The notes below the pieces were generated by a model. The model was not told the DNA's origin, did not search any database, and saw nothing but the letters and a program-made list of their open reading frames with translations. Below, piece by piece: positions 1 through 64,000 of a DNA stretch of 64,000 nucleotides (its first letter is position 1; each line of letters starts with the position of its first letter). A program made the translations under genes and the position numbers. The stretch comes from Methanosphaera sp. BMS (GTDB lineage Archaea; Methanobacteriota; Methanobacteria; Methanobacteriales; Methanobacteriaceae): the NCBI RefSeq assembly GCF_003268005.1, contig NZ_CP014213.1:620001-684000 (forward strand). Direction: 5' to 3'.

Positions 1-120
1 TTATCACAAGTAATATTTGAAATTATTGAAAAGTTCCTGGGAGAACATGAAATAAAAGTAGAATTTACTGGTGCTGATGGACAATTAAACACTTATAAAG
101 AAACAATAATAATTGAATAA
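1..120 (+). CDS. C-terminal end of a surface protein paralogous to the next gene (partial)
   Basis: An open frame runs from the window edge to a TAA at 118-120, giving the last 39 residues of a protein. They align with the C-terminus of the protein at 579-1553: both have a helix-like segment followed by a KxEFT stretch, a tyrosine after a Thr, and an ending of hydrophobic residues and IIE or VIIE. The two genes are therefore tandem paralogues. The N-terminal part lies outside the window, so it cannot be said whether this copy also has the Met-rich repeat. Confidence 0.75.
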   Translation, partial: LSQVIFEIIEKFLGEHEIKVEFTGADGQLNTYKETIIIE

Positions 121-578
121 ATATTTCAATTATTTTTTTTATATTTTTTTTTAAACTATATTCATAACTAATTATTTCTTCTATTGATTTATACTAATAT
201 AAAACCAATTTTATTTTAATATTAAGATATTGATAACTAATTTTATACTTATTATATATTTTTCAATAATTTAAATTTGTTAATATATTTCTGATTTAAA
301 TGGAATACTCTCTTTTTGTATAATTATAAAATTGAAAAAGGTGATTTTGACTATGTTTATTAAAAATTACTAGTTTTATCTAAAATTTTACATAAAAACA
401 TAACGATTAAAATCAAATCTTTATTATATACAACTAAAAATAACACATCTTAATTTTCGTATTTTTATATTTTATACTTTTTTCTAAGTCCTTTTTTATA
501 TATGAATGCCTATTTTTATTAAATAAAAGTTATAACTTTATATAGTTTTTTAAAGAATATAATAAATGGAGGTATATA
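121..578. other. T-rich intergenic stretch, no gene seen
   Basis: About 460 bases of very A+T-rich DNA between the two paralogues. No open frame with a ribosome binding site is visible. It must contain the terminator of the first gene (T-runs from about 128) and the promoter of the next. A good ribosome binding site, GGAGGT at 568-573, lies just before the next start. Confidence 0.6.
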
Positions 579-1553
579 ATGTCAAAAAAATTGTTAATAA
601 GTGTATTATTATTAATATGTTTCGTAACTCTAGCTAGTGTTAGTGCTGCAGATAACAGTTCAGAAGATTCTGTGGCAACTGATAGCAGTACAGCTGATTC
701 TAATGCACCTAGTACAGGAAACATTTTTAATACAAATGGAAATGAAAACTCCCAGTCAACTGGTGGTTTTTCAATGGGTAACATGAGTGGTATGAACATG
801 TCAGATATGATGTCTGGAATGAATATGTCAGATATGATGTCCGGTATGAACATGAGTGGTATGAACTTCTCTGGAATGAATATGTCAGATATGATGTCTG
901 GTATGAACATGTCTGGAATGAACTTCTCTGGAATGAACATGTCCGGTATGAATATGTCAGATATGATGTCTGGTATGAACATGAGTGGTATGAACTTCTC
1001 TGGTATGAATATGTCAGATATGATGTCTGGTATGAACATGAGTGGTATGAACTTCTCTGGAATGAACATGTCCGATATGATACCAGGTATGAATATGTCT
1101 GATTTAATACCAGGTATGAACACAACCACAAATGATACAACACCAGAAGCTAGTCCAAGTAACGCTGATCAAAGTCAGGGAAATTCCCAACCAGCACCAA
1201 CTGCTCAAAAACAGAAAGTTGTTAAACAAAATCCAACAAAAACAACTAACAACCAACAGAAAGTATATAAAACACATACTATCAAAAAAGCTAGTGACAA
1301 TAGTGTAGTATATCAAGGAAACTCATTGACACTAGATGCAATAAACAAAATATTCGGTCAAAATATAGCTAATGGACATTTAGTAGTCTTCATGGATGGT
1401 CAGGTAGTATTCAATGGTACTGTAACTGATGATTTATCATTTACCATACTACAGTTCATTGAACAATATCTTGGTAATCATAACATTAAAATAGAATTTA
1501 CTGATGCCAACAACAATACCAACACCTATGATGAAAATGTTATAATCGAATAA
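579..1553 (+). CDS. Secreted Met-rich, sequon-rich repeat protein
   Basis: 324 residues. Residues 1-23 form a signal peptide (Lys-Lys, hydrophobic core, cleavage after SVSA). Residues 24-64 are an Asn/Ser-rich linker. Residues 65-180 are a repeat built from GMNMS, GMNFS and SDMMS blocks, in which 17 tripeptides are N-M-S or N-F-S, i.e. potential N-glycosylation sequons, and in which methionine is the commonest residue. A Pro/Gln/Lys linker leads to a C-terminal domain (about 230-324) shared with the upstream paralogue. The start is fixed by GGAGGT 5 bases upstream. No anchor is seen. Family unknown to me. Met-rich repeats can bind Cu(I), and sequon clusters are typical of surface glycoproteins; neither function is shown here. 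Confidence 0.8.
   Translation: MSKKLLISVLLLICFVTLASVSAADNSSEDSVATDSSTADSNAPSTGNIFNTNGNENSQSTGGFSMGNMSGMNMSDMMSGMNMSDMMSGMNMSGMNFSGMNMSDMMSGMNMSGMNFSGMNMSGMNMSDMMSGMNMSGMNFSGMNMSDMMSGMNMSGMNFSGMNMSDMIPGMNMSDLIPGMNTTTNDTTPEASPSNADQSQGNSQPAPTAQKQKVVKQNPTKTTNNQQKVYKTHTIKKASDNSVVYQGNSLTLDAINKIFGQNIANGHLVVFMDGQVVFNGTVTDDLSFTILQFIEQYLGNHNIKIEFTDANNNTNTYDENVIIE
774..1118 (+). repeat. In-frame tandem repeat coding for Met/Asn/Ser blocks
   Basis: A roughly 57-base unit (19 codons: GMNMSGMNFSGMNMSDMMS) recurs about four times with small variations, preceded by shorter MNMSDMMSG blocks and followed by two degenerate units in which MMS becomes MIP or LIP. The near identity at DNA level (same codons for most residues) points to recent expansion and contraction by slippage or unequal recombination. 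The antisense strand is also open over most of this stretch, a by-product of the repeat. Confidence 0.85.
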
Positions 1554-2039
1554 TTTCATCTCCATTTTTCATTTTTTTTAAATATTTTTTTTATTCAATA
1601 TTAAATTTAATAAATATGACTCTTGTTATTTTTCATCATATAAATTATTATTCTCTTTTTTATCATTAATACTTTTGTCCATCTTAATTTAGTATTACTT
1701 TTTTTATTTTAATTAATATTTATGATATTTATTTATATCATGTTGATGATATAATTTTTTGATGTTTCTTAAAAAAGTATTTTGTCAAATTGTCAAAAAG
1801 TGTTCACTTTTATAACACTATTTGTTCTCATACTACGAACAAACCATATGTTTTTACTTCGTTATACGGTAGTATAACGAACTAAAATTGCAACATCTAA
1901 CAATCCAAAAAAGTACCAAAAACAAAACCTTACAAAAACACCAAAAATCAACCACGACATATAGATGTAACATACCCAAAAATGAAAAGTAAAGAAAAAT
2001 GCAAATTAGGAAAAATTTTGCCAAAAAAAATACAGACAT
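1554..2039. other. Intergenic DNA with two inverted repeats, no convincing gene
   Basis: A/T-rich DNA. The first part (to about 1750) is T-rich on the plus strand, the part from 1880 is A/C-rich. A 61-codon minus-strand frame (1854-2039) codes a hydrophobic peptide but has no ribosome binding site and may simply mirror the A-rich composition. Two inverted repeats at 1821-1881 are listed separately. Confidence 0.5.
1821..1881. promoter_or_regulatory. Two adjacent inverted repeats
   Basis: TTTGTTC (1821-1827) is mirrored by GAACAAA (1837-1843) with 9 bases between. TTCGTTATAC (1858-1867) is mirrored exactly by GTATAACGAA (1872-1881) around a 4-base loop GGTA. The second is a perfect 10-base-pair stem. 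Not followed by a T-run on either strand, so an operator or recombination site is as likely as a terminator. No gene starts close by. Confidence 0.5.
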
Positions 2040-2276
2040 AATAAAAAAATTAGTACATACTAAAAAATATAATACAAAGCAAACATACTAAAAAACATAG
2101 TATATACTAAAAAACATAATATAATCCAAATATAATAAAAAAGAAATATATACTAAATAATATAGTATGTACTAAAATATATAATATATAAAAAATATAA
2201 TAAAAAATATAGTACATATTAAAAAACATAATATATATTAAAATAATAATAATTAGATTAAATAGGAGAACTATAT
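2040..2276 (+). promoter_or_regulatory. Array of TAGTATATACTA-type palindromes upstream of the AAA+ gene
   Basis: The 240 bases before the AAA+ gene contain repeated variants of a 12-base palindrome: TAGTACATACTA, TAGTATATACTA, TAGTATGTACTA and TAGTACATATTA, most followed by an A-run and CATA. TAGTATATACTA is its own reverse complement. This looks like a multi-site operator rather than random A+T richness, because the units share spacing elements and sit only before AAA+ genes of this family. The gene's ribosome binding site (AGGAGA) follows at about 2262. Confidence 0.6.
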
Positions 2277-3467
2277 ATGTCTAACCTACCTTGGGGTAAC
2301 AATCAAAATTTAACAGATGAAGAATTCTACAATAGAGACTATGAATTAAATAATCTAAAAAGCTTACTAGAAACGACAAGTCAAGGACATGCACCTGATA
2401 TATTATTAACCGGTATAAGAGGTGTTGGAAAAACAGTATTTTTACAAAAAATAAAAAGAACACTAGAAAAAGATTATCTAACAATATACTTAGATTTATC
2501 TCACTCTGAATGTTTCCAAAAAAATAATATGAGTATAAATGGATTAATGAACTATTTTTTTACAGAGATTATGAAGGAATGTCATAAACAAAACATAACC
2601 ACCTTGGATAAAAAACTCGAAAAATACTTCAAATCGAACGATATAAAAATCAGAGAATTCATAACAATAGACAAAATTCAATTACCCATTTTTTCATTAG
2701 AAGAAAATACTGAAAAAACTATGAATTTCGTTTTTAATTTACCAGAAAAAATATATGAAGAAAATCAAGACAAAATTAAAGGTATAATAATATTCATTGA
2801 CGAATTTCAAATTATCAAAGAACTAGGAAAATATAAAGAATCGTTCTTATGGAAAATGAGAAGTTATATTCAGAATCAAAGAAATGTAGCTTACCTATTT
2901 TCAGGATCAACGAGTTTACAAGATAAATTTATATCAGAAATAGCAGGACAAAACGGTGTATTTGGAGGACGAATGATTACATTACAAATCAATCCATTCG
3001 ATAAAGAAACAACAAGAAATTACCTAAATGAAAAGGCACCAGAGATAATATTTTCAGAAGAAGGATTTGAAAGATTTTACAAATGTACAAAAGGAATACC
3101 ATCATACGTGAATATTTTTGCATCATTACTACCAACTAATGAAGAATTGGATGAAAAAGAAATAAATAATCAATTTAATAAAAAAATAACAGCAATAAGT
3201 TCACATTTAATAAATATATGGACAAGATTATCCTATAGAGAACAAACAATAATAATATTATTACTAAATGAACCATTAAAACGTATAGATATAGCAAATA
3301 AATTAAATATTTCATCAGGTTCACTAAGCAATTACTTAATTAACCTTCAAAATCAAGATATAATACATATAAATAATAAAAAATATGAAATAAGCGAAAA
3401 AATACTGAAAAAATGGCTAAAAATTGAATATGAAGAAAAAGGAGTATATCCATATAGACAGATATAA
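2277..3467 (+). CDS. Archaeal AAA+ ATPase (PF01637-like) with C-terminal winged helix
   Basis: 396 residues. N-terminal FYNRDYEL box typical of archaeal STAND-like ATPases, Walker A GIRGVGKT at about residues 47-54, Walker B IIIFIDEF at about 167-174, sensor-like FSGSTS, and FGGRMITL plus PFDKETTRNYL motifs. The last 90 residues (REQTIIILLLNEP, IANKLNISSGSLSNYL) form a winged helix-turn-helix. Closely related in layout to the ATPase at 47984-49147. Such proteins are often single-gene, fast-evolving accessory genes in archaea; their substrate is unknown. The C-terminal DNA-binding-like domain and the palindrome array directly upstream suggest self-regulation (inference). ATG start with AGGAGA in front. 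Confidence 0.85.
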   Translation: MSNLPWGNNQNLTDEEFYNRDYELNNLKSLLETTSQGHAPDILLTGIRGVGKTVFLQKIKRTLEKDYLTIYLDLSHSECFQKNNMSINGLMNYFFTEIMKECHKQNITTLDKKLEKYFKSNDIKIREFITIDKIQLPIFSLEENTEKTMNFVFNLPEKIYEENQDKIKGIIIFIDEFQIIKELGKYKESFLWKMRSYIQNQRNVAYLFSGSTSLQDKFISEIAGQNGVFGGRMITLQINPFDKETTRNYLNEKAPEIIFSEEGFERFYKCTKGIPSYVNIFASLLPTNEELDEKEINNQFNKKITAISSHLINIWTRLSYREQTIIILLLNEPLKRIDIANKLNISSGSLSNYLINLQNQDIIHINNKKYEISEKILKKWLKIEYEEKGVYPYRQI

Positions 3468-3503
3468 TATCCATAATTAAATAGTATAAATTCTAAAATC
3501 TAT

Positions 3504-3695
3504 TCATTGTCTTTCTTTTTTAATGAGAATTCTACGGGCTTCCTTCACTTCCAGAATTATGTTCAAATCTAAGTCCTCTAGTTCATATCCAAGTAATCTT
3601 CCTAGAATTATATCTTTGAAGTTTATGTAGTTTTGTTTCTATTTTTCTAGTGTATTATTGTTTAATCTGTTTATCCAGTCATTTACTGGATTCAT
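3504..3695 (-). pseudogene. Short reading frame with an internal stop, unknown family
   Basis: On the minus strand a frame begins at ATG 3693-3695 (MNPVNDWINRLNNNTLEK), meets a TAG after 18 codons, and then stays open for 44 codons (about 3638-3507) ending in a basic tail KEARRILIKKERQ. The composition on both sides of the stop is protein-like (NFKDIILGRLLGYELEDLDL), so it looks like a small gene killed by one nonsense change. No ribosome binding site is clear. I do not recognise the family. Region 3467-3503 and 3696-3898 hold nothing else visible. Confidence 0.45.
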
Positions 3696-3898
3696 GTCGG
3701 TTGATTTATTTTTAGTTTATGAAACATTCTCAAAAATGTCATAAATTCATTTTTTAAAATCACATTTGAAAAAAACAAAAATAATATAAAAAGTGCACAT
3801 GCTAATATTTAATATATGGTATTTTTACGTGGAAATTAATATTTATACCCTAAAAATAGAAAAATTAGAAGTTTAAACCATTAGATAGGTTTAACACT

Positions 3899-4654
3899 TT
3901 ATGGTTGATTATCCAAATCGATTATATAAACGTTTTCAAGATTTTCAGGCCCTAATGGTGTATGGGTAGAAAGGTATACTGTTGGATTATTGGAAACAAA
4001 TTCACGTACATTATCCAAAGTTTCACGTGCTAATTCTAAATCTTCAAATACTACGGATAACTTATTTGCATATAACGCCTCGTCAGTGTATGTTACATCT
4101 CCATGAAACATGTAATATTTATCCTCTTTTTCTGCTATCACAATACTGTTTCCGGTAGTATGGCCCTTTGCTTCTATTAGGTATATATTATCAGTAATTT
4201 TTTCTGAATTTGTAAAGTTATAATATGAACCATTGTTAAATTCTACGGGAATTATATTATCTCCTTCAAGTTTCATTTCCTCAGCTTCTATTTTGGAGAT
4301 GTATACTTTGGCATTTGGAAAGCTTCTTATTTCACCTGTATGGTCTGGATGTTTATGTGTTATGAGAATTTTTGTTACATCTTCTTTCTTATATCCCAAA
4401 TTTTCCAGTGCCGTTACATAATCTGTAATCGCTCATATATAGTGGTGCATCTTCCTCTCTTGGCATATTAGGGGTTTCTTTTGGCATTCCTGTGTCTGCC
4501 AAGATTACTTCATCACCGGTATCTATCACATAGTTTTGTAGGCTGGATATGTACTTGATTGAAGAATCAAATTTGTTTACTCCTTCTTTTCCACCAAAGG
4601 CAAACGCCTGGGTCATAAATCCATTTTATATAACTTAACTGCCTTTATTTCCAT
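3899..4654 (-). pseudogene. Metallo-beta-lactamase-fold hydrolase broken by two frameshifts
   Basis: Three minus-strand frames join into one MBL-fold protein of about 250 residues. The first begins at ATG 4654 after GAGGT (MEIKAVKLYKMDL) and breaks near 4614. The second runs from about 4616 (TQAFAFGGKEGVNKF, VILADTGMPKETP) and breaks near 4425. The third carries the metal motif HKHPDHTGE (HxHxDH), the later GHTTGN His and FHGDV Asp, and a final STHTPLG His. All metal ligands are present, so the decay may be recent, or one indel could be a sequencing error. The lactonase-like (AHL-lactonase) group is the closest resemblance I can name. It lies just downstream of the ferritin-like gene on the same strand. 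Confidence 0.7.
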
Positions 4655-4672
4655 TAGAAAACCTCAACTTGA

Positions 4673-5131
4673 TTATAAGAATTTGAATAAAAAGTTTTGT
4701 AATCCAATTTTTTCGGCTAATTCTATCTGTTCTTCACTCCAATACATGTCTTCTTCTTCATCTTTAAGATATTCTTTCATTAAGTCATATGTTGTTATAT
4801 CAAAGATGCCTGATTCCATAAGCTCAGTTATTGTATTTATTCCATCTACTGATACCTGATAGTCTGCCTTGATAAATTCAAGTACATCTTCATATACCGG
4901 TTTTTCAGGTTGTTGTTGTTGTACTAGTGTTCCACCTAAGTCTAATATTCTGTCCATGAATTGTTCTACAAAGTCTAGTTCTTCTGCGGCATGTTCTGCA
5001 TATTTTTCTCCAAGTTTTGTGAATCCCTGTGAGTTGAATATTTTTGATTGGATTCTGTGTTGGAATGAATTTGCGGATAATTCTGTTACGATCATTTGTA
5101 ATGTTTTAATAGTTTCTTCTTTATTTGCCAT
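4673..5131 (-). CDS. Ferritin-like (bacterioferritin/Dps-type) protein
   Basis: 152 residues, all helical. The pattern of ferritin-like diiron proteins is visible: Glu/Ser/Gln-rich helix (ELSANSFQHRIQSKIF), then GEKYAEHAAEELDFVEQFMDRILDLGGT, which matches the bacterioferritin HxxEE followed by RILxLGG, then a second pair of helices with EEDMYWSEEQIELAEKIG near the end. It probably stores iron or detoxifies oxygen or peroxide. The ATG at 5131 (MANKEE) is chosen because GAGGT lies 8-9 bases upstream; a TTG 15 bases further up overlaps that site. A palindrome in the promoter and the MarR gene upstream suggest regulation by MarR. Confidence 0.75.
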   Translation of the reverse strand: MANKEETIKTLQMIVTELSANSFQHRIQSKIFNSQGFTKLGEKYAEHAAEELDFVEQFMDRILDLGGTLVQQQQPEKPVYEDVLEFIKADYQVSVDGINTITELMESGIFDITTYDLMKEYLKDEEEDMYWSEEQIELAEKIGLQNFLFKFL

Positions 5132-5157
5132 TTTTTTTAACCTCAATAACTTTAAGA

Positions 5158-5172
5158 CTTAACTAAGTTAAG
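5158..5172. promoter_or_regulatory. Palindromic operator, probably for MarR
   Basis: CTTAACTAAGTTAAG: two perfect 7-base arms (CTTAACT/AGTTAAG) around one central base, located 27 bases upstream of the ferritin-like start and about 40 bases downstream of the MarR stop. Its size and symmetry fit a MarR dimer. The same half site (GACTTAACTTAA) occurs once more near 13270, in a gene-free stretch. Confidence 0.6.
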
Positions 5173-5211
5173 ACTATACATTAGTATATAATTAATAATA
5201 TATAAAGTTGA

Positions 5212-5661
5212 TTATAACTCCATGGAATTTATAGTTATTTTATGCAGATTCTCTTTAAATTTATCCTTATCGGCATCACTTAAAGTTTGTGTGAACAATG
5301 TTTCCCATTCATAAGTCAACTTCAGTATTTGATGAACCAATAATTCCCCCTTTTGGCTTAAGGATACAATTTTTTTAGATGAATTCTTTTCATCAATTTT
5401 TCGCACAATATATCCCTTTTTCTCTAATTTTTTCAACATTTTTGTCACATACGCTTCAGAAACAAACAACAAATTAGCTAATTCGCGTTGTGAGAATGAT
5501 TTATAATAAAATATATTATATATGAATGTTATTTCACCCTGAGTAATATCAAAATTTGTTAACTTATTTTTTAGGTAATTATTGTATCGTAAGAGTATAT
5601 ATTCCATATAAAATGTTAATGGAGTAAAAGGCATTCTTTCATCCAAATTATATTTATCCAT
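5212..5661 (-). CDS. MarR-family transcription regulator
   Basis: 149 residues with the MarR layout: N-terminal dimerisation helix, then ITQGEITFIYNIF, helix-turn-helix SQRELANLLFVSEAYVTKMLKKLEKKGYI, and the beta-hairpin wing RKIDEKNSSKKIVSLSQKG, ending with a long C-terminal dimer helix. Ribosome binding site AAGGTGAA precedes ATG 5661. It lies upstream of the ferritin-like gene on the same strand with an operator-like palindrome between them, so it probably senses oxidant or phenolic-type ligands and controls that gene. The 5662-6125 stretch upstream has no gene. Confidence 0.85.
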   Translation of the reverse strand: MDKYNLDERMPFTPLTFYMEYILLRYNNYLKNKLTNFDITQGEITFIYNIFYYKSFSQRELANLLFVSEAYVTKMLKKLEKKGYIVRKIDEKNSSKKIVSLSQKGELLVHQILKLTYEWETLFTQTLSDADKDKFKENLHKITINSMEL

Positions 5662-5984
5662 AATTTCACCTTGTATATTATTATATCCAACAAAATATTA
5701 ATAATAATCATCAATATAAAAAAGAGGGGATTAAAGATAGTTCTATTATTATTTTATAATATCCATTAAAAATATGTTTATCATCTGATTAAATATCTTA
5801 TACTGATGTTGAATTATCCAAAATTTTATTATCATTTCAAAATATGAATCTTTAATAATAAATCTTATTAAAATACTAAAAATGATACAAGACATATACA
5901 TGTAATTACTTACAAATAATAGTAAGTCATTTTATGGAATTGTAATTTAGGTTATCAAAATTTTTCCAAAATTTAATGTAAAAT

Positions 5985-6125
5985 GTATATGTACTAATAT
6001 TATTAATATTTTCCAAATATACTAAAAAATTTAGTATATGTTATTATTTACATAAATAAACTATGCTATAAAAATTAATACATACAAAAAAATTAATGTA
6101 TAGAAGATTATAATTACGATAATAT
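5985..6125 (+). promoter_or_regulatory. Degenerate palindrome-rich promoter of a lost AAA+ gene
   Basis: TACTAATATTATTAATATT, then AAATATACTAAAAAATTTAGTATATG and further TACATAC/TATGC elements resemble the TAGTATATACTA array before the AAA+ gene at 2277. It leads directly into the AAA+ stub at 6126. Much weaker than the array at 2040-2276. Confidence 0.4.
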
Positions 6126-6212
6126 ATGTCTGATTTAGCATGGAAAACAATCCGACTTAGAGATGATGAATTTTATAATAATGAAGGCGAATTAAGTACG
6201 TTGCAGATTTAA
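6126..6212 (+). pseudogene. N-terminal stub of an archaeal AAA+ ATPase
   Basis: ATG 6126 opens a 28-codon frame (MSDLAWKTIRLRDDEFYNN, then EGELSTLQI, stop). It matches the first 28 residues of the ATPase at 2277 (MSNLPW..., DEEFYNRDYELNNLKSL) residue for residue in pattern. The rest of the gene has been lost; the following 300 bases are plain A/T-rich DNA. This shows that a second member of the family once stood here, 3.8 kb from the first. Confidence 0.7.
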
Positions 6213-6560
6213 TCTGTTAATATTTTTTTCAATTTTTTTTTCATTCAAAGGATTTCGTGTTTAATTATTGTTTAATGTAGTATTCATTTATTCTATTTTT
6301 TTAATATTATTTCTATTTTATTTATATAGTAAATTAAACAATATAATTAATTATATATATTAAAGTAACTAATATATTATTAGAGATAGTTTTATGTTCT
6401 ATAATTGAATTTACTGTATTTGATGTAAATTTTAAATAAAGTAATGAAATTTCTTGGAATTTCAAATTAACGTGTACATTAATGTGAAATTTCATTTAAA
6501 TAGATAATAATGTTTTTATAATCAATTAAACCTTTTTGTGGTTTTTTATAAAAATGCATC

Positions 6561-6574
6561 GGAAGAGCATTTCC
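6561..6574. promoter_or_regulatory. NrpR-type nitrogen operator 1
   Basis: GGAAGAGCATTTCC fits the NrpR consensus GGAA-N6-TTCC known from Methanococcus. It lies 19 bases upstream of the probable TATA box (6593-6602) of the glutamate synthase operon. A second copy is at 6641. Confidence 0.8.
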
Positions 6575-6592
6575 TTTATGGTATTAAAAATA

Positions 6593-6602
6593 TTTATAAA
6601 TA
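6593..6602 (+). promoter_or_regulatory. TATA box of the glutamate synthase operon
   Basis: TTTATAAATA, 90 bases upstream of the start codon and flanked by the two NrpR-type operators. Transcription would begin about 25 bases downstream, placing operator 2 just inside the leader, where repressor binding would block the polymerase. Confidence 0.55.
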
Positions 6603-6640
6603 ACTTAACAATCATAAATGTATCTTCATAAAATACTATC

Positions 6641-6654
6641 GGAAGATACCTTCC
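6641..6654. promoter_or_regulatory. NrpR-type nitrogen operator 2
   Basis: GGAAGATACCTTCC, again GGAA-N6-TTCC, 28 bases before the start of the operon. Centres of operators 1 and 2 are 80 bases apart, close to a whole number of helical turns at 10-10.5 bases per turn, which would allow cooperative binding. Confidence 0.85.
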
Positions 6655-6682
6655 TATCAAAAAAATTAAGAGGTATAAAAAA

Positions 6683-7600
6683 ATGTGTGGAATAGCAGGA
6701 GTAATATATAAAGATAAAAAAACACACAACGTTGGAAAATCATTAACATCAATGCTGGAATCCCTACAACACAGAGGACCGGATTCAGCAGGATTTGCCA
6801 TATATGGCGGATTAAATCTACCAAAAAACAACTACCAATTAAACGTAGAAGTAAAAAACGAACAAGAAATATTAGACAAACTAAAAACAACAATCAAAGA
6901 AACAAGTTCAATATATAACGAAGAACTAATCAAATCAGACCAAAAACATAACGTATACCGTTGTGAAATAAAACTCAAAGAATATTCCATGTTAAAGCCA
7001 TTAATCCAAAACCTGGATGAAATAGAAGACATCCAAGTAATAAACGGATCACACTCCTTTGAAATGATAAAAGACATTGGAAAAGTAAAGGACATAGCCA
7101 AAAGATACAACGTACCCAAAAGAAAAGGAACACATGGAATAGGTCATACACGATTTGCAACAGAAAGCGGAATAGACCGATACCATGCACACCCATATCA
7201 AAGCTACATAACACCCGACATAACCGTTGTACATAACGGACAAATCACAAACTACTGGAAAATAAGAGACCCACTCGAAAGAAAAGGACATGAATTCAAA
7301 ACATTAAATGACACAGAATGCATAGTACACTACATAGCAGAAAAACTATCCCACGGATACAAACTGGAAGAAACTCTTGAAGAAGCAGTAAAGGATTTGG
7401 ACGGTCCATTTTCAATACTTGTAGGAACACCAAATGGAATAGGAATAGCAAAAGACAAACTAGGACTAAGACCGGGAGTAATGGCAGAAAATGATGACGT
7501 ATTTGCAATAGCATCAGAGGAAATGTCACTGCAGGACGTACTGGATACAAATCAGGTAGAACAAATAGCACCCGGAGAAACCAGGTCATACACCATATAA
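6683..7600 (+). CDS. Glutamate synthase, class-II glutamine amidotransferase subunit (archaeal split type)
   Basis: 305 residues. It begins MCGIAGV, so after Met removal Cys2 is the N-terminal nucleophile; LQHRGPDSAGFA, HGIGHTRFATESG, AHPY, VVHNGQITN and DTECIVHYI are the standard Ntn-amidotransferase motifs. The length and lack of further domains fit the stand-alone subunit of archaeal glutamate synthase, which frees ammonia from glutamine and passes it to the FMN subunit encoded at 9372. First gene of a tight four-gene operon (gap 17 bases to the next start). AAGAGGT precedes the ATG. Two NrpR-type operators lie upstream. Confidence 0.9.
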   Translation: MCGIAGVIYKDKKTHNVGKSLTSMLESLQHRGPDSAGFAIYGGLNLPKNNYQLNVEVKNEQEILDKLKTTIKETSSIYNEELIKSDQKHNVYRCEIKLKEYSMLKPLIQNLDEIEDIQVINGSHSFEMIKDIGKVKDIAKRYNVPKRKGTHGIGHTRFATESGIDRYHAHPYQSYITPDITVVHNGQITNYWKIRDPLERKGHEFKTLNDTECIVHYIAEKLSHGYKLEETLEEAVKDLDGPFSILVGTPNGIGIAKDKLGLRPGVMAENDDVFAIASEEMSLQDVLDTNQVEQIAPGETRSYTI

Positions 7601-7617
7601 AAAAAGAAGTGAATAAT

Positions 7618-8289
7618 ATGAGTAAATATATAATTGATGCTGAAGATATGGACGAAAAAGAATTGAATCGTTCAATAAAGGAACATGCAGTAAATTATGA
7701 TAAACTAATAATTAAAAATCCACAATCAAGACATAACATTGCTGCAGGTGTAACCGAAGAAGTGGAAATAGAAATAGATGGATCAGCCGGATATTTTGTT
7801 GGAACAATGATAGACGGTCCAAAAATACATATCAAAAGAAACGCCGGATGGTTTGCCGGAGACAACATGACCCGTGGCGAATTAATCATCGAAGGTGGAG
7901 TAGGTGATGGAGCAGGCCAAGGAATATATGGAGGAACAGTAGTCATAAAAGGTGATGCAGGTTCACGTACCGGAGAAATCATGAAAGGAGGAACAGTAAT
8001 AATCGGTGGAAACAGCGGTTTCATGACAGGACTATTAATGATGGGTGGTCGACTGATAGTACTGGGAAACGTAACAGATGATGCCGGTGAATCCATCATG
8101 CGTGGAACAATATACGTACTGGGAGATGTAAAAAGCCTTGGAAAAAATGCAAAAATGGAACAATCCACATTAGAGGATCAAAAAGAGTTGAAAACATTAC
8201 TTACAAAATATGGATTTGAAATAACTGATATAGATTATACAAACTTCAAAAAGATTACAAACGAATCCAATAACCACTTAATGGAGTGA
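7618..8289 (+). CDS. Glutamate synthase, GXGXG (alpha-subunit C-terminal) subunit
   Basis: 223 residues. The middle is a right-handed beta-helix with repeated G-x-x-x-G-x-x-x-x-G blocks (GYFVGTMIDGP, GWFAGDNMTRGEL, GDGAGQGIYGGTVV, GDAGSRTGEIMKGGTVI, GNSGFMTGLLMMGGRLIVLG). This is the GXGXG domain found at the C-terminus of bacterial GltB and in formylmethanofuran dehydrogenase subunit C. In bacterial GltB it is structural, bracing the ammonia tunnel. ATG 7618 follows AAGTGA; a GTG 9 bases upstream overlaps it. The stop overlaps the ribosome binding site of the next gene. Confidence 0.88.
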   Translation: MSKYIIDAEDMDEKELNRSIKEHAVNYDKLIIKNPQSRHNIAAGVTEEVEIEIDGSAGYFVGTMIDGPKIHIKRNAGWFAGDNMTRGELIIEGGVGDGAGQGIYGGTVVIKGDAGSRTGEIMKGGTVIIGGNSGFMTGLLMMGGRLIVLGNVTDDAGESIMRGTIYVLGDVKSLGKNAKMEQSTLEDQKELKTLLTKYGFEITDIDYTNFKKITNESNNHLME

Positions 8290-8294
8290 GAACG

Positions 8295-9371
8295 ATGTCA
8301 AAAGAAAAAATAGCTATGGTAGGAACACCCTGTGGAATAATGGCTGCCTCAAAAATACAGCATTATACCGACAGTCCAATATACTTTAAAATAGGTTTAT
8401 TCTGTATGGAAAACTTCTCCTATCTATACTTCACAAAACTGTTGAAAGAATTAGATTTGACTATGGATGATATTGAAAAATTCAGAATAGAAAAAGGTTA
8501 TGCATTCTTTAACCTGAAAAACGGGGACCAGGTAAAAATTTCATTATCAAAGGCAAAAACCGTTGTAAGAAAAAACTGCAATATCTGTGTAGAGCTGACA
8601 TCGGAAACATCAGACATATCAGTAGGTTCCATAGGATCAGAAAACGGATGGTCAACTGTAATAGTCAGAACAGATAAGGGAGAAAAAATAATTAAAGATG
8701 CTATAAAACACAAATACATTAAGGCCAAGGAATTAACACCATCCCAACTTAAACTATTGGAACGCATAGCATCAAATAAGAAGAAAGCCAATCATGAAAA
8801 TATAGAAGAACGAGAAGCAAAGGCACGCCCTGTATTATATCAAAGAGACAAGACTGACGAGAATATCATGGAGGAAATATCAGAATCAAACTTTGACGAC
8901 CTGAGAGCAAACGTGATAAATGTAGGAGCATGTGTACTATGCGGAGCATGCGAATATGTATGTCCGGAAGAATTGATACTCATAAAAAATACAAAGCCAC
9001 GAAAGAAACGAAAAGAATGTCCTCCTGATTGTCATAACTGCTTTGCAGTATGTCCAAGGACATTTGCACCTGTTAATTTAAGAAATGACCTGAATAAATC
9101 AATAGGTGATTATAAGAAAATTCTAACTGTAAAATCATTAAAACACAACAAAGGTCAGGATGGAGTAGTGGTAACTACAATACTTGACTATCTGATAACA
9201 AAAGGCATAGTTAATCAAGCCCTGATTGTTGATAAAAAAGAGGACCTGTCATGGAAACCTTATGCTAAACTAACCAAGGATATAGATGAAATAGTTAAAG
9301 CTTCAGGAACAAAGTACTCAGTATGTCCAGTATTCAAACCATTAAAACAATTAAAGGAGGATGTGATCTAA
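8295..9371 (+). CDS. FrhB-like F420-binding iron-sulfur protein of the glutamate synthase operon
   Basis: 358 residues. N-terminal part (GTPCGIMAASKIQ, FKIGLFCMENF) matches the C-terminal domain of the F420-hydrogenase beta subunit family. Then comes a ferredoxin-like part with CVLCGACEYVCPEE and CPPDCHNCFAVCP (two [4Fe-4S] clusters), and last NKGQDGVVVTTILDYLITKG to SGTKYSVCP, which matches the usual N-terminal FrhB domain. The two FrhB domains are thus in permuted order. It probably brings electrons (reduced F420 or ferredoxin) to the glutamate synthase FMN domain. ATG 8295 follows GGAGTGAG; it starts 6 bases after the previous stop codon. Confidence 0.8.
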   Translation: MSKEKIAMVGTPCGIMAASKIQHYTDSPIYFKIGLFCMENFSYLYFTKLLKELDLTMDDIEKFRIEKGYAFFNLKNGDQVKISLSKAKTVVRKNCNICVELTSETSDISVGSIGSENGWSTVIVRTDKGEKIIKDAIKHKYIKAKELTPSQLKLLERIASNKKKANHENIEEREAKARPVLYQRDKTDENIMEEISESNFDDLRANVINVGACVLCGACEYVCPEELILIKNTKPRKKRKECPPDCHNCFAVCPRTFAPVNLRNDLNKSIGDYKKILTVKSLKHNKGQDGVVVTTILDYLITKGIVNQALIVDKKEDLSWKPYAKLTKDIDEIVKASGTKYSVCPVFKPLKQLKEDVI

Positions 9372-10862
9372 ATGCCATTTGACGTTAACCGAAGATCAGA
9401 AATATGTAAACGAAACAACAACCGGCCTGGATGTTGTTGGTATTTATGTGACAATCCTAAACAGTCATTATGTAAAAATTGCTATAGCTGTTACAGCAAC
9501 TGTCCACATGGCGTATATGAGATAATAAATGATGAGCCACAGCCTGTCCACCAGGAAAAATGTGTTGGATGTAAGATATGTGAAGAGATGTGTCCAAACA
9601 ATGCCATATATGTAACGCCACTGCCGGATGAACATAGAGGAATATGGTCCAATTACACGATGCTTGAAATTAAACGTAAATCCATCGAAGGATCATACAA
9701 GGTAAGAGGATGTGGAGCAATAAGGCATGTGCCATCATTTGATGATTTAACCATACTTCCTGCTCAGGTATCAAGGCCTCCAATAGATAAATACAGGGAG
9801 CCATGTAACTCAGAGGTTGTATTGGGTGACAGATTTGCCGAAAATCCTATAAAGATATCTACACCTATAATGATAGGAGCTATGTCATTTGGTGCTATCA
9901 GTAAGGAAGCAAAAATAGCATTGGCACGGGGTTCCAAGCTTGCCGGTACAATTACTAATACCGGTGAGGGGGGAATGCTTCCTGAGGAAAGACATTATGC
10001 AGATAAGCTTATTGCCCAATATGCATCAGGTAGATTTGGAGTATCAGCCAATTACTTGAATAACGCCGATGCAATTGAAATCAAGATTGGTCAAGGTTCA
10101 AAAGCTGGTATGGGTGGTCATTTACTGGCTGAAAAGGTCACTGCCGAGGTTGCTAAGATTAGAAACATTCCTAAAGGTACCAATGCATTAAGTCCTGCCA
10201 GACATATGGATATTGTTGGTCCGGAGGATTTAAGATTAAAAATCAATCAGCTGCGTGACATTACAGATTGGAAAATACCTATTATGGTTAAATTTACGTC
10301 TGGTCGTGTAGAGCAGGACGTTAAAATAGCTGCAAAGGCTGGAGCCGACATTATAGTAGTTGACGGTATGCAGGGTGGAACCGGTGCAGGACCTGAAGTT
10401 GTAACCGAACATTCAGGTATTCCTACTATACAGGCTATTCTTGAAGCTGATGAAACCCTTAGAGAAATAAATCTAAGAGAAGAGGTAAGTCTTGTTGCAG
10501 CGGGTGGTATTCGTTCAGGAGCTGATGTGGCTAAGGCCATAGCATTAGGTGCGGATGCTGCTTATATTGGAACTGCTGCCTTGATATCACTGGGTTGTAA
10601 GGTGTGTCAGGGATGTAGTAAAGGAACATGTCCTAAGGGTATTGCAACACAGAATAGATTATTCAGACGTAGATTGGATCCCGTCAGGGGAGGAGAACAT
10701 GTTGCAAATTACATTAAAGTAATGACCGAAGAGGCAAAGATGTTAACTCAACAAGCGGGTAATACCGACATACAAAAATTGGAGAAAGAGGACTTGGTTT
10801 CATTAACCATGGAAGCATCTCACATTACTGGTGTTCCACTGGTAAGAAAAGGATTCAGATAA
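9372..10862 (+). CDS. gltB: Glutamate synthase FMN/synthase subunit with N-terminal ferredoxin domain
   Basis: 496 residues. Residues 1-85 carry Cys clusters (CCWYLC, CKNCYSCYSNCP, CVGCKICEEMCPNNA), i.e. two [4Fe-4S] ferredoxin motifs. The rest is the central (beta/alpha)8 glutamate synthase domain: PIMIGAMSFGAIS, TGEGGMLPEE, IKIGQGSKAGMGGHL, PARHMDI, VVDGMQGGTGAGP, AAGGIRSGADVAKAIALGADAAYIGTA, and the 3Fe-4S-type CKVCQGCSKGTCPKGIATQ. It makes glutamate from 2-oxoglutarate and ammonia. It begins directly after the preceding stop, with AGGAGG upstream. A terminator-like element follows. Confidence 0.92.
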   Translation: MPFDVNRRSEICKRNNNRPGCCWYLCDNPKQSLCKNCYSCYSNCPHGVYEIINDEPQPVHQEKCVGCKICEEMCPNNAIYVTPLPDEHRGIWSNYTMLEIKRKSIEGSYKVRGCGAIRHVPSFDDLTILPAQVSRPPIDKYREPCNSEVVLGDRFAENPIKISTPIMIGAMSFGAISKEAKIALARGSKLAGTITNTGEGGMLPEERHYADKLIAQYASGRFGVSANYLNNADAIEIKIGQGSKAGMGGHLLAEKVTAEVAKIRNIPKGTNALSPARHMDIVGPEDLRLKINQLRDITDWKIPIMVKFTSGRVEQDVKIAAKAGADIIVVDGMQGGTGAGPEVVTEHSGIPTIQAILEADETLREINLREEVSLVAAGGIRSGADVAKAIALGADAAYIGTAALISLGCKVCQGCSKGTCPKGIATQNRLFRRRLDPVRGGEHVANYIKVMTEEAKMLTQQAGNTDIQKLEKEDLVSLTMEASHITGVPLVRKGFR

Positions 10863-10906
10863 TTAAATATATATTTTGGTTGTCAGAAATCATTTTTTAT
10901 CATATT

Positions 10907-10940
10907 GGAAGTATATTTGCTTCCACAATACTTTTTTTTT
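10907..10940 (+). terminator. Terminator of the glutamate synthase operon
   Basis: GGAAG/CTTCC stem with an 8-base loop (10907-10924), followed by ACAATAC and a run of nine T (10932-10940). The stem also reads GGAA-N10-TTCC, which looks like an NrpR site but has the wrong spacer. Confidence 0.55.
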
Positions 10941-11175
10941 GAAAATATTTATTAGTTTTTATCCCATTTAATCTACTAGTTTGGGCAGTTTTGAAAAGTA
11001 TTTTTAAATGAGTTTTAATAGCAGTATTCTTGTAATAAGACTTAAAAAAAAATAAATAGAGGATTATTTGAAATCATTTTTTAAAGGGTGGTGATGAGGA
11101 GATTTAATACTATTGTCATATTGGAAACGCTTCAGTTTACATTTCTATCACCTTCAATCTAAATTAATATTTTTT

Positions 11176-12513
11176 TTATATGTTCAGGTATCTTTCACGT
11201 TCATAGTCAAATACCTGTATTCTATAGTCATCCCATTCCTGACGTTTGATTTGATAGAACTGGTTGTATACAAACTCACCCAGTGCATTTTTAACTATAT
11301 TGTCCTCTTCCAATGCATGGTATGCTTCCCATAAGCTAGTAGGTAGCGTATTTATTCCTTTATCTGCCAGTTCTTCTGGAGTATATTCGAATGCGTTGAA
11401 TTCTGTAGGTTCTCCAGGATCCATTTTATTGTCCATACCATCAAGACCAGCTTCAAGCAATGCAGCAAATGCCAAGTAAGGGTTACATGATGGGTCTGCA
11501 GATCTGCATTCGATTCTTGTTCCGATTCCACGTGATGCTGGAATTCTTAGTAATGTTGATCTGTTTTTAAGTCCATATGCTATGTAGCATGGTGCTTCAT
11601 ATCCTGGTACTAATCTTTTATATGAGTTTACTGTTGGACTAAGTATAGCTGATAATGCTGGTGCATGTTCTAGTAATCCACCGATGAAATACATTGCTTC
11701 CTGTGATAATTGTGTTTCTGTATCCGGGTCATAGAAGATGTTTTTACCGTCTTTAAATAGACTCTGGTTACAGTGCATTCCACTACCGTTTACACCGAAG
11801 AATGGTTTTGGCATGAATGTTACGTGATAACCTAGTTTATCTACCAATGCTTTGATTGCCTGTTTGAATGTGATTACTGCATCTGCTGTTTTTAATGCGT
11901 CAGCAAATCTGAAGTCTATTTCATGTTGACCTGGTGCTACTTCGTGGTGGCTTACCTCTATGTTGAAGTCCAGTTTTTCAAGTCCTAGTACGATTTCCCT
12001 TCTTATATCTGTTCCTTTGTCTAGTGGTTCTACGTCAAAATAGTCAGCTTTGTCTGCCGGTTTGTATTGTCCATTTTCATCTTTTTCGATGATGAAGAAT
12101 TCTGGTTCTGGACCCATATTGAACTGATATCCTCTTTCTTCTGCTTTTTTTAATGATTTTTTAAGTACTCCCCTTGGATCTCCTTCAAAATGTGTTCCAT
12201 CCGTATTGTAGACATCACAGATAAATCTGCATGTTCCTTTGTCTTCCGGTCTCCATGGTAGTGCTGAGAATGTATCTAGATCTGGTTTTAATGCTAGGTC
12301 ACTGTTGTTGATATCTGTAAATCCTGGTACTGATGAACCGTCGAATAACAATCCATCGTTTATGACATCTTCTGCGTCATCAGCTTTTTTTAGTGATACT
12401 GCCATGCTTTTTGGGGTACCATGAATATCTGAAAATTGTAGTCTTAAGAATTTTGAACCATGTTCATCTATCTCTTTAATTATACTATCTATTTTATCAT
12501 CTTGTACTGACAT
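11176..12513 (-). CDS. glnA: Glutamine synthetase type I
   Basis: 445 residues, the normal length for GSI. Motifs: [46 protein letters not shown] (ATP/metal site), [30 protein letters not shown] and [20 protein letters not shown]. It has no clear adenylylation loop tyrosine of the beta type, so the alpha group, which is feedback-regulated, is more likely. It makes glutamine from glutamate and ammonia, feeding the glutamate synthase encoded convergently upstream. An NrpR-type operator stands 76 bases before the start, so both halves of the cycle share one control. Confidence 0.95.
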
Positions 12514-12588
12514 ATTTTACACCTTATTTGATTGAATGTTGAAATATTCTTTATATTTAGAAGTTTTTATTTAAATTTATAAATTATC

Positions 12589-12602
12589 GGAAGTGTGCTT
12601 CC
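12589..12602. promoter_or_regulatory. NrpR-type operator of glnA
   Basis: GGAAGTGTGCTTCC (GGAA-N6-TTCC), in the glnA promoter region, 76 bases from the start codon. Same consensus as the two sites of the glutamate synthase operon. Only one clear copy is visible here. Confidence 0.82.
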
Positions 12603-13452
12603 TATTTCCTATTATCATTTTCATCATATATAAATGTTTTTATATAAAAAAGAAAAAATCATCAGAAAAAAAATCGAATAAATTAATTAATGCTATATTT
12701 AATAGAAATACTTTAATAATATATGATAATATATATCCATAATAATTAATTTGATGAATAAATTAATAATTTAAAGAAATTAACTATTTAACTCATAATG
12801 AATAAAAAAAATATTTAAATAAATTAAAATTTTTAAAAGAATAATATAATTAAAAAAGGATATCAAATTTAAAAAAACATAAAAAGGGAGATATGGTTAA
12901 GAAAGAAAGGGATATTTACAATCTATTTATTATACTTAAAATTCTACAGTAAATAGTTATATTAATATTTAGAAGTCATCATTTTTTAAAAATTCAATAA
13001 TATTTTTATGTTTTATTCCTTTTTTAGATTAATAATTCTACTTATAATTATATTTTGTTAAGTATAAATATATCATGATAAATTTTTTATAATATGTTAC
13101 GTAAATTATCTATTTAAAAAATAATTTATTATTTTGTTGAGTTAAGGCAACAAATTAATAAAAATCTATAATTCTATTAAGTTAATATAATATATTGATA
13201 AATAATTTATTTTTAGTTAAATATAGACACAAATTTAACTATATTCCCTTACTAATCAAAATTAAATTTAAGACTTAACTTAATAATCAAAAAAAATAAT
13301 CATTTTACACATATACAATGCATAAAAAATTAATTCACTTTGGGTTGTTTTATAAAAAATCATAAAATATAATAAAAATAATGAGTAGAAATTTATATAT
13401 AAATGATAAAGATACAACTATCGGTTTAATTAAAATATAAAGGTGATTTTTT
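12603..13452. other. Long A/T-rich intergenic stretch between divergent genes
   Basis: About 850 bases with no gene larger than a possible 18-codon frame at 12893-12949 (after AAGGGAGAT). It contains glnA promoter elements at its left end and the promoter of the next operon at its right (TTTATATATAAATG near 13391). GACTTAACTTAA near 13270 resembles half of the MarR-type palindrome at 5158. Otherwise nothing recognised. Confidence 0.5.
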
Positions 13453-14568
13453 TTGAATAAAAGTGACATAGAACGTGATTATTATATGTTACATGGCTCA
13501 CTGGCTAAAAAAGGCTATGATTGGTGGTGGCATTCATTAACGGCATATAATAAAGAAACGAAAGAAGCAAAAGCATTCTTTATTGAGTATTTTGTATGTA
13601 ATCCTGCATTGGCTGAAGATAAACCAACATTAGGTCAACATCCTGAAAATCAAAGATTAGGTAAAAAACCATCATACTGCATGATAAAAGTCGGAAGTTG
13701 GGGAAAGGATGCAAAACAGATACACAACTTCTATTCAATGAAAGAATTCTCATGTCCAAGCGATAAACTTGACATAAAAGTAGGAAACTGTAGTCTAACT
13801 GAAAAACATATGGAAGGATCATGTATTGTAACAGAACAAGAAGCAAAAGAACATCCTGAGTATATGTGTGATGCGGGTAACATGAGCTGGAACTTGGATA
13901 TAGATAAACAGATTACATTCAATGTAGGCTATGGAGCAAATAAACTCTTCAGAAAACTAAATTCCTTCGAGATGTTCTGGCATGCAGAAGGAATAAAAAC
14001 ACAATACTCAGGTACAATAATACTTGATGGAGTGGAATATGAAGTAATCCCGGAAAAATCATATGGGTATGCGGATAAAAACTGGGGAGGAGACTTTACC
14101 AGCCCGTGGCTATGGATATCCTCATGTAACATTACCAGCCTGATAAGTGGTAAAAAATTGAACAACTCAGCATTTGAAGCCGGTGGAGGACGACCAAAAG
14201 CATTTGGAATAGAAATACCAAGAAAGCTTCTAATCGGTTTCTACTATGAGGGAAAAATGTATGAATATAACTTTGCAAGATTCTGGAATATGGTAAAGAT
14301 AGACTTTGACTTCAAGGAAGGAGAAGATATTCATACCTGGACTGTCAAAGCATCAAACAAGGATTCATTCATGGAATTGACACTACACTGTAAGCGTGAG
14401 GGGATGCTGCTTATTAACTATGAAGCACCGACTGGACTAAAATTACATAATCGCCTATGGAATGGTGGAACAGGATATGGTGAAATAAAATTATATAAAA
14501 AGAACGGAGATTTAATAGATCACGTTAAAATAGAAAATACCGGATGTGAATATGGAGAATATTGTTAA
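13453..14568 (+). CDS. Tocopherol-cyclase/AttH-like protein
   Basis: 371 residues, no signal peptide or membrane segment. The strongest sign is SYGYADKNWGGDFTSPWLW (about residues 202-220), which resembles the GY-E/D-KNWG...FP..W.W motif of tocopherol cyclase-like and AttH/CrtC-type lipocalin-fold proteins; WWWHSLTAYN and FFIEYFVCNP near the N-terminus fit too. These act on hydrophobic substrates. TTG 13453 is used as start because AAGGTGA lies 6 bases before it; no ATG is nearby upstream. It is the first gene of an operon with an ABC exporter (34 and 12 bases between genes), so it may process or carry a lipid-like substrate of that exporter (inference). Confidence 0.7.
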   Translation: MNKSDIERDYYMLHGSLAKKGYDWWWHSLTAYNKETKEAKAFFIEYFVCNPALAEDKPTLGQHPENQRLGKKPSYCMIKVGSWGKDAKQIHNFYSMKEFSCPSDKLDIKVGNCSLTEKHMEGSCIVTEQEAKEHPEYMCDAGNMSWNLDIDKQITFNVGYGANKLFRKLNSFEMFWHAEGIKTQYSGTIILDGVEYEVIPEKSYGYADKNWGGDFTSPWLWISSCNITSLISGKKLNNSAFEAGGGRPKAFGIEIPRKLLIGFYYEGKMYEYNFARFWNMVKIDFDFKEGEDIHTWTVKASNKDSFMELTLHCKREGMLLINYEAPTGLKLHNRLWNGGTGYGEIKLYKKNGDLIDHVKIENTGCEYGEYC

Positions 14569-14601
14569 AAAAATAATAAACATGCTAAATAGAGGTGTAA
14601 T

Positions 14602-15732
14602 ATGAATTACTTTAAACTAATTCTTAAAAACCCATTTAGAAACAAGACCAGAAGTTTGCTAGCAATAATAGGCATAGCCATAGGGATTGCTACAATAGTA
14701 GCGTTAGGGCTTATAACAGCATCCCTTGAGGATTCAACAGAGACGACATTGAAGGATGGCTCAGCCGAAATTACAGCTACAAAGATTGGCAGTTCCCTGT
14801 CATCATCCTCAGGTAATCTTAATGAAAGCTATGTGGAAGAACTATCCAAAATTGACGGTGTTGAAAAAACAGCGGGAATGCTGGAAAGCAACGTTATCGA
14901 CACATCAAAAAATAGTGATTCGAGCCGCTATGGTTTTAGTCTTTATGGGGCAAAAAAAGATGACTTATCCATTGTGGGCATAAGCAATGTAAACGGTAGC
15001 ATATTTAATGAAGATGAAAACGAACTGATAGTTGGAAAAAACCTGGCCGATGAGGAAAACTATACAATCGGCGATAAGATAGATGTATACGGCAATGAAT
15101 TTAAAATAACCGGTATCTATGAAACGGGTTCCATATTCTATGACTCAGCGATGTATACCAGCTTAAGTAAATTACAGAACTTAACAGATAATGAAGATAA
15201 AATATCAAGCATATCCATCAAAATTAAAAAGGACGCTAATCTAACCACAGTAAACGATAAAATAAAGAATGAATATAACGATACATTAAATACCATCACA
15301 ACAGAGGAGATGGCTCAAACAATAGATGATACACTTGACATGATTAATTCGGCAACTACCGCGATAGAGGCACTTGCAATAATCATTGGAGGACTGGGTG
15401 TTATCAATACCATGATGATGACAGTATTTGAAAGAACACGTGAAATAGGTGTTCTAAAATCAGTGGGCTGGACTAAAAAAAGAATCCTTGCCATGATTAT
15501 GGGCGAATCAATTGTACTAACCATAATATCTGGTATTATCGGGTCAATATTGGGTGTACTTGCTGTTTTCATATTATTTAAAGTCAATGGAGATAACATG
15601 ACTTTGATATTTAACATTAACATATTCATCAAGGCATTTATTGTAGCTTTAAGCGTAGGTATTATAGGTGGTTTATATCCTGCAATCAAGGCTTCAAGGT
15701 TATCACCTACCGAGGCATTACGATATGAATAG
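14602..15732 (+). CDS. MacB/LolC-type ABC transporter permease
   Basis: 376 residues. One N-terminal membrane segment (LLAIIGIAIGIATIVALGLI) directly after the FRNKTRS motif, a large extracytoplasmic MacB core domain (about 45-240), then three C-terminal membrane segments forming the FtsX domain (AIIIGGLGVINTMMM, MGESIVLTIISGIIGSILGV, FIVALSVGIIGGLYPAIKAS), with the typical TREIGVLKSVGWTKKRIL coupling sequence. Type VII ABC systems push substrates from the outer face of the membrane or act as mechanotransmitters. Start ATG 14602 after AGAGGTG. Its ATPase partner follows 11 bases downstream. Confidence 0.9.
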   Translation: MNYFKLILKNPFRNKTRSLLAIIGIAIGIATIVALGLITASLEDSTETTLKDGSAEITATKIGSSLSSSSGNLNESYVEELSKIDGVEKTAGMLESNVIDTSKNSDSSRYGFSLYGAKKDDLSIVGISNVNGSIFNEDENELIVGKNLADEENYTIGDKIDVYGNEFKITGIYETGSIFYDSAMYTSLSKLQNLTDNEDKISSISIKIKKDANLTTVNDKIKNEYNDTLNTITTEEMAQTIDDTLDMINSATTAIEALAIIIGGLGVINTMMMTVFERTREIGVLKSVGWTKKRILAMIMGESIVLTIISGIIGSILGVLAVFILFKVNGDNMTLIFNINIFIKAFIVALSVGIIGGLYPAIKASRLSPTEALRYE

Positions 15733-15743
15733 GGGTGTTTTGA

Positions 15744-16778
15744 ATGTCAAATATTGTAAGTATCAGAGACCTTAAGAAATTCTATGATAACGGTGAAACG
15801 AAGGCATTAAACGGAATCAACCTTGACATTAAGAAAGGTGAATTCGTATCCATAATCGGCCCGTCAGGTAGCGGTAAATCAACACTTCTTAATATGATCG
15901 GTGCACTTGACTATCCCGACAGCGGCAGCATAAAAGTTGATGGTATTGACTTGAACAGTTCAAAGGAGAATCTATCAAAGTTTAGAAGCCAAAAGATTGG
16001 ATTCATATTCCAGTTGCATAATCTAATTCCAAATCTCAGTGTACTTGAAAACGTTGAAATACCATTAATCGGAAAACACTTAAGGGTTAATAAATCCAAT
16101 GAAAATAAGGCCGTGGAATTACTTGAAAGTGTTGGTTTGGCGGATAAGATTCATCAAAATCCTACAAAAATGTCCGGTGGTCAAAGACAGCGTGTAGCAA
16201 TAGCAAGGGCACTTGTAAATGAACCGTCAATTATCATAGCTGATGAACCAACCGGTGCATTGGATACTAAAACCAGCCAGAAAATAATGGATTTGCTTAA
16301 AAAATTACATAAAAAGCGTAACGTAACGCTGATAGTGGTTACTCATGATCCAGCTGTTGCCAATCAGGCCGATAGAATAATAACAGTACGTGACGGTCAA
16401 ATAATTGAATCCGATGATGAACTTGTCAATACAACCATTAACAGTAATGATGAAATAGTCGATAATAATATGGATTTTGTTGACTATGTGACAAATGAAG
16501 ATAATATAGGTTGCATGATTCCAAGAAAAATAGTTGTCAAAATGGATAATAAGAAAATGCAGCTATACATCAAGGCTTTAACCAGCAATCAGATTAAAAG
16601 GGCAAGGTTGGATGAGGAAGAAGGCAAGTCTACCTTCCAGGAATCCATTGTACATATGGGTTCATATAGCTTAAGTGGAAAACAGATACCAATAGCTGTG
16701 CTTCAGAGTAAAATACCTGCCGGCGTGATAGATCAGATTTCTGATAAAATAATCAAATATAGCTTATATGGACAATAA
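15744..16778 (+). CDS. LolD/MacB-type ABC transporter ATPase with extra C-terminal domain
   Basis: 344 residues. Walker A GPSGSGKS, Q-loop FQLHNLIPNLSV, signature SGGQRQRVAIARAL, Walker B IIIADEPTGALD and switch His VVTHD are intact (residues 1-225). A further 120 residues follow: an acidic linker, then CMIPRKIVVKMDNKKMQLYIKALTS to the end, which ordinary LolD proteins lack. That tail is soluble and charged and may regulate or couple to the 371-residue partner encoded first in the operon. TTGAATG context, with AGGGGTG before ATG 15744. Confidence 0.9.
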   Translation: MSNIVSIRDLKKFYDNGETKALNGINLDIKKGEFVSIIGPSGSGKSTLLNMIGALDYPDSGSIKVDGIDLNSSKENLSKFRSQKIGFIFQLHNLIPNLSVLENVEIPLIGKHLRVNKSNENKAVELLESVGLADKIHQNPTKMSGGQRQRVAIARALVNEPSIIIADEPTGALDTKTSQKIMDLLKKLHKKRNVTLIVVTHDPAVANQADRIITVRDGQIIESDDELVNTTINSNDEIVDNNMDFVDYVTNEDNIGCMIPRKIVVKMDNKKMQLYIKALTSNQIKRARLDEEEGKSTFQESIVHMGSYSLSGKQIPIAVLQSKIPAGVIDQISDKIIKYSLYGQ

Positions 16779-16799
16779 TTTAATCTCCCTCATTTACTA

Positions 16800-16806
16800 T
16801 TTTTTT
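16800..16806 (+). terminator. T-run terminator of the ABC operon
   Basis: TTTTTTT shortly after the ATPase stop; archaeal terminators are typically T-runs without a needed hairpin. Confidence 0.4.
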
Positions 16807-16885
16807 AAAAAATCTCCCTTTCTATTGAAGGATTTTTTTAAATTAACATGGATAAATATTAAATCATTATACAAAAGGTATAGAA

Positions 16886-17074
16886 ATGGCTGCGGAAATT
16901 CATATTGCAAATAATCTCTTTGCTTTTTATATTTCAGGTTTTGGCCTTGATAAGATAACAACCAATGTGGATATGCTCTCATATAGTATGGATATAATAT
17001 GTGTAATAATAATTAGCATATTGCTGTTGTATCTGTCTAGTAAACAGGATTGTTTTAAAAATACGGATGGTTAA
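16886..17074 (+). pseudogene. C-terminal remnant of a CPBP-type membrane protease
   Basis: A 62-codon frame coding IHIANNLFAFYISGFGLD and one membrane segment (IICVIIISILLLYLS). The H-x-x-x-N motif in a hydrophobic helix is the last conserved motif of CPBP (Abi) intramembrane proteases, which are usually over 200 residues. The frame continues upstream only a few codons (NHYTKGIE) to a stop, so the catalytic glutamates are missing. It may be read as a small protein from ATG 16886, but a remnant is more likely. Confidence 0.5.
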
Positions 17075-17188
17075 ATATTCAAACAATTTTTTTCTCTTTT
17101 TTTAGGTAATGTAATTTATCGTAAAGGTCATAATTCATAGTCTAATCTTATAAAAAAAAATAAAATGTGGGGATTATAAAAAAAATTG

Positions 17189-17818
17189 CTATCTGCTTAG
17201 ATTAGCACCCATTTTAAATACTTCTTCCATGTCAATTGGAAACTGGTTCTCATTAGATTTTATCTTATCTTCCTCATTGAACATTCCCATATTGTACTTG
17301 CTGTAATCATTAACCTGCAATGTATTGCATGAAGGATATATCTCAACTTCACCATTCAAGAAGTTAAACAATCCTTCAAAGCTGGCAAATTTATCCTTAT
17401 AGTCACTTTCATAATATTCAAGTGGAGCGTTCATTGTATATATCAATCCGACATTAATTTTTCCTTCAAAGTAGTTTCCACCATCATAGGATAGTGCCAC
17501 AAATATCAATCTTTCAATAAATGCCTTGTATTGACTTGCAGGTTCTCCCATATATATAGGAATACCTATAAGTAATGTATCGGCTTCATATACTTTATCT
17601 ATAAGTGGTGAAAGATCATCCTTCCAGAAACATTTACAGCGTTCCATATTCTTCATCTTACATATAAGACAGCTTCTACAACCGGTGAAGTTCAAGTCAT
17701 ATAAGTCAACATATTCTGTTTCGGCTCCTACAGACTTGGCACCTTTTTGTGCTTCTTTCATTAGTTTTGCCGTGTTCCAGTCTTTACGTGGACTGGCATT
17801 TACCACTATCGTTTTCAA
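17189..17818 (-). CDS. Iron-sulfur flavoprotein / NADPH-dependent FMN reductase family
   Basis: About 209 residues with a flavodoxin-like fold: VNASPRKDWNTAKLM (phosphate loop for FMN), then a Cys cluster CRSCLICKMKNMERCKC as in archaeal iron-sulfur flavoproteins, then LLIGIPIYMGEPASQYKAFIERL (flavin ring contact). It probably transfers electrons between ferredoxin and small acceptors or reduces oxygen/peroxide. AGGTGAT at 17829-17823 fits a TTG start at 17818 (M-K-T-I-V-V), better than the GTG at 17827 that overlaps the binding site itself. Confidence 0.8.
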   Translation of the reverse strand: MKTIVVNASPRKDWNTAKLMKEAQKGAKSVGAETEYVDLYDLNFTGCRSCLICKMKNMERCKCFWKDDLSPLIDKVYEADTLLIGIPIYMGEPASQYKAFIERLIFVALSYDGGNYFEGKINVGLIYTMNAPLEYYESDYKDKFASFEGLFNFLNGEVEIYPSCNTLQVNDYSKYNMGMFNEEDKIKSNENQFPIDMEEVFKMGANLSR

Positions 17819-17899
17819 ATCAATCACCTGTTATCCTATAAAAAAAGAAATATCAAATAAAATATTTTTTACTCCTTATGTTCAATTTAATTATTTATT

Positions 17900-18230
17900 G
17901 CTGAATATATTTAAGAGTTTCACTGTTTTGGTTTTAGTTTTCCATAGAAATATGATGCAGTTATCACCATCTATCAAGAAATCAAGGCCAAGAATGAATG
18001 AAACGTCCTCATTCAATAATAGCTGTGCCAGATTAGCAACTTCATCTGCCTTTTTAGGTCTTCATGATTGACACTTTTCATAAATATTCCTATAAAAATC
18101 TCCTCTTGGGCCTTTGAATTTTCTATGGTTAGTGGTGTTACAATTATTCCCGGTGATATCGAGTTTATCCATGAATTTCTTTCACATCACCTGCATGCTT
18201 CATATGTTATATACCTGCTCCTTTTTTAAT
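17900..18230 (-). pseudogene. C-terminal remnant of a short-chain dehydrogenase
   Basis: Reading the minus strand in two frames gives NSISPGIIVTPLTIENS...EEIFIGIFMKSVNHEDL and then, after a frameshift, KKADEVANLAQLLLNED...SFILGLDFLIDGD. These are the well-known C-terminal elements of SDR enzymes (N-x-I-x-PG-x-x-x-T, then ...EVA..A.FL.S...S..TG....DGG). The Rossmann part and catalytic Tyr-x-x-x-Lys are gone. The gene lies between two other redox genes on the same strand. Confidence 0.6.
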
Positions 18231-18272
18231 GGTAATTTTATTGCATATTAATATATGATTTAAAAAAAATTC

Positions 18273-19073
18273 CTATTTAACTGTTAATTTTATATTTTTA
18301 TGAGGTCTTGTACGTCTATACTTAACCCTTGGAATTCCTATGACAAAGGCGGCATACATATGTTTGTTTGAATCTATTTCAGGGAAGAATTCCATCAACT
18401 TATCATTATCAACCTCTTCAGCCATGCCTATAAACAAGGAATGAAATCCGCCCAAACCTAAAGTATATGCCATTAATTCAATACGTGTCATTGCTATAAC
18501 GGCGTCGGTCTTATTTTCACTAAATGCCAATAATAACTGTTGACCTTCCCATAACAATGGATGTCTTTTGGGATTTCGATTTTCATCCCTTAAATAATCA
18601 CCAACCTGTTTTATTCTAAAGAATTCATCTTCCTTGGCTCTTATGATATCATATACATGATCTATAAAATCGTCTAGATTCTCTTCAACCAATGCAAATT
18701 CCACATCCTGTATATTCTGTCTGTTGGGACTGTAATATGCAGCTTCCATCAATTTTTCAATTACATCAAGAGGTATTTTTTCATCCTTAAACCACCTGCA
18801 TGTTCTTCTTTGCTTATAGAACTGAAGCAAGTCATCATAACTTACAGGAATGTCATCCGGATTATATTCCTCTACACGGTCTATTTGATTGGAGTAGGCC
18901 TTTATAGAAATGGCATTTGTAGGACATAACGTAGAGCATTGTCCACAGTCAAAACAATTGCTTTCAACATCAACCGCTTTTTTATCCATTATTTCAATAT
19001 TGTCCCTGATACATACCTGCTTACATAATCCACATCCTATACACTTGTTTTCATCAATGATTAAATGTTTAAT
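18273..19073 (-). CDS. Ferredoxin-nitroreductase fusion protein
   Basis: Residues 1-55 form a two-cluster ferredoxin (CIGCGLCKQVC, then CFDCGQCSTLCPTNAISI); the rest is a nitroreductase domain with QRRTCRWFKDEKIP, PNRQNIQDVEFA, AVIAMTRIELMAYTLGLGGFHSLFIG. The layout is common in anaerobes, where ferredoxin supplies electrons to FMN. The first ATG in frame is at 18989, but that start would remove the whole first Cys cluster. The frame is open further to ATT at 19071-19073, six bases after GGGGGT, and gives a normal N-terminus (Met-K-H-L-I-I-D-E-N-K-C-I-G-C). I take this near-cognate start as likely. Confidence 0.8.
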   Translation of the reverse strand: MKHLIIDENKCIGCGLCKQVCIRDNIEIMDKKAVDVESNCFDCGQCSTLCPTNAISIKAYSNQIDRVEEYNPDDIPVSYDDLLQFYKQRRTCRWFKDEKIPLDVIEKLMEAAYYSPNRQNIQDVEFALVEENLDDFIDHVYDIIRAKEDEFFRIKQVGDYLRDENRNPKRHPLLWEGQQLLLAFSENKTDAVIAMTRIELMAYTLGLGGFHSLFIGMAEEVDNDKLMEFFPEIDSNKHMYAAFVIGIPRVKYRRTRPHKNIKLTVK

Positions 19074-19272
19074 ACGAAAACCCCCTATAATAATATATTA
19101 TTATGTATATATCTATTTAAAAGTATATTAATAATTATTCTATTATGCATGAGGACATGTAGTTCTAAAGGACACATCCCAAAAAAAAATTAGAAATAAA
19201 TTTTTTTAATGAAAACAGACATAAATATATATTAACATAAATTCAATCAATAATTCTATAAAGAGGTGTGTC

Positions 19273-20454
19273 ATGACAGAAAGCATCAAGATAAATCCCG
19301 AATGGATCATATGGTCAAGAAAATCATTAAACTATACGCTTGAAAGTGCCAGCAAGAAGTTGAAAGTCCAGGAGTCAACACTATCCAAGTGGGAAGAAAC
19401 GGGAATACTGACCTATAAAAACATGAACAAACTGGCAAAGGTATATGATGTTAGTCCACTATTGTTTTTAAACAATACACCTCCACCAAAAATAGAACAA
19501 TACGTCAAGGACTATAGGACAATGAACGATAAAAGGATATTGTCAAGTCCTGAAATATTAAAGGAAATAAAACATGCAAAACGTAAAAGACTACTTCTAT
19601 TGGAAATAGCAGACAAGCTGGACAAGGATTTGTCATTCAAATACTATCAAAACGAAAACAAAAGCAAAACAAAAATCGTTGAAATAATCAGAGAATCTTT
19701 GGATATCAATGCAGACAAATTAAACAATTACACAACCGACGATTGGATAAAGCAATTCGAAGCACTCAACATATTAATATTTAAATTCTACAATATAAAA
19801 CCGGAGGACATAAATGGATATGCATTCAACAACCAATACCTACCGATAATAGGTATTAACAATAGAAACTCCGAGATTGAAAAGATATATTCATTATTTA
19901 ATGAATATGCACACCTTCTTATCAGCAAGGATGGAATAAGCGGAGACTATAATACACAAAAGGATGAACGACTCTGTAATTCAATAGCATCCGAGATAAT
20001 GCTACCCGAGAAGGAAATTAAAAAGATTAGAATAGCAAACATAAACAGTGTTATAAGAATAGTTTCAACACGTTATAATGTAAATATGGAAACCGTATTG
20101 TATAGGCTACGAAATCTCAATCTATTAACCGATGAGCAATTGGAAGAACAGTTAAATAAAAGAGTCTACAACAGCGATGAAGAAGCAATAGAACAAGAGG
20201 ATACACAGTCAGAACTACTTGTGGATAATACAAAACTTGTCAAAAAATCAACCGATAAAAAGAAAAACAATCAAAAACGATTAAAAAACTTAGCATCCAG
20301 AAACATTAACCAAAATGGACGATTATATACACAGATATTACTGGAGGCATATGACAATAACCTTATAAATGACTTGGATTTATCCAATGAATTGGGAGTA
20401 CCACATAGCGTAATACCATATCTAATAAATAAAATCAGTGGGGTGCGAAGATGA
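19273..20454 (+). CDS. XRE helix-turn-helix protein with ImmA/IrrE-like domain (antitoxin-type)
   Basis: 393 residues. Residues 12-70: XRE helix-turn-helix (LESASKKLKVQESTLSKWEETG). Residues about 150-270 follow the ImmA/IrrE (COG2856) pattern, including ERLCNSIASEIMLPE, but where the zinc motif HExxH is expected it reads NEYAH, so the first His is missing and protease activity is doubtful. A charged linker (about 300-335) precedes a second helical region. It overlaps the PIN-like gene by 4 bases (ATGA), the standard arrangement of a COG2856-type antitoxin with a DUF4411 toxin. Start ATG after AGAGGTG. Confidence 0.8.
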   Translation: MTESIKINPEWIIWSRKSLNYTLESASKKLKVQESTLSKWEETGILTYKNMNKLAKVYDVSPLLFLNNTPPPKIEQYVKDYRTMNDKRILSSPEILKEIKHAKRKRLLLLEIADKLDKDLSFKYYQNENKSKTKIVEIIRESLDINADKLNNYTTDDWIKQFEALNILIFKFYNIKPEDINGYAFNNQYLPIIGINNRNSEIEKIYSLFNEYAHLLISKDGISGDYNTQKDERLCNSIASEIMLPEKEIKKIRIANINSVIRIVSTRYNVNMETVLYRLRNLNLLTDEQLEEQLNKRVYNSDEEAIEQEDTQSELLVDNTKLVKKSTDKKKNNQKRLKNLASRNINQNGRLYTQILLEAYDNNLINDLDLSNELGVPHSVIPYLINKISGVRR

Positions 20455-20996
20455 GCAAAGCCAAATATCTAATAGATACCAATATTTTCCTCAGATTCCA
20501 AAGCGGTGAGGAATATGATAGGGAATGTTTCCCCACTCATTATGATAACTTCCTTAAACTATTGGATGACGGTACTGCTATATCCATAGACAAGGTTAAA
20601 GATGAACTGGATGATGAATTCTTCTGCGTTGAATATGAGGACATATTCAAAGCCAGTATCACAAATGAAATAACTGAAACATACAATAACTTAAGATCCA
20701 GAATACCCGACTACTTTGATACGGTAAGCGTTGAAAATCCATTTGATGCGGACCAATACATCATAACCTATGCATATCACAACAATTTATGTATAGTTAC
20801 ACAGGATGAATACCTGTCCACATCAATCATCAATCCAGCGATAAAAAAGTACAATATACCAACAATATGTGATTATCTGGGTGCAATATGTGTAGATAAC
20901 CGTGACAAAAAAGACAACATTGGCAAGTATAATGATGGTTTTGGATGCATCTGTTTAACGGAATTAATTAAAATAGAGCATTTAATGAAACAATAA
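20451..20996 (+). CDS. PIN-like (DUF4411) ribonuclease toxin
   Basis: 181 residues. N-terminal YLIDTNIFLRFQ with the first catalytic Asp of PIN domains, VKDELDDEF, later FDADQYIITYAYHNNLCIVTQDEY with the remaining acidic residues, and CDYLGAICV near the end. The overall pattern and length fit DUF4411, a VapC-like family regularly found behind XRE/ImmA-like antitoxins. It presumably cleaves RNA and is held inactive by the partner encoded just upstream. Confidence 0.8.
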   Translation: MSKAKYLIDTNIFLRFQSGEEYDRECFPTHYDNFLKLLDDGTAISIDKVKDELDDEFFCVEYEDIFKASITNEITETYNNLRSRIPDYFDTVSVENPFDADQYIITYAYHNNLCIVTQDEYLSTSIINPAIKKYNIPTICDYLGAICVDNRDKKDNIGKYNDGFGCICLTELIKIEHLMKQ

Positions 20997-21167
20997 ACAA
21001 TTACTCATATTTCATATTTTTAAGGCCGAAATTATAAAAAAATATTATGAAAAAGTTTATTATATACAAAATATAATATAAGAATAGAAATATACATAGT
21101 GTTCAACCATGACCAAACTATCAATATAACCATTAGAACAAGCATTCATCAATAAAGGAGGGTTACA

Positions 21168-21692
21168 ATGTTAAAAATCAGAAAAGCAAACATAAACGAT
21201 GCAGATACCGTGACAAAGCTCTACGAAGAATTAATTGATGCAATAAAAGATAATGAATACACACCGCAATGGGAATATGGTGTTTATCCCAAAGATGAAA
21301 ACATTATAACTTCAATTGAAGATGAAGAATTATATGTGGGAGAAATCGACTCAGAAATTGTATCCTCCATAGTAATTAACCACAAGCCAAGCAAGGGCTA
21401 TGATCAGGTCAGATGGAAAATAGATGATGAATATGATAATATTTATGTAGTTCATCTGGTAGCCGTAAAGCATGGCCATGGAAAGAAGGGAATAGCCAAG
21501 AAAATGATAAACTATGTCTTTGATCTGGCAAAGGAAAACTCAATAAAAAGCGTACGATTAAGCATAATGGAAAACAATCTTCCCGCCGAGAAGTTATATA
21601 AGAAATTGGAATTCGAGTATATCGATACAATAACCATAAAAGCAGACGAACGCGGATTAAAAACTTTCAACTTATATGAAAAACTCATATAA
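21168..21692 (+). CDS. GNAT-family N-acetyltransferase
   Basis: 174 residues: IRKANINDADTVTKLYEEL at the start, VVHLVAVKHGHGKKGIAKKMINYVFDLAKENSI (acetyl-CoA loop, here GHGKKG instead of the usual RGxGxG/A), SVRLSIMENNLPAEKLYKKLEFEYID. Single gene with an excellent ribosome binding site (AAAGGAGGG) and a T8 terminator. The acceptor substrate cannot be told. Confidence 0.85.
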   Translation: MLKIRKANINDADTVTKLYEELIDAIKDNEYTPQWEYGVYPKDENIITSIEDEELYVGEIDSEIVSSIVINHKPSKGYDQVRWKIDDEYDNIYVVHLVAVKHGHGKKGIAKKMINYVFDLAKENSIKSVRLSIMENNLPAEKLYKKLEFEYIDTITIKADERGLKTFNLYEKLI

Positions 21693-21702
21693 ACACACAA
21701 AC

Positions 21703-21710
21703 TTTTTTTT
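21703..21710 (+). terminator. T8 terminator
   Basis: Eight T in a row 11 bases after the stop of the acetyltransferase gene. Confidence 0.45.
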
Positions 21711-21827
21711 ATTAAATTAATCAATCTTCACCACATAAATCAATAATATATTTTATTCTAAAAAAAGATAATGAATTGTAAATAATTATACAATTCACCA
21801 ATAGATAATAATCTTCAACTGTCTATA

Positions 21828-22277
21828 TTAATTGTTCAATAAGGAAACTTGCAGTAAACCCTGTTTACCGGTAACGTAGTCCTTCTGATCAAGATGTAAT
21901 TCGTACAATAACTCCATGGAATTATCCATTTTACCCATGACATCCTTTGGGATACTGACAATCTTAGCCCATTGCTTATTCTCATTTTCTTTGCTGCTTT
22001 TTTGATTTGCATTCTTTCTGGTTTTTAACTTGACATACTTGTACGGATAATAATTGGGTGGTTGTTTAGTGGTGATATAATACTTATCCATACGTTCATA
22101 GAAATAAATACCATCAGGTTTGGAAAAAAATTCAACGAATGGGTAAGGAAAACTACAGGTAAAAGAATGATACTCCTTCAAGTTACCATTTTTGTCTTTT
22201 ACCCTAGTTCTACTGATAATTAATTTATACCTATCCGTTAACTTCTTCTCATCAGCATTTAATTTAATGGAAATCAT
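21828..22277 (-). CDS. Unknown protein, last gene of the HIRAN/ARPP-1 operon
   Basis: 149 residues, soluble, rich in Lys and Tyr, no signal peptide. It has FTCSFPYPFVEFFSKPDGIYFYERMDKYYITT, a Pro/Tyr-rich PPNYYPYKYV and a basic linker, then KIVSIPKDVMGKMDNSMELLYELHLD. I do not recognise a family. It starts 2 bases after the end of the ARPP-1-like gene, so the two are surely co-transcribed and possibly translationally coupled. Confidence 0.6.
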   Translation of the reverse strand: MISIKLNADEKKLTDRYKLIISRTRVKDKNGNLKEYHSFTCSFPYPFVEFFSKPDGIYFYERMDKYYITTKQPPNYYPYKYVKLKTRKNANQKSSKENENKQWAKIVSIPKDVMGKMDNSMELLYELHLDQKDYVTGKQGLLQVSLLNN

Positions 22278-22279
22278 AT

Positions 22280-23224
22280 TTAAATGTCAGCCTCTAGTGA
22301 TTCATCACGTTTTTTAAAGAATGATGCGTTGATTAATGTTTCATCAAATACCACGGCACTGCCTGTGATATCCTCATCATCAACCCGGTAATCAACACCT
22401 AAACCTACAGAATCATAGGATTCCATTTTGGATTTTCTAATATCCTCAAGGAAGTCTTCACTGCTTTCATCAACAATTTTGACTTCTTCATCCTGCTTTC
22501 TCATGGCATCTATGATATAGCTTTCTACTAGCCTATCATGATATTCCTTGTATCTGTCACTGTTGTATATCATTTCCAAACCAACCAGTCTTCCATTGAT
22601 ATATACAATGAATCCATTCTGGTTTTCCTGTAACTTAAACGCATCCCTATATCTATCTATATCATATGTTTTTTCCCGATAAACATCATTCAATGAATTA
22701 GTTGGACTTTCATAAGAAAGGCTGTGTTCTGTAGCAGCAATGTTGTTCCAAACTTTTTGTTGATCTGATTTATAACCTCTACGGGATTTTAATGAATTGT
22801 AAACGCTGCTTGATTTGTCACGTCTTACAAGACTGGATGCCATGTGTCTGGAAGATGCAAAATGTTGTGAATTGTAATGCCATCTACCGGCTTCTGTACA
22901 GCTTACAGGTATAATCTTTTCGCTTTTTGCCTCTATGATTATAGTGGCATTTGCGATTCTATTTTGTTTTGCACCTATAATTTCTTCACCATCCAATATA
23001 AGCAATGGCGTTACGGCGTTGTTGATTACTCTTACTTCACCTACTGAACCGCCCTCGTCGACTTCGGATATTTCAACCAAACCTAGTTCCAATCCTTTTT
23101 TCAAACTCATCAAGTCAACATCCCTATTTTCGGGAATGTTCAATCCAATAACGGTCATGTTACCAAAATGCTGTGGAGCAAATGTGTTAATATCGTTTAA
23201 TATTTCATCTAAAACCTCAGTCAT
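22280..23224 (-). CDS. ARPP-1-domain protein
   Basis: 314 residues. The N-terminal half has the signature I associate with the ARPP-1 family (ARG and rhodanese-phosphatase-associated): GLELGLVEISEVDEGGSVGEV, NNAVTPLLILDGEEIIGAKQNRI, IIPVSCTEAGRW, and INGRLVGLEM at the end of the fold. Family members are predicted to act in nucleotide or ADP-ribose-linked processes; the enzyme activity is not established. The ATG at 23224 (MTEVLDEI) follows AGGAGGT by 5 bases, so an in-frame ATG 30 bases upstream is rejected. Middle gene of three. Confidence 0.75.
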   Translation of the reverse strand: MTEVLDEILNDINTFAPQHFGNMTVIGLNIPENRDVDLMSLKKGLELGLVEISEVDEGGSVGEVRVINNAVTPLLILDGEEIIGAKQNRIANATIIIEAKSEKIIPVSCTEAGRWHYNSQHFASSRHMASSLVRRDKSSSVYNSLKSRRGYKSDQQKVWNNIAATEHSLSYESPTNSLNDVYREKTYDIDRYRDAFKLQENQNGFIVYINGRLVGLEMIYNSDRYKEYHDRLVESYIIDAMRKQDEEVKIVDESSEDFLEDIRKSKMESYDSVGLGVDYRVDDEDITGSAVVFDETLINASFFKKRDESLEADI

Positions 23225-23234
23225 CCAATACCTC

Positions 23235-23588
23235 CTAGATATAGTTAATATCACTATCGGGATTGCTTTTTTCCTGGTCTACTTCATCATTAGTAAGAAC
23301 CTTGGCAATTATCGCATCCCCTATAATGAATTTAACTTTTGCATAGTCTACATCCAATATCTTATCATATAAACGTCCTGCACTATAAGATCCTTTGGCT
23401 ACGGTTTTAACACTGTTAGCCACATAACCTGATGGGCCGGCATATCTTAGTTCAACACGTATTGCCTCATCATCATAGTTATTTTCAGGTTCTTTTACTA
23501 GCTTCATCAGAGAATTTATCTTAAATACTTTAATGCCATGAAAATGATTCACGCCATTGACTGTAAAATATATACCTTTTTCTTTCAT
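23235..23588 (-). CDS. HIRAN-domain protein
   Basis: 117 residues, a single HIRAN domain: FHGIKVFKINSLMKLVKEPENNYDDEAIRVEL, GYVANSVKTVAKGSYSAGRLYDKI. HIRAN domains bind DNA ends or stalled forks in Rad5/HLTF and occur alone in bacteria and archaea, where the role is unknown. First gene of an operon with the ARPP-1-like gene 10 bases downstream. Start ATG after AAGGAATT-type weak site. Confidence 0.85.
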   Translation of the reverse strand: MKEKGIYFTVNGVNHFHGIKVFKINSLMKLVKEPENNYDDEAIRVELRYAGPSGYVANSVKTVAKGSYSAGRLYDKILDVDYAKVKFIIGDAIIAKVLTNDEVDQEKSNPDSDINYI

Positions 23589-24480
23589 AATTCCTTCCCC
23601 ATCAATGATTTAATTATTTCATTGTGAATGACACACTTTTTTTCTATATTTTTTGTAATTATGTCTATGGAATTAATGGTATATAAATATTTCTATAAAG
23701 TATTCCGAATATATGAATATATATGAAATATTATGATAATTGCTTCATCATAAAATATGAAATTTTTATAATGAAATATCATAATACTATTTAATACTTA
23801 GTATAACCTATCTTATATATGCTTTAAAGTATTTTCTTTAATTGGATTTTTTTATAATTAATTTTTTAAATAATATGCCATTTTTTATTCTTTTTTCCAG
23901 AAACACTTAATCATTTAACATCATATCAATACTTTTAGGATTTGAATCCATGTTTTACTTATACCCATTAAAGTTTATTTTTTAAAATATGGAATTTTTT
24001 ATATAACAATTATAACAAGCAGTATTACTAAACAATCTTAATAAGGTATAATCTTTTGAACAAAAATTATCTTCTTTTAATGAATTTAGATGGACATATG
24101 GATTTAACGTTAGTGGTATTGAAACACCGTCAATATTGAAATTCAATCAAGCAGGCCAAACTTTGATTAATGGTGGAGCATTTGGTCCTGAATCTAGCTT
24201 AATTGCAACCATTATAAGTATTATAGCAATTATCATAGCCCTTTATTTAAGAGCTGAGAATCTTATCATAATTGATACGATTATCCCATTTGTTTTTCCA
24301 GTTATACTTTTTTAATTTTTATTAACTTTTTTTACTCTTTGATGATATTTGTTCATCCAATCCTTATATTTTTTTAATACAAATATACAATTTAATAATA
24401 TATCATTGTTATATTTGATAAATTATAAAAAATATAATTATTAATACTATAATTAACAAAATAATAATAAAGGTGAAAAG
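23589..24480. other. Long intergenic stretch with one gene remnant
   Basis: Very A/T-rich. The left part (to about 24000) is the promoter region of the HIRAN operon and shows nothing else. A CPBP-type remnant is at 24082-24315. AAGGTGAAAAG just before 24481 is the ribosome binding site of the next gene. Confidence 0.5.
24082..24315 (+). pseudogene. C-terminal remnant of a CPBP-type membrane protein
   Basis: A 77-residue frame without a start: RWTYGFNVSGIETPSIL, QTLINGGAFGPESSLIATIIS, then a membrane segment IIAIIIALYLRAEN and a hydrophobic end. The GGAFGPESSL stretch is typical for the end of CPBP-family proteases in this group of archaea. Stops lie a few codons upstream and the catalytic part is absent. 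A second CPBP-like remnant is at 16886. Confidence 0.5.
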
Positions 24481-25326
24481 ATGAGTGATACAATAAAAAT
24501 TTTAACTATCCAGGATATTTCATGTTACGGTCAGTGTTCAATAACAGTTGCACTTCCAATCATATCTGCTTTTGGAATTGAAACGGCAGTTTTACCATCA
24601 GCAGTACTGTCAACACATACCTCCGGATTTACAGATTACACATTCAGGGATTTAACCGAGGATTTACCTGCAATTAAAGAACACTGGGAAAAAGAGGACA
24701 TCTACTTCGATGCAATATATACAGGTTATATCGGTTCAATAAAACAGTTAGACTACATTAAGGATATTATAGATTCAAGACTAAAAGAGGATGGAGTGGT
24801 ATTCGTTGATCCTGCCATGGCAGACTATGGAGAATTCTATTATGGATTTGACCAGGAATTTGCAGATAAAATGGGAGAATTATGTAAATTGGGAGACTAC
24901 GTCCTTCCGAATACAACCGAGGCATGCTACCTGCTTCATAAAGAGTGGAAGCCAGATTTCACAAAGGAAGAAATGCTGGAAATGGCAGAAGAACTTTCAC
25001 AGTTTACCAAAAAACATGTTATTCTTAAAGGAGACAATCATCGTGAAAACGAACTTGGAATGATTGTCTTTGACAATGAGGATAACAAATCAGAAATCGT
25101 TTACAACGATAAGATAGATCATTTATCACATGGAACAGGAGACGTATTCGCATCAGCATTCGTAGGTTCAACAATGAATGGTAAAACTCCAACACAATCA
25201 GCAAAAATAGCAGGTGAATTTACCAAAAAAGCCATTGAAAAAACCATTGGAGATTCAAATCATGCATATGGAGTCAAATTCGAACAGGTGATTCCTGAAT
25301 TATATGATTTATTAAAATCAATATAA
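24481..25326 (+). CDS. Pyridoxal/pyridoxamine kinase-like enzyme
   Basis: 281 residues of the ribokinase/PfkB fold: ILTIQDISCYGQCSITVALPIISAFGIET (substrate site typical of PdxK/PdxY), TGYIGS, DPAMADYGEFY, LPNTTEA, and the catalytic GTGD anion hole (HLSHGTGDVFASAF). It would phosphorylate B6 vitamers. The sequence style is like Firmicutes pyridoxamine kinases rather than archaeal ThiD, hinting at transfer from gut bacteria (inference). Single gene with AAAGGTGA before ATG. Confidence 0.85.
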   Translation: MSDTIKILTIQDISCYGQCSITVALPIISAFGIETAVLPSAVLSTHTSGFTDYTFRDLTEDLPAIKEHWEKEDIYFDAIYTGYIGSIKQLDYIKDIIDSRLKEDGVVFVDPAMADYGEFYYGFDQEFADKMGELCKLGDYVLPNTTEACYLLHKEWKPDFTKEEMLEMAEELSQFTKKHVILKGDNHRENELGMIVFDNEDNKSEIVYNDKIDHLSHGTGDVFASAFVGSTMNGKTPTQSAKIAGEFTKKAIEKTIGDSNHAYGVKFEQVIPELYDLLKSI

Positions 25327-25506
25327 CACCCAATGATACATCTACTATTGACTTTAATGCAGAAATATTAAAAAGCATTACCGACAATATATAAATAACA
25401 TCCCTAGAAAAAAACGGCGATGGATGACTTTTTAAAAGTTAATCTATCCCATAATATTTTTATATTCATTACTGATTTTTAATCGTTTGACTGAGAGGGT
25501 GATAAA

Positions 25507-25866
25507 ATCTTAACATTAAAAGACAAATACGTTTTTCATATACCATTATATACACATAACGATGAAGGATTAATAGAAATAGATATTGATGAGCTATTGG
25601 ATGAATTAATCGATAATCTAAACGATAACGGATATCATAGCTTTTATATGATAAAGGCAAAGGGCTTTTATAAATCAAGATGCTTTGATGAACTGTTGAT
25701 TACAATATTTGCATCAGAAGATGATAATAAACCAAAACCTCATATAATATTTAAGAAATGGTTTGCTGATAATAATAACATCCTAAATCAAGAATCCATG
25801 GCATATGAATATAACAACACATTGCATATAGAAAAATTAAAGATAAAAAAATTAAATGGGGATTAA
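25507..25866 (+). CDS. Small conserved-looking protein with a near-cognate start
   Basis: About 119 residues: LKDKYVFHIPLYTHNDEGLIEIDIDELLDELID, GYHSFYMIKAKGFYKSR, then LLITIFASE and a charged tail. The first ATG/GTG/TTG in frame is a TTG at 25597, which has no ribosome binding site and would cut the conserved-looking KYVFHIPLY part. Upstream, GAGGGTGAT (25495-25503) is followed after seven bases from its core by ATC at 25507, in frame. An ATC start is therefore proposed. Soluble, family not recognised with certainty. Confidence 0.6.
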   Translation: MLTLKDKYVFHIPLYTHNDEGLIEIDIDELLDELIDNLNDNGYHSFYMIKAKGFYKSRCFDELLITIFASEDDNKPKPHIIFKKWFADNNNILNQESMAYEYNNTLHIEKLKIKKLNGD

Positions 25867-25902
25867 GATACTTCTTCATCTACTTATTTTATGTTGATAC
25901 AT

Positions 25903-26982
25903 CTATAAATCAAGGCGTCTGCCGCTATTTGATGTATCAATTATATTTATTTTAACAAGAGGCCTTATTTGTTCCAATTCATAATCTTTCAGGTTCAGTT
26001 TTTCCTGCAAGTCATCAAATGATTTAATGTACACGCCGGCCTTTCTTAACTGAATAATCTTCTTTGCCTTTATAATATTGATTGAAGGCAATTCTTTCAG
26101 TTGTTGTTCAGTTGCTGTATTAATGTCAATTACGGTAAATTCTCTTGGAATATCTTTATTATTATCTTGCTGCGGATTTGTATCGTCATAGGGAACGTTT
26201 AATTTTTCCTCTATTCTTTTATCCAATTCATCCCTTTCCTTTTTCAACTCAGCACGTTCATTTCTTATTTCATCAAGTATCCGATTCAATGTCTCATCAG
26301 AATTATCACTGTTGTTTACAATTTCCGTATTATATATGACCCTTTCAGTTAAGTCATTTGCCTCCGTCTTAGCTAGGCTTGCTACAAATGCCAATTCATT
26401 TATTGATTCAATTTTCTTGTTACTTCTATACTCGATAATCCTCTTTGCACGATTATCACCTATATGAGGAAGATGACATAACTGATTATAATCTGCAGTG
26501 TTGATGTTGGTTTTCTTACCCTTATAAGGAAACTTTTTATGTAGATTAACATTATCCTTATAAGGATTGGTATGTGTCGGTTTAGGATTGCTTGGTAGCT
26601 TGATTTTCTCTTTGGGACTATATTCATCCACTATATGATCATAGTAATTGTTGTTGTATCGATTATTATTGTAATTGTTGTTATTATTAAATCTATATGT
26701 CCTGTTCGTATTATTGTTATAGTTTGTGTTTTGATTGTAATTGCTATTGTTATTAGTATTATCATCCTGATTTTCATCGTAGTTTTTTGCCAGATAAGCT
26801 GATATTAATGTAAATATTAGAAGCAATAGAAGTCTAACACCATTATTAAATATCAAATAAAGCAACATTGTAAAAATCAATATTGGAATTGCACAAATGT
26901 CATATTTATCCGGTAATCGACTCCCTATTATCATGATAGTTTCCAGAAAGATTATTATTGCACCTATTGCTTCTAAAATCAT
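25903..26982 (-). CDS. Membrane-anchored protein with two ComEA-like helix-hairpin-helix domains
   Basis: About 359 residues. Two or three N-terminal membrane segments (up to about residue 68), an Asn/Tyr-rich low-complexity stretch (about 70-120), a first ComEA-like HhH (INTADYNQLCHLPHIGDNRA, KRIIEYRS), a coiled coil (RILDEIRNERAELKKERDEL) and a second HhH (INTATEQQLKELPSINIIKA, KKIIQLR). ComEA binds DNA non-specifically during uptake in bacteria; here the HhH domains are preceded by membrane segments, so a DNA-binding role at the membrane or outside is possible. ATG 26982 is preferred over an upstream GTG. Confidence 0.75.
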   Translation of the reverse strand: MILEAIGAIIIFLETIMIIGSRLPDKYDICAIPILIFTMLLYLIFNNGVRLLLLLIFTLISAYLAKNYDENQDDNTNNNSNYNQNTNYNNNTNRTYRFNNNNNYNNNRYNNNYYDHIVDEYSPKEKIKLPSNPKPTHTNPYKDNVNLHKKFPYKGKKTNINTADYNQLCHLPHIGDNRAKRIIEYRSNKKIESINELAFVASLAKTEANDLTERVIYNTEIVNNSDNSDETLNRILDEIRNERAELKKERDELDKRIEEKLNVPYDDTNPQQDNNKDIPREFTVIDINTATEQQLKELPSINIIKAKKIIQLRKAGVYIKSFDDLQEKLNLKDYELEQIRPLVKINIIDTSNSGRRLDL

Positions 26983-27039
26983 TATAATCACATCATATAT
27001 CTATTACTGATAATTACATCAATATCTTTATTTTATTCA

Positions 27040-28524
27040 TTATATTAGCTTATAGTATGCCAGGAAGGATTTCATCATCTTATATGATTTTTCAACACTG
27101 CCCTTTGCTATGGTACCATGAGCTGTCTTGACTTCACAGGTTACACTGGTTATGGAATTTAGATTACAGTAATCCTCCAATGATCCAGGATATTCAGTAC
27201 CGGCCCTATTATAAATTATTGAACTGCTGCCGGTTTTACCTGCAATGTACTTTGACAGCGTGGCACTGCCGGCGGTTGGTTTATATGAACCAAATACCGC
27301 ATCACGTCCGGGTTCACCACCGGGCATTGTACAATGGAAATCACCCAATGCAACAGCTTTCTTACTTTTTGCAAAGTTGTAGACGTTATTGCTAATTGTT
27401 CCCTTCTTATTTGCTACACTATTAAGATTTATACCATTTAATGTTCGTGTATTGTTTCCTGTATAGCTTGGAGCTACAAATGGTATGATATATACCGTTC
27501 CATGAATATTAACTGTGGACAAGTCATTTATCAGTTTAACACAAGCTGATTGTGATGAAAGTTCACTTCCATGTATACCGCTTACGATAAATACTGTATT
27601 TCCCTTGCCATTTCCTAAGCATACGTAAGGTGTTCCCTTTGATGCAGCATTTATCAGTTCGTTAGTAAGGGATGACTTGGTCAGGTTATTGTATAATATC
27701 TTATTTGCCTTAATGTTTCCTTTGCTATTCCAGTTAAGCACGTTAACCTTAAGTGAAACCAATAATTTACTATCCCTACTGCTATAAGTGTATCTTTTTG
27801 TACCGCTATATTTAGCTGTTATCGTATAGTTTTTAACAACATTCAATGGTGTGTACTTTAAGCTGGCTACACCATTAACTACCTTTACCTGAGATATGCT
27901 GACACCGTTTATCTTAAATACTACTGTACCTTCATTGACTTTTACACCATTTTTATCCTTAACCAGGGCACTTATTACACATGATGTGTTTGTTTTGGCA
28001 TTGACATTACTTAATGTTACGACCGTTTGCATCTTGTTAACCTTAAGCGTTGCGTTAGAACGGTATCCATTGATTGATTTGGTACCGCCATATACAACAC
28101 TGATGTTATAGTTTTTTGCAGTCAAGTTTTTAGTATTATAAAGTATGCTGGCTTTACCGTTTTTAATATCAGTGTATCCTATACTAACACCATTTATTTT
28201 AAAGAGTACCTTTCCTGTGGTGATATATTTATTTGAAGTTTTATCCACTATGGTTGCCTTAAGCAATGCCTTATTGGAATAGGTTACTGTTGTATCGGCA
28301 ACTTTGATCTTTGAGCTATGCTTTGCAGTTGCCGTCTTTAAATCCTTAGAATCCTTAATAGAAGAATCCTGCAATGATTGTTGATTGTCATTTTCTTGGT
28401 TGATTGTATTATCAATTGTACTCTCAGCATTAACCATTGTTGTATCATTTGATGTGGCAGATACACTTGAAATGATGGTTAATGCAAATAGAATAAACAA
28501 TACCATAATCGTTTTATTCTTTAT
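27040..28524 (-). CDS. Secreted Ig-like protein with C-terminal M14/AstE-type zinc carboxypeptidase domain
   Basis: About 494 residues. Signal peptide (KNKTIMVLFILFALTIISSVSA), a polar linker, two Ig-like domains (about 80-255 with VLFKINGVSI and VVFKINGVSI repeats as in adhesin-like proteins), then a domain with GIHGSE (zinc His and Glu, about residues 317-321), NTRTLNGINLN (Arg and Asn of M14 substrate site), LGDFHCTMPGG (third zinc ligand His) and TCEVKT (catalytic Glu). It probably cuts peptides at the cell surface, e.g. of pseudomurein (inference). AGGAGGT stands six bases before an in-frame ATA at 28524, which restores the Lys-rich start of the signal peptide; the first ATG is at 28506. 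Confidence 0.8.
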   Translation of the reverse strand: MKNKTIMVLFILFALTIISSVSATSNDTTMVNAESTIDNTINQENDNQQSLQDSSIKDSKDLKTATAKHSSKIKVADTTVTYSNKALLKATIVDKTSNKYITTGKVLFKINGVSIGYTDIKNGKASILYNTKNLTAKNYNISVVYGGTKSINGYRSNATLKVNKMQTVVTLSNVNAKTNTSCVISALVKDKNGVKVNEGTVVFKINGVSISQVKVVNGVASLKYTPLNVVKNYTITAKYSGTKRYTYSSRDSKLLVSLKVNVLNWNSKGNIKANKILYNNLTKSSLTNELINAASKGTPYVCLGNGKGNTVFIVSGIHGSELSSQSACVKLINDLSTVNIHGTVYIIPFVAPSYTGNNTRTLNGINLNSVANKKGTISNNVYNFAKSKKAVALGDFHCTMPGGEPGRDAVFGSYKPTAGSATLSKYIAGKTGSSSIIYNRAGTEYPGSLEDYCNLNSITSVTCEVKTAHGTIAKGSVEKSYKMMKSFLAYYKLI

Positions 28525-28739
28525 GTTGAGACCTCCTTATTTAATAAATTTTTTTAACTTTCATATTATATATTATATTTAATAATTAACTGTTAAAAAG
28601 ATTTAGGAATTTATTAACAAGACGCATATTATATCCTGATATTTAACATTAAATAATAAAATTGTCGTGGAAAAATAAATTAAATGATATAACCAAGTAA
28701 TGATATAAATATCTATAATTAAGATAAGGGTATTTTAAT

Positions 28740-29309
28740 ATGAATTCCAAACTAAATAAGAACTTGTCCAGCGATGAATTTAGGGAGTATTATTTCTTAA
28801 AGGAGGACTTGGTTGATTTTTGCAGAAATGAAGGCCTTAAGGTCTCGGGCAATAAAAAGGATCTTGAAGAAAGAATCATATACTACTTGGATAATGATAA
28901 AAGCCTTGACAATACCGAAACTGCCTTAAAAAGAAATAAACACGTGGATATATCAATGGACACCGTTATAGGTGAAAACTTTGTTTGTTCACAGGAAGTA
29001 AGAACGTTTTTTCAAAACAAGATTGGTTCAAACTTCAAATTTAAGGTAGGATTTCAGAAGTGGTTAAAGTCTAACCCCGATAAGACATTTGCCGATGCCA
29101 TCATGGCATATGAAGAAATAACCAATACTCTTAAAAATAGTGATACAACTATTGACAGTCAATTCCAATATAATACTTATATCCGGGATTTTTTTAATTC
29201 AAATAAAGATAAATCTTTTAAGGATGCAGTTAAATGTTGGAATTATAAGAAGAATCTTAAGGGATTGCATAAATATGAGGACAGTGATCTTATAGTCCTG
29301 GAAAAATAA
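28740..29309 (+). CDS. SAP-domain protein (DUF6434-like)
   Basis: 189 residues. N-terminal SAP-like helix-extension-helix (LKEDLVDFCRNEGLKVSGNKKDLEERIIYYL, about 20-55), then a region with EVRTFFQNKIGSNFKFKVGFQKWLKSNPDKTFADAIMAYEEI, repeated in weaker form as YIRDFFNSNKDKSFKDAVKCWNYKK. SAP motifs bind DNA or RNA; the second part resembles DUF6434, which usually accompanies SAP in small bacterial and archaeal proteins. Single gene; AAGGGT before ATG. Confidence 0.75.
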   Translation: MNSKLNKNLSSDEFREYYFLKEDLVDFCRNEGLKVSGNKKDLEERIIYYLDNDKSLDNTETALKRNKHVDISMDTVIGENFVCSQEVRTFFQNKIGSNFKFKVGFQKWLKSNPDKTFADAIMAYEEITNTLKNSDTTIDSQFQYNTYIRDFFNSNKDKSFKDAVKCWNYKKNLKGLHKYEDSDLIVLEK

Positions 29310-29429
29310 TGACTTTATTTAGATTATAAAAGTGAAAAGCTTTTATTAGCTTATTTTTCTTATACATTTTTTAAAACATTCTTTATATTGTTTTTTGTAA
29401 AAAAATTAATTATGAAAATGTATTATTTT

Positions 29430-29561
29430 TTATTCTATTTTATGGTTTAATGGTTTGTTTATGTCCTTTTTTGTAGTGTATATGATGTTTGGTTTGATGT
29501 ATGTATATTTGCTGTTGCTTGAATCATTAATTTGTACTATTTTTTTGTGCATGTAAGTCAC
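29430..29561 (-). CDS. Small protein (43 residues), divergent from the tautomerase gene
   Basis: GAGGTGA (29574-29568) lies six bases before GTG 29561, which opens a 43-codon frame (TYMHKKIVQINDSSNSKY, basic and polar, ending NHKIE). The ribosome binding site is one of the best in the window, which is the main reason to call it. The CsoR-like palindrome at 29590 lies directly upstream, so this gene and the tautomerase may share an operator. No family recognised. Confidence 0.45.
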   Translation of the reverse strand: MTYMHKKIVQINDSSNSKYTYIKPNIIYTTKKDINKPLNHKIE

Positions 29562-29589
29562 TTTTATTCACCTCAAAATATATTATACC

Positions 29590-29607
29590 TATACCCCTAT
29601 GGGTATA
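29590..29607. promoter_or_regulatory. CsoR/RcnR-like palindrome between divergent genes
   Basis: TATACCCCTATGGGTATA: 7-base arms TATACCC/GGGTATA around CTAT. C/G tracts flanked by A/T as here are the hallmark of operators bound by the CsoR/RcnR/FrmR family. It is a striking C+G cluster in a very A/T-rich stretch. It lies 106 bases before the tautomerase start and 29 bases before the small divergent gene. Confidence 0.6.
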
Positions 29608-29712
29608 ATATTTATTATAAAACTAATAGTATATAAAGGTTATGATTAGAATACATTATATACGAATAAAACAATATATTAATATTATAAAATACCTCAT
29701 TGGAGTGATAAA

Positions 29713-29940
29713 ATGCCATATATTAGAATTAAAGCTTACCCAAAAGATGAAGACACTAAAAAGAAAGTTGTGGAAGAAATAAATGACATATTCCTTAAAT
29801 ACTGGGGATGTCCCCAGGAAGCACTATGCATATCCTTAGAAGAGGTTGAACCAGAAAAATGGAATGAATCGGTTAGAGAAGTTGAAATATTACCTAATAA
29901 AGAAAAAATGATGATATTTGACGGAAAAAAACAGTACTGA
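29713..29940 (+). CDS. 4-oxalocrotonate tautomerase-like protein
   Basis: 75 residues, the size of small tautomerases. It starts MPYIRIKAYPKDEDTKKKVVEEINDIF; Pro2 becomes the N-terminal catalytic base after Met removal. EALCISLEEVEPEKWNE follows the PptA-type pattern. Substrate unknown. GGAGTGAT precedes ATG. A CsoR-like palindrome upstream suggests ligand- or metal-controlled expression. Confidence 0.85.
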   Translation: MPYIRIKAYPKDEDTKKKVVEEINDIFLKYWGCPQEALCISLEEVEPEKWNESVREVEILPNKEKMMIFDGKKQY

Positions 29941-30203
29941 TAAATAAATCAATACTCCAAACAATAATACTCATGCTAATAATCTTCTCCACTTTTTTAT
30001 TTTACAATTAAACCCATTTTTTAATACTAAAAAAAATATTAAAACCTATGATAAACAAATGCTTAGAAAAATAGTTGATACGATTTTTTTTTATAAATAA
30101 TAACAATATTTATTTTTATATGGATAATTTAGCCATAATTAATTAATTATAAATAATATTGACTACAAAACTTAATATAAATAGAATAATCTAGTGATTA
30201 ATT

Positions 30204-31532
30204 ATGAACGTAAAACATAACCTGGCATTAAGAATGGGTAAACTAACCTTAGCTATTCTCAAACTATTTAACAAAAATGGTACTGCACTACCGGGAAAGG
30301 TTGCTTTAACCATCGATAACTCATTTTTAGATGTCATAAACAAAAGTTGTGATAGAATCATATTAATCACTGGAACAAATGGTAAAACAACTACCAATAA
30401 CATCATTAACCATATAATTAGTGATTATAATGTGTTGTCAAACCTTAGAGGTGCCAATATGCCTCAAGGTATAGCCAGTACATATGTAAGAAACACCCAG
30501 AAAAGCTATGATTATGGAGTTTTTGAGGTAGATGAAGGATCATTGGACTACATCAGCAGCTTTTTGAAGCCTGATTATATTATTCTAACCAACTTCTTTA
30601 GAGATCAGCTTGACCGTTACGGTGAAATTGAAGGGATAATCAATGAAGTACTTGAAGACATCAAGCTGCTACCGGAAGCCACGTTAATAATTAACTGTGA
30701 TGATCCATATGTCAATCAGTTTAGAAATAAGTTGGATAATGAAGTAATCGGATTTGGAGTAGACATCAAATCAGAATCAGCAGAGAATTATCTGAATCTT
30801 AAGAAATGTCCATTATGTGGACGTAAACTGACCTATACCAATTATTATTATGGACATCTGGGCACATATGAATGTCAGGAATGCGGATTCAATAATAACA
30901 AAAAAGAATACAGTGTCATTTCTGCTGTTGAAAATGATTCTTCACAGACAATTACCATAAAACATGATAATAATGAATATGTCATCGAATATCCATATGT
31001 TGGATTGTACAATGCATATAACCTATGTGGTGCATTTGCATTATCGGATGAATTGAATTTTAATCTTGATAAAAGTATTGAAAAGATAGAATCATTCACC
31101 TTTAGCATAGGCAGGATGGAAGAGTTTAACTATAAAAATAAGATAGTGAAGGTTATCTTAACAAAAAATCCAGTTGGTTTAGGCCAGGTAACCGACATAA
31201 TATCCAATGATGATAGAAAAAAGAGCATACTGCACATATTGAATGATAATCCTGCAGATGGTAGAGACATATCCTGGATATGGGATGCAACCACCAAAAT
31301 TGATAATGATGACAGTGTAATAAATTATTATTGCAGCGGCATAAGGGCAGAGGATATAGCCCTTAAAAAGAAGTACGACGATGTAGATGTCGAAAAGATT
31401 CATATTGATGATAATATGTACAGTTGTATCGATACGGCCATAGAAGATGATGTGGAGATTGTATATGTACTTCCTACATATACGGCCGTATTTGATACAA
31501 GAGATTATATTAGTAAAATTGTAAACAGATGA
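30204..31532 (+). CDS. murT: MurT-like Mur ligase (lipid II isoglutaminyl synthase catalytic subunit)
   Basis: 442 residues. ATP loop GTNGKTTTNN, MPQGIASTYVRN, FEVDEGSLDYI, TNFFRDQLDRYGEI (Mur ligase central domain), a Cys4 zinc ribbon CPLCGRKL...YECQECGF inserted as in MurT, and the C-terminal DUF1727 part (KNPVGLGQV, ILNDNPADGRDISWIWD). In Gram-positive bacteria MurT with GatD amidates the D-Glu of lipid II. In a pseudomurein-making archaeon the acceptor must differ, since its peptides contain L-amino acids. The GatD-like gene follows after 10 bases. Confidence 0.85.
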   Translation: MNVKHNLALRMGKLTLAILKLFNKNGTALPGKVALTIDNSFLDVINKSCDRIILITGTNGKTTTNNIINHIISDYNVLSNLRGANMPQGIASTYVRNTQKSYDYGVFEVDEGSLDYISSFLKPDYIILTNFFRDQLDRYGEIEGIINEVLEDIKLLPEATLIINCDDPYVNQFRNKLDNEVIGFGVDIKSESAENYLNLKKCPLCGRKLTYTNYYYGHLGTYECQECGFNNNKKEYSVISAVENDSSQTITIKHDNNEYVIEYPYVGLYNAYNLCGAFALSDELNFNLDKSIEKIESFTFSIGRMEEFNYKNKIVKVILTKNPVGLGQVTDIISNDDRKKSILHILNDNPADGRDISWIWDATTKIDNDDSVINYYCSGIRAEDIALKKKYDDVDVEKIHIDDNMYSCIDTAIEDDVEIVYVLPTYTAVFDTRDYISKIVNR

Positions 31533-31542
31533 GGTATAAAAA

Positions 31543-32265
31543 ATGCAGCTAGATCTATTTCACCTATACCCGGACATGCTAAACCTTTATGGTGATACCG
31601 GCAATGTCCGATGTCTTACAAAAAGAGCTGAAACTCGCGGCATACATGTTAACATACATAACTTTAGTGATGATAATAAAGACGATTTGAATGATGGCGA
31701 CTTGTTCTTTATAGGTGGAGGTTCAGATAAATCACAGCAATTAGTTTATAGGGATTTTCTCGACTATAAGGACACTTTCAAGGATTTGATTGATAATGAT
31801 AAGGTAGTTCTTGCAGTATGTGGTGGTTATCAGTTACTTGGAGCCGAATATATTGACAAGGAAGGAAATTGTCTGCCTGGTCTTAATATCCTGGATTATA
31901 ACACTGCTTCAAGTGATAAAAAAAGAATTATTGGCAACATCATTATTAAAAGTAGTTTGGATATTACTCCCAAGACCATCGTAGGTTTTGAAAATCATGG
32001 CGGTAGAACATACAGTAAATATGATGCACTGGGGGATGTTTTAGTTGGCTATGGCAATAATGAGGATGACAAAACAGAGGGTGTGGTTTATAAAAATTAT
32101 ATTGGAACATATCTTCATGGACCTATACTTCCAAAAAATCCACACTTGGCTGACTATCTTATACTAAAGGCCCTCCAAAACAAATATGATATCGATTCAT
32201 TAGAACCGATTGATGACTCAATAGAAATGAAAGCTCATCAAAAAGTATTAAAATTATATGGCTAA
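31543..32265 (+). CDS. gatD: GatD-like glutamine amidotransferase
   Basis: 240 residues of the CobB/CobQ-type class-I amidotransferase fold: LYPDMLNLYGDTGNVRCLTKRAE, FIGGGSDKSQQLV, LAVCGGYQLLG with the nucleophile Cys, GFENHGGRT and GTYLHGPILPKNPHLAD with the catalytic His. GatD supplies ammonia from glutamine to MurT. Spacing of 10 bases to murT and AGAGGT before the ATG (GAGGTATAAAAA) show an operon. Confidence 0.88.
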   Translation: MQLDLFHLYPDMLNLYGDTGNVRCLTKRAETRGIHVNIHNFSDDNKDDLNDGDLFFIGGGSDKSQQLVYRDFLDYKDTFKDLIDNDKVVLAVCGGYQLLGAEYIDKEGNCLPGLNILDYNTASSDKKRIIGNIIIKSSLDITPKTIVGFENHGGRTYSKYDALGDVLVGYGNNEDDKTEGVVYKNYIGTYLHGPILPKNPHLADYLILKALQNKYDIDSLEPIDDSIEMKAHQKVLKLYG

Positions 32266-32290
32266 AAATTAATTATATTAAATAGGCTAA

Positions 32291-32644
32291 TTAATTATAG
32301 CCATAAGGACCGTTATATGTATATTGACTATGTTTTAATTTATAATCCATAGCACTTATTTCATTACCGCTTAAAAGTCCATCATGATTAAAGTCAGATT
32401 CATCAAAAAACTTCTTTATAGAATCCGGATTGGTATGTGGTGGACATATCTGCTCCAAAGTATAATTTTCACGAGGATACTCCTTCTTATTATAGGTCCA
32501 ATTGTTATAGCTTAAGTTATCCATAGACCTATTTTCTACTATAGATTCACCATTATGACTTATGACAAATGAATATGTCATCATGACGAAAATAGCCAAA
32601 AAGGATAATGCTATAATTATATACATCAATCTTCTGTAATTCAT
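32291..32644 (-). CDS. Membrane-anchored protein with an EF-hand/dockerin-like calcium loop
   Basis: 117 residues. One N-terminal membrane segment (MYIIIALSFLAIFVMMTYSF), an Asn-rich outer stretch with N-glycosylation sequons, and DFNHDGLLSGNEI near residue 90, which fits the D-x-N-x-D-G-x-x-x-x-x-E loop of EF-hands and dockerins. Probably a small outside-facing calcium-binding protein. Single gene. The 357 bases upstream (32645-33001) are A/T-rich with no gene seen. Confidence 0.65.
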   Translation of the reverse strand: MNYRRLMYIIIALSFLAIFVMMTYSFVISHNGESIVENRSMDNLSYNNWTYNKKEYPRENYTLEQICPPHTNPDSIKKFFDESDFNHDGLLSGNEISAMDYKLKHSQYTYNGPYGYN

Positions 32645-33001
32645 AGATTCATCCCACGCATTAAATTTATGCTAGTGTCATTTAATAAATGGATTATAAA
32701 TACCTCCAAAGAATCCCCAAATATATTCATCGAATTAAACATACTTTCAAAAATTCAATAGAATTCATATTCAAAAAAAAATCCATATTAATTTCTTATT
32801 CCATTTTAAAAGTATATCATTACAAGCTATTATACTTTCTTAATAATTATTAGTGAAATACCTGCAACACATACAATAAACTATTAGAAATAAAAAGCAA
32901 TGAATCAGTACTGGTTAAATCACTTTCAATATACTATTAAATAATAAATATCATATTCAACATAAATATAAATAATTAAAAATTTTATAATGTGATTATA
33001 T

Positions 33002-33826
33002 ATGAATAGTAAATTATTACCAACAATTAGCATTTTTGTCCTAATATTATTATTGACAAGTAGTGTAAGTGCTGGTTTCTTTGGCGAAACAGATTCTAAC
33101 ACTAAAAATGATGATAAGACTTTCATCATAGGATTTGACCCTCAATTCCCGCCATTTGGATTTCAAGACAGTAATGGAGAATATACTGGATTTGACGTGG
33201 AATTAGCTAAAGAGGTGGCAAGAAGAAACAATTGGACATTTGTAGCCGAACCATTAATTGACTGGGAAACAAAGGATAATGAATTGGATTCCGGAATGAT
33301 AGATTGTATCTGGAGTGAATTTACAATAGACACAAGAGAAGACAAATACACATGGTCTAAACCATACTTCAATAACAAACAAGTATTTGTAGTAAAAGAT
33401 GATTCAAACATTTCCTCCATAAAAGACTTGAAGGGTAAAAGCATAGAACTTCAAAAAAGTACTTCCATTACAAACGCATTGGAAACTAATAATAAAACAC
33501 TGGCAGATTCCTTTGCAAGAATGACCGACGTTGATAACTACAACACAGCATACATGGATCTTAAATCAGGTGCATGTGATGCATTGATAGTTGATATTGG
33601 TTCAGCTAACTATCATTTGAATAATAATGAAAATAACAAAACATTTAAAATCCTCGACGAGGAACTTGTATCCGAGAAATATGGAATAGCATTTAAAAAG
33701 GGTAATGATGCCCTAAGAAATCAGGTACAGGATACATTGGATGAAATGTATGCCGATGGAACGGTTGACAAGATTGCTCAAAAATACAGTGCCTACGGTA
33801 TTCCTGAAGGAGTCATTAAACCCTAA
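33002..33826 (+). CDS. Amino-acid ABC transporter substrate-binding protein (orphan)
   Basis: 274 residues. Signal peptide (to about SVSAG, residue 26), then the periplasmic-binding-protein type 2 pattern of polar amino-acid receptors: IGFDPQFPPFGFQDSNGEYTGFDVELAKEVARR, SGMIDCIWSEFTIDTRE, SKPYFNNKQVFVV, LKGKSIELQKSTS, KYGIAFKKG, LDEMYADGTVDKIAQKY. No lipobox Cys is visible. The permease and ATPase are not nearby, so it must work with a transporter encoded elsewhere or act as a free binding protein. T7 terminator after the stop. Confidence 0.9.
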   Translation: MNSKLLPTISIFVLILLLTSSVSAGFFGETDSNTKNDDKTFIIGFDPQFPPFGFQDSNGEYTGFDVELAKEVARRNNWTFVAEPLIDWETKDNELDSGMIDCIWSEFTIDTREDKYTWSKPYFNNKQVFVVKDDSNISSIKDLKGKSIELQKSTSITNALETNNKTLADSFARMTDVDNYNTAYMDLKSGACDALIVDIGSANYHLNNNENNKTFKILDEELVSEKYGIAFKKGNDALRNQVQDTLDEMYADGTVDKIAQKYSAYGIPEGVIKP

Positions 33827-33838
33827 ACTCCCCTAATC

Positions 33839-33845
33839 TTTTTTT
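33839..33845 (+). terminator. T7 terminator
   Basis: Run of seven T 13 bases after the stop of the binding-protein gene. Confidence 0.4.
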
Positions 33846-33969
33846 ATTAATTATTTTTTATTGTAATATTTTACAATAATTAACTATATCTACTTTTAAA
33901 TTCTAATAGAATTATAATACTCTAAACTATAGCCATAATAGATATAAGTTGAAAATAAGGAAATGTGAT

Positions 33970-34695
33970 ATGATGAATCTCACAAAAGTAATTTATAAAA
34001 GACAATCAATAAGAAAATACAACAATAAAATACTAAGCGAAGAATCACTTCATTCAATCAGAAACTTCATAGATAATTCCAAAGTTTTAAACAACAATAT
34101 AAAATGGAGCTACGATATTGTCGATTCAAGTAAAATAAAGACAATCATGAACTGGAGGGCACAGTATTATATCCACATCTACAGCCAGAAAAAGGAAAAC
34201 TATAATGAAAATATAGGATTCATATTCCAGCAATTGGATTTATATCTTCAAAGCAATGATATTGGCAGCTGCTGGATAGGTGTAGCCAAGCCCAAAAACA
34301 ACTCCATTAATCATAATGACCATGAATATGTTATTTCATTGGCTTTTGGATATAGTGATGAGGACATACATAGGGACATTGACAAAATCAACCGGAAAAG
34401 TCTTGATGAAATCTCCGATAGAACTGATGATAAGTTGGATGTTGTACGGGTAGCACCATCGGCAATGAACAGCCAGCCATGGTACTTTACACATGAAGCC
34501 GACGATACATATAACATCTATAGAAAAAAGCAGAACATGATTAAAAGGAGATTGCTGGATAGATTAAATCAAATTGATATCGGCATAGCACTGGCACATA
34601 TATACATATCAAACATTGATTCATTTAAATTTAATAAAAATGAGGCCCATGAAGAAATAAATGGATATTATTATGAAGGATCATTTAAAATATAA
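33970..34695 (+). CDS. Nitroreductase-family protein
   Basis: About 241 residues: VIYKRQSIRKYNNKILSEESL is the N-terminal FMN-contact motif of nitroreductases; LQSNDIGSCWIGVAKP and RVAPSAMNSQPWYF are the later flavin motifs; IDIGIALAHIYIS closes the fold. It resembles the TM_nitroreductase group of archaea and clostridia, single-chain proteins with two half-domains. Electron donor and substrate unknown. ATG 33970 or 33973 fits AAGGA; an upstream TTG is less likely. Confidence 0.8.
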   Translation: MMNLTKVIYKRQSIRKYNNKILSEESLHSIRNFIDNSKVLNNNIKWSYDIVDSSKIKTIMNWRAQYYIHIYSQKKENYNENIGFIFQQLDLYLQSNDIGSCWIGVAKPKNNSINHNDHEYVISLAFGYSDEDIHRDIDKINRKSLDEISDRTDDKLDVVRVAPSAMNSQPWYFTHEADDTYNIYRKKQNMIKRRLLDRLNQIDIGIALAHIYISNIDSFKFNKNEAHEEINGYYYEGSFKI

Positions 34696-34757
34696 GTATA
34701 TTATTCTACTAAAATTATTTTTTAAAAAAAAATTAATTAAAAAAAAATGGATGAATC

Positions 34758-35027
34758 TTATTGTAAATCTATTTGTGTTAAGAATAATGGTATAGCTTGA
34801 TTGTTGTTTATAGCCCTGGTACATGCATATGTATCATATAATACATAAATAAACCAAAGTATTGCAATATAGAAGAATATACTTGAAACAAAGACATGTA
34901 ATAAACTAATTACTACAGAAATTACTAGTTCAACAAGTCCACGAGTAATCAATCCATTATAAATATTTCCAAGACCGTTTATGAAAAAACTTAAGAGTAA
35001 TGCAATAATATAATTTTTATGTCCCAT
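34758..35027 (-). CDS. TM2-domain-like small membrane protein
   Basis: 89 residues, two or three membrane segments. GHKNYIIALLLSFFINGLGNIYNGLITRGLVEL is the TM2-domain pattern (K...A.LL..F.G..G.H.FY.G...G). AGGAGG lies eight bases before ATG 35027, so a TTG one codon up is rejected. Function unknown. The plus-strand genes around it are unrelated. Confidence 0.7.
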   Translation of the reverse strand: MGHKNYIIALLLSFFINGLGNIYNGLITRGLVELVISVVISLLHVFVSSIFFYIAILWFIYVLYDTYACTRAINNNQAIPLFLTQIDLQ

Positions 35028-35225
35028 CAAATTTTCCTCCTTTTTATTTACTATATACTCTATTTATATTAATATATAATGATTATCAATATCATTAGAT
35101 GAATAACATAATAAAAATAATATGGAGGTTATCTAAAATTATTTACCATCATGTGTATAACATATATACAGAAGTTTATATATTAAATTTAAGAATAGAT
35201 ATGCAGAAGTTAAAGGATGATTTTA

Positions 35226-35675
35226 ATGACTAAAAAAAACTATTTATTTATATTATTACTTATCTTAACAATGATTCCACTATCGGCAAGTACAATATAC
35301 TCTGTAGAGGATAATGACATGAATATGAGTAAACTTAACGTATCGGCCGAACAATCATTTGATTTGGAAAGGATAACTGATGAAATTAAAACTCATAAAT
35401 ATTATGAAAATCACAGCAATGAAACATTGGCGTGGATGGAATCCCTACATGACAAGAAGGTATTTACCGGACGCCATTATATGGTGATTATGGACAGTGA
35501 TGAGGCAGACAAACTGCCGACTGAACTGGCAACAGATATAATAGTTTATGATGAATTTGAAGCCAATATCCTTGAAAACAAATCATTAGGAAATGGATTA
35601 AAAGACGTGTTATATGTGAAAAATGTTGAATTTAAAAAACAGGGCATTATATCATTTGATGAATATAATCCATAG
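35226..35675 (+). CDS. Secreted protein of unknown function
   Basis: 149 residues. Signal peptide TKKNYLFILLLILTMIPLSAS with cleavage near residue 20-27, then a small soluble domain: RITDEIKTHKYYENHSNETLAWMESL, KKVFTGRHYMVIMDSDEADKL, LATDIIVYDEFEANILE, KDVLYVKNVEF. The ATG at 35226 is preferred over one 9 bases upstream since AAGGATGATT serves as ribosome binding site. Family not recognised. Confidence 0.65.
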   Translation: MTKKNYLFILLLILTMIPLSASTIYSVEDNDMNMSKLNVSAEQSFDLERITDEIKTHKYYENHSNETLAWMESLHDKKVFTGRHYMVIMDSDEADKLPTELATDIIVYDEFEANILENKSLGNGLKDVLYVKNVEFKKQGIISFDEYNP

Positions 35676-35773
35676 ACTTATTAGCATACCCATTACAAAA
35701 TGCACTAGTCAATTATATCAAATAGATTAATGAAATATATGTATAACATTAAATTAATGAAGGAGGGTCAGGT

Positions 35774-37138
35774 TTGGAAGAAAATGAAAATATTGAAATT
35801 CTAAGGGGAGATCCCAAGAAGGCTCTTATAAAAATCGCTATCCCTATGGTCTTTGCATTGCTGCTAATCAGTTTTAACAATATCATTGACAGGATATGGG
35901 TTGCGGGTCTGGGTACCGATGTGCTTGCGGCCATAGGATTTGTATCGCCATTATTCATGATAATCATAGGCATGGGCAATGGACTTGGAGCAGGTTCAAA
36001 CTCTTCAATATCACGATTTATCGGTTCAAAACAAAAGGATGACGCGGGAAACAGTGCACTTCATTCATTGTTGATTGTTATGGTGGTATCAATATTGATT
36101 CCACTTTTTGTACTTCCATTTTTTGATGATATAGTGGTATATATGGGTGCCGGTAGCGTAATGAATTATGTCCGTGATTACGGCATACCTATTCTATTGG
36201 GTAGCTTTGCATTCCTATTCAATCTACTGTTTTCAAGTCAGTTAAGAGCAGAAGGTGATATGAAGAAGGCTACCTTTGTCATGGCGGCAGTTGAAGTACT
36301 TAACATGATTCTTGATCCTATATTTATCTATGTATTTGACCTTGGAATAAAGGGTGCTGCCCTTGCTACTGTAGTAGCATCGATAATACCTACACTTGTA
36401 GCTGTTTACTGGCTATTTATCAAGAAAAATACGTATATAAACTACAACGTTAGAAACTTCAAGTATCATTCAAGTTACATTAGGGACATATTGACCGTCG
36501 GTATACCGGCCAGTCTTGAAGAGTTCATAATATCAATGGTAAACATAATCCTTAATTCAATGCTAGTGATTGTGTCAGGTACCAGCATAATTGCGGCATT
36601 CAACATATCATTCATTATCCTGCAGCTGGGTATGATGCCATGTATTGCCATTGGTACATCAGCAATTACGGTTGCAGGTGTAGCTTATGGAGCAAAGGAA
36701 TATGACAAGGTTAAGACTACATGTCATTACGGCATTAAGATTAGTCTGATGATAGCTACTATAATCACAGTGCTGATAGTATTATTTGCACCTCAACTAG
36801 CAATGCTATTTACATATAATCAGGCAAACAATGGACTATACAATTTGATAATTGATGTATTACGCATAGTATCAGTATTTCTGGTTGTAACACCTGTCGG
36901 TGGTATATGTGCAATGGTATTTCAAGGTATGGGAAAGGGTACAATATCCTTGCTTTTAACGGTTGTACGGGAGTTAGTATTTGTTGTACTATTATCCTAC
37001 CTCTTTGGTATATTGTTAAACTTTGGCGTAAATGGTATATTAAATGGATTTGTAATGGGCCTTATTATAGGTTCTGCAATATCATTAATAGTATTTGAAC
37101 TTTTCATCAAAAAAGTTAAAAATGCCAATACCACCTAA
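35774..37138 (+). CDS. MATE-family multidrug/Na+ antiporter
   Basis: 454 residues, twelve hydrophobic helices. Typical MATE features: ALIKIAIPMVFALLLISFNNIIDRIWVAGLG, GLGAGSNSSISRFIGSKQKDDAG, the second-half repeat IRDILTVGIPASLEEFIISMVN, and MPCIAIGTSAITVAGVAYGAKEYD. It exports organic cations in exchange for Na+ or H+. TTG 35774 is the start: GGAGGG lies just upstream and no ATG is near. T7 run at 37151 ends the gene. Confidence 0.92.
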   Translation: MEENENIEILRGDPKKALIKIAIPMVFALLLISFNNIIDRIWVAGLGTDVLAAIGFVSPLFMIIIGMGNGLGAGSNSSISRFIGSKQKDDAGNSALHSLLIVMVVSILIPLFVLPFFDDIVVYMGAGSVMNYVRDYGIPILLGSFAFLFNLLFSSQLRAEGDMKKATFVMAAVEVLNMILDPIFIYVFDLGIKGAALATVVASIIPTLVAVYWLFIKKNTYINYNVRNFKYHSSYIRDILTVGIPASLEEFIISMVNIILNSMLVIVSGTSIIAAFNISFIILQLGMMPCIAIGTSAITVAGVAYGAKEYDKVKTTCHYGIKISLMIATIITVLIVLFAPQLAMLFTYNQANNGLYNLIIDVLRIVSVFLVVTPVGGICAMVFQGMGKGTISLLLTVVRELVFVVLLSYLFGILLNFGVNGILNGFVMGLIIGSAISLIVFELFIKKVKNANTT

Positions 37139-37150
37139 ACTTCCCACATC

Positions 37151-37157
37151 TTTTTTT
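37151..37157 (+). terminator. T7 terminator of the MATE gene
   Basis: Seven T in a row 13 bases after the stop. Confidence 0.4.
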
Positions 37158-37255
37158 CAATTGCATTTCATCATTTGTTTTATGCAACTTAATCACATTA
37201 AAATGCATCTTAGAAAGACCCATAAACAGTCCTTTATATACTAAGGAATATAGTA

Positions 37256-37420
37256 TTAGTAGCGATTAAAAAGCATTTGGTAATTTGGATTGTGGTTGCT
37301 GATATGAATATCGTTAGCCATTGATTCACATACTGCTATTTTAATTGCAGTCTCCATGATTGCATTTATCGTTTCATAAGGATAATATCTGGAGATATTA
37401 ATATTTAAATTAAGATACAT
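37256..37420 (-). CDS. Possible small protein or remnant (54 residues)
   Basis: A minus-strand frame from ATG 37420: MYLNLNINISRYYPYETINA, then IMETAIKIAVCESMANDIHISN and NYQMLFNRY. The middle looks like a real amphipathic helix, but there is no ribosome binding site, and the frame overlaps the promoter region of the LytTR gene. May be a gene fragment. Confidence 0.3.
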   Translation of the reverse strand: MYLNLNINISRYYPYETINAIMETAIKIAVCESMANDIHISNHNPNYQMLFNRY

Positions 37421-37483
37421 AAATAAATTATAGAATTAGAGTTAAACTTAGGAAAACTAAACTAACATAGAGGGATGAACGAA

Positions 37484-37933
37484 TTGAAAGTTGAACTATT
37501 CCTATCAAAGGACATCGAAGAAGCCTACACTGAGATATATACCGATAAGCTCACCGATAATATTCAAAAGGCCATTGAAATACTGGAGGATGATGAATAT
37601 AATGACAAGCCGTCATTACTGGCAGTCAATAATGGACAGGACATATCACTACTTGATTATAATGACATTTACATGATACGCATCGAAAACAAGCAGGTGG
37701 TAGTATATACCAAGAAGGATGAATATACATCAAAAAAGCCATTATATCAATTGGAGGATATTCTTGACTCATCCTTTGTACGAATATCCAAGACTACCAT
37801 CATAAATATTCATAAGATTAATCGGGTAGCACCATCATTTAGAGGTATGATGTTTGTAGAGCTTAAAAATGACCTGAAGGATACCATTAGCAGAAAATAT
37901 CTGCCAACATTTAAACAATCCTTAGACATATAA
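37484..37933 (+). CDS. LytTR-family DNA-binding regulator
   Basis: About 149 residues. N-terminal 60 residues resemble the small domain of stand-alone LytTR regulators (KVELFLSKDIEEAYTEIY). Residues 60-149 are the LytTR domain: ISLLDYNDIYMIRIENKQVVVYTKKDEYTSKKPLYQLEDIL, FVRISKTTIINIHKINRVAPSFRGMMFVEL, TISRKYLPTFKQSL. TTG 37484 is favoured: GAGGGATGA ends eight bases before it, whereas the ATG at 37475 lies inside that site. Partner membrane protein gene follows after 16 bases. LytTR proteins are common in Firmicutes and uncommon in archaea. Confidence 0.85.
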   Translation: MKVELFLSKDIEEAYTEIYTDKLTDNIQKAIEILEDDEYNDKPSLLAVNNGQDISLLDYNDIYMIRIENKQVVVYTKKDEYTSKKPLYQLEDILDSSFVRISKTTIINIHKINRVAPSFRGMMFVELKNDLKDTISRKYLPTFKQSLDI

Positions 37934-37949
37934 TTGGAGCGTGAATTAG

Positions 37950-38387
37950 ATGAAATTAATTGACATAGTTAAACAACTGGCATTAGGGGCATTCGTTGGA
38001 TGCTTCATATTATGTATGGTAATAGTGCTTATTTCAACGTTAAGTTCACAGAGCGTTAGCTTTGATGGAATATACCTATCCAAGTCCATATTGGCATCAA
38101 TAATTATAGGATGGGCATTTTCGCTTAGCGGATTCATATACAATAGGGAAGATTTGCCTTTGGCACTACAGGTATTGATTCAGATGATATGCGGATTGAC
38201 GACACTGTTTTTAAGTGCCATGATACTCGGCTGGATTCCACTTGATAAGGGACTTGATCCATTCATATCATTTGCAGTAACGACAATAATCTTTACCGTT
38301 ATATTCTGGATTGGCTTCTACCTGTATGATTATTATCAGGCAAAAGAGTTAAATCAGAAAATCAGAATTATCAATAAAGAGGAATAA
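37950..38387 (+). CDS. DUF3021-type membrane protein, partner of LytTR
   Basis: 145 residues with four membrane segments (LALGAFVGCFILCMVIVLIS, SILASIIIGWAFSLSGFIY, VLIQMICGLTTLFLSAMILG, FAVTTIIFTVIFWIGFYLYD) and a short charged tail. Order, size and pairing match the DUF3021 proteins that sit behind stand-alone LytTR regulators in Firmicutes; in streptococci, comparable membrane partners inhibit their LytTR protein. GGAGCGTGA before ATG. Confidence 0.8.
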   Translation: MKLIDIVKQLALGAFVGCFILCMVIVLISTLSSQSVSFDGIYLSKSILASIIIGWAFSLSGFIYNREDLPLALQVLIQMICGLTTLFLSAMILGWIPLDKGLDPFISFAVTTIIFTVIFWIGFYLYDYYQAKELNQKIRIINKEE

Positions 38388-39040
38388 TCTTCTTCTTTTT
38401 AATTACTTTTTTTATTAAATCAATACAATATCATCATTACTTTTCAAAGGAAAAATAACGATAATGTGCAAATATTATTAGAATAATCACCTTTTACTGT
38501 TTCCATCTAATACTTTTTAAATCAATTAAATCATGGTTATGTCATATTTACTGTTCTAGAAATGTTCTTTACATAAATCTATAGTTCACACTTATAATAT
38601 GCAATACTACTTAATTAGGAGTTTCAAAACCAGCCATGTAGATAAAAAGAGTATTCTCCTGATGGGTATCATTTACGACGACTATGAATAGAATTGATTA
38701 TACCTAAAACTATAAGTCTAATCATTAAAGCATAGATGTTTGAGACTTGGCTAAATGTATTTTAAAAGAAAAAAAAGTATTATTCATATAAGTCAAGAAG
38801 GAAAAAAAACATTCCATAAACATATATAATATATAATACACATTTATTCATTTTAAAGTAAGTAAACAATAAACAGTACAACCTTTCTTTCTTATTAAAG
38901 ATTTAAACCCAGAAATAATCATACTGCATGGAGTACTCTCTTTTGCATTTGTTCAAATTATATTAGTAATATAATAAGTATTAACAATACAATAATCAAA
39001 GATTTTGCACAATAAAATGTAGGTGAATTAAATAAAAAAC
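38388..39040. other. Gene-free, A/T-rich stretch
   Basis: T-runs at 38397-38416 end the LytTR operon. The rest shows no open frame with a ribosome binding site and no recognisable remnant. AGGTGA at 39021-39026 belongs to the next, broken gene. Confidence 0.5.
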
Positions 39041-39573
39041 ATGAAAGCAAAAGAAGAAATTTCAGGATTAAAATTAAAAAATGACTTGAAAGATGAAGAC
39101 GGCCAGGTACTTAAACAATTTGATAAACTAGACAACAGAACAAATACTTTCCTAAGTATAACATTAGCCATCTTCTCATACAAATTACAGTAATTGTAAA
39201 CATTTTATTGAATACAATTGAATCATATACTATAGTAGAAAAATATTCTCTCATAACAATTGCATCAATATTATTCATAATAGATCTTTTATTTAATTTG
39301 AACAGTATCGTCAACTTCAGAAGATCAATAAAAATCTCAGAAAATGTATATTCTAATACTTATAAATTTAATAACTTTTTTAAGAACATAGAAACAAAAT
39401 TTTCTACAAAACAAGATATAATTAAGTATCAGAGGAATATTTCAAAAAACAAAAAAAATATTGAATATAAAAAAAGATATATAAAAAAAGGTTTAAACAG
39501 TATAATAATAAGTATGCTTATAATTTCCTTACTGATAATATTGCTAATACGTGATAACATGGTGATAATATGA
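39041..39573 (+). pseudogene. Frameshifted multi-pass membrane protein
   Basis: A frame from ATG 39041 (KAKEEISGLKLKNDLKDEDG, then NRTNTFLSITLAIFSY) ends at 39193; the neighbouring frame continues without a gap as ITVIVNILLNTIESYTIVEKYSLITIASILF to 39573. One indel near 39185-39190 separates them. The whole would be about 180 residues with three or four membrane segments and a basic middle part, resembling small membrane effectors of accessory modules (SLATT-like in layout, but this is a guess). It overlaps the next broken gene by 4 bases. Confidence 0.55.
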
Positions 39574-39817
39574 CTCAAAAGCAGAAATCAACCTTAGACA
39601 TGATTATTGACGGTGATTTGGAGGTATTCCATTAGATAGAGAAGATATTGAACACGGCTATACAGATTTTTCCGATGATCCGGGTTTTGATTTTTCACAA
39701 AAACTGGGAATAACCGACTATATTTATCTGGATATTGATTGGATCTTAGACGGCTCAAACGATTCAATCCCAAGAACCACGTCATTTTCTAAAAATTTAA
39801 TCATCAATCTACCATAA
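39570..39817 (+). pseudogene. Frameshifted small acidic protein, partner of the preceding gene
   Basis: ATG 39570 overlaps the preceding stop (ATGA). The frame TQKQKSTLDMIIDGD stops at 39635 but the next frame continues as GGIPLDREDIEHGYTDFSDDPGF and QKLGITDYIYLDIDWILDGS to TAA at 39817. About 80 residues, acidic, with an indel near 39623. The pair looks like a co-expressed two-gene module that has decayed. Confidence 0.5.
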
Positions 39818-40590
39818 ATTTCAAAAGATATTTTATCTTTTTAACCTCTTTTTAACTATGTGTTACATCAATCATTCAAAAAGCACATCCCCCCAGAATA
39901 TAACTATAACTTCCAGAATTTTATGTTGTTTTTTGTTGAATCTGTTTTATTTCCCTATTTCATGAGTTATCCTGTGGCATGTGTATCATAGTCATTTGAC
40001 TCCTTGTATTCCTTATTTGCATCAAAATTGCGTATCAATTAGTACAATTTCATAGTCTGATAAAGATGAGTATAAGAAACACCGAAGTAACATTAATACT
40101 TAAATGGGGTAGAATCAAGAAAGGCTACTTGATGTGTTCACTTAATAAAGTAAAAAGAATTAGAACAGATTTTAAGCAGTAAAATTAAAAAATAAATTAG
40201 AGTACTTATTTATATGACTTTAACAAACTTGAAGTAAAATGGCTTGCAAAAACATTTATAGAGAAGTTCTGGTTTAATCAACTGTGAAAGATATGACAGA
40301 AAAAAATGAAGAATCTGGTGGTTCACAGTATGCAAAAACTCCTAAAAATTTAAATAATGCTTATTATAATATTTACTAAATAAGCATGATATAAAAATAT
40401 TTTTAATTTCTTCTAATAAATAAATTTAGTTAAAATTAGAATATTATAATGAATATGATATTAATGTTGATGGAAAAATATATTTGCCCTAATAAAAAGT
40501 TGAAGAAAATAATATAACCACAAATCTTTAATTATAATTCAGGCAGAATTTGGTTAATAATAATAAATGTTTTATAACCTTGGAGATAAT
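39818..40590. other. Gene-free stretch with unidentified coding debris
   Basis: About 770 bases. A short plus-strand frame near 40100-40180 (LKWGRIKKGYLMCSLNKVKR) and another near 40233-40288 (WLAKTFIEKFWF) have protein-like composition but no start or family. The base composition is slightly less A/T-rich than true intergenic DNA, which suggests old gene remains. Confidence 0.4.
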
Positions 40591-40896
40591 ATGAATAATC
40601 GAAAAAAAATAGCTCAAAAATTTGCGGATGCAATTAAATCAGAGTATATTATTCAAATAATATTATATGGTTCTGTAGCACGTGGAGATGATACTCCTGA
40701 ATCAGATATAGATATTCTTATCATTACTAATGATTATGAGAAAATTGAATCAAAAGTATATGATGAAACATATAATATCATCATTGAAGATGATGAAGTG
40801 ATATCACCACAGTTTATCTCACAAGAACATTATGACGAAATAAGAAATTTTTCATATATATCAAACGTAATTAAGGATGGTGAAATCATTGGATGA
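40591..40896 (+). CDS. MNT-type nucleotidyltransferase (antitoxin of the MNT/HEPN pair)
   Basis: 101 residues. IILYGSVARGDDTPESDIDILI is the minimal nucleotidyltransferase motif GSx10DxD. In MNT/HEPN systems this protein adds AMP to, and thereby inactivates, the HEPN toxin. ATG 40591 follows TTGGAGAT; an ATG 24 bases upstream lacks a site. It overlaps the HEPN gene. Confidence 0.85.
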   Translation: MNNRKKIAQKFADAIKSEYIIQIILYGSVARGDDTPESDIDILIITNDYEKIESKVYDETYNIIIEDDEVISPQFISQEHYDEIRNFSYISNVIKDGEIIG

Positions 40897-41296
40897 AATT
40901 GATTATTATATTCAAAATGCTATGGAAAACTTGGAATCAAGCATTGCATTATATAAACTAAAGAAGTATAGAAATTCCTTATCATTATCCTATTATTCCA
41001 TGTTCATGGTTGCAAAGGGATTACTGATTCTAAAGGGTTATACTACCAAATCACATGATGGTGTAAAAATAGGTTTTTCGAAAGAATATGTGAATACTGG
41101 TGACTTTGATAAAAAATATTATGATGAACTTTCTAAATCCGAAACATTAAGGATAAAAGCAGATTATGATGTTACAATAACTTTTGATGAAAAAACAGCA
41201 AAAGAACGTATTGATGTAGCAACTGATTTCTTAAATAAGACAAAAGATTATCTGGATAAACGAGAAATAATTACACACAAACAGCAAGACTCATAA
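40877..41296 (+). CDS. HEPN-domain toxin partner
   Basis: 139 residues, all helical: DYYIQNAMENLESSIALYKLKKYRNSLSLSYYSMFMVAKGLL, SHDGVKIGFSKEYV, ETLRIKADYDVTITF. This is the COG1895-type HEPN layout (A...R.a...Y...F.aa...L). In place of the usual R-x4-6-H only R-x-x-x-DYD is visible. GGTGA would also fit a TTG start at 40889. Its 3' half and the bases after it occur again, mutated, at 47693-48002. Confidence 0.8.
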   Translation: MVKSLDEIDYYIQNAMENLESSIALYKLKKYRNSLSLSYYSMFMVAKGLLILKGYTTKSHDGVKIGFSKEYVNTGDFDKKYYDELSKSETLRIKADYDVTITFDEKTAKERIDVATDFLNKTKDYLDKREIITHKQQDS

Positions 41297-41380
41297 GCAA
41301 TGAATATGACCAACTAATATACGCCAAGACACCAACTGTTACTCTTTAAACTAGTCTCTTTTTTCATATTTTCTCCCTTT
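41072..41380 (+). repeat. Duplicated segment, copy 1: HEPN 3' half, spacer and AAA+ 3' end
   Basis: About 300 bases that recur at 47693-48002 with only some two dozen differences. The copy runs beyond the HEPN stop through a shared spacer (GCAATGAATATGACC...) and ends in the reverse complement of gaa-aat-atg-aaa-aaa plus stop, i.e. the last codons of the AAA+ gene whose intact relative ends at 47984. At copy 1 the rest of that AAA+ gene is missing and a DUF4143 ATPase gene stands in its place. Confidence 0.8.
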
Positions 41381-41695
41381 ATGGGGGTATTTACTTACTT
41401 TTATTATTTCTTTATTATTATCTTATTATTTCCATTCATTATGCTAACAATAAGCAATGTGGACTGATGAATAAATGTTATATTAATGTAATTATAATTT
41501 TTTTACACTTAAGACAGTAACATGAATATAATTAATTAATTCTGTAATAATTATCATAATTTAATACACTACCCATTAAATAATTCATGCCATATCCTAA
41601 AATAACAGTAATGTTTACACATGATAATACTTCATGTAGAATAAGCAAAGCATGTGAAATATCTTCACATAAAATAAACATACAGCATCAATTAT

Positions 41696-42982
41696 TTATC
41701 GTAAACATCCGATTGGAATAACTTTTACACCATCATCTCTAGTGTAAGCCATATTCTTTCCTGTGATGACCGCTAAAAAACTTGGCTCTTCTAAATCAAT
41801 TTTTTTGTTTTCTACACTTTTTTTAATTAAATTTTTCAGCTTAAGTAAGTTTTTTGCACCTTTATCGATTTCTCGATCACCTAATTTAAATTCTATTAAT
41901 GCATATCTTCCATCATTTAGATATATAATGCAATCTGCTTCAAGACCACTATCATCATTATAATATAGCACTTCCCCATTCACTGAACTGGAATAAACCA
42001 ACAAATCACGTATGCATAGGTTTTCAAATATGAATCCAAATGTTTCAAAGTCTTTTAGTAACTTTTCTGGTGTTAAGTTAAGGCTTGCTACTGCTATTGA
42101 TGGATCTATGAATTCTTTTTTATGGGATTTTCTAATAGTATTTGCAGATCTGATGTTTGGTGACCATGCAGGAATGTCTTGAATAACATATAACCTTTCA
42201 AGAGCATTGATGTATAAGTTATATGTTGGTGCAGTGATATCCATGTGTTCTGTTCTCACATCTTTCATGAGTGTCTTTTTTGTTGCCAGTGTTGATATAT
42301 TTCTAGCATAAGATTTTAATATAGCTTTTACCATTTGAGGTCTGCGTTTAACTCCATCAACTTCTGAAACATCAGTACTACATATGATATCTATGTAATT
42401 AGATACAATTGCCAATTGCTGTTTTTTACTTTTTTTGTTTAATGATTCGGGCCAGCCACCTCTACAAGCGGCAAATATCAAATCAGGTATTGTTAAATTT
42501 GATGTTAAACCATCAATGTTTAAGTTTTCATGATTAAATAAGTCCATTAATGATATTGTCCCTGTGGATTCTCCACTTTCATATAGACTCATTGGACGCA
42601 TTAGTATTCTTTTTATCCTACCTGCTCCAGAGTGCATTATTTTACTTTCATCCACGACTGTTGAACCAGTAAGAATATATAGACCATCTTCATCAGATTC
42701 ATCCACCAAATATCTTACAGTATCCCATAGTTCTGGTGCCATTTGCCATTCATCAATTAGCATTGGTTTATCACCTTTCAATAATTCTAATGGGTTAGTG
42801 TCTGCAAGTTTTAAGTAAGATTTTCCATAAACAGGATGTTGTAGTTCTTTTAAACTATTACATTGCTGCTTAGCAGTTGTAGTCTTACCACACCATTTTG
42901 GACCGGTTATTAGTACAGCACCCATATATTCTAGAGATTCTCTCAATTCCTGATCGGTATATCTTGGCAAATATTTTTTCAT
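41696..42982 (-). CDS. AAA+ ATPase of the DUF4143 type with nuclease-like C-terminus
   Basis: About 428 residues. Walker A GPKWCGKT, Walker B PMLIDEWQ, ILTGSTV sensor, GRIKRILMRPMSLYESG, central region with a winged-helix-like part, then the DUF4143 domain with EADCIIYLNDGRYALIEFKLG (D...E-x-K, as in PD-(D/E)xK nucleases) near residue 355-375. Such proteins are frequent accessory genes in archaea and gut bacteria; their function is unknown. Preceded by 23-base direct repeats (42993-43104). It sits between flanks that at 47.7-50.5 kb enclose a different ATPase. Confidence 0.85.
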   Translation of the reverse strand: MKKYLPRYTDQELRESLEYMGAVLITGPKWCGKTTTAKQQCNSLKELQHPVYGKSYLKLADTNPLELLKGDKPMLIDEWQMAPELWDTVRYLVDESDEDGLYILTGSTVVDESKIMHSGAGRIKRILMRPMSLYESGESTGTISLMDLFNHENLNIDGLTSNLTIPDLIFAACRGGWPESLNKKSKKQQLAIVSNYIDIICSTDVSEVDGVKRRPQMVKAILKSYARNISTLATKKTLMKDVRTEHMDITAPTYNLYINALERLYVIQDIPAWSPNIRSANTIRKSHKKEFIDPSIAVASLNLTPEKLLKDFETFGFIFENLCIRDLLVYSSSVNGEVLYYNDDSGLEADCIIYLNDGRYALIEFKLGDREIDKGAKNLLKLKNLIKKSVENKKIDLEEPSFLAVITGKNMAYTRDDGVKVIPIGCLR

Positions 42983-42992
42983 CACAACCACT

Positions 42993-43104
42993 TTTTACAT
43001 TTCATTAAATTTACTTTATACATTTCACTATATAAATTTTATGTTTTTCATCTAATTCACTTTATACTTTTCATCTAATTCACTTTACACTTTTCATCTA
43101 CTCT
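42993..43104 (-). promoter_or_regulatory. Direct-repeat (iteron-like) promoter of the DUF4143 ATPase gene
   Basis: TTTTCATCTAATTCACTTTATAC (43045-43067) and TTTTCATCTAATTCACTTTACAC (43068-43090) are adjacent 23-base direct repeats, followed by a partial third (43091-43103) and preceded by weaker units (TTTACATTTCATTAAATTTACTTTATAC). They fill the space directly upstream of the gene and so probably bind a regulator, perhaps the ATPase itself. Confidence 0.65.
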
Positions 43105-43159
43105 ATTTCTTTTATTTAGAGTAGTTTCCCATAGGGTACTTGAGTTAAGACCAATCAAA

Positions 43160-43235
43160 TAATGTTATATAAGTATACTAGTATACACATGTAAACCAAA
43201 TACCATAAGTATACAAAAGTATACCAATATACAAA
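43160..43235. promoter_or_regulatory. GTATAC palindrome array, copy 1
   Basis: Contains GTATACTAGTATAC (43173-43186), a perfect 14-base palindrome, then ACATGTAAACCAAATACCATAAGTATACAAAAGTATACC. The same sequence stands at 49195-49300 directly in front of an AAA+ gene. Here it is cut off from the nearest AAA+ gene by the 23-base repeats, so it is probably a relict operator. Confidence 0.7.
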
Positions 43236-43239
43236 AATC

Positions 43240-43685
43240 TTCCACAAGTTAAACCGTAAAAGCCTTGAAAGACACCGAGGACAAAAATATCAATGCTGAA
43301 AAAGTCAGCCAAAACAAGATCCAAGAACATAGCACCACAAGTATAAAGGGTGAAGACATGAATATAATCACAGTATAGACAGAAACTAATAAATATGATA
43401 AGGCCTCAGAAACAATTACCACAACCGAGCCAACACTCCTTACTGACATCACCTCAGTGCTGATGAGGAAATAACCCTAACAGCCACCATAACCGACTGT
43501 GACAATGTGATAAACAATGGTAAGGTAGTCTTCAAGATTAACGGCAAGCTGTCAAGGACACAAGAGACAAGGTAATCTATGCCAAAGTATCCGACAATCA
43601 AGTAAGCTTTACATACACGTTACCAGAGGATATGAAGGCTATGGAGTATAACAAAGTAACCGGATTCGTAAGCATGGCTTCTTAG
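43240..43685 (+). pseudogene. Broken adhesin Ig-like segment, copy 1
   Basis: Plus-strand coding debris in three frames: KALKDTEDKNINAEKVSQNK..., then after a shift EITLTATITDCDNVINNGKVVFKING, then after another shift DKVIYAKVSDNQVSFTYTLPEDM. These are pieces of the Ig-like repeat that ends adhesin-like proteins. In-frame stops (e.g. TAA at the start, TAG near 43375) and two indels kill it. The first 260 bases are nearly identical to 50110-50370. Confidence 0.75.
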
Positions 43686-43792
43686 TATGTTTAAGTAAAT
43701 CATAAAAACAGTTCCAAGAATAGTAGGTAAAGAGATGATATCAACACGAAGCAATCCTCTATTAACCATTTAGAATTAAAAGAAGACAAATG

Positions 43793-43993
43793 AGTATTCT
43801 ATAAAATAAATAATTAATCCAATAATGAATAAAATATTATATAAAAAAAGTATTGATGAAATTTTCAATAATTATATTTTATAAAATAATTAATTGAGAT
43901 TATAAGATTAAAATTATTCTATAGAATAAACTTATATAGTCCTGAATACAAATACAGATACATAACATCATAACATAAAAAAAGATATATAAA
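43793..43993 (+). promoter_or_regulatory. Palindromic promoter region of the second DUF4143 ATPase gene
   Basis: TTATTCTATAGAATAA (43914-43929) is a perfect 16-base palindrome; a near copy, TATTCTATAAAATAA, is at 43795-43809, and ATTTTATAAAATAATT at 43876. The palindrome differs from those in front of the other AAA+ genes, but the arrangement (array of symmetric sites just before the gene) is the same. Confidence 0.55.
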
Positions 43994-44002
43994 GTGTTTC
44001 AA

Positions 44003-45244
44003 ATGGTTCAAAGAGAATTATACATTAAAAAAATAGAAGAACTAATCGATACAGACCTGATAAAAGTAATAACAGGCATAAGAAGATCAGGCAAATCATA
44101 CTTCCTAAAACTAATAATAGACAAGTTAATAAACGAAAGAAAAGTAGATAAAGAGGATATTCTACTGATAGATTTAGAGCTGCCACCATATAACTATATA
44201 ACTAATCGCAAACAGCTAGACGATATAGTCCTAAAATTTCTTGAAAACAAAAACTCCAGAACATACCTCTTCTTTGATGAAATACAGATGGTCGATGAAT
44301 GGGAAAAAAGCATTACCGCCTACTACAAGCTGCCCAACACAGACATATACATAACAGGATCAAATTCAAAACTATTATCAAAGGAATTATCAACACTCCT
44401 GACAGGACGATACACCAGCATAACCATTTATCCATTCTCATTCAATGAATTCAAAGACTATAAAAAAGAACTCAACGACAGATGCATATTTAACAAGGAT
44501 ACAAATACAGAAATAGAAAACTACTTTGACGAATACCTGGAATATGGTGGAATGCCGGGAGTAATCGCTACACGAAACAGGAAGATAACAACATTGAATG
44601 ACCTGTTCTCCTCGATAGTATATAACGATATAATAACACGATTCAACATACGAAATTCAGGATTATTCAGACACATCCTAAAATTCATAATAGAAAATAT
44701 AGGAAACCCACTATCCCCAAATGCAATATATAAACATTTAAAACACGATATAACAAAAGGATTAACTCCCAATACAATATATAACTATTTAGAATACCTT
44801 GAAGAAGGATACTTATTACTTGGAGCATCAAAGGAGAAAACATCCGGTTACGAAGAAGTTACCGGATTCCATAAATACTACCTAATCGACCAAGGATTCT
44901 ACAAATCAGAATTAGAAGAAAAACAAATCAACATCGGAAGAAGAATAGAAAACATGATATACATACACCTGCTTAGAAATGACTATAAAGTAAGCATAGG
45001 CAACATCAAAGGGCGGGAGATTGACTTTATCGCCAAGAAAAACAATAAAAGAATTTACATCCAAGTATGCTACATGCTAACAAAACAGTCCACAATAAAC
45101 AGAGAATTCGGATCACTTCTAGAAATAAAAGACAATTACCCAAAATACGTCCTCAGTATGGACAAATACGATTTCTCAAGAGAGGGAATAGAACATATAA
45201 ACATAATAGACTTCCTACAGAACACCAACAAATACCTGAATTAA
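44003..45244 (+). CDS. AAA+ ATPase of the DUF4143 type
   Basis: About 413 residues: VQRELYIKKIEELIDTDLIKVITGIRRSGKSYFLK (Walker A GIRRSGKS), YLFFDEIQMVDEWEKSI (Walker B), YITGSNSKLLSKELSTLLTGRY, FNEFKDYKK, LEYGGMPGV, a winged-helix part (NPLSPNAIYKHLKHD, TPNTIYNYLEYLEEGYLL), and the DUF4143 C-terminus with IKGREIDFIAKKNNKRIYIQV (D...Q-x-Y variant of the nuclease core). Not close in sequence to the other DUF4143 protein at 41696. ATG 44003 is preferred to the GTG at 43994. Confidence 0.88.
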   Translation: MVQRELYIKKIEELIDTDLIKVITGIRRSGKSYFLKLIIDKLINERKVDKEDILLIDLELPPYNYITNRKQLDDIVLKFLENKNSRTYLFFDEIQMVDEWEKSITAYYKLPNTDIYITGSNSKLLSKELSTLLTGRYTSITIYPFSFNEFKDYKKELNDRCIFNKDTNTEIENYFDEYLEYGGMPGVIATRNRKITTLNDLFSSIVYNDIITRFNIRNSGLFRHILKFIIENIGNPLSPNAIYKHLKHDITKGLTPNTIYNYLEYLEEGYLLLGASKEKTSGYEEVTGFHKYYLIDQGFYKSELEEKQINIGRRIENMIYIHLLRNDYKVSIGNIKGREIDFIAKKNNKRIYIQVCYMLTKQSTINREFGSLLEIKDNYPKYVLSMDKYDFSREGIEHINIIDFLQNTNKYLN

Positions 45245-45651
45245 AGAATCAAATTCCAAATAGATGAAAAATACCCTCATAAAAACCCGGTAACAGGAAA
45301 ATAATCAATCAAAGCCAACATCCAAAAAAAAATAATCCTAATCAAATATCGCTACCACCATAAAAACCATATAAAATTCAATAAAAAACGTTTTATAAGA
45401 ATCAAATATACTGTAAAAAACTCTTATGGATTTCTTTTTGTGAAACATCCACTCACCCCCCCCCCTTTAACCTATATATAAGAATAATCCATTAAGCCCT
45501 CCACAAACGAAAAAATTCAAATAAATAAAATAAAAGTTACAAATGATTACCTGGTAAAACTAAAAGCTAAAAAACTATTTCCAAATAACCAATAAAAAGA
45601 GTATATTTATTAATTCGTAATTCTTAAAGATATTATTGATAATAAAATAGG
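45245..45651. other. Gene-free stretch with a C10 homopolymer
   Basis: A-rich. It contains a run of ten C at 45456-45465, which is exceptional in this A/T-rich DNA. No start or binding site is seen next to the run, so it is not an obvious contingency locus; it may be the slipped remains of one. Confidence 0.6.
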
Positions 45652-45975
45652 ATGAGATTATGTTACATCCTACAAACCACTAAGAAAAATATCACCACAA
45701 CCGTAGCAAAATCAACGCCGACAATCACAACCAGTGACATAACAGCATCTGCTGGTGAGGATATTACCTTAACAGCCACCATAACCGACGGCGACAACAC
45801 CATCAACACAGGAAAAGTTGTCTTCAAAATCAACGGAAAAACAGTCAAGAACTCAAACGACAAGGTTATCTATGCCAAAGTATCAAACAACCAAGCAGAT
45901 ATAACATACACAATACCAACATCATACAAAGCCAAAAACTACACATTAACAGCAACACTAATATCAAACGAATAG
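45652..45975 (+). pseudogene. Adhesin Ig-like segment, copy 2 (open but truncated)
   Basis: A 107-codon frame: TTTVAKSTPTITTSDITASAGEDITLTATITDGD, NTGKVVFKINGKTVK, KVIYAKVSNNQADITYTIP, YKAKNYTLTATLISNE. It is one complete Ig-like repeat of the type that ends the large adhesins at 52-58 kb, without signal peptide or beta-helix. The open frame is intact, so either it is a silent cassette or a recent fragment. It may start at ATG 45652 by chance (AGGATGAG upstream). Confidence 0.65.
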
Positions 45976-46191
45976 ACAAACAGATGAAAAAACACTAACT
46001 ATCCCAGCATAACCACCACTATAACATGGAAAAGCAAACTCCAAAATACTCTTCCCATACACATCTTCTTTTTAACATCATAAAAAATAATCATTCCATA
46101 TTAGAATTTTCCACAGATTAAGATTTGTTTTTGAATATAACAATCATTAAAATGGGTTTGTTAGCTTTTTATAGGCGGTTATATTGATGTA

Positions 46192-46473
46192 TTGATTGAT
46201 GATTGGCAAATATTATTAATAAGAACCTGTTATATTATTGAAGTTTCAACCACATTTTCAACAACCCCGATAGTAAGACAACTAAGATTAGAAGATGCTA
46301 CAATGAAATTAAATCGTTTAAAAGAAATTGATAAAAATAGGATTACAAAAACAAAAAAAATGCTTAAACGAAGAGAAAAAAACATCTACCAACTAACAAC
46401 ACACCTAAGACTAACAAACCTACCACGAACAAATAAAATTATTAATACTGTCAGCAACAGATATAATAAGTAG
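46192..46473 (+). CDS. Doubtful small basic protein
   Basis: 93 codons: first part IDDWQILLIRTCYIIEVSTTFSTTP, second part strongly basic (LKEIDKNRITKTKKMLKRREKNIY). The second part looks like a helix with coding composition, the first does not. No ribosome binding site. Possibly the end of a lost transposase or other gene. Confidence 0.25.
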   Translation: MIDDWQILLIRTCYIIEVSTTFSTTPIVRQLRLEDATMKLNRLKEIDKNRITKTKKMLKRREKNIYQLTTHLRLTNLPRTNKIINTVSNRYNK

Positions 46474-46539
46474 AGAAGGAAAGTATGAGATATTATTTAA
46501 TCTGATTATTAAAATAACCCAAAAAAAGCAGTTGGTAAT

Positions 46540-47001
46540 ATGGATAATAATATAATATATCAGGGCAGTAATGTGGAAGTGCCTTTTCCACGTATTCTAC
46601 AGAATGGTTTTTATAAGGATTTCGGTTATGGTTTTTACTGCACCACGTTTAAAAAGCAAGCAAAACGGTGGGCTATGACAAAAAAAGGAGAATCAATTGT
46701 AAATTCATATGAATATGTATCAAATTCTAATTTATGCATCCTGAAGTTTAACAAAATGAGTGAAGAATGGTTGAATTTCATTGTAAGTTGTCGAAATGGT
46801 ATAGAACATAATTATGATATAGTTGAAGGACCTATGGCAGATGATCAAATTTGGAATTTCATTGAAGGATTCATTGAAGGCAACATTTCAAGAGAAGCAT
46901 TTTGGGAATTAGTAAAATTCAATCATCCAACACATCAAATTTGCTTTAACACCGAAAAAGCACTTAAAACCTTAACATTTAAAGGAAGTGAAAGATTATG
47001 A
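46540..47001 (+). CDS. DUF3990 ADP-ribosyltransferase-like protein (toxin candidate)
   Basis: 153 residues. IIYQGSNVEVPFPRILQNGFYKDFGYGFYCTTFKKQAKRWAMTKKGESIVNSYEY and GPMADDQIWNFIEGF are the conserved blocks of DUF3990 (pattern Y.GS...V..P....KDFG.GFY.T...QA..WA). The family belongs to the ADP-ribosyltransferase fold, with the DFGxGFYxT block forming the NAD site. It overlaps the next gene by 4 bases, as in toxin-antitoxin pairs in which DUF3990 is coupled to DUF3791 proteins. Confidence 0.8.
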   Translation: MDNNIIYQGSNVEVPFPRILQNGFYKDFGYGFYCTTFKKQAKRWAMTKKGESIVNSYEYVSNSNLCILKFNKMSEEWLNFIVSCRNGIEHNYDIVEGPMADDQIWNFIEGFIEGNISREAFWELVKFNHPTHQICFNTEKALKTLTFKGSERL

Positions 47002-47468
47002 AGAATAAATATTTTCCAGATGAAGATATTAAAATCAATGATTTATACTTTATTTGTTGCATGATAGAAAGAGTGGCAAGACATATTAAACAAAAAAATA
47101 AATATGTTGTAAATACAATTGGAAGAGATGGGCTATATCACCTGATTAGCTGTGCAGAAGCATTACATTGTGAAAATCCTCTGAAAGTAGAATCAGATTG
47201 GATTAATGATTATGAACTTGAAAACGGAAATTATGATATTACCTCTGTTGATAAGAAACTTGCTTCAATCATTCCAACACCCCTTGATATGGGTGCAGTA
47301 TATCAGCGTTTAATTATAAATACCCTATCATCCAAAGAAGATTATGTTGATGGTATTATAAGAGTATATAATGATGACATATGCGATGTGATAGATAATT
47401 ATAACTGTAGTGCTTTCTATGAACCTTCTTATGTGATAGCTCGAGCTTATCAAAATGGCGGTTTTTAA
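46998..47468 (+). CDS. DUF3791-like partner of the ADP-ribosyltransferase-like protein
   Basis: 156 residues. Its first 70 residues (FICCMIERVARHIKQKNKYVVNTIGRDGLYHLISCAEALHCENP) resemble the DUF3791 helix pair (F..F.IE.YA....). The remaining half (SIIPTPLDMGAVYQRLIINTL, GIIRVYNDDICDVIDNYNCSAFYEPSYVIARAYQ) is longer than usual DUF3791 proteins and resembles the DUF3990-linked region seen in larger family members. Overlap of 4 bases with the upstream gene. Antitoxin role is inferred. Confidence 0.65.
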   Translation: MKNKYFPDEDIKINDLYFICCMIERVARHIKQKNKYVVNTIGRDGLYHLISCAEALHCENPLKVESDWINDYELENGNYDITSVDKKLASIIPTPLDMGAVYQRLIINTLSSKEDYVDGIIRVYNDDICDVIDNYNCSAFYEPSYVIARAYQNGGF

Positions 47469-47599
47469 AGGCTTTGTAGAAAACCTCTTTTTTGAGTGAA
47501 GTACGAGTATACCCAAAACATAGTCCTAACTAAAGGAAATATTTTCACCTTATCCTTTTTTTCATCCAAAAAATCCTCTTACTCATATTAAAAGAAGAT

Positions 47600-47690
47600 T
47601 ATTCAATTGATGGCCTAATTGCCCGCCAACCTAAGCCATAGTAACAGTCAGGCAATCCCCGGAAAACCCTCGGTTCACAAGTGACAAATA
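47600..47690. other. Short G+C-rich island of unknown origin
   Basis: From GGCCTAATTGCCCGCC to CCCTCGGTTCACAAG the sequence has far more G and C than anything nearby. It has no gene-length frame (plus strand reads LPANLSHSNSQAIPGKPSVHK between stops) and does not fold into a tRNA. It directly precedes the duplicated HEPN remnant, so it may mark a recombination junction. Confidence 0.5.
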
Positions 47691-47692
47691 GG

Positions 47693-48002
47693 CAAAAAGA
47701 GGTTTTTCAAAAGTAATCTGTGAATACTGGTGACTTTGATAAAAAATATTATGATGAACTTTCTAAATCCGAAACATTAACTTAAAAGCAGATTATGATG
47801 TACGATAACTTTTGATGAAAAAACAGCAAAAGAACGTATTGATGTAGCAACTGATTTCTTAAATAACACAAAAGATTATCTGGATAAACGAACAATAATT
47901 TCACACAAACAGCAAGATTCATAAGCAATGAATATGACCAACTAATATAGGCCAAGACACCAACTGTTACTTTTTAAACTAGTCTATTTTTTCATATTTT
48001 CG
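47693..48002 (+). pseudogene. HEPN gene 3' half, copy 2 (broken)
   Basis: Near-identical to 41072-41380. In this copy ACATTAACTTAAAAGC replaces ACATTAAGGATAAAAGC and GATGTACGATAAC replaces GATGTTACAATAAC, which introduce a stop and indels. No MNT gene or HEPN start is present upstream. The copy continues past the HEPN stop to 48002, overlapping the 3' end of the convergent AAA+ gene. Confidence 0.8.
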
Positions 48003-49147
48003 TGTTTTACCCATACATTTAACATGTCATCCAATATGTATTCATCTTCAATATGTTCTAGTAAACCTGCATTTAATAGATTGTTCAGGTATTTCGTGAA
48101 TGTTTTTCTTGTGAATGTTGTCTTTTCAAATATTTTAGTCCAGGTGCTTGGACCTTCCTGTGCTAATATATTTATTATGTCCTGTTCGTATTCATTCAGG
48201 GAAGCATATATGATTGCTATTTTCCATAGTATTTGTTCCATGTTTAATTCAAATGTTTGTTGGATTTTTTCTTGGTCGTATACTTCTTGTGTTGATAATA
48301 TGTTGTAGAAACTGTTTATGTATAGTGGTATTCCCCTTGTACATTTATAAAAGGTATTAAATCCTTCTTCTGTGAAGTTGATATCATCAAGGTTATCTTT
48401 GAAGTAGTTTCTTGTTTCTTCCTTGGTGAATGGATCTATTGATATTTGTATTAGTCTACCTCCAAATGCTCCTGACTCACCGTTTAATGATTTGATGAAT
48501 TCTGAAGTTTTTGATAATGAACCTGTAAATACATAGCTAACATTATGTTGGTGTTGGTTGAAGCTTCGAATTAGCCAGAAGAATGAATCTGAATTATCTA
48601 ATTTTCGTAGTAGTTGGAATTCATCTATGAATATGACAAATCCTGTTATTGATTGGCTTTCATCAACTATTTTTTGTGGTAGTTGCATTGTCATTTTACT
48701 TAGTTTTTTATAGTTTTCTTCACTTCGTGGTATTGGTATTTCAGCTATTTTTGTTGCTTGGTCTAGTGTATAATCTTTTGTATGGATTTTTTGTAGTTGC
48801 TTTTTAATATAATTTGTCATGTCATTTTTTCCTGATTTACTGGTATATTCACTGTTTATTTTATCTAACATTTCCATCAGTATACTTTCCGGAGTCATAT
48901 TACCCTTTTCCATACCATATATTTGTGAAATATCCAAACATATACTTAAAAATGATTCGGGTAGTTGACTTCTTATCTTTTTAATTAAATAAGACTTTCC
49001 AACACCTCTATATCCAACTAATAGTAATTGTTGAGCTATGGAATCATCCAATGATCTCAAGAGATAATTTATATGTTTGATATCATCTTTTCGGTTATAG
49101 AAGTATTTATCTAAATTGTCGTGTAAAAATAATGGTATTGTTGACAT
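47984..49147 (-). CDS. Archaeal AAA+ ATPase (PF01637-like) with C-terminal winged helix
   Basis: 387 residues, same layout as the protein at 2277: FYNRKDDIKHINYLL, Walker A VGYRGVGKS, GNMTPESILMEML, Walker B FVIFIDEFQLLRKL, FTGSLSKTSEFI, FGGRLIQISIDPFTKEETRNYF, CTRGIPLYINSF, and a winged helix at the end (DIINILAQEGPSTWTKIFEKTTFTRKTFTKYLNNLL). AAGGTGA precedes ATG 49147. The GTATAC palindrome array is directly upstream. Convergent with the duplicated HEPN remnant. Confidence 0.88.
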   Translation of the reverse strand: MSTIPLFLHDNLDKYFYNRKDDIKHINYLLRSLDDSIAQQLLLVGYRGVGKSYLIKKIRSQLPESFLSICLDISQIYGMEKGNMTPESILMEMLDKINSEYTSKSGKNDMTNYIKKQLQKIHTKDYTLDQATKIAEIPIPRSEENYKKLSKMTMQLPQKIVDESQSITGFVIFIDEFQLLRKLDNSDSFFWLIRSFNQHQHNVSYVFTGSLSKTSEFIKSLNGESGAFGGRLIQISIDPFTKEETRNYFKDNLDDINFTEEGFNTFYKCTRGIPLYINSFYNILSTQEVYDQEKIQQTFELNMEQILWKIAIIYASLNEYEQDIINILAQEGPSTWTKIFEKTTFTRKTFTKYLNNLLNAGLLEHIEDEYILDDMLNVWVKHENMKK

Positions 49148-49179
49148 ATTTTATTTCACCTTGGTATATCTTATATTAT

Positions 49180-49300
49180 CCATAGTATATATAAGTATAC
49201 TAGTATACACATGTAAACTAAATACCGTAAGTATACAAAAATAAACTAGTATACACATGTAAACCAAATACCATAAGTATACAAAAGTATACCAATATAA
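49180..49300 (-). promoter_or_regulatory. GTATAC palindrome array, copy 2, in front of the AAA+ gene
   Basis: Two direct units of about 47 bases: GTATACTAGTATAC (49195-49208, perfect palindrome) + ACATGTAAACTAAATACCGTAAGTATAC, then AACTAGTATAC + ACATGTAAACCAAATACCATAAGTATAC and AAAAGTATACC. The first palindrome is 48 bases from the ATG. Very likely the operator of the AAA+ gene. Confidence 0.72.
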
Positions 49301-49409
49301 AAATGTGATAATTAGACAATAGGATAGCTTTCTGCTAAGTGCCACACCAATACTAAAAAAAATAAGAGACAGTAAAACTAAAACTAGACATAAAACATCA
49401 ACTGAATAA

Positions 49410-49730
49410 TTACCAATAAGAAAAAAAACTACTGGAAGAGTAAAAAATGGACATCTAGCAATAACCGAAAAATACGCAAACCACGGATTAGAATCATTAA
49501 TTCTAGAAGATATATTATTATTTATAAAAGATTTATCAAATGACAAAGTAGGTGTTAGAATTATAGTTGTTGAAGCATACCCAGAAGCATACAACATTCA
49601 TGTGGAACATAACGCATTTACTAATCTAAAAAAAAAAGATGATGATAAAATAAAAAAATTAAATAAGATTATAGAAAAAGATTCCAAAAGAAGATTCTAC
49701 CTATATTATGATATTAAAAAACAGTTATAA
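49410..49730 (+). pseudogene. C-terminal part of a GNAT acetyltransferase
   Basis: Open frame of 106 codons without a start: RVKNGHLAITEKYANHGLESLILEDILLFIKDLSND, then VGVRIIVVEAYPEAYNIHVEHNAFTNL. The pattern (NGHLAI..KY...GLES.LL...., VG.R.IVV.AYPEA.....H.AF) is that of small GNAT enzymes of TacT-like toxin type. Stops lie directly upstream (TAA 49407). The stop codon overlaps the end of the small convergent gene. Confidence 0.6.
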
Positions 49731-49865
49731 AGGCACTCTTCTTTGATTTAATATTCGTTCTTTTACTTTCTTTTCCTTTTCAGTTAATGGTTCAAACATT
49801 CGTTCTATAAACTCATTAGCCTCATCACCAACCAATTCCGGTGTATTTCCTATAGGTCTAACCAT
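49725..49865 (-). CDS. Small protein (46 residues), possible antitoxin fragment
   Basis: AGGAGGAAAAAAGGAC stands right before ATG 49865, a strong ribosome binding site. The product (VRPIGNTPELVGDEANEFIE, then MFEPLTEKEKKVKERILNQRR) is acidic at the front and basic at the end with one predicted helix. It is convergent with and touches the GNAT remnant. Family not recognised; size and neighbourhood would fit an antitoxin. Confidence 0.55.
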   Translation of the reverse strand: MVRPIGNTPELVGDEANEFIERMFEPLTEKEKKVKERILNQRRVPL

Positions 49866-50109
49866 GTCCTTTTTTCCTCCTGAATATGTAATTTTTAATC
49901 CATATATAAATAGTTTTCATTAAAATAAAATATAACCTATTCTAAAATAAATCTACATATATCCAATAAAAATCCACATACAGTAAACAATCAACTAAAT
50001 TATTAACTGCCATATTAATCACACATGACTACACACAATACTTCACCCCATAACAATAGCTTTTCCAACAAGGTTCCAACAAATTACAAAGAAACAATTA
50101 TGGAATGTA

Positions 50110-50520
50110 AAGATACCTCCACAAGTTAAACCGTAAAAGCCTTGAAAGACACCGACGACAAAAATATCAATGCTGAAAAAGTCAGCCAAAACAAGATCCA
50201 AGAACACATCACCAACAGGTATAAACGGTGAAGAGATGAATATAATCACAGTATAGACAGGAACTAATAAATATGATAAAGCGTCAGAAACAATCACCAC
50301 AACGGTAGCAAAGTCAACGCCGACAATCACAACCGGTGACATTACCACCAGTTTCAGTGAGGATATAAACCTAACAGCCACCATAACCGATGGTGACAAT
50401 GTAATCAACTAGGATAAGGTTGTCTTCAAGATAAAAGATAAAACAGTCAAGGATTCAAACGCTAAGGTAATCTATGCCAAAATATCCGATTATATTAATA
50501 TATCATATGGTAAAATTTAA
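50110..50520 (+). pseudogene. Broken adhesin Ig-like segment, copy 3
   Basis: Starts CCTCCACAAGTTAAACCGTAAAAGCC, the same sequence as copy 1 at about 43238, and stays nearly identical for 200 bases, then diverges but continues as EDINLTATITDGDNVIN*DKVVFKIKDKTVKDSNAKVIYAKISD. A TAG in the Ig-like part and several frame changes kill it. It ends without the last strands of the domain. Confidence 0.75.
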
Positions 50521-50555
50521 TTTGCCAAAATTAAAAATCAAATAGGTGTAATAAT

Positions 50556-50961
50556 ATGAGAACAAAGGAACTGATGATAATCTGCATAACAATAATCCGG
50601 GTAATAGCGATAATCTGCGGTACATTGATTTACATCAATTACTCAAACACATAAAAAATCAACAATACAACCCAGAATATGACAAATAACAATACCACGA
50701 CAGAAAAAACAGCAACTGCCCAGACAAGCCAAACCAGTCAAAGTAAGGATACGGATGAAGACGGATACATAGACGGTAACCAGATAACATATATAAACAA
50801 GAATTTCCTAGGAGCAGATAGTGGATTGGAACAATTCATGACACACAAAGACGTGTATCTAAAGCAAAAGTCCACCAGAAAGATAGCTAAAAGACACTTG
50901 GATAGCGATGGGGGGATATCGTTACTATGATATAGAGACAGGCGAATGCCTATTGGGATAA
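50556..50961 (+). pseudogene. Broken gene for a small surface protein related to 51381-51797
   Basis: ATG 50556 opens RTKELMIICITIIRVIAIICG, a membrane anchor nearly identical in style to RTKNVLMICIILAISLAVICG of the gene at 51381. An in-frame TAA at 50652 interrupts it; the same frame then continues with an Asn/Thr-rich linker (NNTTQNMTNNNTTT) and DEDGYIDGNQITY. A run of six G at 50910-50915 shifts the frame; with one G less the end reads DSDGYRYYDIETGECLLG. Two independent lesions. Confidence 0.65.
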
Positions 50962-51380
50962 TGATTGATTGTTATTATCCCCTTGAAACTCTTTTTTTAA
51001 AAGCAAGATAAAAAATATTTTTAACAAAATAATATATTAACTAATACTTGATGTACATATCTTAATACAATTTTAATAGAAAATAATATCCGGTTATGAA
51101 AATCAAATTATGATTCAATATTATTACAAACTAGTCATGTAACGCCATAATAATGCACCACGAATACTATTATATTATAACATTTCAAGAAGCTGCAAAT
51201 GAAAGAATACTAATGTTATTCAAAAACCAAATAGTAGCACCAATAATGCCACAAAGTCACAAAACATTGGATAAATAAATAACAAGTGAAAAAAAGGTAG
51301 AAAAGTGAAAAAGTAGGTGAATATAATGGATAAGAAAAAAATAATGAAATTATCTCTTATACCCATTATACAAGAACATA
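50962..51380. other. Gene-free stretch
   Basis: A/T-rich, no frame with a ribosome binding site except GGTGAATATAATGG near 51314, which opens only about 20 codons (DKKKIMKLSLIPIIQEHIID). Nothing else seen. Confidence 0.4.
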
Positions 51381-51797
51381 TTATTGATTAGACGTCCACC
51401 CATCATATGGAGTTTTCTCACTATAAGCACCTGTTTTCTCATTGTAATGAGCTTCCCATTGTCCATCCTTACTTTTCATATGTGAACCGCTACCGTCTTC
51501 CCATTCTTTAATATATGTACCGTATTGTTCACTATAATGATATCCATCATCACTACCGCTTTTTGAAGATGATTTTTTAGATGATGATTGACTCTTAGTT
51601 GTAGTTTGTTTTTGTTCTTCTGTCGTGTTATTGGTATCATCACTCAGATTTAATGTGGTGTTGTTGGTTACATTAGTGGTGTTGTTTGTCGTGTTGTTCT
51701 CACTTACACTTCCCTGAGCAAAAAATACCGCCCCACAAATTACCGCTAGGCTTATTGCTAGAATTATGCATATCATTAAAACATTCTTTGTTCTCAT
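51381..51797 (-). CDS. Small membrane-anchored surface protein
   Basis: 138 residues. One N-terminal membrane segment (VLMICIILAISLAVICGAVFFA), an Asn/Thr-rich linker with many N-glycosylation sequons (NNTTNNTTNVTNNTT), a Ser/Lys-rich stretch, and a C-terminal part of aromatic repeats: DDGYHYSEQYGTYIKEW, DGSGSHMKSKDGQWEAHYNEKTGAYSEK. The latter reads like a beta-solenoid with Y/W-G/T-x units. GGGGAG before ATG. A broken relative is at 50556. Confidence 0.65.
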   Translation of the reverse strand: MRTKNVLMICIILAISLAVICGAVFFAQGSVSENNTTNNTTNVTNNTTLNLSDDTNNTTEEQKQTTTKSQSSSKKSSSKSGSDDGYHYSEQYGTYIKEWEDGSGSHMKSKDGQWEAHYNEKTGAYSEKTPYDGWTSNQ

Positions 51798-52091
51798 CCA
51801 TACTCCCCCATGATAATTATATATTTTTTAGTATGCTTATATATTAGTCCCTTTATAAAAAAAATAATAAAAAATAAAAAACAGCCTAAAAAATGACGGT
51901 GGAAGAATTCAAAAAGAAAATTTTCCCTGAATAAATTCAAATGATTGGAAAGCATTAATAATTCCATACTATAATAAGTATAAATTATAGAGTAAATAGA
52001 TTCGAAAAAAAATCCATTCAAACTAAATTTTAAAAGAAGAAGTTAAAAGGGGAAAATGTTTAAAACATATCCCCCATAATTAAATATCTAT

Positions 52092-55000
52092 TTACGCAGA
52101 TGTAACAGTCAAAGTCCTCGTCGTTTCTACTCTTTCATAATCTGCTGAGGTGAATACCACAGTCAATGTGTAATTTTTAGCCTTCATAGACTCAGGTATA
52201 GTGTAGGTTATTGTTGCTGTTCCAAGGGTTACTGTTTCAAAGATAACCTTACCGTCAGCGTCTTTTACTGATTTACCGTTGATTTTAAGTATTACCTTAC
52301 CGGTATCTACAGGGGTTTGGCCGATTGATACTTGGATGTTTACCTGTATCGAGTCACCCTGTGTTGCAGTAACATCATCAAATGTTACCGTTGGTGAGGC
52401 CTTTGCTATTGTAATTGTTTCTTTCTCGCTTTTTAGTGACTTGCATTCACTTGAGCCGGAGTACACTGCCTGTATCGTTGATTGATTGTTCCACGTATCT
52501 GGCACCATGTATGCTATTGTTGCCGTACCATTTACTACCTTGGCATAGATAACTTTGCCGTTTGAGTCTTTCAAGGTTTTTCCGTTGACCTTGAATGTTA
52601 CCTTTCCCTTGGTGATGTTTGTTGCTATGTTGTCTCCATAGTATATCTTTGCAGTGATGGTGTTTTCCTGTAGTAATGTGAATGTCATGGTGTCTACTTT
52701 TAATGTGTATTCAAGGCCTTTGATGTTTATTGTGGTCGTGTTGGTTGATGGGTTGTAATCTTCTGGGTTGGTTGGCGTGTATGTTGCTGTTAACGTGTCA
52801 TCCAGTGCTTCGGTGAAGGTATGGGTTGTACTTGCTATTCCCTCGGTTATGTTTACTGTTTCTGTGTAATCAGTTGTCGTGAAGGTTACTGTACCTGTAC
52901 TTAGTGGTGTTCCCTCACTTGTTGTTACCGTTGCGGTTATGGTAACTTCCGTGTTTATTTTACCTGTTACTGCTTCCAGGTTTATATTTGTATCCTCTGG
53001 GTCTTTGGTTATTGTGATTGTGGTTGTATTGCTGCTTTCATAGTAGTTATCCGTGTTTGCCGGAGTGTATATTGCCTTGAGCGTGTCTGTTAGGGTTTGT
53101 GTGAATGTATGGGTTGTAGTTGCTGTTCCATCGGTTACTGTTACTGTCTCGTTGTAGTCGGTTGTGGTAAATGTTACTGTTCCCTCATTTACTGGTGTGT
53201 TGTCATCTGTTGTTATCGTGGCTGTTATCGTGGCTGGCTGTCCTACTTTTCCGTTTACTTCATCGAGTTGTAATTGTGTTATTGTTGGCGGATTTAGTGT
53301 TAGTATGACTTCTTCTGCTCTTAAGTTGAATGCAGCATTGTTAGTGAAGTTTGCCAGGATTACTGCTCCATTTGTAACATTTGCTAATGGGATTTCACAA
53401 CTTGCATAGCCATCTTCTATTTTCGAAGCATTAATCCTTGTTGAACCATTCATAAATCTAACATAACCGTTTACTACTGGCGTTTCTCCAATATCTGTCA
53501 GGTATGCCATGATTTTCAGGTTGTCATCTTCCACTTTTTGTCTGATGTTAAATATCACTTCACCTTTTGCTGGCTTGATAACATTACTCTTGGCTTGAAT
53601 GTATTTATCTGCTTCAGGGAATTTTGCCTGTACTCCATTTAGCCAGGTATCATTGGTTTTAGCTGTGAATATTGCTTTTCCATCATGTATTGTCGTGTTG
53701 TATTCTGTTTTGTTTACTATGAATGTTAGTATTCCATCGTCTATTGGGTTGTTGTATTCATCCAGTACTGTGACGTTTATGTTGATTGTCTCTCCTATTG
53801 TTATGTTTTCTGATTCTAGTGTGAGTGTTACATTTGATTTTCTTACTGTGATGTTTTTAGGGGTGATATTATTATTGTATGGAGTTTCACCATAATACCA
53901 TACTTTTAATGTTTGAATTCCGATACTTGTTGGCGTGTAGTTTAATTCCAAGTAACCATTTGTAAGGTTTTCCTTTAATATTGGTGTACCGTTTACCATG
54001 TTTACTATGACATATCCCTTGTTTACTGTTTTATTGTTGCATGTGATGTTTATTTTTATTGTTGTTGGTAGTATGGGGATTGTATCTTCACAGTCTATTG
54101 TGATGTTCACATCATTTAATGGTGTGTTGTTTACTATGGTGTTTTCTTGTGGATTGTATATGCTAAGGTCTCCTTTTAGTATGTTTGCAGTTAATGTGTT
54201 ATTTTGTATTGTATTTTGTGTTGATGTTTCATCTATGTTTATTGTGTAGTTGTTTTTTGAGTTAATATAATTATCTTCTATTATGTTACTATTGGAGTTT
54301 AATATTTGGATGTTGCCATAGATGTTGTTTTTCTGTATTTGATTATTATTGGAGTTATTTATTGTAAACACTTCACTTATCGTGTTTTCTTGAATATTTA
54401 TGTTGTTTGTTTCTAGTAGTAGATTGTTTAGATATGAGGCGGTTAAATTAGATTCATTAGCTTCACGTGTAAATGTAATATTACTATACTTTGGTGTTAT
54501 TCTAGGTATAGTTGGATAATCAAAATATTGGCGTCCGGATACAGTTACCCATCTTGCATTTTTATCTCTTATAATTACATCTGATGTCGGTATTTTTATT
54601 GAAGTAATATTTACTGGATGATTTATGATTATTGGTTCTGTTATTGTTTGTGTTAAGATTATTGTACCGTTTATTTCTTCTTTTAGGGTATTTTCTTCAA
54701 ATAATTGATTGTATGTTGTTGTGTTTAAGATGTGTATTTCAGTATAGTTTGGTGTGTTGTTTTCTATTGTTTCATCTGTTCCAGTTATTTTGGTAATTGC
54801 ATTGTCCCCTGATAGTATTTGATTATCATCATATGCAAGTAAATAATTGTTTTTTATTATGGTTTGATTGTTGCTTTCTGTTAAGTAGATAGCTGTTAAT
54901 GTATTGTTTAATAATTGATTGTTATTTATTATAATATTATTAGTAATGATTGAATTTGGATTGTTTAATTCTATTGCTTTTAATGTTGAATTAGTTATAG

Positions 55001-56264
55001 TAGCTTTGTTTAATAGGTTTAATTTTGTATTTGGTGCATATAATCCATTTATTGTTATGTTATCATAGTTTAATGTTAATTCATTAATATTTAAATTTAT
55101 TGCCATGATGTTTGCTTTATATGCTGAATATATATTACTTATATTTGTTGTATTGATTACAATATTTTGATTTTCAATATTACTATTTAATATATAAGAA
55201 TGATCTTCCAATATATCACCATAAGAATTATAATTCTTATCTGTAATATATAATATGTCTTTTTGTACTAATGGGCAGTAATTATCTTCGAACGTAATAT
55301 TTGCCGTATTTGTACCATAATCATTTACTTGTATCATGTATGCTATGGTTTTAAGTATCGTATTATTTATAATGGTATGATTTGCTCCTTCTACTACTAA
55401 TCCTACACATATTCCACTATCTGTTGCATCACTTCCATCAATATAATTATTTCTTATGGTAATATTAGAATTACCATAGGTTTCACTTATCTCCCCACTT
55501 GCTTCACTACTACCATATGTAGTAATATAAACGAGGTTTCCGACAAATCCATGTCCTTTCACGGTGTTATTTTCAAAAACACAGTCATGGGCAAATGCAA
55601 ATACTACATTACTATGACCACCGTTTGGAAATGTTTCAAAGTAACTGTTGGTTACATTTACATTTGTTGATCCGTCACGTATTGATAACATTCCTGTTCC
55701 TATTCCTACTGCTTGGTTACAACTGGCAGTAATGTTGGTTATTGTTATATTATGTGCATTGGATATTGGGATATAAGTATTATGTAGTGTTATGCCTGTG
55801 ATGTTACTTCCTGATCCACCGTTTGATATTTGAAAGGAGTAATCATTACCATCAGGATAATAACCACGACTTTTTGTATCTGCATCTATATATGCATCAT
55901 GTGTAGATGAGATAATATTCACGGGTTTGTCAATATTTAAGCTGAAGTGTCCTCCATCAAATATTCCCTGCATATCTACTGTGTCTCCAGGGTTAACTTT
56001 CTCATTAAATGACCGGTTTGTCACATAATCATCAAAGTTACTACTGTTTAAGATGATTGTCTGTGATTCTTTCTTCAAATTCTTATTATTCTTTGAATTT
56101 GAAGTTGTGATTTGACTATTCTCTTGAATTATACTATGAGAGTTTACTTCTTCTGTTATGCTCGGCTCTACATCTTCTTGTAGGTTATTTTCATCTACTG
56201 CATATGCGGTTGTTATTCCAATAAGTATAATTAAGAGAAATATTATTATTTTATTTATTTTCAT
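52092..56264 (-). CDS. Giant adhesin-like protein: beta-helix plus Ig-like domains
   Basis: 1390 residues. Signal peptide (KINKIIIFLLIILIGITTAYA), a linker, NLKKESQTIILNSSNFDDYVTN (conserved N-terminal block), then a long right-handed beta-helix with NNxI/TxNN turns (about 100-740), followed by at least five Ig-like domains: about 745-830, 835-920, 1020-1200 (two copies with GTVTFTTTDY) and two terminal copies (KVTFKVNGKTL, KVILKINGKSV). Ends TLTVTSA; no membrane anchor, LPxTG or pseudomurein-binding repeat is visible, so attachment is unclear. AGGAGT before ATG. Part of a minus-strand cluster. Confidence 0.85.
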   Translation of the reverse strand: MKINKIIIFLLIILIGITTAYAVDENNLQEDVEPSITEEVNSHSIIQENSQITTSNSKNNKNLKKESQTIILNSSNFDDYVTNRSFNEKVNPGDTVDMQGIFDGGHFSLNIDKPVNIISSTHDAYIDADTKSRGYYPDGNDYSFQISNGGSGSNITGITLHNTYIPISNAHNITITNITASCNQAVGIGTGMLSIRDGSTNVNVTNSYFETFPNGGHSNVVFAFAHDCVFENNTVKGHGFVGNLVYITTYGSSEASGEISETYGNSNITIRNNYIDGSDATDSGICVGLVVEGANHTIINNTILKTIAYMIQVNDYGTNTANITFEDNYCPLVQKDILYITDKNYNSYGDILEDHSYILNSNIENQNIVINTTNISNIYSAYKANIMAINLNINELTLNYDNITINGLYAPNTKLNLLNKATITNSTLKAIELNNPNSIITNNIIINNNQLLNNTLTAIYLTESNNQTIIKNNYLLAYDDNQILSGDNAITKITGTDETIENNTPNYTEIHILNTTTYNQLFEENTLKEEINGTIILTQTITEPIIINHPVNITSIKIPTSDVIIRDKNARWVTVSGRQYFDYPTIPRITPKYSNITFTREANESNLTASYLNNLLLETNNINIQENTISEVFTINNSNNNQIQKNNIYGNIQILNSNSNIIEDNYINSKNNYTINIDETSTQNTIQNNTLTANILKGDLSIYNPQENTIVNNTPLNDVNITIDCEDTIPILPTTIKINITCNNKTVNKGYVIVNMVNGTPILKENLTNGYLELNYTPTSIGIQTLKVWYYGETPYNNNITPKNITVRKSNVTLTLESENITIGETININVTVLDEYNNPIDDGILTFIVNKTEYNTTIHDGKAIFTAKTNDTWLNGVQAKFPEADKYIQAKSNVIKPAKGEVIFNIRQKVEDDNLKIMAYLTDIGETPVVNGYVRFMNGSTRINASKIEDGYASCEIPLANVTNGAVILANFTNNAAFNLRAEEVILTLNPPTITQLQLDEVNGKVGQPATITATITTDDNTPVNEGTVTFTTTDYNETVTVTDGTATTTHTFTQTLTDTLKAIYTPANTDNYYESSNTTTITITKDPEDTNINLEAVTGKINTEVTITATVTTSEGTPLSTGTVTFTTTDYTETVNITEGIASTTHTFTEALDDTLTATYTPTNPEDYNPSTNTTTINIKGLEYTLKVDTMTFTLLQENTITAKIYYGDNIATNITKGKVTFKVNGKTLKDSNGKVIYAKVVNGTATIAYMVPDTWNNQSTIQAVYSGSSECKSLKSEKETITIAKASPTVTFDDVTATQGDSIQVNIQVSIGQTPVDTGKVILKINGKSVKDADGKVIFETVTLGTATITYTIPESMKAKNYTLTVVFTSADYERVETTRTLTVTSA

Positions 56265-56491
56265 ATAAAATACTCCTATTATTTACTTAAATATCATGAA
56301 AACTATTTTTTTACTTTAGAAAATCAAATATTCATTATTACAATGAGTTAATGAAATAAATAAGTTTCTATTGAGATAATGTTTATATATAATAGGAAAT
56401 AAAGTAAATGTTTTAAAAAAGTAGTTATTTAAAAAAGGTGTTTTAATAAAAAAGAATAAAAATAAAGGGGTTATTTTTATCCTTTATATTT

Positions 56492-58228
56492 TTATGCCGT
56501 GATAGTTAAAGTACTGTTGCTTTCTAGTTTTGTGTAGTTTGGTGCTGTGAATACTGCTGTTATCGTGTATGTTCCTGTCTTCAATGATTCCGGTAATGTG
56601 TAATCAGGGATTGTTGCTACTCCATTAGCATCTACCTTAGCATAGATTACCTTGCCGTTTGCGTCTTTAACTGTTTTACCATTTATTTTAAATACTACTT
56701 TTCCCGTAGTTATTGCTTTATCTCCATCTTTTACTGTTGCAGTAAGTGTTATTGTACTTGCCTTGGCTGCTGTGATGTCCTCGGTTGTCATTGTTGGCTC
56801 GTTTTTGATTATGGTTATGCTTGATGTTGTGTTTAATGCTTCACATTTGCTTGATCCAGAGTATACAGCGGTTATTATTGTATCATTTGTCCATGATGCT
56901 GGTACTGTGTAGTCCTCGATTATTGCCACACCATTTACTACCTTAGCATATATTACCTTACCTGCAGAGTTTTTAAGTGTTTTACCGTTTATTTTAAATA
57001 CTACTTTTCCACCAGTTATATCACTTGCTACTTCTTTACCTAGGTAAATACTTGCCTGTATTGTAGCTGTTTGTCCAGCTGTGAATTCTGTTATATCGAT
57101 TTTTAGCTCTGGTACTGGTAGAGGCATGTTTGATTTTACCGTGTTATCATCTGTTGTTTGTACACTCTCATCACCTGTTAATTCACTTGCAAATAATTCA
57201 TTGTTTCTTACAATGTTTCCTACTGAATCCTCATCAAATGTGACAGTATATGTATTTTTAGTATTTACAGTATTATTTTCTATAATACAATCGGCTGAGT
57301 TGATTATTTCTATAATACTATCATTATCTAATAATTTATTATTGTTTACTTTTATACCATTTACTGTATTTAATGTGAGTTTATTTATTATTGAATCTTC
57401 TATTACTGAGGTATCTGATCCTTCAATGAAGTTTACAGTTGAATATCCTCCATATCCACGAAGTGCAGTTAAGGTAACTGGAGCATTTATTATCACAGGA
57501 TTTGTAATATTTTCAACTGCAAATAAAACACTATTCTCATATTCACTTTTTAATGTATTATCTTCATTAAAGTAAGTATTATAATTACTGTTGTTTAACA
57601 TTAATGGATTTTCATAAAATGGTCCGTTATTCTCATCAATAAAATTATTGAGATAATTTGCACCATTTGCTGTACTAAAGACAACACCGGAATTAAATCC
57701 ACCTTTCATACAAACCATGTAATTATTTCTGAATGTAATATTAGTCGCATTTAATGTCAATGCTTTATTAGCTATCGATACAGTACTTTTACTTCCTTTA
57801 GCAATTATCGTATTATTCTCGAATGTTAAATTATGATAAGCATAATTACCTGAACCTATATTTGCTATCAGGAAAACTGAATTGTATACATTTACATTAT
57901 CTTTATGCATACTTAATACTACATTAGGAGCATAGAAATTAGATATAGTTGTAGTTCCTATGTCTTCTTCAATATATAACTGATGTGAACCTGTATCATA
58001 AACATACCATGCAAGTAGATTAACATTACTTAAATTGTAAAATTCAACATTTACAATGTTTGTGAAATTTAGGATAATATTAGTTCCAGTAGCGAAATTT
58101 TGACCATATATATGTAAACTTACTTTAGTACTACTTCCATATGTAGTTATCCCATATTCAGCGTAATTGTCATTGTTCAAAATTAAAATATCATCAGTAT
58201 TTGAATCTTTTTTCAAAGATTTTTTCAA
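56492..58228 (-). CDS. Adhesin-like protein, 3' part of a frameshifted gene
   Basis: 578 codons from the first usable TTG. No signal peptide and no ribosome binding site. It begins KKSLKKDSNTDDILILNNDNY, equal in type to the block after the signal peptide of other adhesins (NLKKESQTIILNSSNF), continues as a beta-helix, then two Ig-like domains (GGKVVFKINGKTLK, TGKVVFKINGKTVK), ending LTITA. It lies 10 bases after the stop of the signal-peptide-bearing frame at 58239-59825; removing one T from the T6 run there joins the two. Likely not translated alone. Confidence 0.7.
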   Translation of the reverse strand: MKKSLKKDSNTDDILILNNDNYAEYGITTYGSSTKVSLHIYGQNFATGTNIILNFTNIVNVEFYNLSNVNLLAWYVYDTGSHQLYIEEDIGTTTISNFYAPNVVLSMHKDNVNVYNSVFLIANIGSGNYAYHNLTFENNTIIAKGSKSTVSIANKALTLNATNITFRNNYMVCMKGGFNSGVVFSTANGANYLNNFIDENNGPFYENPLMLNNSNYNTYFNEDNTLKSEYENSVLFAVENITNPVIINAPVTLTALRGYGGYSTVNFIEGSDTSVIEDSIINKLTLNTVNGIKVNNNKLLDNDSIIEIINSADCIIENNTVNTKNTYTVTFDEDSVGNIVRNNELFASELTGDESVQTTDDNTVKSNMPLPVPELKIDITEFTAGQTATIQASIYLGKEVASDITGGKVVFKINGKTLKNSAGKVIYAKVVNGVAIIEDYTVPASWTNDTIITAVYSGSSKCEALNTTSSITIIKNEPTMTTEDITAAKASTITLTATVKDGDKAITTGKVVFKINGKTVKDANGKVIYAKVDANGVATIPDYTLPESLKTGTYTITAVFTAPNYTKLESNSTLTITA

Positions 58229-58238
58229 TACTGATGCG

Positions 58239-59825
58239 TTATAGAAAAAATTGATTTTCTATATTATCATTATTATTATTCATACATCCACAATTACATG
58301 CGTATGGAACAACACCTTCATTTGTTAATAATGAAATATTTGAACATAAATCATCAATACTGACCGCATCATTACCTTCAACTGGATAAAGTTCATTGTA
58401 AATGGCAGATAGTAGATTTCCAGTTACCGTTGCTGTTGTAGAGTTTTGTAAATTAATAGCAGTTACAGAATCATCATCTTCAGCAGTTATTTCAATATCA
58501 TTACCTTGTATCCAATTACCATTAGATTGATTGGTAAATATTATTCCAGCATTTACTGGTGTTACTTCTTCATAAAAACTATGATATGGTTCTGTTGTTC
58601 CAGTAAGTCTCATAAAGTTGTTGATGATTTTACTGTTATTTGTATGTGCAAATGCTACTCCCATAGTTTTGTTTCCAGTTCCATAAATATTATTTGAACA
58701 TACGGTTATATTGTTTCCTTTGTATACTTCTATTCCATATACAGTATTTGCTGTAGCAGTGATTGTGTTTTTACAGATTCTATTGTTTTGGTTGCCCATA
58801 TCATATGTATCAGATATAATTCCATATGCTAATGATTCTTCACCAACAATAGGATCATATGATGTTTGACCATTACTTGTAGCAGTAATCTGATTTCCAG
58901 AAACAACACTATCAATTGCAGTTGATGCATCTATTCCAGCTACATAAAGTTTATCAATAACTGTTATGGTATTGTTTTTTAAAGCTGCATTGGTTACTCC
59001 ATCATTCATCATAATACCATATACAAAATGTGCTCCAGTAGAATATATTGTGTTGAACGTTACATTGATATTTTCTGTACCATTTTTAATTGTAATTGCT
59101 GGCATTGTACTGTATGCGATTTTTTCAGTTGTATTAATAACGTGTATATTGTTTTGATTTATTGTAATGTTTTCTGCATTATTAACCAATATTCCAGAAA
59201 CATCTAATACACTATACCAATAACCAGTATCATTCTTCCATGTTTGACCTTGTGATGGTGCATTCAAAGTTATTGCGGTACCAGTTATGCTTACATTAGC
59301 TGCATCAGTTAAATCAATAGCAATTGCTTGATTATTACCTGATGTTCCAAAATTTGATAATGTTAATGAAGAATCAGTTATTGTTAGGTTACTTGTACCC
59401 GTAGCATCAATTAATTTTGTATTATTATTGGTATTAATAGTAAGTTTATCTAATGTTACATAATTTCCTGCAACAGTAATCGCTACATTTGATAATGAAA
59501 CACCAGTTGTTCCTGTTACGGTTACTCCTTCATTAACAGTCCAGTTTCTATTGCTAAAATTGCTTACATTTGATGAGTCTATAGTAACATCTTCTGAAAT
59601 GACCAGTTCATTAGTTAGCTCATCTTCTAATATATCGTTATCTTCTATTTCATCTACAACTTGTGCATCAGTCTGCACATTTTCACCTATATCATTTGCC
59701 GTTTGTTCTACTTGTGGTGTTTCAACTGCTACTGCAGAGTCATCATCTGTGATGTCTGCGGCAGTTACTACCGTAAGACCCACGAGTAAAATCATGGCAA
59801 ATAATAAGACCTTACGAATTTGCAT
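58239..59825 (-). CDS. Adhesin-like protein, 5' part (signal peptide and beta-helix)
   Basis: 528 residues. Signal peptide QIRKVLLFAMILLVGLTVVTA, an acidic linker (DDDSAVAVETPQVEQ...), block LVISEDVTIDSSNVSNFSNR, then beta-helix strands (NITITDSSLTLSNF, NAENITINQNNIHVIN, NITVCSNNIYG) and an end YACNCGCMNNNNDNIENQFFL. It stops at a T6 run (58246-58251 region); the next frame continues into the 578-codon adhesin part. As it stands it would be secreted without Ig-like domains. ATG 59825 follows GAGGCGATAAT. Confidence 0.75.
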   Translation of the reverse strand: MQIRKVLLFAMILLVGLTVVTAADITDDDSAVAVETPQVEQTANDIGENVQTDAQVVDEIEDNDILEDELTNELVISEDVTIDSSNVSNFSNRNWTVNEGVTVTGTTGVSLSNVAITVAGNYVTLDKLTINTNNNTKLIDATGTSNLTITDSSLTLSNFGTSGNNQAIAIDLTDAANVSITGTAITLNAPSQGQTWKNDTGYWYSVLDVSGILVNNAENITINQNNIHVINTTEKIAYSTMPAITIKNGTENINVTFNTIYSTGAHFVYGIMMNDGVTNAALKNNTITVIDKLYVAGIDASTAIDSVVSGNQITATSNGQTSYDPIVGEESLAYGIISDTYDMGNQNNRICKNTITATANTVYGIEVYKGNNITVCSNNIYGTGNKTMGVAFAHTNNSKIINNFMRLTGTTEPYHSFYEEVTPVNAGIIFTNQSNGNWIQGNDIEITAEDDDSVTAINLQNSTTATVTGNLLSAIYNELYPVEGNDAVSIDDLCSNISLLTNEGVVPYACNCGCMNNNNDNIENQFFL

Positions 59826-60551
59826 TATTATCGCCTCTATTGTTTATTATTATTTCAAATCCATGATTTGTTATGGATTTGAATTTTTTTCTTTGCGTTA
59901 TGTAATAAATTATCTTCAATACGTGTTCATTTGTTATGATAAAATAACCATTTGAATATTAATTAAAAAATAGATTGTATTTATAATACTATTTGTAATT
60001 AATATAAATTGAATGCAATAAAAATAAATATATTACATGAATATTATTCTATTCATTATTATTTATAAACATTTGTTTAGAATTTTTCTATTAAATTTTA
60101 TTTTCTATTTCCTAAATAATTTACTCTGCTTAAGTTTTTTCATAGAAAATAATATAAACAGCATAATATGCCTATTTATTAATAAAAGCATTAAGCAGTG
60201 GGATGATTATTGCTTTAAAATTGAATCAGATAACAAGCTACAACAGATTACACGTCATTCACACCAAAAAACCGTGAAAGGGCTAAGATGAATGAATCCA
60301 TCATGACAATTTTATACCCCGACACACTACACATAATAGTCCATTAAACGATAAAAATAAGATGAAGATAAAGCCCTCATCAAAAATAAAACAACACAAC
60401 ACTAAAAAATAATATATGCCTATAAAAGAACTAAGACTATCGGATACACTAGACTAGATTAACATATAATGACATGGTAGTAGGATATGGAATAGTTTAT
60501 ACAGTAAAGCAGTGCCACGATTCGTCTTTGAAAGAAGAAAATAAACAAAGG
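59826..60551. other. Gene-free stretch between adhesin genes
   Basis: About 725 bases. A plus-strand frame at 60037-60291 is hydrophobic then polar without a ribosome binding site and is probably chance. The part from 60290 on is A-rich debris with no recognisable family. The promoter of the gene at 59825 lies at the left end. Confidence 0.45.
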
Positions 60552-60579
60552 GAGAGATTATTCTCTCAAATAAAAAAAA
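60552..60579 (-). terminator. Terminator of the last adhesin gene
   Basis: GAGAG (60552-60556) pairs with CTCTC (60563-60567); on the minus strand a run of eight T (60579-60572) comes first, 86 bases after the stop at 60665. T-run plus hairpin. Confidence 0.45.
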
Positions 60580-60664
60580 TAGGGATTGAATCGACAAAGA
60601 GAATTAACTAAGATATATCCCTCTTCCTCCTCATATAATACCATAATATCATATAGGATGGAAT

Positions 60665-63600
60665 TTATATTTTTAGTATTGCTGTTGTCTTAGTGCTTTT
60701 GTATATACCGTTTTCTCCACTTATTATTAGTAATTCATAAAGGCCCGGTCTGAGTGTAGTGGTAAATGATAGGTTTATTACTCCATTTTCGCTTGTAGCA
60801 TTATTTACTATTGTTATTCCATTGGCTTTGACTGCTAGTTTTGTGCTTGTTATTAGTGGTGATTCGTTTTCATCCGTGATTGTTGCTTTTATCGTGGTTT
60901 TATTGTTCTTGGTTGTTATGGAGTCAGTGTTTATGCTTACTGCTTTTTTCTTGACTGTTAATGTGGTGTTGTTTTGTGTTCTTTGGTAGTAGTTTCCTCC
61001 CAGTACTGCTGTAAGGGTGTATGTTTTTGCACCGTAGTTTGGTGGTAACGTGTACTGGAGTGTTGCTATTCCATCCTTTAGCTCTGCATATACCGTGTTT
61101 CCTTGTGAATCTTTTAGTGTTATTCCGTTTAGTTTGAATATTATTTTTTCATTATTTATTCTGTCTTTGTTGCTGTCTAGTATTTTTGCTCTTAGTGTTA
61201 TTGTATCACCGGCTTTTGCCGTTATATTGTCTTCTAATATTATCGTGGCTTTTCCTTTGGTGATGTTTAGTATGTTATATGCCTTGGTTCTAGTTGAGCT
61301 GTAGTTATTGTTTCCGCTGTATACTGCTTCGATGTATGTCGTGTTTTTAATCCATACCTTTTCTACCTTGTAATTTAGGGTTGCTGTTCCATCTTTTACT
61401 TGGGCATATAATGTGTTGTTGTTTTCATCTTTTAACGTTATGCCATTTATTTTGAAGATTACCTTTCCACCGTTTACTTTTTGTTTGTTTTCATCGGTTA
61501 TCTTTGCCGTGATTTTTGTTATTGATCCTATGTTTGATTTTATTGGATTTATTGTGATTGTCGTGTCTAGTGGTGGCTTGGTTAGTTCTTGTATTGTATT
61601 GTTTAGTGTTTTTATTGTTTGTTGTGCTTGTTCTAGTTGTCTTGTTAGATTATTCAGGGTTTGGTTTAGTTTGTTTAGTGTTGTTTTTAGGGTTTTTATT
61701 TCATTATTGGACTGGTTTAGTTGTATTGTGAGATTGTTTATTTCTTTGTTTAGTTTTTCGTTGCTGTTGTTGAGTTTGTTGATTTGTTCTTGTGCTTCTT
61801 GTAGTTGTGTTGTTAATTGTGTGATGTTGTTTTTTAGCGTTTCTATATTTTGTCGTGCTTCAGTTAATTGTTCATTTAATGTTCTGATACTATTGTTTGC
61901 TTCTTCAAGTTGTTCTGTTAGGTTATTGATTATTTCTTCAAGTTCCCCTATCTTTTTATCCTTATCAATTTCAACCGTGAATGTGATAGTTGTACTTGAC
62001 GCGTTATAGTCTTCATTTTCTTCATATTCGACGTTTATCGTGTGCTCTCCTATCGTTAGCGTGTCATCAGTGATTATTCCATGTGTGGTCTTTTTTGTAA
62101 TATCACCTGTTATGCTTATCGTTGCATCTGGTATTGGCGTGTTGTATATCTTATCCAGTACTGTTATGTTTATTTGTACATTGCCCTCTGTGTTGTTTAT
62201 GATGTCATATGTTATGGTGGTGTTTCTTTGTTTTATAATGTTTAATGTGAATTCTGTTGAACTTGGAGCAATATATTCATTGTTACTCGTGTATGTTAGG
62301 TTGATGGTATAGGAGTCATCAAGGGAGGAGTACATGTTTTTAAGTGCTTGTATTATTGATTCTGTTGAGAATTCATATCCATCAGCTACATTATATATTG
62401 TTAACAGTTCATTGTAGTTGTCATCTTCTTTTATGGATGCTGTTACTGTTCCTTTTTCTCCGATAGGATCATTAATGTCTAATGTTACAGTTTCTTTTAT
62501 TCCATCAACGTAGTCATATATGATCTTGTCTGTATTTATTTCTGAAAAACCAATCACTACTTTGAATGTTACGGGATTTGATTCAGTGTTACATGTAGTG
62601 AAATAAGTGGTGTATTTTCCGGGATTTAATTGTGATAAGGTATAATTTTCATATTTGGTCGTGATGTTTATTTTATTATTAATATAAAGTGTTATATCTT
62701 CAATTTTCTCTAAAATATCATTATCATAATAATCTGGATTTTCCAGTTCTATGCTAAAGTTTAATACTGCATCTTCACCTAGTCTGAAAGTTTCTTGATT
62801 ATCTTTAACAGTTAAATTTATTGTTTTAAGTAAAATATCCGTATGATTATAAGTATTATTTTCTACAGTTTTTTCTCCTGGAAGATAAAGGGTTTCACCA
62901 TTGTCTGCGGTATTTTCAGTAAATAAATTACCGGTTATATTACAAGTTCCCTCTGTATTAGTTATTGCTCCTCCAATCTTTGCATTATTGTTGTTTAATG
63001 TTGAATTATCAATACTTATGATTCCTTTATTTTTGAATATTGCTCCACCGTTTCCATTAACTGCCGTATTGTTGTTTAATGTGGAATTGAATATGTTTGA
63101 ACTTCCATTAACGTATATTGCTCCACCATTTCCATTAATTGCAGTGTTATTGTTTAATGTGGAGTAATAAACACTTAAATTACGATAAAACGTATAACTA
63201 CTAGGCGTCATATAATGATATATTGCTCCACCATTTCCATCTGCTATATTGTTGTTTAATGTGGAATTATCAATCATCAACATCTGATTAAACCCACTTA
63301 GTGAATAATATCTAATGTGGTATATTGCCCCTCCATCCATGTTTGCTTGGTTGTTATTAATTTCGGAATTATAAATATCTGCAGAACCAACCTTGTATAT
63401 TGCTCCTCCACTTTGCTTTGCTTTGTTATTGTTTATTGTAGACTCTTTAATCCTTAAATGAGATAATTTATCATAGTATATTGCTCCACCACTTTCACTT
63501 ATTGCCGTATTGTTGTTTATTGTAGAACAGTTAATTTCTAAATATCCTCCTGAATTGTGGTATATTGCCCCTCCACTAGTGTTTGCATTGTTGTTGTTTA

Positions 63601-64000
63601 ATGTAGACTTATAAATATCCATATAAGCCCTTAACGTCTCTAGAAGTTCATCATCATAATACTCGCCATTGTATATTGCTCCTCCACTCCCACTTGTTGC
63701 GGTGTTATTTTTTAACGTGGAATAATTAAGATCTACTGTTCCATAACTATATATTGCTCCTCCATTGTTTGCATAGTTATTGTATAATGCTGAAAAAGAA
63801 AGATATAGACTCCAATAATTATATATTGCTCCTCCATTGTTTGCATAGTTGTCATATAATGATGAAAAAGAGATATATAGAACTGAATTGGCAAATATTG
63901 CTCCTCCATATTCTGTTGCATGGTTGTTGTATAATGATGAAAAAGAAATATTTAAAGTCCCACCAGCATATATTGCTCCTCCGTTGTTTGCATAGTTGTC
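60665..64000 (-). CDS. Adhesin-like protein with GGAIY beta-helix, coiled coil and Ig-like domains (partial, runs off the window)
   Basis: The frame is open from the stop at 60665 to the window edge (1111 codons), so the ATG at 63622 is internal. Order: at least twelve beta-helix repeats of about 25-35 residues with the motif NNxANxxGGAIYxxxxxxxxxxSTLNNN (Chlamydia Pmp-like); a linker and Ig-like parts (about 62800-62000); a coiled coil of about 130 residues with heptads such as LNEQLTEARQNIETLKNNI (about 61960-61570); then three Ig-like domains with KVIFKINGITLK and KIIFKLNGITLK; end KSTKTTAILKI. The coiled coil between beta-helix and Ig-like parts is unusual for this family. Confidence 0.88.
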   Translation of the reverse strand, partial: DNYANNGGAIYAGGTLNISFSSLYNNHATEYGGAIFANSVLYISFSSLYDNYANNGGAIYNYWSLYLSFSALYNNYANNGGAIYSYGTVDLNYSTLKNNTATSGSGGAIYNGEYYDDELLETLRAYMDIYKSTLNNNNANTSGGAIYHNSGGYLEINCSTINNNTAISESGGAIYYDKLSHLRIKESTINNNKAKQSGGAIYKVGSADIYNSEINNNQANMDGGAIYHIRYYSLSGFNQMLMIDNSTLNNNIADGNGGAIYHYMTPSSYTFYRNLSVYYSTLNNNTAINGNGGAIYVNGSSNIFNSTLNNNTAVNGNGGAIFKNKGIISIDNSTLNNNNAKIGGAITNTEGTCNITGNLFTENTADNGETLYLPGEKTVENNTYNHTDILLKTINLTVKDNQETFRLGEDAVLNFSIELENPDYYDNDILEKIEDITLYINNKINITTKYENYTLSQLNPGKYTTYFTTCNTESNPVTFKVVIGFSEINTDKIIYDYVDGIKETVTLDINDPIGEKGTVTASIKEDDNYNELLTIYNVADGYEFSTESIIQALKNMYSSLDDSYTINLTYTSNNEYIAPSSTEFTLNIIKQRNTTITYDIINNTEGNVQINITVLDKIYNTPIPDATISITGDITKKTTHGIITDDTLTIGEHTINVEYEENEDYNASSTTITFTVEIDKDKKIGELEEIINNLTEQLEEANNSIRTLNEQLTEARQNIETLKNNITQLTTQLQEAQEQINKLNNSNEKLNKEINNLTIQLNQSNNEIKTLKTTLNKLNQTLNNLTRQLEQAQQTIKTLNNTIQELTKPPLDTTITINPIKSNIGSITKITAKITDENKQKVNGGKVIFKINGITLKDENNNTLYAQVKDGTATLNYKVEKVWIKNTTYIEAVYSGNNNYSSTRTKAYNILNITKGKATIILEDNITAKAGDTITLRAKILDSNKDRINNEKIIFKLNGITLKDSQGNTVYAELKDGIATLQYTLPPNYGAKTYTLTAVLGGNYYQRTQNNTTLTVKKKAVSINTDSITTKNNKTTIKATITDENESPLITSTKLAVKANGITIVNNATSENGVINLSFTTTLRPGLYELLIISGENGIYKSTKTTAILKI

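Follow-up and report, generated by a model that had tools for sequence, protein, structure and literature searches.

A candidate pseudomurein-trimming zinc hydrolase with an M14/AspA fold and Ig-like domains in Methanosphaera sp. BMS

The window analysed here, a 64,000-nucleotide stretch covering positions 620001-684000 of a single-contig genome of 2,868,093 bases, contains a gene that probably encodes the methanogen's own secreted zinc hydrolase for trimming pseudomurein peptides, a reading suggested by the archaeal-wall-binding modules of its close relatives. The fold, the active-site residues, the taxon range, the fusions to pseudomurein-binding repeats (PMBRs) and the gene neighbourhood were computed, and from these we infer catalysis, substrate and bond. 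A pseudomurein zinc hydrolase encoded by the host would belong to a barely known class of enzymes. The described pseudomurein hydrolases that we found are phage-derived (PMC4592898, PMC3124540), and the cross-linking of pseudomurein has been reported to require the removal of a terminal residue, a step that probably falls to transglutaminases but for which no enzyme had been characterised (PMC2812497).

Domain architecture and active site

The features of the gene are collected in Table 1. The first-pass annotation had read the product as a signal peptide and Ig-like domains joined to an M14-type domain, and this layout was borne out by the hydrophobic N-terminus, by the Big_3_5 match (64.8 bits over two stretches, Pfam) and by the M14/AspA fold. 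The protein combines an N-terminus of signal or membrane-anchor type (by hydrophobicity) with Ig-like (Big) domains, as methanogen adhesin-like proteins do, and has no PMBR. The domain table of a survey of adhesin-like proteins in M. smithii and M. stadtmanae includes no domain of the M14 kind.

Table 1. Features of the M14 gene and its product (positions in the window; residues in ATG numbering).
Feature	Position	Strand	Remarks
CDS	27040..28524	-	probable start ATA 28524; first ATG 28506; stop 27040-27042
ATG-started reading frame	27040..28506	-	488 aa
Shine-Dalgarno-like AGGAGG	28532..28537	-	7 nt ahead of ATA; from sequence
Signal peptide-like N-terminus	28456..28524	-	K-rich then hydrophobic, SVSA at end; hydrophobicity only
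Ig-like Big_3_5 domain no. 1	28036..28305	-	approximate limits, read off the sequence; Pfam counts 2 stretches
Ig-like Big_3_5 domain no. 2	27772..28020	-	residues 163-245; Pfam
M14 / AstE-AspA-type catalytic domain	27043..27744	-	residues 255-488; Pfam, profile, fold model
Zinc-ligand motif HGSE	27562..27573	-	H312, E315; conservation among relatives
R354	27445..27447	-	equivalent of M14 oxyanion-binding Arg; conservation among relatives
N362-S363	27418..27423	-	NR-pair position, Arg replaced by Ser; conservation, profile
H391	27334..27336	-	third zinc ligand, within G-D-F-H; conservation among relatives
E458	27133..27135	-	general base; conservation among relatives

Taken alone, the match to AstE_AspA_cat (PF24827) is marginal (residues 302-362; 27.2 bits, cut-off 25), and Peptidase_M14 stays below its cut-off (16.6 against 21.6). 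However, 55 of 60 full-length relatives match PF24827 at E<=1e-3, and a profile built from 79 relatives finds solved AspA-family structures at E 2.3e-9. The AlphaFold model of the C-terminal domain (234 residues; pLDDT 97.3, pTM 0.94) aligns with M14/AspA structures at Z 17-21.5 over 190-200 residues (VIA-align), and the matches listed include DoeB (6twm; Z 21.5, rmsd 2.4 over 197), Csd4 (Z 21.2, 193 residues), CphZ (Z 18.6) and MpaA (Z 17.6). The agreement goes far beyond chance, and the assignment of the domain to the M14/AspA type is confirmed.

The residues singled out in the first-pass annotation (HxxE, a later His, NTR...GINLN and a final Glu) are largely retained; of the structure prediction that had been proposed for the zinc site, the model is of high confidence and the zinc-site residues are present in the sequence. 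In ATG numbering, H312/E315 (HxxE), R354, N362, D389-x-H391 and E458 are invariant or nearly so, and 143 of 147 distinct domains, the window domain included, retain all seven M14 residues (H, E, R, N, D, H, E); the survey comprised 147 of the 148 distinct domains, one with fewer than 170 profile positions having been dropped. The position after the conserved Asn, in which Arg is usual in the family, is occupied by Ser (S363) in the window protein. When secreted forms are defined by a hydrophobicity rule (13-residue mean >=2.2), this Arg is found in 11 of 69 secreted-type domains, against 69 of the 78 that lack a hydrophobic N-terminus. In Csd4, the Arg that fixes the free C-terminus was described as the key determinant of carboxypeptidase action (PMC4220969), and by that measure the window protein, with S363, would not class as a carboxypeptidase. 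As most secreted forms have lost the NR-pair Arg, amidase or endopeptidase action is, by analogy, likelier for them than carboxypeptidase action. The C71-type cysteine transglutaminase-like domain is absent from the window protein and was found solely in other genomes, in proteins of neighbouring genes.

Family range, branches and links to pseudomurein

Pseudomurein is made by the class Methanobacteria, and the expectation that relatives would be found mainly in pseudomurein makers agrees with their concentration in this class. Domain matches were obtained in 131 of 138 Methanobacteriaceae genomes, 143 of 150 genomes of the order and 144 of 151 of the phylum set, and in 20 of 20 genera of the class; Methanopyrus lies outside the genomes covered. 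Scanning named genomes with a pattern yielded 104 relatives, and the 80 of these that were listed bear Methanobacteria-type names or are labelled only 'archaeon' or Euryarchaeota (3 rows). Among 14 control genomes, through which alone the archaea without pseudomurein were sampled, PF24827 matched only in E. coli and Haloferax.

The family falls into a cytoplasmic branch of about 250 residues and a secreted branch; the tree was built from 145 of 147 rows (two were dropped), and most of its 12 'unk' rows are truncated or unclear. Of the 14 cytoplasmic-branch loci examined, 13 have argG within 10 kb and 13 have a YdjM-like gene (Pfam) within the same distance; the names argG and, for the genes that follow it, ehb are our presumption. 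This proximity to argG suggests that the family ancestor was an amino-acid deacylase. In many genomes, the secreted form sits in a conserved block alongside genes that we take to be secDF, argC and pyrI. At least 67 of 151 genomes hold, among the fetched loci, a member that is neither cytoplasmic nor a pseudoenzyme. Within Methanosphaera (genus g1), an active secreted form occurs in only 4 of 20 genomes (G000, G112, G119 and G123), and 4 of the 20 have no family match at all (G107, G117, G118 and G122). These few active secreted copies, together with the single, cytoplasmic copy of G042, indicate that the wall does not depend on the secreted enzyme. In Methanobrevibacter-type genomes (L022, L025, L017, L011, L021 and L029), secreted Ig-M14 genes were seen in tandem pairs, of which one member has the NR-pair Arg and the other lacks it. 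One surface protein (L034:4309-8499, forward strand) unites M14, Chlam_PMP repeats and a papain-family C1 protease.

The links to pseudomurein are of several kinds. In three genomes of family f2, proteins of the order signal peptide-M14-PMBR score 73.0, 75.5 and 67.6 bits for PMBR (Pfam) and carry three repeats each by our own HMM, three being the number reported to be needed for pseudomurein binding (PMC3124540). In G026, Ig, PMBR and M14 follow one another in a single chain (PMBR 33.6 bits against a cut-off of 24.9). PMBRs are carried by only 4 of the 145 tree rows, and their distribution requires two changes on the tree, that is, two separate gains. Among ten loci of the secreted branch for which long flanks were available (L046, L048, L140, L143, L149 and L155-L159), five contain both a PMBR gene belonging to a single cluster, each verified with our own HMM, and transglutaminase-like genes or fragments; two have the PMBR fused to M14, L157 shows a shared Y/K-rich module, and two (L155 and L156) have no PMBR, transglutaminase-like or shared-module link nearby. 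In three Methanothermobacter-type genomes, a PMBR gene adjoins the secreted M14 gene and a secreted transglutaminase-like gene lies within 10 kb, as a broken copy in L140. The neighbour of the secreted M14 gene in G147, which we take to be M. thermautotrophicus, holds the best PMBR of that genome (49.9 bits). In G136 (L048), the M14 protein and the adjacent transglutaminase-like protein have 145 N-terminal residues in common (64% identity, E 6e-29); transglutaminases are published candidates for pseudomurein cross-linking (PMC11915815). As the window protein has Ig domains where other members have PMBRs, we infer rather than observe its attachment to the wall. The first-pass annotation had suggested a wall-remodelling peptidase: the PMBR fusions, shared modules and neighbours favour the wall role, and since deacylases and amidases are among the closest characterised folds, 'peptidase' may be too restrictive a term.

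These ties between secreted forms and PMBRs or transglutaminase-like wall proteins, which recur across the family, together with the loss of the NR-pair Arg in 58 of 69 secreted forms, make it unlikely that the wall is only an attachment site for a surface N-acyl-amino-acid deacylase or carboxypeptidase that scavenges rumen nutrients, acting on small acylated amino acids or peptides as AstE, AspA and DoeB do. That reading draws on DoeB and AspA-family proteins as the best sequence and fold matches, on the argG proximity of the cytoplasmic branch, and on the annotation of M. ruminantium M1, which has astE/aspA genes with astE placed under amino-acid metabolism (PMC7772410). A weapon or feeding tool that targets the peptidoglycan of bacterial neighbours, its Ig domains serving as adhesin, is very unlikely: the fold is near that of two enzymes acting on murein peptides, Csd4 and MpaA, bacteria-killing peptidoglycan hydrolases have been reported from archaea (PMC12352652), and binding of PMBRs to bacterial spheroplasts has been reported as well (PMC3124540), but the family range found here is limited to the pseudomurein class, its fusions are to pseudomurein-binding repeats, and in the archaeal survey the classes that make pseudomurein account for just two of the hydrolase homologues (PMC12352652). 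A non-catalytic adhesin whose M14 domain merely binds peptides, as the adhesin-type Ig domains in the same chain and a pseudoenzyme clade within the family might suggest, is most improbable, since the window domain keeps all seven residues and the only four domains without them belong to a single clade.

In that clade (support 100/99), the zinc Glu is changed to Gln, the Arg to Lys or Glu, and the catalytic Glu to Leu. Its members, one of them in the window's own genome (C1:82054-82731, L051:8980-9942) and the others at L147:7818-8780, L182 and L043:3398-4216, have a hydrophobic N-terminal segment, which in three of the four follows a zinc-ribbon-like stretch, and by sequence they look like membrane-anchored pseudoenzymes.

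Start codons and gene neighbourhood

In the window gene, an in-frame ATA follows the AGGAGG at 7 nt and the first ATG falls inside the signal peptide, so that translation probably begins at the ATA. Like many of its relatives, the gene appears to use an AUA/AUU start behind a strong Shine-Dalgarno sequence. Among M14 ORFs with GGAGG and an in-frame codon 6-9 nt on, this codon is ATT, ATA or ATC in 11 cases, ATG, GTG or TTG in none and another codon in 35, which were left unsorted and many of which intragenic GGAGG may explain; the counts at the same position in non-M14 ORFs are 105 canonical, 17 ATH and 149 other (Fisher p 6e-9, or 1e-4 with one case per lineage). As ATH turns up 9 and 15 times in the shifted frames, most of the 17 non-M14 ATH cases are probably background. 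A looser tally of secreted M14 genes, in which canonical codons were preferred where present, gave ATG 13 and TTG 3 against ATT 14, ATA 4 and ATC 3, the rest being 6 other codons and 21 genes with no SD-like site. The ATT/ATA/ATC cases are the window gene (28506-28537, reverse strand) and those in L053, L054, L048, L065, L155, L156, L170, L014, L015 and L019. The same non-ATG pattern was seen in transglutaminase-like neighbours (L048, L149 and L158). Conserved non-AUG initiation in secreted M14 genes is thus possible; no account of the start codon of this gene was seen among the open-licence papers listed.

A MurT (PF08353) and GatD-like (PF07685) pair is encoded in the window at 30204-32262 (forward strand), 1.7 kb from the M14 gene. 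This proximity was judged incidental, because the association is not conserved for the secreted gene: MurT lies at least 84 kb from every M14 member found in G019, G037, G042 and G116, and a MurT match at E<=1e-20 occurs in only 74 of 149 genomes of the order. An exception is G150, in which a MurT/GatD-like pair is about 4 kb from a cytoplasmic M14 gene (L142). The nearest orthologues (L053-L055) have no neighbours in common with the window, apart from weak adhesin-type or other matches. The window also holds a SAP + DUF6434 protein gene divergent from the M14 gene (28740-29306, forward strand) and an ARPP-1 protein gene adjoining that of a HIRAN-domain protein (22283-23588, reverse strand). 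An origin from a virus or plasmid was rejected on searches of viral contigs (4 pattern matches, no relative among them), phage records (no match) and plasmids (9 weak bacterial matches, none covering 80%).

Proposed mechanism and comparison with known systems

We propose that the enzyme would be exported via Sec and retained at the surface through its Ig-like domains. By analogy with M14 enzymes, zinc would be bound by H312, E315 and H391, water activated by E458 and the carbonyl steadied by R354. With S363 in place of the Arg that grips the C-terminus in carboxypeptidases, the domain would probably cut an amide inside the wall peptide, not only a terminal residue; candidate bonds are the gamma-Glu or epsilon-Lys isopeptide bonds, or the uronic acid-Glu bond. 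AstE cuts N-acyl-glutamate. A more specific version, which we put forward tentatively and hold to be rather doubtful, is that the Methanobacteria have here a pseudomurein amidase of their own, a zinc enzyme of AstE/AspA fold and counterpart of the bacterial amidases, which would act on the N-acyl-glutamate bond between the peptide and the glycan's talosaminuronic acid, its output being kept low by AUA/AUU starts behind a strong Shine-Dalgarno sequence. If a wall-trimming role is correct, wall growth and division would become testable in Methanothermobacter, for which genetic tools have reportedly been developed, and a second lytic reagent for pseudomurein and a target in rumen methanogens would be at hand.

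Among the open-licence papers listed, we saw no description of a pseudomurein M14 peptidase, of a succinylglutamate desuccinylase in Methanobacteriales, or of this family as a wall enzyme. A similar candidate is OG0000169, which Lupo et al. (2025) describe as a 'Zn peptidase', secreted, pseudomurein-specific and near cluster B (PMC11915815). Its likely gene in G147 (L162:5020-5718, forward strand) has HPLE, DVH and YENF in the same order as the family motifs. At L162:4323-5718 (forward strand), near a gene that we take, from its motif, to be MobA-like, lie the genes of a PMBR protein and of a secreted M14-like protein that matches no Pfam family; the M14-like gene is probably OG0000169, judging by its position. 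Identity of the window family with OG0000169 was rejected, since the G147 family members lie at 774.8 and 1144.9 kb and the MobA-like gene near 471 kb, and hhalign gave no significant profile match between the OG0000169 candidate and the M14 family (probability 0.4%, E 0.14); OG0000169 stays a lead.

With the AstE/AspA/DoeB deacylases (PF24827), the window domain has the Pfam family, the zinc residues and the fold in common, but the window protein is secreted, is fused to Ig domains and has NS instead of NR, its domain is shorter (234 residues against 326 in DoeB), and its identity to the best PDB matches is 17-18%. MpaA, a murein tripeptide amidase, and CphZ, a cyanophycin dipeptidase, belong to the same fold class and cut unusual amide or isopeptide bonds; unlike the window protein, they are bacterial and have other partners and substrates. 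Csd4, the M14 D,L-carboxypeptidase of Helicobacter pylori murein, also acts on wall peptides and carries an Ig-like domain, but its metal ligand Gln46 replaces the His that the window domain has, and the equivalent of Arg94, which holds the free C-terminus, is lost in the window domain (PMC4220969). Finally, PeiW and PeiP (C71) have pseudomurein as their substrate and contain motifs that bind it (PMC4592898), but they are phage-borne cysteine enzymes with a transglutaminase-type triad, in a domain unrelated to the M14 domain of the window protein.
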